The notes under the pieces are model-generated. The model ran no database searches and was not told the origin of the DNA. It saw only the letters and a list, made by a program, of their open reading frames with translations. Made by a program: the position numbers and the translations under genes. A stretch of DNA of 32,466 nt from Acidobacteriota bacterium (GTDB taxonomy: Bacteria; Acidobacteriota; Terriglobia; Bryobacterales; Bryobacteraceae): NCBI GenBank assembly GCA_026394075.1, contig JAPKYX010000150.1, forward strand, positions 13,409 to 45,874. Direction: 5' to 3'. Of this stretch, positions 1 to 32,466 are shown one piece after another. Numbering within the stretch: the stretch's first letter is position 1; every line of letters starts with the position of its first letter.

Positions 1-2
1 AA

Positions 3-107
3 CGCCTGGAAGCCGAGAGCAAGCGAAAGTTTGTTTCCTTCGGCCCGCACCGGATTCAGCAGCTTGTGCCGGTGGATGCTGCGGTTCCTGTCACCCCAGG
101 CAGGTAA
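3..107 (+). CDS. possible 3' end of an unidentified gene
   Basis: Frame 3 is open from the window edge to a TAA at 105-107. It gives 34 residues that end in VPVDAAVPVTPGR, a mixed composition that reads like a real protein tail. The other two plus frames give cysteine- or serine-rich translations. No domain can be recognised from so little sequence. It would be the last gene upstream of the SEC-C protein, with a 21-bp gap to the next start. It could equally be chance open frame. Confidence 0.35.
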   Translation, partial: RLEAESKRKFVSFGPHRIQQLVPVDAAVPVTPGR

Positions 108-128
108 CGCTCTAAGGGCTTTTTCTAG

Positions 129-1379
129 ATGTTACGGCGCACGACGAGCCAAGGTTGCAGAGTTGAGGTCGGTCGGAACGATCCCTGCCCATGTGGCAGC
201 GGCAAGAAATTCAAGAAGTGCCACCTCGCGCTACCGAAGACCTTACCGTTATCCAGCCGACTGGCCCCGGCGAGTCGGAGTATCTCACCAGAGTTGCTAA
301 AGCGTGCCCAGAAAATATTTGAAACGCAGAAGGCGAATGAAACGAAAAGGATAGCGACTTTCGGCACGGTCAGCCCCATCATGTACGCTGACGCGTTCGG
401 AAGTAGGTTAGTTATGGTCGGCAGCGCAATCTACACGCTGACCATGCCAAGCACGTTCACAAATTTCATCTTCTATTACGGCCTGCTCAGACTGGGTGAT
501 GAGTGGCGCGAGGCCCAGAACGCCCTGTCGCACGAAGAGCGGCACCCCCTTTTCATTCTGCACTCTCGGGCAAACGAATACGCGAGTCGTCAGCCCATCC
601 AGCCGGAGGGGTACGTGACGGCTTCGCCGAACGGGCCCATGTCATTCTGTGAGCGTTTCTACTACGATCTTTACACGGTAGACAACAATAATGAGCTTCG
701 CAACGACCTACTAAACCGACTTCGTCATAGGGAACAATTTCAGGGAGCTGCGCACGAGCTCTTCGTAGAGGCAACTTGTCTACGGGCCGGCTTCAACATA
801 ATCCGCGAACCGTTTCACATCCGCGAACCGTTTCACCGGGCAAGGCCCAAGAATGTTGAATTCATCGCCAGTCACAAGGAGACACATCAACGCATTGCCG
901 TTGAAGCGAAGAGCCGCCATCGACCTGGTGTCATGGGCAGATCAGGCTCGCCTTCGTCCAACCCGGATACCAAATTCATCCGCCTCATCAACGATGCTGT
1001 CGCCAAAGATCAGTCCAATCCTTTGGCCGTATTTGTGGACACAAACCTTCCGCCAGACAGTGTGGAAGCCTTTTACAGGCCCACCTCTCTCGAACCGATG
1101 CTTCCATCCGCGAGGATTAGCGACATTGCGAGGGACGTACGTGGGAAGCAAGAGTTCGATCCGTACAACGTGCTTGTTTTCACTAACCACCCGCAGCATT
1201 ATGGGGATGATGAGCAAGGGGCCTCAAGGGACCACTGGGTGCCCATCATCGCGAGTAATCCCCGCGTCGTGATTCACCACGAAAAGGCACTCAAGGATTT
1301 GCTCACCGCGCTAAATGTCTACGGCAACATTCCGACGGATTTCCCCAAACTACTGCCAGGAACCAACATACCCGCGTGA
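129..1379 (+). CDS. SEC-C motif protein with possible PD-(D/E)XK nuclease core
   Basis: This is a 416-residue protein. Residues 15-32 form a clear SEC-C zinc-binding motif (C20-P-C22-G-S-G-x5-C31-H32), placed unusually at the N-terminus instead of the end of SecA. The middle has no recognised domain. Residues 205-262 have the order helix with E210/E214, then E244 in a VEF strand, then V258-E259-A260-K261. That order is compatible with a PD-(D/E)XK nuclease fold, but this part is inference from motif order only. An 18-bp tandem duplication adds six residues just before E244. The gene has visibly lower GC and more A/T-ending codons than genes to the right, suggesting acquisition by transfer. 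The ATG at 129 sits directly upstream of the motif. The SEC-C assignment is firm; the function is unknown, perhaps DNA processing or defence. Confidence 0.75.
801..836 (+). repeat. perfect 18-bp tandem duplication inside the SEC-C gene
   Basis: The 18-mer ATCCGCGAACCGTTTCAC occurs at 801-818 and again, identical, at 819-836. It encodes IREPFH twice (residues 225-236) and keeps the reading frame. The absence of any base difference suggests a recent slippage event. Confidence 0.95.
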
Positions 1380-1418
1380 ATGGAGCGGGGGCAGTCATGA
1401 CCGGCATCACAGTTCGCG

Positions 1419-1646
1419 ATGCGCTTGTGTCGCGTGTGCGCGCGGTTGAGATCGGGCACTCACGCCGGGGCTGACAGCCTGTTTCTTCACAAACACACAC
1501 CACTTCCGCCGTCGCCGGAAGTCTTGCCTTGGTCATCGCAAACTATCTGGGATTCCCTTGCTGCCATTGTTGCCGATCAGCAAGGCCTTGACCCCAAAGA
1601 AGTCCGCTACGCCGCTAGGTTTGCCCAGGATCTTGGTGTGGATTAA
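1419..1646 (+). pseudogene. acyl-carrier-protein-like fragment, truncated before the Ser attachment site
   Basis: The open frame encodes 75 residues. The last 34 (from about 1542) read like helix 1 and loop 1 of an acyl carrier protein: LAAIVADQQGLDPKEV followed by ARFAQDLGVD. In the family the next residues are DSL, where the serine carries phosphopantetheine. Here a TAA follows the aspartate codon at 1644-1646. No frame downstream restores a convincing ACP helix 2. The first roughly 40 residues do not resemble the family, so the real start may be TTG 1524 or lie elsewhere. It is either a remnant of an ACP gene or a chance match; there is no neighbouring fatty acid or polyketide gene. Confidence 0.35.
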
Positions 1647-1785
1647 GCTGGCTCGTCGAAGTTGAGCGGGGCAAAGAAACGCCTCGCGAGCCCAGCACTA
1701 CATGTTGTCGGAGCGGCATCCGCTGCTCGAACTCGCCAGCTCACAGTGTGCATAGACGCCATCGGGGGAAGGCGCATCGGGCGGG
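1647..1785. other. non-coding stretch between the ACP-like fragment and greB
   Basis: Together with the ACP-like fragment this makes a 406-bp interval (1380-1785) without a convincing intact gene. I see no RNA gene, strong terminator or inverted repeat here. It lies downstream of greB and of the whole glycan operon, so a transcript end is expected but not visible. Confidence 0.4.
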
Positions 1786-2409
1786 TCAATAACTCTCCTC
1801 CGGTGAAATTCCCCGGTGCGGCATGCGGCCTTTAGCCAATGCTTCGGATCCAGGTGGTATGCGGAACGGTTCTACCAAAATCCGCTCGTAACAAACCTCC
1901 AGCACGGTCAAGCGCACCGTTCCACCCGGCGCGTGGAGATCGACGTCGTCGCCTGCTGCTGCCTTCATCAACGCGCGTCCCAGCGGTGAGACCCAGCTAA
2001 TGTGCCTGCGATCGAGATCAACCTCGTCGGCGCCAACGATACTCACCACTCGCTCCGTTCCCTCATGATCTTCATAACGCACGGTGGCTCCAAAGTAGGC
2101 CTTTGTCGCTGCGACGCCCTTTCTCGGAGCTTCCGGGTCCACCACTTCCGCCGCCTCGATGCGCTTCAGCAGAAAACGAAGCCGCGAATCGATCTGGCGT
2201 AGCCGCCTCTTGCCGTACTGATAGTCGGCGTTTTCGCTGCGGTCACCGTTGCTGGCCGCCCACGCCACCACCTCCGTCACCGCCGGACGTTCGCGGGTCT
2301 TCAGGAACTGGTACTCGTCTTTGAGGCGTTGCAGGCCCCCTGGAGTAATGTAGTTCGGGCCTTGTAGCGGTGGGTCCGGAGTTGGTTTTCTAGTAAACCC
2401 TTTTCGCAT
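1786..2409 (-). CDS. greB: transcription elongation factor GreB
   Basis: This 207-residue Gre factor rescues backtracked RNA polymerase by stimulating transcript cleavage through the secondary channel. The N-terminal coiled coil spans about residues 22-95 and carries the family signature NGDRSENADYQYGKRRLRQID (residues 54-74), including the acidic tip residues D56 and E59. The YGK-RLR-ID pattern favours GreB over GreA. The C-terminal FKBP-like domain (about 100-180) contains the SPLGRALMKA motif. The protein has about 30 extra C-terminal residues compared with typical GreB. The ATG at 2409 gives a normal MRKGFTR-type GreB N-terminus; the longer frame back to 2475 would overlap the permease gene. 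It is the last gene of the minus-strand run, 49 bp after the export permease. Confidence 0.88.
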   Translation of the reverse strand: MRKGFTRKPTPDPPLQGPNYITPGGLQRLKDEYQFLKTRERPAVTEVVAWAASNGDRSENADYQYGKRRLRQIDSRLRFLLKRIEAAEVVDPEAPRKGVAATKAYFGATVRYEDHEGTERVVSIVGADEVDLDRRHISWVSPLGRALMKAAAGDDVDLHAPGGTVRLTVLEVCYERILVEPFRIPPGSEALAKGRMPHRGISPEESY

Positions 2410-2458
2410 TTCTAGTTGATCCGATCGCGGAGGCAGGTCACCGTGCCACCACCCAACG

Positions 2459-3313
2459 TTACAGTAAGTCAGCAAAGCTGCGCCGCAGCGAGTGGAACCA
2501 CTTTCGTCCGGCGATCAAGACCACCGCTGACAGCAGCCACAGCTTCCACAGCGCGGCGAACTCCGGCGCATGACCCTCCAGTAGCACCGCCCGGTAGCCG
2601 CGCACGAGCACGTACACCGGATTCTTGCCGAGTACCGGCAACGCGAACGCGGGCAGGGAAGCGTCGGGGTAGCAGATCGGTGTCAGAAAGAACACCAGCG
2701 TCAGCAGAAAGCCCATCACCTGCGCCAGGTCCCGCACAAACGCGCCGAGTGCCGCGAGGATGTAGCTGACCCCCAGCGTGAGCATCAGTTGCGGCACAAT
2801 CAGCACCGGTAGCCACAGCGCGGAACTGGGGATGCTGCCCCGGGTGATCAGCAGCAGGGCGAGAAAGATCACCAGGCCCGCCGCCTGCGTCACCAATGCG
2901 GCCAGCGTCCGCACCAGCGGCAGAATCTCCACCGGGAAGATCACTTTCTTGATCAGCGTGGCGTGCTCCGGAATCAGCGCCGGGGAGCGGCCCCAGGTTT
3001 CTGACATGGAAAGCCACGGCAGCATCCCGGCCAGAAAGTAGAGCACAAAGCCTTCGCGCGAAGGGTCGCCCGGAAACCGCGATTGCAGGACCAGGCCGAA
3101 CACAAAGTAGTAAGTCAGCATCAGCAGCAGCGGATGCAGAAAGGTCCACAGGCCACCGCCAAAGCTGCCGCGATACCGGGCTTCAATGTCGCGGCGCGTC
3201 AGGGCAAACGTCAGACCACGATGCGGCCACACTTGCTTCAGCCACCGCGACACCGCCGGTTCGGTCACCGTCACCGGAGGCGGTGCGGAAGCGGGAGCGG
3301 GCGCCGGGATCAT
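2459..3313 (-). CDS. ABC-2 type polysaccharide export permease
   Basis: This 284-residue integral membrane protein belongs to the Wzm/KpsM/TagG family, which moves lipid-linked glycans or polyol phosphates across the inner membrane with an ATPase partner. After a proline/alanine-rich cytoplasmic lead (residues 1-22) come the amphipathic LTRRDIEARYRGSFGG motif (about 38-53) and then about six hydrophobic segments. The conserved LVFFLTPICYP segment lies near 205-215, followed by NPVYVLVRGYRAVLLEG. Its ATG overlaps the TGA of the upstream fusion gene (ATGA, 3310-3313), implying translational coupling. The usual ATP-binding subunit, normally adjacent, is absent; greB follows instead. The glycosyltransferase context supports export of a surface polysaccharide or glycolipid. 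Confidence 0.88.
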   Translation of the reverse strand: MIPAPAPASAPPPVTVTEPAVSRWLKQVWPHRGLTFALTRRDIEARYRGSFGGGLWTFLHPLLLMLTYYFVFGLVLQSRFPGDPSREGFVLYFLAGMLPWLSMSETWGRSPALIPEHATLIKKVIFPVEILPLVRTLAALVTQAAGLVIFLALLLITRGSIPSSALWLPVLIVPQLMLTLGVSYILAALGAFVRDLAQVMGFLLTLVFFLTPICYPDASLPAFALPVLGKNPVYVLVRGYRAVLLEGHAPEFAALWKLWLLSAVVLIAGRKWFHSLRRSFADLL

Positions 3314-5325
3314 GAGTAGAGCCAGCCGGGATAACGGTCCCGCACCGGGCCGGCCTTTTTGCCGACGCAGTACACACCCTCGCCGCGCAGATCTTGCGGG
3401 AAGCCGTACTGCTCCAGTAGATGCGTCACCCAGGCCAGTTCCGGCCGGGGCTGCTCTTTGAAGGGGCCAGAATCGATCGTGGTGATGTCGAACCCGGCGT
3501 AGTGGAACAGCAAGTAGACCTCTTTGGCCGTGTACTCGCGATGATGGCGCGCTTCGCCCTTCTCCGTCGCTGCCGGGTGCAGATAAGCCGGAAACAGTGC
3601 CGGGTGATAACCGTTCAGCATGGCGGCAATGGAGCGCAGCGAAGCGATGTTGGGCGTGGTCAATATCAGATGTCCGCCCGGCTTCAGCACGCGGTTGATC
3701 TCCGCCATGGTGTGCATTGGGTCACTCGGCAAATGCTCAATCAGCTCACAGCACAGCACGGTGGAAAAGTGGCCGTCCGGGTAAGGGAAGACATGCTTCT
3801 CCGCATCAAAGTGATCGATCTCACACGTGAAGCTGCGGCCATCGTCGGATTCCACCGTCTTCACGTCCACGTGGCCCGGCGTCCCGTAATAACAACCCCG
3901 CACATGCCCGTAGCCCAGCTGATACTTCAGCGCCGCCGTGATCATCATGTAGGCGCCCATCTCCAGCACATGGTCGTCCGGACCACCGGGCGGCGTCAGC
4001 TCCAGCGTGCGCTGAAAGCGGGTGAGATGCGTGTCCACGTAGGCGGCCACCTCCGGCTGCGGATTGGTCCAAGTGGTGATGGCGCTCACCGGCACCGTGA
4101 TCGGCTCAGTTGGCTCGGGCGCCATGGTGGCGCAGGCTTCAGCCTGCAGCGGGACTTCAGTCCCGCCTCGGTCTCCCGTAACCGTAGGTGCCGCTCCCGC
4201 CACAAACTCATCCCGCGCATCGCCCTGCAGGAACCCGAGATATCTCCCCGCCACCACATCCCACGGACATTCCCGTTCCACCCACGCCCGAGCCCGCTCG
4301 CCCATGCCCCGCGCCAGCGTCGGCTGCGAGCACAGCAGGTTCAGATACTCAAAGATCAGATCTTCTTCGCCCGCGCCCACCGGCACTTTCAGGCAGATGT
4401 CGTCCGGGTATTCGCTGAACGCACCCACATCGCTCACCATCACCGCCCGGCCTAGTCCCAATGACCGGTGCAACGTGCCCGAGGTTTCGCCCACCGTCGG
4501 GTACCGCAGGTTCAGCACGATGTCGCACGCCGCCAGATAGCCGGTAAAGTCGTCAATCGGTGCGTAGCCGATGTGGCGCACGTGCGCTTCCAGGCCCAGC
4601 CGCACCACCAGATCATCCAGGCGCAGCTCCGGGTGCGGCTCCCCCACCAGGATGAACTTGGCCTCGGGGATCAACTGCACCAGCCGCCGGAACGCGCGCA
4701 GCGATTCGGCGATCCGCTTATACGGCTTCAAGTGGCCAAAGGTGCCGATCAGCGGCGTCTTCACGTCCACGCCCAGCTTGTGGCGATAACCCAGCCGGTC
4801 AATCTCCGGCAGCCAGACGCCGTGTGGGATCACCGCCGTGCGCCCCGTGAAGCCTTGGGCCGCCAGCTCACGCGCGACAAATCGGCTGTGCGCAATCGCG
4901 CCCGTGGAGGCCGCCAGCACGCGCCGCAGCATGGGCACTCCTTCGTAGTCCGGCCCCACTTCCAGCTTCCGCACACGCTCCCCAAAACGCCGGGCGCGCT
5001 CTCCGCCATCAAAGGCCAGCTCATTCAGGTAGCCATCCCAGTTACCCGCGCGGATCGTGCGGTCGGCGATCAAGTGGTGCAGATTCGCCTCATGCATCAC
5101 CACGGTGCCGGGATGCTTCAGCGCGTAGTCGTAGACGAAGCTATGATCCGGATTGTTGCCCAACTGGTAAACGATGGCGTCATACTGCGACGGATCGAAC
5201 GCACTGGGTGCCTCCCGGAAGACGTCCACTTGGGCTTGCTTGGCCAGCGGACCCAGCAGCGCCGCCGAGTAATCAGCGATACCGCTCTTGGACGGCGGCA
5301 GCGGAGAGAAAAACGCGAGACGCAT
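3310..5325 (-). CDS. GT4 glycosyltransferase fused to SAM-dependent methyltransferase
   Basis: This 671-residue two-domain enzyme probably builds and methyl-caps a glycan. Residues 1-370 form a GT-B, GT4-like glycosyltransferase, with MRLAFFSPLPPSKSGIADYS at the start, the nucleotide-sugar region GTFGHLKPYKR near 194-204, and YPTVGETSG near 275-283. A linker (about 375-425) follows. Then comes a class I methyltransferase, with VLEMGAYMM (about 453-461, a variant SAM-binding loop), LCCELIEHLP (about 524-533) and INRVLKPGGHLILTTPN (about 543-559). The linker contains GTEVPLQAEACA, which is the translation of two palindromic repeats. I chose ATG 5325 over TTG 5343 because family members start MRLAFFSPLPP and because it lies 10 bp past the preceding stop. 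The domain calls are firm; the sugar and methyl acceptors are unknown. Confidence 0.87.
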   Translation of the reverse strand: MRLAFFSPLPPSKSGIADYSAALLGPLAKQAQVDVFREAPSAFDPSQYDAIVYQLGNNPDHSFVYDYALKHPGTVVMHEANLHHLIADRTIRAGNWDGYLNELAFDGGERARRFGERVRKLEVGPDYEGVPMLRRVLAASTGAIAHSRFVARELAAQGFTGRTAVIPHGVWLPEIDRLGYRHKLGVDVKTPLIGTFGHLKPYKRIAESLRAFRRLVQLIPEAKFILVGEPHPELRLDDLVVRLGLEAHVRHIGYAPIDDFTGYLAACDIVLNLRYPTVGETSGTLHRSLGLGRAVMVSDVGAFSEYPDDICLKVPVGAGEEDLIFEYLNLLCSQPTLARGMGERARAWVERECPWDVVAGRYLGFLQGDARDEFVAGAAPTVTGDRGGTEVPLQAEACATMAPEPTEPITVPVSAITTWTNPQPEVAAYVDTHLTRFQRTLELTPPGGPDDHVLEMGAYMMITAALKYQLGYGHVRGCYYGTPGHVDVKTVESDDGRSFTCEIDHFDAEKHVFPYPDGHFSTVLCCELIEHLPSDPMHTMAEINRVLKPGGHLILTTPNIASLRSIAAMLNGYHPALFPAYLHPAATEKGEARHHREYTAKEVYLLFHYAGFDITTIDSGPFKEQPRPELAWVTHLLEQYGFPQDLRGEGVYCVGKKAGPVRDRYPGWLYS
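4132..4166. repeat. pair of palindromic REP-like hairpins inside a coding linker
   Basis: Two adjacent perfect inverted repeats are present. GCAGGC-TTCA-GCCTGC occupies 4132-4147 and GCGGGAC-TTCA-GTCCCGC occupies 4149-4166, so both have TTCA loops in the same orientation. On the coding (minus) strand they read as GTEVPLQAEACA. I recall paired GACTGAAGTC/GGCTGAAGCC hairpins of this form as dispersed elements in acidobacterial and related genomes; that is memory, not a search. The element lies exactly in the interdomain linker of the glycosyltransferase-methyltransferase fusion and keeps the frame. Confidence 0.8.
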
Positions 5326-5335
5326 GGGTGGGCTT

Positions 5336-6010
5336 TTAGTCAACCAGATCCATGCTGAACGATCCCAGCGGCAGCGGCACCCGCACCTTCAGCAGCCGGC
5401 GCGTTGCGTCATGCGCAAAGAAAAGTTCAAACTTCGATTGCGAAGCCGGGCCCTTCAGCCGAGCCTCCAGCCGGTCCGCCGGTATGCGCTGATCGTTCAC
5501 GCGGATCTCTTCGGTGCCCGCAAAATGCAGGCTGATCTGGTAAGGCGCGCCAAACAGGATGGTCTGCGCCGCCGGCAAACGCCCCGCCGCCAGTTCGCTC
5601 CGCAGATGGTACAGATAAGCCAGCGCATCATGAGCGCAGCCAGAGATGGGAATGTCGCTCTTGCCGCCGCCTACCGTCTCACGGGTCGCCACGCCCGCAT
5701 CCGGCTTGAACGTCACCTTCTCGGAGGCCTTGCGCAGTCCGTGCTGGATCTTTTTCTCGAACTCAATCGAGCACAGCCGGTCAGACACCAGTGACCGCAG
5801 CCGGTCCGCTACTGTAAAGCCCGGCACCGAAGCATCCAGGAAAAACCGGTACTCCATGCGCGACGGCGCATCTTTGCCGGTGCTGACGGCGCGCGACTCC
5901 AACTGCGCCTCACCCAGGCTCAACCCACTGGGCCAGTTGATCACGTAGCGGAGACTTTCATCCGCGCGGGCCGCCGCGGCTAGCGCCAGCAGAAGGCACA
6001 GACTTCTCAC
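5336..6010 (-). CDS. secreted DUF3108-family protein
   Basis: This 224-residue protein has an N-terminal signal peptide (LCLLLALAAAARA, cleavage near residue 16), so it should act in the periplasm. The body has the DUF3108 pattern: LRYVINWPSGLSLGEAQLE near the start, an aromatic-rich strand region, a central SGCAHDALAYLYHLRSE helix, and a basic beta-strand end with KVRVPLPLGSFSMDL. DUF3108 has no established biochemical role; members often sit with envelope or lipoprotein genes. The start is GTG at 6008-6010, overlapping the TGA of the upstream glycosyltransferase by 4 bp (GTGA). The stop lies 10 bp before the next gene. Its position inside a glycosyltransferase operon suggests a role in handling the exported product, by inference only. 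Confidence 0.78.
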   Translation of the reverse strand: MRSLCLLLALAAAARADESLRYVINWPSGLSLGEAQLESRAVSTGKDAPSRMEYRFFLDASVPGFTVADRLRSLVSDRLCSIEFEKKIQHGLRKASEKVTFKPDAGVATRETVGGGKSDIPISGCAHDALAYLYHLRSELAAGRLPAAQTILFGAPYQISLHFAGTEEIRVNDQRIPADRLEARLKGPASQSKFELFFAHDATRRLLKVRVPLPLGSFSMDLVD

Positions 6011-7170
6011 GGGCGGCGCACCATCGACGCGGAACTCACCGGAGCCGTCGACGTAGCCGCTGCCCGGCGCCCCGCCACCAGCTGATAAACCTCATGCGTG
6101 GCGCGGGCAGCGCGTTCCCAGCTGAACCGGGCCGCATTCTGCAACCCCAGCCGTTCCATCCGGGCCCGCAGCTCCGCATCCACCAGCAGATCGCGCATGG
6201 CGCGCACCATCTCCGGGATCGAAGCCGGATCGAACAGCAGCGCCGACGAATCGGCCACTTCCGGCAGCGACGTCGCATTCGACGAGGCTACCGCCCGTCC
6301 GCAGGCCATCGCTTCCAGTACCGGCAAACCGAAGCCTTCGTAAAACGACGGGAAGACAAAAAGATCACAGCCGCAATAGAGCTCCCGCAGCTGCTCATTC
6401 GTGACGAATCCTGTAAAGTGGATCCGCTCCGCCACGCCCGACCGGCGGGCCGCCTCCCGGACTTCCTGTCCGTGCCAGTTATCCTTGCCGACCAATACTA
6501 AATGGTGCGGTAGGTTCGGTTGTGCCTTCAGTAGTTCAGCGAAGGCCCGCACCAAGCCCACTTGGTTCTTCCGGGGCTGCAAGTCACCCACCGTCAACAC
6601 ATACGGAAAGTTGATGCCGCAGGAGGCGCGCACGCCGCTCACGGCCGCCGTCCGAGCCATGGGCCGGAAGCAGGGGTCGACGCCCAGCGGAATCACATGC
6701 ACCAGCTCCGGATCAATGCCGTAGACCCGCAGGATCGATTTTCGGGAGTACTCACTCTGCGTCACAATGCGGGCGGCGCGGCGTACCGTCCGGGCGACCG
6801 TCAGTTTCAGTTGCAGCGCCCGAGACTTCGAGAAAAACTCCGGATGGTCCAGATAGCTGACGTCATGCACCACGGCGACAATCGGAACCGGGCATACCAG
6901 CGGGGCCGTGTATTGGACGTGGATCAGGTCCGGTTGCAGGCGCGCCAGTTCCAGCGGCAGCTGATAGCCTAACCGGACAAAAGGGTTATTGGAGACTCGG
7001 CGCGTCTCGAAACGCCCCGGAATATGGCTTTCCGCGCCTTTGGCCGAAACAAACGCTACGTACTCCGATTCCTCGTCCGTACGCGCCAACTCACGGATAA
7101 TATTCCGGATGTAGGTTTCGTTCCCCGTTAACTTGCGCCCAATGGCGTGCGCGTCAACCGCTATCCGCAT
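6007..7170 (-). CDS. GT4 family glycosyltransferase
   Basis: This 387-residue GT-B enzyme transfers a sugar from a nucleotide donor to a growing glycan at the cytoplasmic face. The N-terminal acceptor domain starts MRIAVDAHAIGRKLTGNETYI and contains VVHDVSYLDHPEFF near 100-113. The C-terminal donor domain has VGDLQPRKNQ near 194-203 and the EX7E motif (E278 to E286 in YEGFGLPVLEAM), with SLPEVAD at 301-307. The length is normal for GT4 mannosyl- or rhamnosyltransferase-like enzymes, but the substrate cannot be read from the sequence. It lies 9 bp after the preceding glycosyltransferase and overlaps the DUF3108 gene by 4 bp. The tail (about 365-387) is alanine/serine rich and looks disordered. 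Confidence 0.9.
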   Translation of the reverse strand: MRIAVDAHAIGRKLTGNETYIRNIIRELARTDEESEYVAFVSAKGAESHIPGRFETRRVSNNPFVRLGYQLPLELARLQPDLIHVQYTAPLVCPVPIVAVVHDVSYLDHPEFFSKSRALQLKLTVARTVRRAARIVTQSEYSRKSILRVYGIDPELVHVIPLGVDPCFRPMARTAAVSGVRASCGINFPYVLTVGDLQPRKNQVGLVRAFAELLKAQPNLPHHLVLVGKDNWHGQEVREAARRSGVAERIHFTGFVTNEQLRELYCGCDLFVFPSFYEGFGLPVLEAMACGRAVASSNATSLPEVADSSALLFDPASIPEMVRAMRDLLVDAELRARMERLGLQNAARFSWERAARATHEVYQLVAGRRAAATSTAPVSSASMVRRP

Positions 7171-7179
7171 GGCTTGCTC

Positions 7180-8286
7180 TCAGTATAGTGCACGCGCTTC
7201 GTCCAACTTCTCCCAGGCCTTGGGCCAGGTAAACTCCTGCTCATACCGCCGCCGCCCCATGATCGCCAGCGCCGCACGCAAATGTTTGCTTTCCAGCAAC
7301 TTCGCCACCGCGTCCGCAAACTCCTCCGGCGTATCCCCGATCAGCAGTTCCACGCCGCTGGTCACACCCAATCCCTCGCAACCAATGGTCGTGGAAACGA
7401 CAGGTGTTCCCGCCGCCCACGCCTCCAGAATCTTCAGCCGCGTCCCGGACCCGGCCAGCAGCGGGACAATCGCCACCTCCACCCGGGCCAGCTCCGGCAG
7501 CGCATCTTCCACCGCCCCCGTCGCCACGCCGAATGGCATTTGATCGCTACATCGGCCGATCAGCTTCCAAGGGATATGGTCCAACTGCGGCCAAACATTT
7601 CGGGCAAACCAGCGCGCGCCCTGGACATTGGGCGCAAAGTCGAAATTCCCTGACATCGCAATCCGCGGTTGACCCGCCGGAACCGGCGGCCTCACCGGTT
7701 TCTCGCGGAAGGGCAGCGCATTTGGGTAAACTACCGATGGCACCGGAATCCGCGCCGCATCCTCCTTTGATGTCACCAGCACCGTGTCAAACATCGGCAG
7801 CAGCTTGTGCTCCAGCCGCCGCGCCGCTCCCACAAACGGTAAGCGCATCCGCTTCAGCCAAACACTCTCCACGTTGTGAAGATCGCAGACCACCCTCACC
7901 GCATGCTTCCGCAGCAGGTCGACATAAGGCGCCGCCCAGAAATGCTCAATGACGGCCACGTCGTAGGTCCGGCCTTCCAGCCACTTGGCCATCAGCTTCT
8001 CGTAACCTGAAAAACGATCCACCAATGGCGGCACCTGGCGAATAAACCGGATCGCATTCCGAGCCAGCCGCGCCGCGAGCGATCGCGAATGCTTCGGCAG
8101 GTTGATCGACAGGACGTCCTCAAACCCGGGCGGTTCCGACGGCGCGTCAAACAGGATCAAGTCGACCGCAAAGTCCCGTTTGCGCAGGTATTCCAGGATG
8201 GACGCAGTCCGCAGCGGACCGCCCCCATACATGGGGAAGGGGGATTCGGGGCAGAGGACAAGAGCCTTTTTAACGAAGCGCGGCAA
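7180..8286 (-). CDS. GT4-like glycosyltransferase
   Basis: This glycosyltransferase of about 369 residues has the GT-B layout. The N-terminus reads ALVLCPESPFPMYGGGPLRTASILEYL (a glycine-rich acceptor loop). VCDLHNVESVWLKRM lies mid-way, then SGNFDFAPNVQGARWF opens the donor domain, and GSGTRLKILEAWAAGTPVVSTTIGCEG carries the acidic donor-binding motif. The SGNFDF...N..G..WF pattern resembles glycosyltransferases of exopolysaccharide systems. I place the start at TTG 8286 because it gives a normal N-terminus. The open frame extends to 8427, but that part is antisense-like and lies inside the upstream gene. The chosen start overlaps the upstream stop by 17 bp. No ribosome binding site is visible, so translational coupling is likely. 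Confidence 0.85.
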   Translation of the reverse strand: MPRFVKKALVLCPESPFPMYGGGPLRTASILEYLRKRDFAVDLILFDAPSEPPGFEDVLSINLPKHSRSLAARLARNAIRFIRQVPPLVDRFSGYEKLMAKWLEGRTYDVAVIEHFWAAPYVDLLRKHAVRVVCDLHNVESVWLKRMRLPFVGAARRLEHKLLPMFDTVLVTSKEDAARIPVPSVVYPNALPFREKPVRPPVPAGQPRIAMSGNFDFAPNVQGARWFARNVWPQLDHIPWKLIGRCSDQMPFGVATGAVEDALPELARVEVAIVPLLAGSGTRLKILEAWAAGTPVVSTTIGCEGLGVTSGVELLIGDTPEEFADAVAKLLESKHLRAALAIMGRRRYEQEFTWPKAWEKLDEARALY

Positions 8287-9166
8287 TGTAGATATCGTAC
8301 GTGGCTCGGGCCGTGCGTGCCCAGGAGAATGTCGCCGCCCGCCGGATGGCCCGTTCCTGCCACTCCCGCCGACGCTCTGGTTGATCGCGCATCGCCCGCA
8401 TCGCCTCCACCCAATCGCCGGGCTCAACCGCCAGCGCCGCCTCCCCGGCGGTCTCCATCAGCGCCGGATCGCGTGACGTGATCACCGCCGCGCCACACTG
8501 CATCGCCTCCAGCACCGGCAGCCCGAACCCCTCATACAGCGATGGGTAGAGCACCGCCGCCGCCCCGGCATACAGCGCCGGCAACTCTTCGTCCGGCACC
8601 TGGCCGCGCGTCTCCCGCAGTTCCACCCCCAGCACCCGCGCCGCCTCCCGGATCACCCCGACATTCTTGCGCGGGATGTCATCACCCACATAGAGAAAGT
8701 AGGGCTTCTCCGTCACCGGCGGCACCTTCGGCGGACGCATCCATGCCGGCGCGGCCAGCGGCGTCGCCACCACCCGCTCCGGAGACCACCCAAATTCCGC
8801 GATCACTTCGCGCCGCACGGCTTCGCTCGGCGTGATCACAAACCGGGCCAGCCGCAACCTCAGCAGCCACGGAGTCCTCTGCCGCACCCGTGGATTGTTG
8901 GCTGGATATCGCCACGGTGCCAGATCATGCACCGTCACCACGGCCGGTCGCAACGGCAACACCGGCACCTCAAAGTTGGTGCCGTGGAACAGATCGAACG
9001 GGTGCTTCCACACGCCACTCAACCACCAGCGTCCGCCGCCCGGCGTCAAAGGCTCAAACTGATCGGCCGGAAACTCCTGGCGCAGCGCCTTCGTCAGTTC
9101 CTCCACATAGCGCCGCAAGCCCCCCGCCTCGAGGCCCAGCGGCGCACCATCCAGCGCCACCCTCAT
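8270..9166 (-). CDS. short GT4 family glycosyltransferase
   Basis: This 298-residue GT4 enzyme starts MRVALDGAPLGLEAGGLRRYVEEL, has TVHDLAPWRYP near 78-88, a donor-domain strand FLYVGDDIPRKN (157-168), and the EX7E motif E212 to E220 (YEGFGLPVLEAM). It is about 70 residues shorter than the third transferase in the operon, mostly through compact loops in the first domain; both catalytic regions are present, so it looks functional. It is the first gene of the minus-strand glycan run, starting 72 bp after the stop of the serine hydrolase gene, with a dispersed repeat in that gap. Two of the three free-standing transferases share the YEGFGLPVLEAM core, suggesting related donors. Confidence 0.88.
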   Translation of the reverse strand: MRVALDGAPLGLEAGGLRRYVEELTKALRQEFPADQFEPLTPGGGRWWLSGVWKHPFDLFHGTNFEVPVLPLRPAVVTVHDLAPWRYPANNPRVRQRTPWLLRLRLARFVITPSEAVRREVIAEFGWSPERVVATPLAAPAWMRPPKVPPVTEKPYFLYVGDDIPRKNVGVIREAARVLGVELRETRGQVPDEELPALYAGAAAVLYPSLYEGFGLPVLEAMQCGAAVITSRDPALMETAGEAALAVEPGDWVEAMRAMRDQPERRREWQERAIRRAATFSWARTARATYDIYIAALR

Positions 9167-9195
9167 CGCTGCCGGGCCGATCGCCGGCCGCTACC

Positions 9196-9218
9196 GAGCC
9201 GCGACCGCCAGGGAGGGG
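9196..9218 (+). repeat. dispersed intergenic repeat, copy 1
   Basis: The sequence GAGCCGCGACCGCCAGGGAG plus GGG is shared, with few differences, by 13136-13158 (same orientation) and 15662-15684 (opposite orientation). It overlaps a small hairpin, AGGGGT-CCC-ACCCCT, at 9214-9228. It lies between the serine hydrolase and the first glycosyltransferase. Confidence 0.7.
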
Positions 9219-9238
9219 TCCCACCCCTGCTTCGCCCC

Positions 9239-10519
9239 CTATGGAACCCGTTCATACGGCAACCCGGAAACATGTAAATACTGCATCCGGCCCCCCTCCA
9301 GCAACGAGAACCACCCCGTCTGCCCATGCGCCTTCACTGACCCATCCGACAGCCGCTTCACCTCCGCCGGGCCTCCTGGAGTCGCCAGCCACAGCTTGCC
9401 CTCCCGCACCGTCAGCTCCGCTTTTTGCGCGCCCCGGGCATACACCCCGGCCATCCGCTCCATCTCCCCCGCCGCGAAGCTCACCTCTGTCGGTGCCGCC
9501 GCCGCCGGACCCACCGGCAGCAGCGCCTCCTGGATCTTCTCGCGCGTCCGCGGCAGATTCGCCCCGCTCCGGTTGGTCATCAGGGCAATCGCCAAGTTCT
9601 GCTCCGGTGCCATGATCAGCATGCTGCCGTAGCCTTCCCGCGACCCCGAATGGGACCACCGGGTGACCCCGCGCCACTGCTCGACAATCACGCCATAGCC
9701 GTAATGGGCCGTCGGATTGGTGGGCAGCGCCACGCGCGGTGCCGTCAATCCCGCCACCACTCGCCCATCCAGCCGCTTGTCCGGAAACTGCTGCTTCATG
9801 AAGCCGTCCGCGAACCGGGCCAGCTCCAGCACATTCGTAAACATCGACCCCGCCGGCCAAAACCCCGTATGGTCCGCCGATGGCCGCACCACCGCGCTCT
9901 TCTCGTTGTGGCCTTGCGAAATCGGGTACGTCATCGCCTCCAGCGGCCGGAACGTCGTCCGCCCCATGCCCGCCGGCCGGAACACCATCTCGCGCACCGC
10001 ATCCGCAAATGGCTTGCCCGAGAGCTTCTCCACCAGATAACCGGCCAGCGCGTAGCCATGGTTGGAATAGCTATACACCCGGCCCGGCTTCGTGAAGAAG
10101 CGCTTCTCGTCCCAGCTCATGATGTTGGCCGCCAACCCGGAATCGTCGTGGGAGCCATTAAAGCCGGTATCGGGAATCAGGCCGCTGGTGTGGCTCAACA
10201 ACTGGTTCACCGTCAAGCCGCGCAACGCCGCCAGTAGCGTCGGCACGCGGTTGCCGATCGGCTCATCCAGCCCAATTTTGCCGTCTAGCGACAACTGCAG
10301 CAGCGCCGCCGCCGTCATCATCTTCGTGGTGGACCCGGCGCGGAACAGCATCTCGGCCCGTACCGGCTCATTGGTCTCCGTGCTCGACACCCCCACGCCC
10401 GCCGAATAGATAATCTGGCCGTCCTTGATGATGGCCAGGGCCGCGCCGGGGATGCCGCGCTCCGTCATTTCCGTCTGCAGCAGTGTCGGCAGCGATAGCA
10501 GTAATGGAACCAGGTTCAT
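9239..10519 (-). CDS. serine hydrolase, beta-lactamase/DD-peptidase family
   Basis: This 426-residue protein of the class C beta-lactamase-like family (PF00144) acts on peptides, esters or peptidoglycan-like substrates in the envelope. The SxxK motif is S63-T-T-K66, the tyrosine motif is Y151-S-N153, and a late WSHSGSREGY supplies the HxG-type third motif. A hydrophobic lead (LVPLLLSLPTLL) probably directs export, though it lacks a strong positive N-region. About 110 C-terminal residues (from EVSFAAGEMERMAG) look like a small beta-rich extra domain. The start is ATG 10519, preceded by GAGGAAAG about 10 nt upstream. The open frame continues to 11164, but that extension is antisense to ttcA. 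The substrate is unknown; members range from true beta-lactamases to esterases. Confidence 0.9.
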   Translation of the reverse strand: MNLVPLLLSLPTLLQTEMTERGIPGAALAIIKDGQIIYSAGVGVSSTETNEPVRAEMLFRAGSTTKMMTAAALLQLSLDGKIGLDEPIGNRVPTLLAALRGLTVNQLLSHTSGLIPDTGFNGSHDDSGLAANIMSWDEKRFFTKPGRVYSYSNHGYALAGYLVEKLSGKPFADAVREMVFRPAGMGRTTFRPLEAMTYPISQGHNEKSAVVRPSADHTGFWPAGSMFTNVLELARFADGFMKQQFPDKRLDGRVVAGLTAPRVALPTNPTAHYGYGVIVEQWRGVTRWSHSGSREGYGSMLIMAPEQNLAIALMTNRSGANLPRTREKIQEALLPVGPAAAAPTEVSFAAGEMERMAGVYARGAQKAELTVREGKLWLATPGGPAEVKRLSDGSVKAHGQTGWFSLLEGGRMQYLHVSGLPYERVP

Positions 10520-10537
10520 CGTGACGCTTCTTTCCTC

Positions 10538-11362
10538 ATGCGGATTGGTGCTGTTAAAAACTATAATGGAACCTTGGACCTGGAAAGAACCATTGGCCGC
10601 AAAGTAGCTGAGGCTGTCACGCGCTTCAAGATGATCCGCGATGGCGACCGCGTCGCCGTCGGCGTTTCCGGCGGCAAGGACTCGCTCACCCTGCTGGACG
10701 CGCTGCTGGCCCTGCAAAAGCGCGCCCCCATCGATTTTTCGGTCTGCGCCTTCACCATCGAACAAGGCAAGTTTCTCGCTCCGTTTGCCCCCACCGGCGA
10801 GTGGTTGCAATCCCGCGGCATTGAGTGGACCTATTTCAAAGATGGCCCCTCGTTCCGCCTGCTGGACGAGCAGCCCGATCATGGTTGCGATGTCTGCAGC
10901 CGCTTCCGCCGCCGGGCCGTCTATCAGGTGGGCAAGGAGCTGGGTGCCAACGTCATCGCCCTGGGCCACACCGCCGACGATTTCTGCGAGGCCTTCCTCC
11001 GCAACTGCATGTTCACCGGCCAACTCTCCGCCCTGCCGCCGGTCACCTATTCCAAGAACAAGGACTTCCGCCTCATCCGGCCGCTGGTCTTCGTCGATGA
11101 AAAGTTGACCACTCAGTACGCCGGCACCCTGGCCGCGCCGGTCATCCCCTGCGGCTGCTCGCAAAAGACCGGTACTGTCCGCCGCTCCCTCCGCGACATC
11201 TTCCTCGAACTAGAACAGGACCATCCGTATCTGAAAGAAACGCTGCTTGGGGCTATGGGCAACATCAAGCACCAACGCCTCCTCGATCCGCGTTATCTGG
11301 ACCCCGATGCCCCCGACGAAACCCCAGTGGAGACATTACTTCCGGTTTTAACCAGTTCGTAA
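10538..11362 (+). CDS. ttcA: TtcA-like tRNA 2-thiocytidine synthetase
   Basis: This 274-residue PP-loop ATPase of the TtcA/TtuA group activates cytidine 32 of tRNA by adenylation and inserts sulfur through an Fe-S cluster. The ATP-binding P-loop SGGKDS is at 44-49. The cluster cysteines C117 and C120 sit in CDVCSRFRRR, and a third is available in IPCGCSQ (C205 or C207). LGHTADDF near 142-149 and IRPLVFVDEK near 180-189 are also typical. In the family the third cysteine follows the motif IPC. The ATG at 10538 leaves only 18 bp to the divergent hydrolase start and has no ribosome site. A TTG at 10574 (262 residues, MDLERTIGRKV) is an alternative start. Confidence 0.85.
   Translation: MRIGAVKNYNGTLDLERTIGRKVAEAVTRFKMIRDGDRVAVGVSGGKDSLTLLDALLALQKRAPIDFSVCAFTIEQGKFLAPFAPTGEWLQSRGIEWTYFKDGPSFRLLDEQPDHGCDVCSRFRRRAVYQVGKELGANVIALGHTADDFCEAFLRNCMFTGQLSALPPVTYSKNKDFRLIRPLVFVDEKLTTQYAGTLAAPVIPCGCSQKTGTVRRSLRDIFLELEQDHPYLKETLLGAMGNIKHQRLLDPRYLDPDAPDETPVETLLPVLTSS
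10560..10565 (-). promoter_or_regulatory. possible -10 box for the serine hydrolase gene
   Basis: On the minus strand this reads TATAGT, one base from the consensus. It would place transcription start about 33 nt before the hydrolase ATG, leaving room for its GAGGAAAG ribosome site. The -35 region 17 nt upstream is poor. The same spot reads TATAAT on the plus strand (10562-10567). Confidence 0.3.
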
Positions 11363-11373
11363 CCATCCCAGGG

Positions 11374-11403
11374 TTGACCCGCCTTTCGGCACGATGCGAA
11401 GAT
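11374..11403 (+). promoter_or_regulatory. weak sigma70-like promoter candidate before the phosphate genes
   Basis: TTGACC at 11374-11379 is followed after 18 nt by GAAGAT at 11398-11403, 54 bp before the DUF47 gene. The -35 element is good and the -10 element is poor (three of six). No PHO-box-like direct repeat was seen. Confidence 0.22.
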
Positions 11404-11457
11404 AGGTTGCCGATAGAAGCGCTAACGCCCCTAAAAGAGACCAAAGACTAGCCTCGT

Positions 11458-12072
11458 ATGCGATTTCTCCCCCGGGAAGAGAAGTTTTTCCACTTTTTCA
11501 ACCAACAGGTCTCTTTGATCCTGATGGCGGCTCAGACGTTGCGCCGCGGGCTCGATGCCGGCCTCGCTTCGCTGCCTGACACGGAAGCCAAAGTGACGGA
11601 CCTGGAGCAGCAGGCCGATGCGGTGATCCACGAGATCTACACCAAGCTGGGCGAAACGTTTATCACGCCGATTGATCCGGAAGATATCCAATCGCTCGCC
11701 TCGCACCTGGACGACGTCATCGACTACATCGAAGACGCCACGCACCGTATGAACTCCTACCGCATCGACCAGGTCACGTCGCCGCTCAAGGACCTGGTGA
11801 AGCTGGTGGAAGAATGCGTGCTGAACCTGCAGCGGGCCTTTGTGGCTCTGGAAAAGCAGGAATCGGTGCTGGTGCACTGCATCGAAGTGAATCGCCTGGA
11901 AGAAGCGGCCGACCGCGTGGTTCGCGCTGCCGTCGCCGCGCTATTTGAGAATGAGAAGGACCCCATCCGGCTGATGAAGTACAAAGAAGTGTACGAAACG
12001 CTGGAAGCGGCCACAGACGCCTGCGAGGACGTGGCGGACCGGCTCCAAAACGTCGTCGTGAAAAATAGCTGA
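11458..12072 (+). CDS. DUF47 / PhoU-like protein, partner of the PiT transporter
   Basis: This 204-residue all-helical cytoplasmic protein belongs to the DUF47 (PhoU-related) family. It starts with the typical MRFLPREEKFFHFFNQ and carries repeated acidic helix motifs, VTDLEQQADAVIHEIY near 47-62 and the TLEAATDACEDVADRLQNV region near 182-199, which match the PhoU-type metal-binding E/DxxxD pattern. DUF47 genes are almost always next to a PiT phosphate permease and are thought to control it. Here the permease starts 9 bp downstream. Length and layout are normal. No ribosome site is obvious before the ATG. Confidence 0.9.
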   Translation: MRFLPREEKFFHFFNQQVSLILMAAQTLRRGLDAGLASLPDTEAKVTDLEQQADAVIHEIYTKLGETFITPIDPEDIQSLASHLDDVIDYIEDATHRMNSYRIDQVTSPLKDLVKLVEECVLNLQRAFVALEKQESVLVHCIEVNRLEEAADRVVRAAVAALFENEKDPIRLMKYKEVYETLEAATDACEDVADRLQNVVVKNS

Positions 12073-12081
12073 TCCGCGCCT

Positions 12082-13128
12082 ATGTCGACGGCCCTCATCC
12101 TGGTCATCGCCATCATCGTCGTAGCGCTGATCTTTGATTACATCAACGGCTTCCACGACGCGGCCAACTCGGTAGCGACCATTGTTGCCACTCGGGTACT
12201 TTCTCCCTTTCAGGCCGTCCTGTGGGCCGCTTTCTGGAACTTCATCGCCGCGGTGCCCTTGTTGCTGGCTCTCGACGCGGCCAAGGTGGCCAAGACCGTC
12301 GGTTCCGGCATGGTGGCCCCGGAGTTTTCCAGTAATTCCTATGTCATTCTCACTGGCTTACTCGGAGCCATCGCCTGGGATCTGATTACCTGGTGGCTGG
12401 GCTTGCCCACTTCCAGTTCCCACGCCTTAATCGGTGGCTATGCTGGTGCGGCCATGGCTCGCGCGGCCCTCACCACCGGCCCGTCGACCATTCTGGCGGC
12501 CATTGTTCCACAGGGCTGGATCCGGACGATGTTCTTCATCGTTGTGGCCCCCATGCTGGGCATGATCCTGGCCTACATCCTCATGATCACGGTCTACTGG
12601 ATGTTCCGGCATTCGACGCCCAAGAACATGGATTCCTGGTTCCGCCGCCTCCAGTTGGTCTCCGCCGCGCTGTTCAGCTACTCGCACGGCGCCAACGACG
12701 CGCAAAAGACCATGGGCATTATGACCAGTGCCCTGATCGCGGGCGGCTACTTGACCGAGTTCACCGTCCAGCCCTGGGTGGTCTTTTCCGCCCACGCCGC
12801 CATCTCGCTCGGCACCATGACCGGCGGCTGGCGCATCGTGCACACCATGGGTGCCAAGCTCACCCGCCTGAAGCCGCGCGGCGGGTTCTGTGCGGAAACG
12901 GCCGGCGCTCTGGCCATCCTGTTCCCCACCTACCTGGGCATCCCGGTCTCCACGACGCACGTCATCACCGGTGCCATCGCCGGCGTCGGCAGCATCCAAC
13001 GCCTGAAGGCCGTCCGCTGGAAGCTGGCCGCCAACATCGTCTGGGCTTGGCTGCTCACGTTGCCTGCCGCCGCCCTGGTCGCCGCGCTCTGCTACGTCGT
13101 CGTCCACTACGTCACCGGCCAAAGCTAG
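12082..13128 (+). CDS. pit: inorganic phosphate transporter, PiT family
   Basis: This 348-residue low-affinity phosphate permease (PF01384) probably works by proton- or metal-phosphate symport in the inner membrane. It carries both inverted-repeat signature regions: FDYINGFHDAANSVATIVATRVL near 13-35, and FSYSHGANDAQKTMGIM in the second half near 197-213. Matching GLPTSSSHALIGG (about 109-121) and GIPVSTTHVITGA (about 288-300) motifs follow in each half. Around ten hydrophobic segments are visible. It follows the DUF47 gene by 9 bp and forms a two-gene operon with it. The protein is compact, without the large cytoplasmic loop of enterobacterial PitA. Confidence 0.93.
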   Translation: MSTALILVIAIIVVALIFDYINGFHDAANSVATIVATRVLSPFQAVLWAAFWNFIAAVPLLLALDAAKVAKTVGSGMVAPEFSSNSYVILTGLLGAIAWDLITWWLGLPTSSSHALIGGYAGAAMARAALTTGPSTILAAIVPQGWIRTMFFIVVAPMLGMILAYILMITVYWMFRHSTPKNMDSWFRRLQLVSAALFSYSHGANDAQKTMGIMTSALIAGGYLTEFTVQPWVVFSAHAAISLGTMTGGWRIVHTMGAKLTRLKPRGGFCAETAGALAILFPTYLGIPVSTTHVITGAIAGVGSIQRLKAVRWKLAANIVWAWLLTLPAAALVAALCYVVVHYVTGQS

Positions 13129-13135
13129 GCCATCC

Positions 13136-13158
13136 GAGCCGCGACCAGCAGGAGCGGG
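13136..13158 (+). repeat. dispersed intergenic repeat, copy 2
   Basis: It begins GAGCCGCGACC and continues AGCAGGAGCGGG, 8 bp after the PiT stop codon. It shares CCGAGCCGCGACC exactly with copy 1 at 9196 and the G/C-rich AGGAG-type end more loosely. Confidence 0.6.
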
Positions 13159-13309
13159 CTGCCCTCAGATTCGCATTGCCCTCGCACTTTTCCACGCTGT
13201 CATGTCTAGGCGCGCCCCGGATTCCCGGAAAAAGGAATCGCGCCCGGCTGGCCCCACCCGGCTGGCGCTAAGCTAGAGGTCCCGGTGCATTTTCCGGCCG
13301 GACCATCAC

Positions 13310-14848
13310 ATGAAGTTGGGCATTGATTTCGGCACCACCCGCATCGTCGTGGCTGCCGCGGACCGCGGCAACTACCCGGTGCTCTCGTTTGACGACGCCG
13401 AAGGCCAGCCGCGCGAATGGATTCCCGCGCTCGCCGCCGTTCGCGGCCCCGAGATGCGCTTTGGCTGGGCGGCGGCGGCCGTGGCGGCTGACCCGTCCTG
13501 GACACTCCTGCGCAGCTTGAAGCGCCTCCTGGAGTCCGCCGGCCCGGCCACCCGCGTGGCGGTAGGCAGCACTGAGTATCTGCTGCTCGATCTGCTCACC
13601 GGCTTGGCCATGGCTATCCGCGGCGGACTGCGCCCGGATGTCCATCAGGTGTTCTTGGGCGTGCCCGCCAACTCGAACTCCAACCAGCGCTTCCTGACCG
13701 GCGAAGCCTTCCGCCGCGCCGGGTTTGCGGTGCTGGGCCTGCTGAATGAGCCCTCCGCGGCCGGACTGGAATACATGCACGCCTCGCGCCGTGCCGACGG
13801 GGCTCCCGCTGCTTCGCCCGAGTGTGAATCGCTGCTGATCTACGACCTGGGCGGCGGCACGTTCGACGCCTCCCGCGTCGTGCTCCGCAGTGGGGAGCAG
13901 GAGGTGGTGGCCACCGAAAGCATCTCGACGTTGGGCGGCGATGATTTTGATGAAGTGATCGCCGAAATGGCGCTCCCCGATGGCCAGTTGGACCGCTTAG
14001 GCCCCGGCGCGCACTTCCGGCTGCTGGAACAGTGCCGGGAGTTGAAGGAGGCGCTCACTCCCAACAGCCGCCGCCTGCTGGTCGAGACCGACCACGGCCC
14101 CGTCACCATTACGGTGGCGGACTACTATGACCGCTGCCGCCCGTTGATCGACGAGACACTGCACGCCGTCGACGACCTGCTGCTGGATGCGAATGGCGCG
14201 CCTCCCGACGTGCTCTACGTCACCGGCGGGGCTAGCGAACTGCCGCTGGTCTCGCGCATGTTGCGGGAGCGGTTCGGACGCCGGGTGAAACGCTCGGCCT
14301 ATACGCGCGCGGCCACGGCCATCGGCCTCGCGATCCAAGCCGATGGCGCGGGCGGCTTCACGCTCCGCGAACGCTTCTCCCGCTACTTCGGCGTCTGGCG
14401 TGAGGCGGACTGCGGCACCCGGATCATCTTCGATCCCATCTTCGCCAAAGGCACCATCCTGCCGCGCCCGGGCGAACCCGCGTTAGTGCGCCAGCGCACT
14501 TACTCGCCCGCGCATAACATTGGACACTTCCGCTATCTGGAGGCCACGGCCTTGGGCCCCCACGGCGAGCCCGCGGGCAATCTCACGCTGTGGGACGAAA
14601 TTCTGTTCCCCTTTGACCCGGCCTTAAGCGGGGTTGACCAGCTTTCGCCCGCCGCCGTGTGTCATAGTAGCGTGGCGCAGCAGCAGGAGATTGTGGAAGC
14701 CTGGTCCTGCGATGAAAATGGAGTGGTGGAAGTCTCCATCGAGAACCGCACCGCCGGCTATTCCCGCCGGTACCGATTGGGACGATGGAACCATGAAGCC
14801 GCACCGGCCAAGCCCGTGCGGTCAACCAGGAGAAAAGTGAAAGTATGA
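13310..14848 (+). CDS. Hsp70-family protein without C-terminal lid
   Basis: This 512-residue protein has a complete Hsp70/actin-type ATPase domain: GIDFGTT at 4-10 (phosphate 1), LNEPSAAGL at 145-153 (connect 1), DLGGGTFD at 179-186 (phosphate 2) and VTGGASE at 304-310 (adenosine). After about residue 350 a short beta-rich part follows (FDPIFAKGTILPRPGE) that resembles a substrate-binding beta domain. The helical lid and the EEVD-like tail of DnaK are absent. There is a roughly 13-residue insertion after connect 1 (RADGAPAASPECE). It is therefore a specialised Hsp70 relative, not housekeeping DnaK. No DnaJ or GrpE gene is nearby. Its TGA overlaps the ATG of the SDR gene. Confidence 0.88.
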   Translation: MKLGIDFGTTRIVVAAADRGNYPVLSFDDAEGQPREWIPALAAVRGPEMRFGWAAAAVAADPSWTLLRSLKRLLESAGPATRVAVGSTEYLLLDLLTGLAMAIRGGLRPDVHQVFLGVPANSNSNQRFLTGEAFRRAGFAVLGLLNEPSAAGLEYMHASRRADGAPAASPECESLLIYDLGGGTFDASRVVLRSGEQEVVATESISTLGGDDFDEVIAEMALPDGQLDRLGPGAHFRLLEQCRELKEALTPNSRRLLVETDHGPVTITVADYYDRCRPLIDETLHAVDDLLLDANGAPPDVLYVTGGASELPLVSRMLRERFGRRVKRSAYTRAATAIGLAIQADGAGGFTLRERFSRYFGVWREADCGTRIIFDPIFAKGTILPRPGEPALVRQRTYSPAHNIGHFRYLEATALGPHGEPAGNLTLWDEILFPFDPALSGVDQLSPAAVCHSSVAQQQEIVEAWSCDENGVVEVSIENRTAGYSRRYRLGRWNHEAAPAKPVRSTRRKVKV

Positions 14849-15630
14849 GCGAGTTTCAAGGACGGACAGCAAGCGGCCTTCAAGGCCGGACAGCATTAGT
14901 GACTGGCGCCTCGCGCGGCATCGGGCAAGCCACGGCGGTGGCACTCGCCAAGGCGGGCGTGGCGCACGTCATCGTGCACTACGGCGGCCACCTGGCCGGT
15001 GCGGAAGAGACCGCGGCCCAAGTGCGCGCCGCTGGCGCCACGGCCCAGATCATCCAAGGCGAGCTGGGCTCGACCGCAGGCGTCACCGCCTTCTGTGACG
15101 CGTTGAAGCAGCTGAACGCGCCCATCGACATCTTGATCAACAACGCCGGATCGCTGGTGAAGCGCGCGCGGATTCTCGAAACCACACCGGAGTTGTTCGA
15201 TGAAGTCTACACGCTGAACGTCAAGAGCGCCTGGTTCATCGCCCAAGCCGTCGTGCCCGGCATGATCGAGCGCAAGTCCGGCTGGATCATCAACCTCTCC
15301 TCCATCGCCGCCCGCAATGGCGGAGGTCTCGGCGCGGCCCTCTACGCCTCCGCCAAAGCCGCCGTCGCCTGCTACACCAAAGGCATGGCCAAGGAACTGG
15401 CCCCCCAAGGCATCCAAGTAAACGCCGTCTCCCCCGGCACCGTCGACAACCACTTCCACGAAGTGTTTTCGACGCAAGCCATGCTGGACACCATGAAGGC
15501 CTCCACGCCTGCGGGCACGTTGGGCACCAACGAAGAGATCGCCGACACCATCGTCTTCCTCTGCTCCCACGCCGGCCGCTTCATCCACGGCCAGACCATT
15601 GAGATCAATGGCGGCATGTTTATGGTGTAA
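14845..15630 (+). CDS. SDR-family oxidoreductase (FabG-like)
   Basis: This 261-residue short-chain dehydrogenase/reductase uses NAD(P)H on a carbonyl/alcohol substrate. It has TGASRGIG at 20-27 (cofactor loop), NNAG at 99-102, catalytic S152/S153, and YASAK with Y167 and K171. The C-terminus HGQTIEINGGMFMV is typical of FabG-like reductases. The N-terminus carries an eight-residue duplication (FQGRTASG then LQGRTALV) from a 24-bp repeat. An AGGAG sits 12 nt before the ATG, inside the end of the Hsp70 gene, and the genes overlap by 4 bp. The substrate is not predictable; 3-oxoacyl, sugar or uronate reductases all fit. Confidence 0.9.
   Translation: MSEFQGRTASGLQGRTALVTGASRGIGQATAVALAKAGVAHVIVHYGGHLAGAEETAAQVRAAGATAQIIQGELGSTAGVTAFCDALKQLNAPIDILINNAGSLVKRARILETTPELFDEVYTLNVKSAWFIAQAVVPGMIERKSGWIINLSSIAARNGGGLGAALYASAKAAVACYTKGMAKELAPQGIQVNAVSPGTVDNHFHEVFSTQAMLDTMKASTPAGTLGTNEEIADTIVFLCSHAGRFIHGQTIEINGGMFMV
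14855..14895 (+). repeat. 24-bp-period direct repeat at the SDR N-terminus
   Basis: TTCAAGGACGGACAGCA at 14855-14871 recurs as TTCAAGGCCGGACAGCA at 14879-14895, identical at 16 of 17 bases with a 24-bp period. It encodes QGRTA twice and retains the frame. Confidence 0.9.
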
Positions 15631-15661
15631 GTGCTTTCAGCCGCACAAGTGATATCTCCCG

Positions 15662-15684
15662 CCGCTCCCTTGCGGTCACGGCTC
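15662..15684 (-). repeat. dispersed intergenic repeat, copy 3 (inverted)
   Basis: On the minus strand this reads GAGCCGTGACCGCAAGGGAG plus CGG, matching copies at 9196 and 13136. It lies in the 143-bp space between the convergent SDR and DUF167 genes, where no gene or clear terminator was seen. Confidence 0.65.
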
Positions 15685-15773
15685 TGTATGCAGTCAGCGC
15701 GGACCGCCGCTTCCGAGCCGCCATGCGCCAGCATGCGGTCTGCTGAAGCTTGCGGTGGAAGATCACTAGCCGG

Positions 15774-16004
15774 TCACGGCAGCATAATCCTGACCGTCTT
15801 GCGCGTCGACGTCAAACCGGCAATCACCGAGACGTCGCGCGCGGGCACCTGATAGTGGGCTGCCAACACGGAGCACAATTCCTCGTTTGCCCTGTCCGGC
15901 ACCGCCGCCACTTTCACTTTCAACGTACCGTCGTCCATCGTGCCCGCCACCTCTGACCGGCTGCTACGCGGCACTACTTTGACGTTCAGCGTCAAAGTCT
16001 TCAC
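15774..16004 (-). CDS. DUF167 (YggU-family) protein
   Basis: This 76-residue small alpha/beta protein of the DUF167/YggU family (PF02594) has no settled biochemical function. It shows the family pattern: LNVKVVPRSSRSEV at the start, LKVKVAAVPDRANEELCSVLA in the middle, and VSVIAGLTSTRKTVRI at the end, where family members usually have G.tSR.K.v.i. The start is GTG at 16002-16004, overlapping the TGA of the upstream receiver-fusion gene by 4 bp, so it is probably translationally coupled as the last gene of the tldD operon. The length is slightly short of the usual 80-100. Confidence 0.88.
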   Translation of the reverse strand: MKTLTLNVKVVPRSSRSEVAGTMDDGTLKVKVAAVPDRANEELCSVLAAHYQVPARDVSVIAGLTSTRKTVRIMLP

Positions 16005-17542
16005 TGCTTGCGCGGTGCGGGTGGCGCGGGGATCACAGTGGGCGGCAGCTTGAACGGCCGCCCCGGCAGGTAGTCCGGTGTCAAAAAGAAGGCTGGGGAG
16101 ACCTGCTCGACCTTGCAGGCAGCACCCGGGTCCTTGACGCCGTCTTTCTCATTGGGCAAACAGTCGTAGCCAAACTCCGCGATCTGCTTCGGGCTGGTGC
16201 CGGCGGGCAGGGCAATCGTCGAGCGAACCCAACCGGAGCGCTCAATCGCTAGGCGACGGTCATCCCGGTGCGACATGCGCCAGGCCGTCTCTGTGGTCAA
16301 GCGAACCTTGAAGCCGAGGCGCGCCTTGGTGCTGGTGATGTTGGCTTCGAGATACAGATAGTTGCGCGGGTCGCCGATCTGATCGAGGCGTCCTTCGCGC
16401 GTCAGTTCCTTGGCGGCGACGGCGTAGGTCCAGGGCGCGCGGTCCATCACGATCTCGCGGGAGTGCGTGCTCAATTCCACTTCCATGGGCACCAGTTGGA
16501 ACCGCATTGCGCTCTTGCTCTTTCCCGTCGTGGTGGGGGCCACCATGTTGTTCTTCGTCACCGGTACCAGCAGCGGATGATGCCCTTCCAGCGGCCCATC
16601 GTAGGGGATGTCCTTATGGTCCTTGGCTTGGATGATCGCCTTGCCATCGGTGCCGACCCGGTAGATGTATTCGATGTCGGTGGTGCGGCCCCAGACGGCC
16701 ATCAGGCCGCGCGTGGAGGTGCCGCCATCTTCGTTTGAGAAGACGATGGTGTACTGCAGGATGCCGCCGGGCAGTCGCTCCGCGTAGACCAGCAGCGGGA
16801 TGTCGGAGAACTGGCCCAGCGTATCTTCCCGGGCATAGAGCACGGGTGCGTTGGCCAGGATGTTGCCCGTGTCTTCGCTGAACTTCGCGCCGCGCACGTC
16901 AAGCGTCGAATCCAGGGCAGAGAACACCTCATCGCGCTCAACGGTGAGCCGATGCTTGCCCGCCGGCAGCTGTCCCAGAAAGACGCTGACCGGGCCCTTG
17001 CGTTCGCCCAGCACCCAAACATGCTGCGGTTCGCTGCCGTCCACCGTGAGCTTCGCCACCGCCGCCTGCCGCCGGGCGAGGCCCCAGTCAGACGTGCCGG
17101 AGCGCAGGTCAAGCTCGGCCACCGTTTCGCCGCGGCCGGTTGATTCAAAGGTGAAGTCGCGACCCCAGGCGGGCAGGATCAGCACGAGGCAGAGGACAAG
17201 TTTGGCGATGACGTCCATGAGATGTTTGGCCGTAGAGGGCTTCGTGATCGTAGCAGCTACGAGGGCCTTCTCCGGGCGGCCATGCAGCGCCGCCGTCCAG
17301 CCGCTCAAGATGGCGATCTTGGTGGCGGGGCAGGCAGCCGCCACTTCACGCACCAGGGCCAAGCCATCCTCGATGCCGGGCAGGCTGAGATCCATCACCG
17401 CCACATCCGGCGCAGGGGTCAGCGCCAAACGGGCATCCTCGACGGAAGCCGCGGGCGTCACCTGATGCCCGGCCCGCTCCAGGATCATACGGCGCAGATA
17501 GAGCTGGTCAACGTTATCTTCCACCAGCAGGATGTGTGCCAT
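16001..17542 (-). CDS. response-regulator receiver domain fused to a secreted-type protein
   Basis: One uninterrupted frame encodes 513 residues. Residues 1-105 form a CheY-like receiver: ILLVEDN with E8/D9, phospho-acceptor D51 in VAVMDLSLPG, S80 in AILSGW, and K101 in TKPS. At M109 the text becomes MDVIAKLVLCLVLILPAWGRDF, which has the charge, hydrophobic core and small-residue end of a signal peptide. About 385 residues of an unrecognised, strand-rich protein follow, ending proline-rich. Either this is a membrane-anchored fusion with a cytoplasmic receiver and periplasmic sensor-like body, or M109 (ATG 17218) is a separate start of an exported protein nested in the receiver frame. No kinase gene is nearby. 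It sits 15 bp after the lipoprotein gene and overlaps the DUF167 gene by 4 bp. Confidence 0.75.
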   Translation of the reverse strand: MAHILLVEDNVDQLYLRRMILERAGHQVTPAASVEDARLALTPAPDVAVMDLSLPGIEDGLALVREVAAACPATKIAILSGWTAALHGRPEKALVAATITKPSTAKHLMDVIAKLVLCLVLILPAWGRDFTFESTGRGETVAELDLRSGTSDWGLARRQAAVAKLTVDGSEPQHVWVLGERKGPVSVFLGQLPAGKHRLTVERDEVFSALDSTLDVRGAKFSEDTGNILANAPVLYAREDTLGQFSDIPLLVYAERLPGGILQYTIVFSNEDGGTSTRGLMAVWGRTTDIEYIYRVGTDGKAIIQAKDHKDIPYDGPLEGHHPLLVPVTKNNMVAPTTTGKSKSAMRFQLVPMEVELSTHSREIVMDRAPWTYAVAAKELTREGRLDQIGDPRNYLYLEANITSTKARLGFKVRLTTETAWRMSHRDDRRLAIERSGWVRSTIALPAGTSPKQIAEFGYDCLPNEKDGVKDPGAACKVEQVSPAFFLTPDYLPGRPFKLPPTVIPAPPAPRKQ

Positions 17543-17557
17543 CGAAAGCTTGCCGCC

Positions 17558-17977
17558 TCAGCCGAACACGATGGCGGCAATCACCAGGCCCGGCGCGGCC
17601 TGGTTCCAACTGGCGGGCAGTGTGTCAAACGGTAGCCGGAACGGCTTGGTGTCGCCCGGCTTCAGGCCGCCGGTCTTTTCGCGCACAATGGCCACGCGCT
17701 CGCGCGCCACCACTTGGCCCGAAGGGTCATAGAAGACGCACATCACTTCCACGGTCTTCAGATGGCGGTCGCCCTTGTTGGTGATCTGGCCCAGGATCTC
17801 CACCACCTGCTGACCGGAGAACGATTCGGCGGCCTTCATTTCGACGCCCGCCAAGCCAAGGTTCTTCACATAAGCCTTCGCCTCCGGCGTCAGCGCCGTC
17901 GGCTCCTTGGGGCCGGTGGCGCAGGCCGACAGCAGCGCGAGCAAGGGCAGGGCAGTGAGGATGGCTTTAGTTGCCAC
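17558..17977 (-). CDS. small lipoprotein
   Basis: This 139-residue protein has a lipoprotein signal peptide; the lipobox is L16-S17-A18-C19 in LLALLSAC. The mature part is a single beta-sandwich-like domain with VVEILGQITNKGDRHLKTVEVMCVFYD, then VVARERVAIV and LKPGDTKPFRLPFDTLP. This resembles FxLYD-type domains of bacterial lipoproteins, a suggestion not a firm assignment. The start is GTG at 17977, overlapping the tldE stop by 11 bp. Being in the tldD-tldE operon, it may act in the envelope on the same pathway, which is inference. Confidence 0.75.
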   Translation of the reverse strand: MATKAILTALPLLALLSACATGPKEPTALTPEAKAYVKNLGLAGVEMKAAESFSGQQVVEILGQITNKGDRHLKTVEVMCVFYDPSGQVVARERVAIVREKTGGLKPGDTKPFRLPFDTLPASWNQAAPGLVIAAIVFG

Positions 17978-19307
17978 TGACGGTCATCTCCCGGATCATC
18001 AAAGTGGGGCTGGCGATGGAGCCGCGGAACTCCAGATCCACGCCCGGTTCCTCGATATCAAGCAGCATCTGTTTCAGATTACCCGCAATGGTGATCTCGC
18101 TCACCGGGTAGGCCAGTTCGCCATTCTCAATCCACATTCCGGCCGCGCCCCGCGAGTAGTCACCATTGACGACGTTGACACCCTGGCCCATCAGTTCGGT
18201 GACATAGAGGCCGCTTTTGATGCCGCCGATCATCTGCTCCGGAGTCTTGGACCCCGCTTCCAAAAAGAAGTTCCCGTGATCGACATAGGCATTTCCGGCC
18301 AAGCCTCGGGCGGCGTTACCGGTAGTAGTCGTGCCCAGCTTTTTGGCCGTATAGGTGTTGTGCAAGTAGGTCTTCAGGATGCCCCGCTCCACCACCACTT
18401 TGCGGCGGGCGCGGACGCCTTCATCATCAAACGGTGAGCTGCCGAACAGTCCCGGAATGGTGGGGTCATCGATGACGGTGATGTACTCGCTCGCCACCCG
18501 CGCGCCCAGTTGGCCGTTCAGAAATGAAGCCTGCCGGTAGATCGAATCGCCGCTGACGGCCTCAAACAAGTTGGCCAGCAGGGTTCGCGCGATGCGGGGT
18601 TCAAACACGATGGGCACCTTTTGCGTCGACACCTTGCGCGCGCCCAGACGGCGCACCGCCCGCTGTGCCGCCAAGCGCCCCACCAAGTCCGCCGCTTCCA
18701 GCCGGTCCGGACGGCGGGCGATGGAGAACCAATAGTCGCGCTCCATCTTCTCGCCCTCTTTGGCCACCGGGACGGCCGAGATCGAACAGGATGACGACCG
18801 GGCCAGCCCGGAAAAGCCGCGCGAGTTCGCAAAGGCGCGGGAGCTCAAGTAGGTATCAAAAGACCCGCCTTCGGAGTTGGTGATGCGCGGATCAAACTGC
18901 AGTGCCGCCGCCTCCGCCGCCTTGGCCTGGGCGATCTTCCATTCGGCTTCCAGTTGCTCCACGGACTCGGAGTAGGTTTCCAGATCCACGTCAATCGACC
19001 CCAGCTCCGCCTCATCCGGCAGACCCGCAAACGGGTCATCAGTGGTGACACTGGCGTTCTCGATCGCCGCGCGGACCATGCGCTCCACGCCTTCTTTTGT
19101 GAGATCGGAGGTCGTGGCGGAGCCAGTCCGCTGGCCGACCAGCACGCGGATGCCTGCACCGCGCGAGCCGGCCTCCTTCAGCTGCTCCACTTCTCCCAGC
19201 CGGACGCTGGCCGAGAACTCATTGCCCTCGGCGACCGTACATTCGGCCTCCGTCGCGCCCAGTTTCAAGGCGCGTGCGACGACATCGGTGGCTAGTTGCT
19301 GGATCAC
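17967..19307 (-). CDS. pmbA: TldE/PmbA-family subunit of the TldD/TldE protease
   Basis: This 446-residue protein is the non-catalytic half of the TldD/TldE heterodimer, a cytosolic peptidase that trims peptides through an extended active-site groove. It matches the family along its length: SASVRLGEVEQLKEAGSRGAGIRVLVG near 33-59, a central GLFGSSPFDDEG near 286-297, and the end region GDYSRGAAGMWIENGELAYPVSEITIAGNL. The HEXXXH zinc motif of TldD is absent, as expected for TldE. The GTG start at 19307 overlaps the tldD stop by 4 bp. The pair acts in maturation of modified peptides in other bacteria; no such peptide gene was recognised here. Confidence 0.92.
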   Translation of the reverse strand: MIQQLATDVVARALKLGATEAECTVAEGNEFSASVRLGEVEQLKEAGSRGAGIRVLVGQRTGSATTSDLTKEGVERMVRAAIENASVTTDDPFAGLPDEAELGSIDVDLETYSESVEQLEAEWKIAQAKAAEAAALQFDPRITNSEGGSFDTYLSSRAFANSRGFSGLARSSSCSISAVPVAKEGEKMERDYWFSIARRPDRLEAADLVGRLAAQRAVRRLGARKVSTQKVPIVFEPRIARTLLANLFEAVSGDSIYRQASFLNGQLGARVASEYITVIDDPTIPGLFGSSPFDDEGVRARRKVVVERGILKTYLHNTYTAKKLGTTTTGNAARGLAGNAYVDHGNFFLEAGSKTPEQMIGGIKSGLYVTELMGQGVNVVNGDYSRGAAGMWIENGELAYPVSEITIAGNLKQMLLDIEEPGVDLEFRGSIASPTLMIREMTVSGN

Positions 19308-20734
19308 GCGACACCGCCGACGGTCATCTGGTCAATGCGCACGGTGGGGATTCCGACGCCCACCGGGACCGACTGCCCTTCCTTGCCGCAGACCCCGATG
19401 CCTTCATCCAGCTTCAGGTCGTTGCCCACCATCGAGACATACTTCATCGCCTCCGGCCCATTGCCGATCAACGAAGCGCCGCGCACCGGGCGGCCCAGGC
19501 GGCCGTTCTCGATCTCATAGCACTCGCTCGCCGAGAAGACGAAGTTGCCGGACGTGATGTCGACCGACCCTCCGGAGAAGTTGACGCAGTAGAGGCCCTT
19601 GGGCACGGAGCGGATGATCTCTTCCGGCGTGCTGTCACCGGCCAGCATGAAGGTGTTGGTCATGCGCGGCATCGGGACATGCTGATAGCTCTCGCGGCGT
19701 CCACTGCCCGTGGAGGTGCCCCCCATCAGGCGGCTGGACAGATTGTCCTGCAGGTAGCCGCGCAGGATGCCTTTTTCGATCAGCACGTTCTGCTGCGTCG
19801 GGTTGCCTTCGTCGTCCATATTGATCGACCCGCGGCGGTGCGCCATCGTGCCGTCGTCGATGACGGTGCAAAGTTCGCTGGCCACCTTTTGGCCGACGCG
19901 GTTCGAGAAGGCCGAAACGCCTTTGCGATTGAAGTCGGCTTCGAGACCATGGCCCACCGCTTCATGCAGCAATACGCCCGGCCAGCCGGGCCCGAGCACG
20001 ACGGTCATCTCACCGGCCGGGGCGTCGATGGCGTCCAGTTGCATGATCGCCTGGCGCGCCGCTTCTCGCGCATACCGTTCCGGGCTCTTGTCGGACTCAA
20101 AGACTTCCAGACCCATGCGTCCGCCCCCGCCCGCATAGCCTTCCTGCGGCGAGCCTTCGCCTTGCCGGGCCAGCACGCTGACGTTCACCCGTGCCATCGG
20201 CTGCCGGTCATAGCTCAACTTGCCTTCGCTGGTGGCGATCAGGATCTCCCGCACGTTGTCGGCATAGCTTGCCCGCACTTGAAAGACGCGCGAGTCATAG
20301 GCGCGGGCGGCGCGGTCAGCCCGCTTGATCAGCTCGACGCGCTCGTTCAACGTGGTGTCGTTGGGGGCCGTCAGGACGGGGTAGAGGTCGCGCTTGGGGC
20401 CTTCGTTCAAGCCGGTCTTCTCCACCTTGGACGGGCCATTGGCAATGCAGGCCGCTGTCTTGCAGGCGTGGCGGATCTTCTCCGGACTCAGGTCGTCGGT
20501 GTACGCATAGCCGGTCTTTTCGCCCGATAGCACGCGAACGCCGACACCCAGCGAGACGCCTTGGCTGGCGCTTTTGACGATGCCTTCGTCGATGCCCAGT
20601 GAACTGGTGGCGACGTACTCAAAGTACAGGTCGGCGTAGTCACCGCCGTGGCTTAGGGCGACGCCCAGGTAACTTTCGAGATCAGCCGTCGAAAGGCCAA
20701 ATTTACGGGGGAAGAATGAATCGGTGAAGCTCAA
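19304..20734 (-). CDS. tldD: TldD metalloprotease subunit
   Basis: This 476-residue protein is the catalytic zinc subunit of TldD/TldE. The metal motif H257-E-A-V-G-H262 is intact, followed by GLEADFNRKG. Other conserved blocks include SLGVGVRVLSGEKTGYAYTDDL near 61-82, IDDGTMAHRRGSINMDDEG after the motif, and GSGRRESYQHVPMPRMTNTFM. The start is TTG at 20734; no ATG or GTG lies between it and the in-frame stop upstream. It is the first gene of the five-gene minus-strand run and is divergent from the M20 peptidase, with 50 bp between the two starts, so both promoters must be packed there. Confidence 0.93.
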   Translation of the reverse strand: MSFTDSFFPRKFGLSTADLESYLGVALSHGGDYADLYFEYVATSSLGIDEGIVKSASQGVSLGVGVRVLSGEKTGYAYTDDLSPEKIRHACKTAACIANGPSKVEKTGLNEGPKRDLYPVLTAPNDTTLNERVELIKRADRAARAYDSRVFQVRASYADNVREILIATSEGKLSYDRQPMARVNVSVLARQGEGSPQEGYAGGGGRMGLEVFESDKSPERYAREAARQAIMQLDAIDAPAGEMTVVLGPGWPGVLLHEAVGHGLEADFNRKGVSAFSNRVGQKVASELCTVIDDGTMAHRRGSINMDDEGNPTQQNVLIEKGILRGYLQDNLSSRLMGGTSTGSGRRESYQHVPMPRMTNTFMLAGDSTPEEIIRSVPKGLYCVNFSGGSVDITSGNFVFSASECYEIENGRLGRPVRGASLIGNGPEAMKYVSMVGNDLKLDEGIGVCGKEGQSVPVGVGIPTVRIDQMTVGGVA

Positions 20735-20784
20735 ATTTCAGGCTATCACGGGGTGAGGAAAGTGGTTTTCGGTATCCTGGCTTC

Positions 20785-22293
20785 ATGTTTTCCATCTGGA
20801 TCCTGGCGGCACTGGCTGCCCTCCCGCTTCTCGCCCAGCGCCCCCCGGCGGCCGATGCCGCGCGCAAGTACCGCGAGGCGAATGAGCAGAAGATTATCCG
20901 CGAATACGTGGACCTGCTCAGTATCCCCAACGTCGCCGCTGACAAGGCCAACATCCGGCGCAATGCCGAGCACATCGCCAAGATGTATGCCGCGCGCGGC
21001 GTCGAGACGGAGCTGATCGAGGTGGAAGGCGCCAACCCGGCCGTCTATGGCGAGCTGCTGGTGCCCGGGGCGACGCGGACGCTGCTTTTCTATGCTCACT
21101 ACGACGGCCAACCAGTGGACCCATCGAAGTGGAAGGACTCCGGCCCGTTCCAGCCGGTATTGCGAACCGCGCCGGTGGAGATGAACGGCAAGCTGTTGCC
21201 GCTGGACCAGGCGAAGTACGACCGCGAGTGGCGCTTGTTTGCGCGCTCCGCCACCGACGACAAGATCCCGATCATCTCACTGGCCACCGCGCTCTCCGCC
21301 CTGTCGGCGGCCGGTATCAAGCCACAGGCGAACTTGAAGTTCTTCTTTGAAGGTGAAGAAGAGGCCGGGTCGCCCAATCTGCGGCGGCTGATGATGAAGG
21401 CCAAGGACAAGCTGAAGGGCGAGGTCTGGCTGATCTGTGACGGCCCGATCCACCAAAGCCGGGCGCAGAAGCTGAGCTTCGGTGCGCGCGGCGTTGCGGG
21501 GCTGGACTTGACCGTCTACGGAGCCAAACGCGGCCTCCATTCCGGCCACTACGGCAACTGGGCCCCAAACCCGGCCATGAATCTGGCGCGCCTGCTGGCG
21601 TCGATGACCGATGGCGAAGGCAAGGTGCTGGTGAAGGGCTTCTATGACGACGTGACGCCGCTGGGCAAGCTGGAACGCGACGCGATCATGAGCAACCCCA
21701 AGCAGGACGCGGAACTGAAGCAGGAGCTGTTGCTGGGCACCACGCAGCAGTTCAACGGCGATCTGCGGGAGAGCTACTACAAGCCGTCACTGAATATCCG
21801 GGGCCTGGAAAGCGCGCAAGTGGGCACCAAGGCGGCCAATGTGGTGCCGCCCGAAGCGAAGGCCTCGATCGACCTGCGCCTAGTGAAAGGCAACGACGGC
21901 CGCCGCCAAGCCGATAAAGTGATCGCCCACATGCGGGAGCAAGGCTACTTCATCATTGAAGGCCGTGACCCTACCGATCAAGAGCGGCTCAGCCATGCCA
22001 AGGTGGCCCGCGTGGACGTCAACCTGAGCTACAACGCTTTCCGCACGCCGCTTGATCTGCCCGTCGCGCAGAAGATCATCGCGCTCGCTAAGCGGGTGAA
22101 GGAGCCGGTGGTGCTGGAGCCCTCATCGGGCGGCAGCCTGCCGCTGGTGGTGTTTGAAGAAGTCACCGGCGTGCCGCTGGTGGCCGTCCCGATCGCCAAC
22201 CACGACGACAACCAGCACACGCACAACGAGAACGCCCGCATTGGCAACTTGTGGGACGGGATCGAACTGCTGGCCGCGCTGCTGGTGATGTAG
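20785..22293 (+). CDS. exported M20-family metallopeptidase
   Basis: This 502-residue di-zinc peptidase of the M20/M25/M40 family resembles dipeptidases. The signal peptide is IWILAALAALPLLAQ (cleavage near residue 18), so it acts outside the cytoplasm. Metal and catalytic residues are visible: H105 and D107 in YAHYDGQP, bridging aspartate D158 in RSATDDK, and the EGEEEAGSP glutamates at 189-197. A late NHDDNQHTHNEN segment carries the final histidines. The dimerisation domain (LSFGARGVAGLDLTVYGAKRGLHSGHYG) is intact. In relatives the text around the bridging aspartate is usually GRGATDDKG, so the S and I changes here are mild variants. It is convergent with the cyclophilin gene, 7 bp apart. 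Confidence 0.92.
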   Translation: MFSIWILAALAALPLLAQRPPAADAARKYREANEQKIIREYVDLLSIPNVAADKANIRRNAEHIAKMYAARGVETELIEVEGANPAVYGELLVPGATRTLLFYAHYDGQPVDPSKWKDSGPFQPVLRTAPVEMNGKLLPLDQAKYDREWRLFARSATDDKIPIISLATALSALSAAGIKPQANLKFFFEGEEEAGSPNLRRLMMKAKDKLKGEVWLICDGPIHQSRAQKLSFGARGVAGLDLTVYGAKRGLHSGHYGNWAPNPAMNLARLLASMTDGEGKVLVKGFYDDVTPLGKLERDAIMSNPKQDAELKQELLLGTTQQFNGDLRESYYKPSLNIRGLESAQVGTKAANVVPPEAKASIDLRLVKGNDGRRQADKVIAHMREQGYFIIEGRDPTDQERLSHAKVARVDVNLSYNAFRTPLDLPVAQKIIALAKRVKEPVVLEPSSGGSLPLVVFEEVTGVPLVAVPIANHDDNQHTHNENARIGNLWDGIELLAALLVM

Positions 22294-22300
22294 CGAAACG

Positions 22301-22888
22301 TTACTTCCTGCGAGTGACGCTGACGATTGCGACCGGTGGCGTCAGCCGCTGGATCGTTGGATTGGTGCCGTCATGGCCCGCTCCGCTGGGAGCGGCCTGG
22401 ATCTTCCGGACGATCTCCATACCCTGGGTGACTTTGCCGAAGGCCGCAAAGCCCTGGCCGTCCGGGTTGCGCTGGCCGCCGAAATCCAGCGAGGGCTGGT
22501 CGCCAATGCAGATGAAGAAGTCGCTGACGGCGGAATCGGGTTGGAAACGCGCCATGGAGATGGTGCCGTCCCGGTGCTTCAGACCGCTAGCGGTGGTGCG
22601 CTCCAGCTTGATGGCTCCGAAGCCCTGGTCCTTGCGGTCCGGGTTGACCCCGCCCTGGATCACTTCGATCTTGATGGCTGATTGGGGCTGATTGTCGGGA
22701 TTGGTCTTCACGGTGCGGTGGAAGCGGCCACCCTGAAAGTGGCCGGCATCGACGTACTTCAGGAAGTTGGCCGTCGTGCCGGGAGCGTGCTTATCGTCGA
22801 GTTCGACGTGGATGGCGCCCATGGTTGTTTCAATCACAACGGGTACCTGGGCCAAGGCGGAGGAGGCGAGGAGCAATAAAGGGATCAT
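22301..22888 (-). CDS. exported cyclophilin-type peptidyl-prolyl isomerase
   Basis: This 195-residue cyclophilin catalyses cis-trans isomerisation of X-Pro bonds in exported proteins. The ATG at 22888 is chosen because it begins a signal peptide (IPLLLLASSALAQ); the longer frame to 22954 adds an arginine-rich lead unlike the family. Core motifs are IETTMGAIHVELD, APGTTANFLKYVDAGHFQGGRFHRTV (FHR active-site region), and AAFGKVTQGMEIVRKI. The usual GGDP-type loop is replaced by IQGGVNPD, and the usual SQFFI text is SDFFICIGDQPSLD. An inserted TNPDNQPQSAIK loop is present. A hairpin lies just upstream at 22908-22925. Confidence 0.9.
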   Translation of the reverse strand: MIPLLLLASSALAQVPVVIETTMGAIHVELDDKHAPGTTANFLKYVDAGHFQGGRFHRTVKTNPDNQPQSAIKIEVIQGGVNPDRKDQGFGAIKLERTTASGLKHRDGTISMARFQPDSAVSDFFICIGDQPSLDFGGQRNPDGQGFAAFGKVTQGMEIVRKIQAAPSGAGHDGTNPTIQRLTPPVAIVSVTRRK

Positions 22889-22907
22889 AAGTGGCAGCCT
22901 AGCGGAC

Positions 22908-22925
22908 CGCTTGCCTGCGCAAGCG
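22908..22925. terminator. GC-rich hairpin between the anti-sigma and cyclophilin genes
   Basis: CGCTTGC-CTGC-GCAAGCG forms a perfect 7-bp stem with a 4-nt loop. An alternative outer pairing GGACCG (22904-22909) with CGGTCC (22931-22936) competes with it. There is no T-run, so it may be a Rho-dependent end, an attenuator-like element or a stray palindrome. Confidence 0.35.
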
Positions 22926-22999
22926 CGCGGCGGTCCAGAAGCTGAGTGTAACAATGACCAACACGGCGCTCAACGGGCGGCGGTTGCAAGGGCGGGGCG

Positions 23000-23809
23000 C
23001 TATACTCCGTGGCCGCGGCGGCGATGCCTGCCTGCCGGGATAAGGCCGGCGGCCAAGCCGGTCACCAGACCCGCCAAGGAGCTGAAGACCACCACCGGGA
23101 GATGCCACGCCAGGATATGGGCCGCATTCAAGTTGGGGCACTGCAGTTCAAGCACGGCCAAGCCGGTCAGTCCCGCCAACGCACCGGCGGTTGATCCGGA
23201 GAACCCGTGCGATAGCATGGCCCCCCGGCGGAGCGCCCAGGCCAACAACAACCCGGTGCAGGCCGCTACCGCGAGCCCGGTTTGGAGGCAGACCAGACCG
23301 ACCCGCACAAACTCCGCCTCCGCTCGCTGATCAAACAGCCAGAGAACCACCACCGCCAGGGCCGCTCCCAGTCCCACCGCCCAGACAGCCGGCGTCATCG
23401 CCGAAGGACTTCCCGGGGCCATCTGCCGCGTCAGGGATGCTGCCAGCGCCACCCCCATCAGGGCCAGAACCACGAACACACCGGCCCGCTGCAGCCCTTG
23501 CAGCGCGTCCCACCCCCGCAGGCCGAGCACCGCGCCACCAGCCGCCAAGGCCGCTAAGGCGATGGCCGCGAGGATACCGAACTGGGTGACGTCGCCGGGT
23601 AGCGGTTTCACGGGCTCGAGATCCGATGTCAGCATCTGGGCCAACTTCTCCACCTGTCCACCGGAGGGTGACGGAAGCTGCTGACGGCTCTCCAGCAGTT
23701 GGACCAGTTGGCGGCATCGTTCGCACTCCTGAAGATGGTCGCCGGCGGCCAATGGGAATTCGGCGGAATCCTTCTCGGTTAACAGACGGTCGATATCGCC
23801 GCAGTTCAA
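23000..23809 (-). CDS. anti-sigma factor: zinc-finger-like N-terminus plus six-helix DUF1109/NrsF-like membrane part
   Basis: This 269-residue membrane protein lies directly downstream of an ECF sigma gene, its presumed target. The N-terminus has the zinc-binding anti-sigma pattern H25-x3-C29-x2-C32 (HLQECERC). From about residue 78 six hydrophobic segments follow, ending in VLELQCPNLNAAHILAWHLPVVV, which resembles the DUF1109/NrsF family of sigma regulators. That second assignment is by pattern only. The combination suggests cytoplasmic sigma binding with a multi-pass membrane sensor. The TTG start at 23809 overlaps the sigma factor stop (TTGA), which indicates co-translation. The tail RHRRRGHGV is basic and should be cytoplasmic. 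Confidence 0.8.
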   Translation of the reverse strand: MNCGDIDRLLTEKDSAEFPLAAGDHLQECERCRQLVQLLESRQQLPSPSGGQVEKLAQMLTSDLEPVKPLPGDVTQFGILAAIALAALAAGGAVLGLRGWDALQGLQRAGVFVVLALMGVALAASLTRQMAPGSPSAMTPAVWAVGLGAALAVVVLWLFDQRAEAEFVRVGLVCLQTGLAVAACTGLLLAWALRRGAMLSHGFSGSTAGALAGLTGLAVLELQCPNLNAAHILAWHLPVVVFSSLAGLVTGLAAGLIPAGRHRRRGHGV

Positions 23810-24381
23810 GGCGTGGCCCCCTTACGGCCAGCCGGCAGCGCGGGCCGCAGCAGCGCACGGAGCGATTGATAGGCCCGATGCACCTTCTGCTTCACCGATC
23901 CCACCGAGCACGAAGTGGCGCGGGCCACATCTTCCAAGCTGAGGCCTTGCTGCTTTAGCAGCACCAGCACTTCTCGCTGGCTCTCTGGGAGGCTGGCCAG
24001 CAGCTCCTGAAAAGTGGCTTCGCCGCCCGGTGCCCGGCTCTGCGCCGCCAACTCTGGCAGCTGATCGACCGCTACCTCCAGCGACGATCTTCGACGTTTT
24101 CGGTAGTTGTCCACCCGCACCCGGCGCGCAATCGCGTAGACCCAGGGCAGCACCGGCTCGCCTGGCCGATGGGTGTGCCGCAAACGGTGGATGCGCAGCC
24201 ACATATCTTGCAGCATATCGTCCGCTTCCATCTGGTTGCCCATGGGCGCGGCGAAGAAGCGATAGAGCGGACTGCTAAGCCTTCTGACCAGCTCCGCCGC
24301 CGCCATCGGATCGGCCTGCTGGTAGGCGGACATCAGTTCTTCCAGGCTGAGTTCACCGCCGTCCGCCTGCGGCTCAGGCAC
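23806..24381 (-). CDS. ECF-type RNA polymerase sigma factor
   Basis: This 191-residue extracytoplasmic-function sigma factor has region 2 from about residue 30 (LYRFFAAPMGNQMEADDMLQDMWLRIHRL, then LPWVYAIARRVRVDNYRKRRR) and region 4 from about 130 (LASLPESQREVLVLLKQQGLSLEDVARATSCSVGSVKQKVHRAYQSLRALL). The start is GTG 24381, chosen because a perfect AGGAGG lies 5 nt upstream (24387-24392) and the length is then normal. The open frame runs to 24519, but that lead is arginine/proline-rich without family similarity. It is translationally coupled to the membrane anti-sigma factor. The target genes are unknown; no matching promoter pair was found in the window. Confidence 0.92.
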   Translation of the reverse strand: MPEPQADGGELSLEELMSAYQQADPMAAAELVRRLSSPLYRFFAAPMGNQMEADDMLQDMWLRIHRLRHTHRPGEPVLPWVYAIARRVRVDNYRKRRRSSLEVAVDQLPELAAQSRAPGGEATFQELLASLPESQREVLVLLKQQGLSLEDVARATSCSVGSVKQKVHRAYQSLRALLRPALPAGRKGATP

Positions 24382-24386
24382 TGCGG

Positions 24387-24392
24387 CCTCCT
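24387..24392 (-). promoter_or_regulatory. ribosome binding site fixing the sigma factor start
   Basis: A perfect AGGAGG on the minus strand lies 5 nt before the GTG at 24381. It is the best ribosome site noticed in the window and decides against the longer frame starting at 24519. Confidence 0.85.
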
Positions 24393-24646
24393 CGCGCTGC
24401 CGGGGCGCAGTGGCCCGGGATCGCAGTAGACTCCGGTCGAGCGGAATGACCCCTGTTGAAGGTATGCGCCGATGCAGCTCCGCCGCCGGGCGAAACTGCC
24501 GCCCGTTGGGCCGTCCCAATAACAGACTGATCGGTCAACACTATATGCGTAGATGCTGCCCAGCGATGCTGGTTGCGTCCTTCTTTAGCTCAATGTGGAA
24601 ATCTTACTAGGTTCCAATAGTCACAGCCCCTGCCGCCGGCCTGGAC

Positions 24647-25288
24647 TTATTGCGTCAATCGGGCTGTCCGCCACGCTTGGTCCGCCGCGGGTACTAAGTT
24701 GGCCTGATCCCTCTCCCAGGAAACGGCGAATGCCTCGGTCGCGAATAGGTAAACTCGTCCGGCCAGCAATCGGAAGGCCATGGGTTGACCCTCCAGCGCC
24801 TCGCCTCGCGCCATGCTGTAGGCGCAGTACCCCCCGTACTCCGGAAGGTATCGGCCAGGCTCCTTCAAAAAGGCCTCGCGGGATTCCTGGTTGGCGAACC
24901 GGATCGTTTGTCCCGCATGAACTGTTGTGATGTCGCTGGAGCCCGCCTTGGCCCGCTTCAAAACCAACCACGCGACCGGATCAAAGCCCGAAAGAATCGC
25001 CTTGCCTTCCAATGCCGGAAAGGGTGCCAGTGAGCCGGGCGCAAGATTCGATTCCTTGTTTATGGGTACCCCGGGGGCCGTCAGGTCCAGGGCGCCGTCC
25101 TGGTTAAGGACACGCGCCGGCGTTGCGGGCGGCTGGACCTGCTTGCGGGGCCTTTCGGCGGGACTGTTCGGGGCCGTTGCCTTCAGCCGCAGCATGCCAT
25201 CGTGGTCTTTGGGCAGAGTTGGCGCAGTCTGCGCCAACCCTACCAAAGCCGCCACGAAGCCGAGAACCATGGAGCAGAGCATTCTCAT
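24647..25288 (-). CDS. secreted YHS-domain protein
   Basis: This 213-residue protein has a signal peptide (MVLGFVAALVGLAQ, cleavage near residue 21), a proline-rich spacer (about 38-60), and then a YHS-like domain at 98-162. The domain contains LSGFDPVAWLVL, IRFANQESREAFLKEPGRYLP and YGGYCAYSMARGE; C155 is the single conserved cysteine. YHS domains are thought to bind metal, often copper, in transporters and monooxygenases. Exported versions with the GYCAYAMARG ending are common and uncharacterised. It starts 18 bp after the preceding gene and is probably co-transcribed with it. The ribosome site GAGGG lies about 10 nt before the ATG. Confidence 0.85.
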   Translation of the reverse strand: MRMLCSMVLGFVAALVGLAQTAPTLPKDHDGMLRLKATAPNSPAERPRKQVQPPATPARVLNQDGALDLTAPGVPINKESNLAPGSLAPFPALEGKAILSGFDPVAWLVLKRAKAGSSDITTVHAGQTIRFANQESREAFLKEPGRYLPEYGGYCAYSMARGEALEGQPMAFRLLAGRVYLFATEAFAVSWERDQANLVPAADQAWRTARLTQ

Positions 25289-25306
25289 AGTGGCGATACC
25301 CTCTAA

Positions 25307-26482
25307 CTACAGGAAACGGAACACGACCGGGCAGTTGATGATGATCCCTGTCGATCCGTACTCCGCGCCGCCGGGCCCGGTGATGTGGCCTGCTTCGGCG
25401 AACGCCAGAATCTGGAACTCTTCGATCAGGCGTGAGCGGTAGCCCATGGAGAGCGCCCGCGGTGTCCACTCCGCCAGATTCAGGTCCCACAACGGGCTGT
25501 AGTCAGTGGCCACAAACGGTACACCGCCGAAAACATTTAATGGGCTGCGGCCATCCAGCAGCGCACTGTTGAAGCCTTGACGTTGAGGATGCGCGCAACC
25601 CGTGGCTCCGTTGATGAAGCCGAAGATGCGTTCCACCGCGCTGAACAGGCCTTCATCGCCGCCCACGCCTACGTCGTTCATTGCCGGGGCAAAGGTGGCG
25701 CTCTCCATCGCCGCCGCCAGCTCCACGGAGGCATCAAAACTGAGATAGAGAACCGGCTTGGCGAAACTGAAGCCCTGCGTCAGCCTCAAGGTAACCGTCA
25801 TGGCCGTCGTGTCGATGGCGACCACCTTGTCGTGGACCAGCCGGTAGTCGGGGTTTCCGCGCGGGAAGTTGATGGCCGTGGCGGAGGTTCCAAACGAGAT
25901 GACCGGTGCGTTGTAGATATGGCCGCCGGCATTGGCAATGCGGACCAGCGGAGTGTAGTCAGCGTCCCCCACTGAGCCCGGCGTCGCCTCCGCTGGAGGG
26001 AACGGCCTTGCCCCGTCGATGCCCGCAATACGCAAGGCCGGCGAGAAGTCGACGGTGCCTCGCTCGAAGACCAACAGGCCACCCTTGCGTAACGTGGCGT
26101 TGCGGACGGCCTTCCCGGTGTTGGCGTAGTTCAGCTTGGCGGAGAAATTGATGCCCAGTGCTTCCGCGTTGGCCTGATCGGTGGTGTCGGTGATCACGTA
26201 CCAGACATTCCGTCCGTTGGTCATCTCACCGCGATAGAGCGGCAGCGTCAACGTGGAGGCCTTAATGTCCAGCGTCCCCGCCGTGATCAGCTGCAGCGGG
26301 CCCACCAGTCGCTTGTCCACCGACGAGGGTGGCGGGCCTTGATAGGTGGGTGGAATGTCGGTGCCGATGGCCCCCGAGACGGCCCCCACCGCGCAGCCGG
26401 AGTTGCTGGCCGTATTCTGGGCCTGGATCGAACTGGCCATCAGTAGACCGATGGCCGCCAGTAATGTTTGAGTTGGCTTCAT
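25307..26482 (-). CDS. secreted protein of unrecognised family
   Basis: This 391-residue protein has a signal peptide (TLLAAIGLLMASSIQAQ). The mature part is rich in beta-strand-like text: LTLPLYRGEMTNGRNVWYVITDTTDQANAEALGINFSAKL near 77-117, a repeated strand-turn pattern in the centre, and a final EFQILAFAEAGHITGPGGAEYGSTGIIINCPVVFRFL. I recall homologues in soil bacteria of unknown function but cannot name a family with certainty. Two cysteines (about C30 and the C-terminal NCPV) plus GATGCAHP could form disulfides. It is transcribed with the YHS protein, 18 bp apart, suggesting a shared extracellular or periplasmic role, perhaps metal related. GAGAGG is about 11 nt before the ATG. Confidence 0.75.
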   Translation of the reverse strand: MKPTQTLLAAIGLLMASSIQAQNTASNSGCAVGAVSGAIGTDIPPTYQGPPPSSVDKRLVGPLQLITAGTLDIKASTLTLPLYRGEMTNGRNVWYVITDTTDQANAEALGINFSAKLNYANTGKAVRNATLRKGGLLVFERGTVDFSPALRIAGIDGARPFPPAEATPGSVGDADYTPLVRIANAGGHIYNAPVISFGTSATAINFPRGNPDYRLVHDKVVAIDTTAMTVTLRLTQGFSFAKPVLYLSFDASVELAAAMESATFAPAMNDVGVGGDEGLFSAVERIFGFINGATGCAHPQRQGFNSALLDGRSPLNVFGGVPFVATDYSPLWDLNLAEWTPRALSMGYRSRLIEEFQILAFAEAGHITGPGGAEYGSTGIIINCPVVFRFL

Positions 26483-26964
26483 CTGTAGTTAACCTCTCCC
26501 TCGAAATAGTGCGCGGGTCTTTCCCGCTTGGAGATCAATTCGCGGCTGCGCCTAAGTTAGTTACGCACAAGACAGAATCTCCGTTGCAAAAGTATCCGCC
26601 GGGCTAACGCAAGAGTTTGTGAATAATACTTCGGTTGGCGGGAATAAAGCTACAGCCTGGTGGTATGCGCTTTTGAGGCATCTAAGATCGGTCCACGGCA
26701 TTCTTGGCCGGTCGGGTGGTGCCTGAGTCAGACACCAGCCCGCCCCAAGCGGTGACGCGGGCGGACAGTCCGGCCAGGACCGCTATGGCCTGTTCCGCAC
26801 CGCCGGCCCCCGCGTCTGAATGCCTGCCCTTTCGCGCCAAGTAGCTGCCTTCCCTGACCGGCCGAACCATCCGCCCTGGACGGGCCGCCACCGACCGGGA
26901 AGGTCTCCGCCAGCATGGAGTTCCGGTGATAAACTTGGGCGCAGGAGTATAAGGACACAGTTCT
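26483..26964. other. intergenic region between divergent operons
   Basis: This is a 482-bp space between a minus-strand and a plus-strand operon. Positions 26560-26690 are clearly more A/T rich and probably hold the promoters, but no convincing -35/-10 pair was found on either strand. The right half (26683-26916) holds the possible hydrolase remnant. AAGGA at 26951-26955 serves as ribosome site for the gene at 26965. Confidence 0.5.
26683..26916 (-). pseudogene. possible metallo-beta-lactamase-fold hydrolase remnant
   Basis: On the minus strand ATG 26916 starts MLAETFPVG, a beginning common in glyoxalase II-like hydrolases. Further on, in a different frame, comes LARKGRHSDAGAGGAEQ and AIAVLAGLSARVTA, resembling the family's IDPGAEAEQI-LAVL-GL-VTAIV stretch. 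The catalytic THxHxDH does not follow in any frame. It could be the frameshifted 5' end of a decayed gene, or a coincidence in GC-rich sequence. Confidence 0.25.
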
Positions 26965-28146
26965 ATGGGACAGACCCTTGCCCTGCCGGCTCTCGGAGTC
27001 GCGGCCCGCGTGCGCGAAGCCGCCACGCCCTGGTATGTCTGGAACTTTGCCGCCGCCGTCCTCTCCGTCACCATAGGCGGCGTGTGGGACATCTCCTGGC
27101 ATCTCTCCATCGGGCGTGATTCGTTCTGGACCCCGGCGCACATGCTGATCTACCTGTGCGGCATCCTGGGCGGTCTGGGCAGTGCGGCGTTGATCCTGGG
27201 CACTACCTTCGGGTCGATGACCCATTTGCGCGCCTCGTCGGTGGCGATGTGGGGCTTCCGTGGACCACTCGGGGCGTTTGTGGCGGCTTGGGGGGCGGTG
27301 GCGATGCTGGTGTCGGCTCCGTTTGATGACTGGTGGCACAGTGCCTATGGCCTGGATGTGAAAGTGCTGTCGCCGCCGCATGTGGTGCTGATCCTGGGCG
27401 TGTTGGCGATCAAGTTCGGTGGCCTGCTGATCATTCTGGGCGAGATGAACCGGGCGACGGCGGAGACGCGGGCGCGGCTGCGTTGGTTCTTCATTTTTGT
27501 GGGGGCGCTGCTGGCGCGCGACGTCGTGGGCGTGTTCTCGCTGGAGTACATGGCGCGGACCATGCAGCATTCGGCGCGCTTCTTCCTGATGCTGGCCATC
27601 ACGCTGCCGCTGGGACACTTTGCGGTGGCGCGGGCGGCGAACCTGAAGTGGGGCCTGGCGCTGGTGTCGGGCCTGAGCACCTTGATCTCGCTGGCGTTCT
27701 TGTGGATCCTGCCGCTGTTCCCGGCCGAGCCGAAGTTGGGCCCGGTGTTCCGCGAGATTACGCACTTTATCCCGCCCGGCGGATTCCCGCTGCTGGTGAC
27801 GCCTCCGCTGCTGTTGGCGGACTGGCTGTGGCAGCGTTTGGGCAAGCGGAACGACTGGATGCTGGCCTCCATTCTGGGGCTGACGTTTCTGGGCGTCTTC
27901 GCGGCGGTACAGTGGCCCTTTGCGGACTTTCTGCAATCGCCGGCGGCGCGAAACTGGTTTTTCGGATCGCATTATTTGGGTTTCTTCGTCCCGTCCCAAT
28001 CGGACGCGGCGCGGTATGTTTATTCAGCGATTGAGCGATCGCCCGGCGAGTTCTGGACGCGGATGGCGTGGGCGGCGGTGGCCGCCGTGCTGTCGGCGCG
28101 GGCAGGACTGGGCTTGGGCAATTGGATGCAGCGGATTCAGCGATAA
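26965..28146 (+). CDS. multi-pass membrane protein of unknown function
   Basis: This 393-residue protein has about nine hydrophobic segments. A distinctive N-terminal block, GGVWDISWHLSIGRDSFWTPAHMLIYLCG (about 38-66), carries tryptophans, histidines and acidic residues at a membrane boundary. A second block, SAPFDDWWHSAYGLDVKVLSPPHVVLILG (about 116-144), repeats the W/D/H then P-H-x-x-x-x-L/G pattern, hinting at an internal duplication with possible metal ligands. A third acidic/histidine loop is REITHFIPPGGFP. I do not recognise a named family. AAGGA is 9 nt before the ATG. The DUF1549/DUF1553 gene begins 23 bp after its stop, so the three plus-strand genes are probably one operon. Confidence 0.82.
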   Translation: MGQTLALPALGVAARVREAATPWYVWNFAAAVLSVTIGGVWDISWHLSIGRDSFWTPAHMLIYLCGILGGLGSAALILGTTFGSMTHLRASSVAMWGFRGPLGAFVAAWGAVAMLVSAPFDDWWHSAYGLDVKVLSPPHVVLILGVLAIKFGGLLIILGEMNRATAETRARLRWFFIFVGALLARDVVGVFSLEYMARTMQHSARFFLMLAITLPLGHFAVARAANLKWGLALVSGLSTLISLAFLWILPLFPAEPKLGPVFREITHFIPPGGFPLLVTPPLLLADWLWQRLGKRNDWMLASILGLTFLGVFAAVQWPFADFLQSPAARNWFFGSHYLGFFVPSQSDAARYVYSAIERSPGEFWTRMAWAAVAAVLSARAGLGLGNWMQRIQR

Positions 28147-28169
28147 GTGAGCGGAGTATTTTTCAAACC

Positions 28170-30179
28170 ATGACCTTGAGTACAAGCGGCTTCCATCGAT
28201 CGATCGCCTGTTTGACGGCCTTTGCCATGCTGGCCCCAGCGCCGGGCGCGGCGGCTTCAAATACGGTAGCGTCGCTTGAAAAGTACACGCCGGTGGAACG
28301 CCGGCACTGGGCTTTTCAAGCCCGCAAGGCCGTCCCGCCGCCTGAGGTGCAAGGGGCGGCGACGGCGATTGACCGGTTTATCGTAGCCAAGTTGTCAGCC
28401 GAAGGCTTGGCCTTGGCACCGGCGGCGGATCGGGCCACGCTCATCCGGCGCGTCACGTTTGATCTGCATGGATTGCCGCCGGCACCGGAGGAGATCGACG
28501 CATTTGTCCGAGACCGTTCCGCCCAGGCGTGGGAGAAGGTGATCGACCGCCTGCTGGCTTCACCGCGCTATGGCGAACAGTGGGGCCGCCACTGGCTGGA
28601 TGTGGTCCGGTTCGCCGAATCCGACGGTTTTGAGTACGACACGCACCGCAGCGACGCCTGGCGGTACCGCGACTACGTGGTTCATTCGTTCAACTCCGAC
28701 AAGCCCTACACCGACTTCATCCGCGAGCAGTTGGCGGGCGACGAAATCAACCCCAAGAATGAAACCTTCCGCATCGCCAGCGGCTTCAACCGCCTGGGCC
28801 CGCTGCGCAAGAACGCCGGCAATCAGGAAGTGGCATCCAGCCGCAATGAAGTGCTGACCGAGATGACCAACATCGTCGGCGCTTCGCTGCTGGGCGTCAC
28901 GCTGGGGTGCGCGCGCTGCCACGACCACAAGTTCGACCCGATCCGCCACACCGACTACTACCGGATGCAAGGCTACTTTGCCGCCACGCACGAGCAGGAT
29001 ATCTCGCTCGCTTCACCCGAGGCGCAAGCGGAGTGGAAAGCCACCACCGAAACCATCACGAAAGAAATGAAGGCCATGCAAAAGCAGATGGCCAAGATGG
29101 AAGGCGCGGAGAAGGAAAAGATGGAGCAAAAGGTGAAGGAGATTGAGGCAAAGTTGCCTGCTCCTTTGCCCGCGCTCTATAGCGTCGCCGACAACCCGGA
29201 GAAGACCTCGCCGATCCATGTGCTGGCCCGTGGGGACTATGCCAACAAAGGCGCAGCCGTCGGAATGCGTCCGCTGGGGGTGCTGCTGCCGGAAGGGTTG
29301 CCGGAGTTGCCACTGGCCACCGACAAGCCTCGGGCGAAGCTGGCAGATTGGATCTTGACTGCCGAGAATCCCCTGACGGCGCGCGTGATCGTCAACCGCG
29401 TCTGGCACAGCCACTTCGGCCGCGGCATCGTGGCCACACCCAATGATTTCGGGCGCATGGGCCAGCGGCCTACGCATCCGGAGTTGCTGGACTATCTGGC
29501 GAATCAGTTTGTCGAAGGCGGCTGGACGTTCAAGAAACTGCACCGGGAGATCCTGCTGTCGAAGGTCTACCAGCAGGGGAGTGCGAACCCGCTGATGGAG
29601 AAGGCCGCCACGGCCAAGGACCCCGACAACAAGCTGCTCTGGAGATTCACCCGCCGCCGCCTGGAAGCCGAAGAACTGCGCGATGCCACGCTGGCCGTGG
29701 CGGGGCGCTTGAACACCAAGGCTGGTGGGCCCAGCGTCATCGTGCCCGTGGATCAGGAACTGATCGGGCTGCTCTATAAGCCGTCCCAGTGGGCCATCGC
29801 CAAGGATGCCACCGAGCATGACCGCCGCAGCGTCTACCTGTTCCAGAAGCGCAACCTCCGGCTGCCCTACATGGAAGTGTTTGATGCGCCGGACACGCTG
29901 ATCTCCTGCCCGAAACGCGAATCTTCGACACATGCTCCGCAGGCGCTGGAGCTGTTGAACGGTAGCTTCTCGAACCAAATGGCGGTGGCTCTGGCTGGCC
30001 GTCTGGAGAAGGAAGCCAAGACCCCGGCCGCGCGGATTGACTTGGCCTATCGCCTGGCGGCGGGGCGCTTGCCGACGGTGAAGGAACGCGCGATCGCGCA
30101 ACGGTATCTGGCTTCCGGCTCGACGCGCGAGTTTGCGCTGGCCGTCTTGAATTTGAATTCGTTTCTGTACGTGAACTAA
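28170..30179 (+). CDS. DUF1549/DUF1553-domain protein
   Basis: This 669-residue exported protein has a signal-peptide-like start (SIACLTAFAMLAPAPGAAA). DUF1549 covers about residues 50-255 (IDRFIVAKLSAEGL, RRVTFDLHGLPPAPEEID, YGEQWGRHWLDVVRFAESDGFEYD), ending in C247-A-R-C250-H251, a CxxCH that could bind haem. A Met/Lys/Glu-rich coiled-coil-like segment (about 288-327) follows. DUF1553 fills about 365-640 (NPLTARVIVNRVWHSHFGRGIV, TPNDFGRMGQRPTHPELLDYLA, LLWRFTRRRLEAEELRDA). Many planctomycete and solibacter homologues also carry an N-terminal cytochrome-like PSCyt1 domain, missing here. ATG 28170 is chosen because upstream in-frame text lies inside the preceding gene. The function of this widespread family is unknown. 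Confidence 0.9.
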   Translation: MTLSTSGFHRSIACLTAFAMLAPAPGAAASNTVASLEKYTPVERRHWAFQARKAVPPPEVQGAATAIDRFIVAKLSAEGLALAPAADRATLIRRVTFDLHGLPPAPEEIDAFVRDRSAQAWEKVIDRLLASPRYGEQWGRHWLDVVRFAESDGFEYDTHRSDAWRYRDYVVHSFNSDKPYTDFIREQLAGDEINPKNETFRIASGFNRLGPLRKNAGNQEVASSRNEVLTEMTNIVGASLLGVTLGCARCHDHKFDPIRHTDYYRMQGYFAATHEQDISLASPEAQAEWKATTETITKEMKAMQKQMAKMEGAEKEKMEQKVKEIEAKLPAPLPALYSVADNPEKTSPIHVLARGDYANKGAAVGMRPLGVLLPEGLPELPLATDKPRAKLADWILTAENPLTARVIVNRVWHSHFGRGIVATPNDFGRMGQRPTHPELLDYLANQFVEGGWTFKKLHREILLSKVYQQGSANPLMEKAATAKDPDNKLLWRFTRRRLEAEELRDATLAVAGRLNTKAGGPSVIVPVDQELIGLLYKPSQWAIAKDATEHDRRSVYLFQKRNLRLPYMEVFDAPDTLISCPKRESSTHAPQALELLNGSFSNQMAVALAGRLEKEAKTPAARIDLAYRLAAGRLPTVKERAIAQRYLASGSTREFALAVLNLNSFLYVN

Positions 30180-30181
30180 CT

Positions 30182-31615
30182 ATGGACCAGTTTCTCCGCG
30201 ACCCACATGTCCGCTACACGCGCAACCGCCGCGAGTGGTTGACCGATGCATTTTGCGGCTTCGGCTCGCTGGCGTTTGCGTCGCTGGAGGCGCAAGCCGC
30301 GGCCATCAAGAACCCGCTGGCACCCAAGGCTCCGCACATGCCGGACAAGGCCAAGGCCAAGTCAGTGATCTTCCTATTCATGGCGGGCGGACCGTCGCAC
30401 CTGGAGACGTTTGATCCGAAGCCATTGCTGAACAAGCTGGACGGCCAGAAGCGGCCAGCCGAGTTCGGCGAAGCGAAGTATCAGTTTGTCCAGAACGACG
30501 CCAAGATCCTGGGCACCAAGCGCCAGTTTGAGCGCTGCGGCCAGTCGGGTCTGGAAGTATCGGACCTGCTGCCGCACCACAAGTCGATCATTGATGACCT
30601 CTGCGTCGTCCGCTCCGTGCATGGCGACATGGTGGTGCATTCGGCCGCGCAGTATCAGTGCATGACCGGCCGCATCATCCCCGGCTTTCCGTCGATGGGC
30701 AGTTGGGTGGTCTACGGCCTGGGCAGTGAGAGCCAGTCGTTGCCGGCCTATGCCGTCATCCCCGATCCGGACGGCGCGCTGGAGGCAGGGCAGCCGATGT
30801 ATCTGAACGGCTTTCTGCCCGCCATCTACCAGCCCGCGATGCTGCGTCCGGGCAAACGTCCGGTGTTGAACCTGGACCTGCCGGAGGGCGTCAAGCTGTC
30901 TGACCGGCGCAAGACGATCGACCTGATCCGGGCGCTGAACGAAGCCGGTATGCCCGGCGAGGACGAAGAGTTCTCCGCCCGCATTTCGGCCTACGATACG
31001 GCCTTCAAGATGCAAACCGAAGCGCCGGAAGTGTTCGACCTGACCAAGGAATCACCCGAGACGCTGGCGATGTACGGCGTCGGATCGGAGCCGACTGACG
31101 ACTATGGCCGCCGCTGCCTGCTGGCCCGCCGCATGGTGGAACGCGGCGTCCGGTTTGTGACCGTGGTGCATGGTGGCGGCCCCGGAAATCTGCAGTGGGA
31201 CGCGCACGAAGACATCGAAGAAAACCATCTCCGGATGGCGAAGCAAAGTGATCAACCCGCGGCGGCGCTGATCAAGGACCTAAAGCGGCGCGGCTTGCTC
31301 GATTCCACGCTGGTGGTGTGGGGCGGGGAATTCGGCCGGTCCCCGGAAGCGCAAGGCGGCAAGGGCCGCGATCACCACAACCTGGGCTTCACCATGTGGA
31401 TGGCGGGCGGCGGCGTCAAGGGTGGCATGGCTTATGGCGCGACGGACGCGATCGGTCTCAAAGCCATCGAGAAACCCGCCCACTTCCGCGACATCCACGC
31501 GACCATCTTGAACCAGTTGGGCCTGAACCAGGACGCATTGAGCTACATGCACCAGGGGCGCAAGGAACGCCTGACCGAGGTGCATGGCGAGATCCTGAAA
31601 GACATCATCGCCTGA
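30182..31615 (+). CDS. DUF1501-family protein
   Basis: This 477-residue protein of the DUF1501 family is related to the alkaline phosphatase/sulfatase superfamily. The N-terminus has twin arginines (RNRREWLTDAFCGFGSLAFASLEAQAAA), which suggests Tat export of a folded protein. Core motifs are VIFLFMAGGPSHLETFDPKP near 62-81, VVRSVHGDMVVHSAAQYQCMTG near 141-162, FVTVVHGGGPGNLQWDAHEDIEEN near 324-347, and VVWGGEFGRSP then GKGRDHHNLGFTMWMAGGGVKGG near 378-413. These carry the D/H residues expected at the metal site. It follows the DUF1549/DUF1553 gene by 2 bp, the standard partner arrangement. The reaction is unknown. Confidence 0.92.
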   Translation: MDQFLRDPHVRYTRNRREWLTDAFCGFGSLAFASLEAQAAAIKNPLAPKAPHMPDKAKAKSVIFLFMAGGPSHLETFDPKPLLNKLDGQKRPAEFGEAKYQFVQNDAKILGTKRQFERCGQSGLEVSDLLPHHKSIIDDLCVVRSVHGDMVVHSAAQYQCMTGRIIPGFPSMGSWVVYGLGSESQSLPAYAVIPDPDGALEAGQPMYLNGFLPAIYQPAMLRPGKRPVLNLDLPEGVKLSDRRKTIDLIRALNEAGMPGEDEEFSARISAYDTAFKMQTEAPEVFDLTKESPETLAMYGVGSEPTDDYGRRCLLARRMVERGVRFVTVVHGGGPGNLQWDAHEDIEENHLRMAKQSDQPAAALIKDLKRRGLLDSTLVVWGGEFGRSPEAQGGKGRDHHNLGFTMWMAGGGVKGGMAYGATDAIGLKAIEKPAHFRDIHATILNQLGLNQDALSYMHQGRKERLTEVHGEILKDIIA

Positions 31616-31639
31616 GGCTGGCTTTTTGCCACTCTCTGT

Positions 31640-31668
31640 GCGGGCCATCCGTTTCAGGAATGGCCCGC
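31640..31668. terminator. hairpin between convergent genes, likely transcription end
   Basis: GCGGGCCAT (31640-31648) pairs perfectly with ATGGCCCGC (31660-31668), and CC/GG can extend the stem, leaving a small GTTTCA loop and one bulged A. It is 25 bp after the DUF1501 stop and 6 bp from the stop of the convergent gene. No T-run follows on either strand. Confidence 0.5.
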
Positions 31669-31673
31669 CCCAG

Positions 31674-32465
31674 CTACATGGACACCCGTGTCGGTCTCAA
31701 CTGACCGGATATGAAGCGTGGCGGACGCTGTTTTGTGCCCCAGCCGTCGTAGCCCAACGAGCTACGCTTGGCCCGGAGCCGCCCATACCTTCGTGGTCCG
31801 CCCCGTCGTGAAGGGCCGTCAGGGGAATAGCGGATCGCGTCGCGATCAAAATAGGTATCCATCGGCCCAGTAGAGCGAGCGACGCGGTCATGCAACATTT
31901 GGGCAACCATCCTGTTTGGCTCCACTTCGTGCACTCCAATGATCAGGTCGTACTCTTCCGACATTGCTGGGGTGCGCCGTCTGATGCCAAACGCCACCCG
32001 CTTTCCATCTCGTGAGATCGCAATCACGGGCGTCACGGGATCCGCTTGAACCGGAAACGTTGTGGTGATTTGCCCGTCAATTCCACGGATCACGCTGATC
32101 TCACACTTCGGATCATTAAACTTTGGCTCAGCTAAGAGCGCCGCCGCCCATTCCCCATTGGTCGAGATTGACAGAGCGCGGATTTCCCGGTCCTCTCGCA
32201 ACGTGGTAACCCACCGTACGGCCAAAGTGTCGCATTCGCGCAATACCAGCATGTCACCGGTAGCGTGAAGCAAGAGTGAGCGACTAAGGGAAATGCGAGC
32301 CCGTGCGTGCGTGAGGGCTGCGGGCGTCAAACTGGATGGTTGCTCTGGTACTCGAGTCAATTCGCGACCGTCTAACGTCTTTCGCGTGAACCACTGCCTT
32401 TCCAAACTCACCACAATGGAATCCGCTACGGCACCATCCCCGTCGAACAAATAGGGACTACTCAT
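31674..32465 (-). CDS. beta-propeller-like protein, probably partial at the window edge
   Basis: At least 263 residues are present. The middle shows propeller-type repeats: IRALSISTNGEWAAALL near 93-109, VTPVIAISRDGKRVAFGIRRRTP near 144-166, and DRDAIRYSPDG near 207-217, each with the (S/A)xS.DG. pattern of WD40/TolB-like blades. The ATG at 32465 is one base from the window end, so the real start may lie outside. After SPDG the sequence turns into an arginine/glycine-rich tail (PSRRGGPRRYGRLRAKRS) instead of finishing the blade, which suggests a frameshift or decayed 3' end. The base composition is lower in GC than the neighbouring operon. No signal peptide is visible. Confidence 0.55.
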   Translation of the reverse strand: MSSPYLFDGDGAVADSIVVSLERQWFTRKTLDGRELTRVPEQPSSLTPAALTHARARISLSRSLLLHATGDMLVLRECDTLAVRWVTTLREDREIRALSISTNGEWAAALLAEPKFNDPKCEISVIRGIDGQITTTFPVQADPVTPVIAISRDGKRVAFGIRRRTPAMSEEYDLIIGVHEVEPNRMVAQMLHDRVARSTGPMDTYFDRDAIRYSPDGPSRRGGPRRYGRLRAKRSSLGYDGWGTKQRPPRFISGQLRPTRVSM

Positions 32466-32466
32466 G

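Follow-up and report, generated by a model that had tools for sequence, protein, structure and literature searches.

An in-frame fusion of a response-regulator receiver, an internal signal-type core and a secreted-type body in Bryobacteraceae

A gene joining a receiver domain to a hydrophobic core and a 386-residue secreted-type body, in that order and without a linker between receiver and core, was found in an Acidobacteriota bacterium of the family Bryobacteraceae (GCA_026394075.1, contig JAPKYX010000150.1, forward-strand positions 13,409 to 45,874). This stretch of 32,466 nucleotides is referred to here as the window, and all coordinates are counted from its first letter. Judged from sequence, the 513-residue product is a new response-regulator architecture built from known kinds of part; it is common in Bryobacteraceae, and its function is a prediction only. 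The reading we favor, and consider reasonably probable, is that one gene yields one chain, with the receiver inside the cell, an N-in internal Sec signal and an exported body that is probably cut free by signal peptidase I. An initial annotation of this DNA had described a receiver running in frame into a signal-type segment and body, and one open frame of 513 codons bears this out:

16001-17542, minus strand: fusion gene for a protein of 513 aa (receiver, internal signal sequence and secreted-type body), one ATG-started open frame
17201-17542, minus strand: receiver domain, residues 1-114 (PF00072 match at residues 4-112)
17216-17218, minus strand: internal ATG (M109), earlier proposed as a second start; Met in 4 of 66 fusions, not a general start
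17168-17200, minus strand: hydrophobic core of the signal, residues 115-125, immediately preceded by K114 (KD11 3.15)
17162-17167, minus strand: residues 126-127 (WG), with a possible signal peptidase I site after G127 predicted from sequence
16865-17161, minus strand: body domain 1, residues 128-226, a carbohydrate-binding-module-like beta sandwich (AlphaFold2 model and VIA-align)
16475-16873, minus strand: body domain 2, approximately residues 224-356, an NLP-like fold with NEDGGT and WGR stretches (VIA-align, no sequence match)
16004-16474, minus strand: body domain 3, residues 357-513, a beta sandwich whose kinship is uncertain (PLAT/C2-like matches are weak, Z about 4)

The fusion was first traced in two congeners (95 and 92% identical) and five other genera (42-50%), each time as one frame with no stop. 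Across the family, the body occurs in 79 of 200 genomes spanning 28 of 76 genera, and six-frame reading of these 79 gave 62 fused forms, 16 with the body alone and one with two genes. Among the first 75 body-bearing genomes, 59 are fused, in 19 genera, and the body-only ones fall in 10 genera; genus g29 contains both forms. With the best 80 of 240 relatives from a scan of the GTDB contig collection included, the distinct body sequences amount to 95 loci, comprising 66 fused, 27 with the body alone and two split. One of the 27 (L049) is a contig-end fragment without upstream sequence; it probably belongs to the same gene as L039 of that genome, as its opposite end. Shortened bodies also exist: the fusions of genus g68 (L136-L139 and L356-L358) retain receiver and core but not body domain 1, the core running directly into domain 2, and a body shortened in this way occurs in L355 of g67 with no receiver.

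The receiver matches PF00072 over residues 4-112 (E 2.5e-10; 40.9 bits, cut-off 30.2), and the residues of phosphorylation are all present in the window protein: the acidic pair E8 and D9, the phospho-acceptor D51, S80 and K101. Conservation across the 66 distinct fused proteins is nearly absolute, with E/D at position 8, D9, D51 and K101 in 66/66 and S/T at position 80 in 65/66, in line with the complete CheY-like receiver bearing D51 and K101 that the initial annotation had recognized. The loop after D51 presumably holds one residue more than that of CheY. Within its own genome, the window fusion stands alone. Of 79 PF00072 matches at E ≤ 0.001 (75 over the cut-off), it is the only one with an 11-residue core of Kyte-Doolittle ≥ 2.3 (3.15) in the range from 12 residues before to 60 after the end of the match; the next-highest core (2.14) lies inside that receiver's own last helix. 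A complete receiver with its phosphorylation residues is shared with single-domain response regulators of the CheY/DivK/CpdR type, but in the fusion the last helix leads on into an export signal, behind which lies an exported-type body of 386 residues.

The run at the join is K114-LVLCLVLILPA-WG-R128, so that the core (L115-A125) follows straight after K114 and M109 lies inside the receiver's last helix. A core with KD13 above 1.6 sits directly behind the receiver in 64 of the 66 fusions, the exceptions being L194, where it is weak (1.50), and L200, which has none. With K101 as residue 1, residue 14 is the last polar one ahead of the core in 57/66 distinct fusions; position 14 holds K/R in 53/66 and position 15 Leu in 58/66. 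The receiver helix therefore ends, and the core begins, at one place without a linker. Mean charge over the 15 residues on each side of the core is +2.5 before and -0.5 after, the former exceeding the latter in 61/66, a bias that favors N-in insertion. The DNA of L200 contains a long poly-C run at the core site that gives a proline run, and its sister L182 is normal; the run is perhaps an assembly error or perhaps a real loss of export.

That two adjacent genes were joined by an assembly or sequencing error has a practically negligible chance of being right. Most records from the GTDB contig scan are metagenome-assembled genomes and the poly-C run in L200 is suspicious, yet 66 distinct fused sequences come from many separate assemblies, share the fixed register and show purifying selection, measured within the genus as a dN/dS of 0.11-0.16 for the receiver and 0.09 for the body. 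For the 22-codon junction, where changes are too sparse to settle on one figure, it ranges from 0 to 0.18. We consider assembly error ruled out by the recurrence of the fusion across relatives. Two separate genes, which the initial annotation had named as the mark of an error, do occur in 2 of the 95 loci, but both lie in other genomes and each is sister to a fused one, so they do not suggest an error at this locus.

The initial annotation also proposed that one frame might encode two products, the receiver fusion and a secreted protein begun at the ATG at 17218 (M109). We regard this as very improbable. M109 with the core that follows does resemble a signal peptide in the window's genus, and some ATG, GTG or TTG codon lies between K101 and the core in 52 of 66 fusions. 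ATG itself is found there in 13/66, however, a Shine-Dalgarno-like stretch precedes such a codon in 17/66, and Met occupies the M109 column in 4/66 distinct fusions (three of the window's genus plus L091). Because all three start codons are missing from this stretch in 14/66, internal initiation is not the general mode, a rejection that covers the general mode and not the window's genus alone. A signal peptide starting at M109 is not a conserved unit.

Whether the core acts as a signal peptide or a lasting anchor was weighed from its length and surroundings. As in substrates of Sec and signal peptidase I, a basic residue (K114) precedes a hydrophobic core (the usual range being about 10-15 residues); the N-terminal position of such signals is not shared, the core lying at residues 115-125. 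An A-x-A motif follows the core in 35/66 fusions versus 27.5 expected from shuffled sequence, an enrichment that may suggest cleavage but is too weak to be taken as proof of it. The alternative, an uncleaved N-in, C-out single-span protein whose receiver would report to or be controlled by the periplasmic body, seems to us doubtful. The best 19-residue hydrophobicity exceeds 1.6 in 89% of the 66 fusions, 75% of receiver-less N-termini and 95% of FxLYD anchors, so the groups overlap by this measure, which is cruder than run length; in the fusions the best 19-residue segment takes in the hydrophobic face of alpha5, the receiver's last helix. The fixed alpha5-to-core register would suit signaling via one helix, and the weakness of the A-x-A enrichment also speaks for a retained span. 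On the other hand, the median length of the stretch that has no charged residue and no N, Q, H or P is 10 at the fused junction (quartiles 9-12; n = 66), compared with 13 in receiver-less N-termini (n = 24) and 19 in the FxLYD anchor (n = 39), where an uncharged span of about 18 or more residues served as the criterion for a single-span anchor; the body is, moreover, found without a receiver in many relatives. Run length thus makes one true membrane span appear less likely than a signal peptide. Of the inside-out fusion suggested by the initial annotation, the cytoplasmic receiver, the membrane-inserting segment and the exported body find support, while the one membrane span is the weaker part.

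An AlphaFold2 model of the body, built on 75 natural sequences, is strand-rich and confidently predicted (pLDDT 94.3, pTM 0.91), in agreement with the strand-rich body of about 385 residues anticipated earlier. Domain 1 (residues 128-226) aligns by VIA-align to CBM6/35/36-type domains, and to non-CBM entries also, with Z 7-9.8 over some 80-90 residues; its single Pfam match, found in 1 of 75 bodies, is a weak one (E 0.058) to the N-terminal domain of carbohydrate esterase 2. Domain 2 (residues 224-356), with its invariant NEDGGT and WGR stretches, was compared using a model without domain 1 (pLDDT 92.1) and aligned to four entries of the NLP (necrosis- and ethylene-inducing-like) fold with Z 8.2-8.9 and rmsd 2.5-3.2 over 107-112 residues, the next, unrelated entry scoring 5.2; VIA-align itself cautions that Z near 8 is common. 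No sequence match accompanies the likeness to NLPs: PF05630, which we take to be the NLP family, is absent from the 12 Pfam families matched by the 75 bodies at E up to 10, a search whose filters drop most matches above 0.1. A PDB sequence search of the body gave nothing better than E 1.6, searching Pfam, NCBIfam, PADLOC and PHROGs with the body alone turned up no family, and Foldseek gave no match at E ≤ 0.001 for the whole body or for domains 2 and 3 together, its influenza hemagglutinin and OB-fold rows having low coverage or probability. Because Z near 8 is common and the Foldseek and sequence searches returned nothing firm, the CBM and NLP likenesses are taken as fold resemblance, not membership. 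Domain 3 (residues 357-513) gave weak PLAT/C2-like matches (Z about 4), and the want of a better one is no sign of a new fold. These resemblances would fit a secreted body whose role is probably to bind glycans or lipids beyond the cytoplasm; no enzyme or toxin activity is claimed or inferable for it.

The fusion gene lies among the following genes on the same strand:

19304-20734, minus strand: TldD (PF19289/PF19290/PF01523; NF008006 over cut-off)
17967-19307, minus strand: TldE/PmbA (PF19289/PF19290/PF01523)
17558-17977, minus strand: small FxLYD-domain envelope protein gene, directly upstream of the fusion gene (NF038353)
15774-16004, minus strand: DUF167/YggU gene, its start overlapping the stop of the fusion gene (PF02594, E 7.1e-19)

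The FxLYD gene (NF038353, E 1e-8; 34.9 bits, cut-off 23) has relatives in 188 of 200 family genomes and is the steady companion of the fusion: in 65 of 66 fused loci, the receiver start, placed by profile, either overlaps the FxLYD stop by at most 1 base or follows it by up to 27 bases. The sole fused gene without it, L082 (G146), is preceded by a short-chain dehydrogenase gene, the same arrangement as in the receiver-less genus g74. The initial annotation had placed the fusion in a TldD/TldE operon with no kinase; both genes are upstream, and no kinase was seen among the neighboring genes read at the window locus, which cover part of the window's frames. The operon is less constant than this suggests, given that TldE lies upstream in 53/66 fused loci and that, of the 13 remaining, 12 show the FxLYD gene without any TldE in the 4-8 kb covered. 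The TldD/TldE link is therefore not general. In the window's genus the FxLYD protein has a lipoprotein-like start (L-S-A-C), and in the other genera examined a long hydrophobic anchor (median run 19; 39 proteins), so its mode of membrane attachment seems to have switched between genera. Elsewhere in the window, 13310-14848 on the plus strand encodes a 512-residue Hsp70-like protein with a partial PF00012 match (residues 96-345, corresponding to profile positions 118-373 of 599). An Rfam scan of 14800-21200 gave nothing at gathering scores.

Each half of the fusion is also observed on its own. The distribution of its sequences marks the body as a predicted secreted family in its own right. Receiver-less homologues, for which the initial annotation had proposed a search, make up 27 of the 95 distinct loci, 11 of them with an FxLYD gene upstream, and all 18 genomes with the body outside Bryobacteraceae. 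These 18 were found among 396 phylum and 200 class genomes, none has a receiver beside the body (for L354, within 600 bases upstream), and several may be the same organisms as loci from the GTDB scan. Most receiver-less bodies have a hydrophobic N-terminus. The family extends to three Streptomycetaceae plasmid records, which align over 93-94% of the body at 33-34% identity. Two were examined, in Streptomyces (L339, 5830-7245) and Embleya (L340, about 4001-5203); both are without a receiver, and the Streptomyces body begins with a clear signal peptide. The receiver, for its part, occurs alone behind the same FxLYD gene. In a selected sample of 43 body-lacking loci, mostly one per genus among the matches listed, a stand-alone receiver of the CheY/DivK/CpdR kind follows that gene in 14, none in 28, and in one the sequence is too short. 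These receivers start 2-33 bases past the FxLYD gene (G021 is cut by the contig end) and, in the 13 examined, end about 13-31 residues from the conserved KP without a core, the KP match of L336 being displaced.

In a maximum-likelihood tree of 85 bodies, with 10 of the 95 distinct loci left out as partial, the outgroups lack a receiver, and the starred branches require the fused state to change at least 5 times and the body-only state at least 3 times. A single clade of all receiver-bearing rows was rejected (p-AU 0.0026). Well-supported switches are the body-only L037 beside fused L144 and the split loci L158 and L196 beside fused L148 and L194, respectively, and a fourth, moderately supported one places L040 and L151 inside a mostly fused group; the bodies of the two split loci carry signal-like N-termini themselves. 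Because the register is the same throughout, the sequences suggest one joining event in Bryobacteraceae followed by several losses or splits; repeated fusion may be an alternative origin. The repeated separation of receiver and body in this tree could also be taken to mean that the receiver is a functionless passenger tolerated by the body's signal peptide. We think this unlikely, given that D9, D51 and K101 are kept in every fusion, the receiver evolves under the constraint given above, and the register is retained in 57/66.

In the arrangement we favor, of one chain with an internal export signal, the receiver would be made first, fold and remain in the cytoplasm, and alpha5 would supply the basic K114 ahead of the Sec signal core. 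The core would then insert N-in and the three-domain beta-sandwich body would cross the membrane, after which signal peptidase I would probably cut behind the core and free the body. With such a cut, one translation would yield equal amounts of two products, a released body and a receiver associated with the membrane. The receiver may then act like its stand-alone relatives behind the FxLYD gene, at or near the membrane and in fixed proportion to the body. Exported proteins do not usually carry a folded domain of more than 100 residues ahead of their signal, and this counts against the export reading. Because alpha5 enters the core at a fixed register and the phosphorylation residues are intact, it can further be proposed that phosphorylation of D51 gates the offer of the signal to the Sec machinery or to signal peptidase, an idea we advance as speculation with a slim chance of being correct. 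Alpha5 is part of the face by which many receivers dimerize. Were such a gate to exist, a two-component system would act on one protein post-translationally, controlling whether it is exported or released, with no DNA binding involved.

The open-licence literature searched, including PMC4558063 and PMC5847659, yielded no description of membrane-bound, periplasmic or signal-peptide-bearing receivers like the fusion. Nor did it yield a description of a TldD/TldE-FxLYD-fusion operon or of comparable internal or long signal peptides. The initial annotation had asked whether the full 513-residue architecture is common and described; it is common within Bryobacteraceae, but no description was found in this literature.

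A close parallel is FbcH, the cytochrome b/c1 precursor of Bradyrhizobium, which is translated as one polypeptide, traverses the membrane by way of an internal signal and is cleaved into two proteins, as is proposed here for the fusion. Both halves of FbcH serve one complex and its first half is an integral membrane protein, whereas the first half of the fusion is a soluble signaling domain. Response regulators usually act via DNA, enzymes or cytoplasmic partner proteins; in the fusion the "output" is a protein of exported type, and a receiver occupies the place of a signal peptide n-region in at least 19 genera. The last helix of a folded domain doubling as the start of a signal would represent a seamless route to such fusions, and fused, split and single-part versions exist in nature for comparison. 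In Bryobacteraceae, the gene may encode a natural two-for-one polyprotein that the export machinery divides, or else a receiver with control over export.
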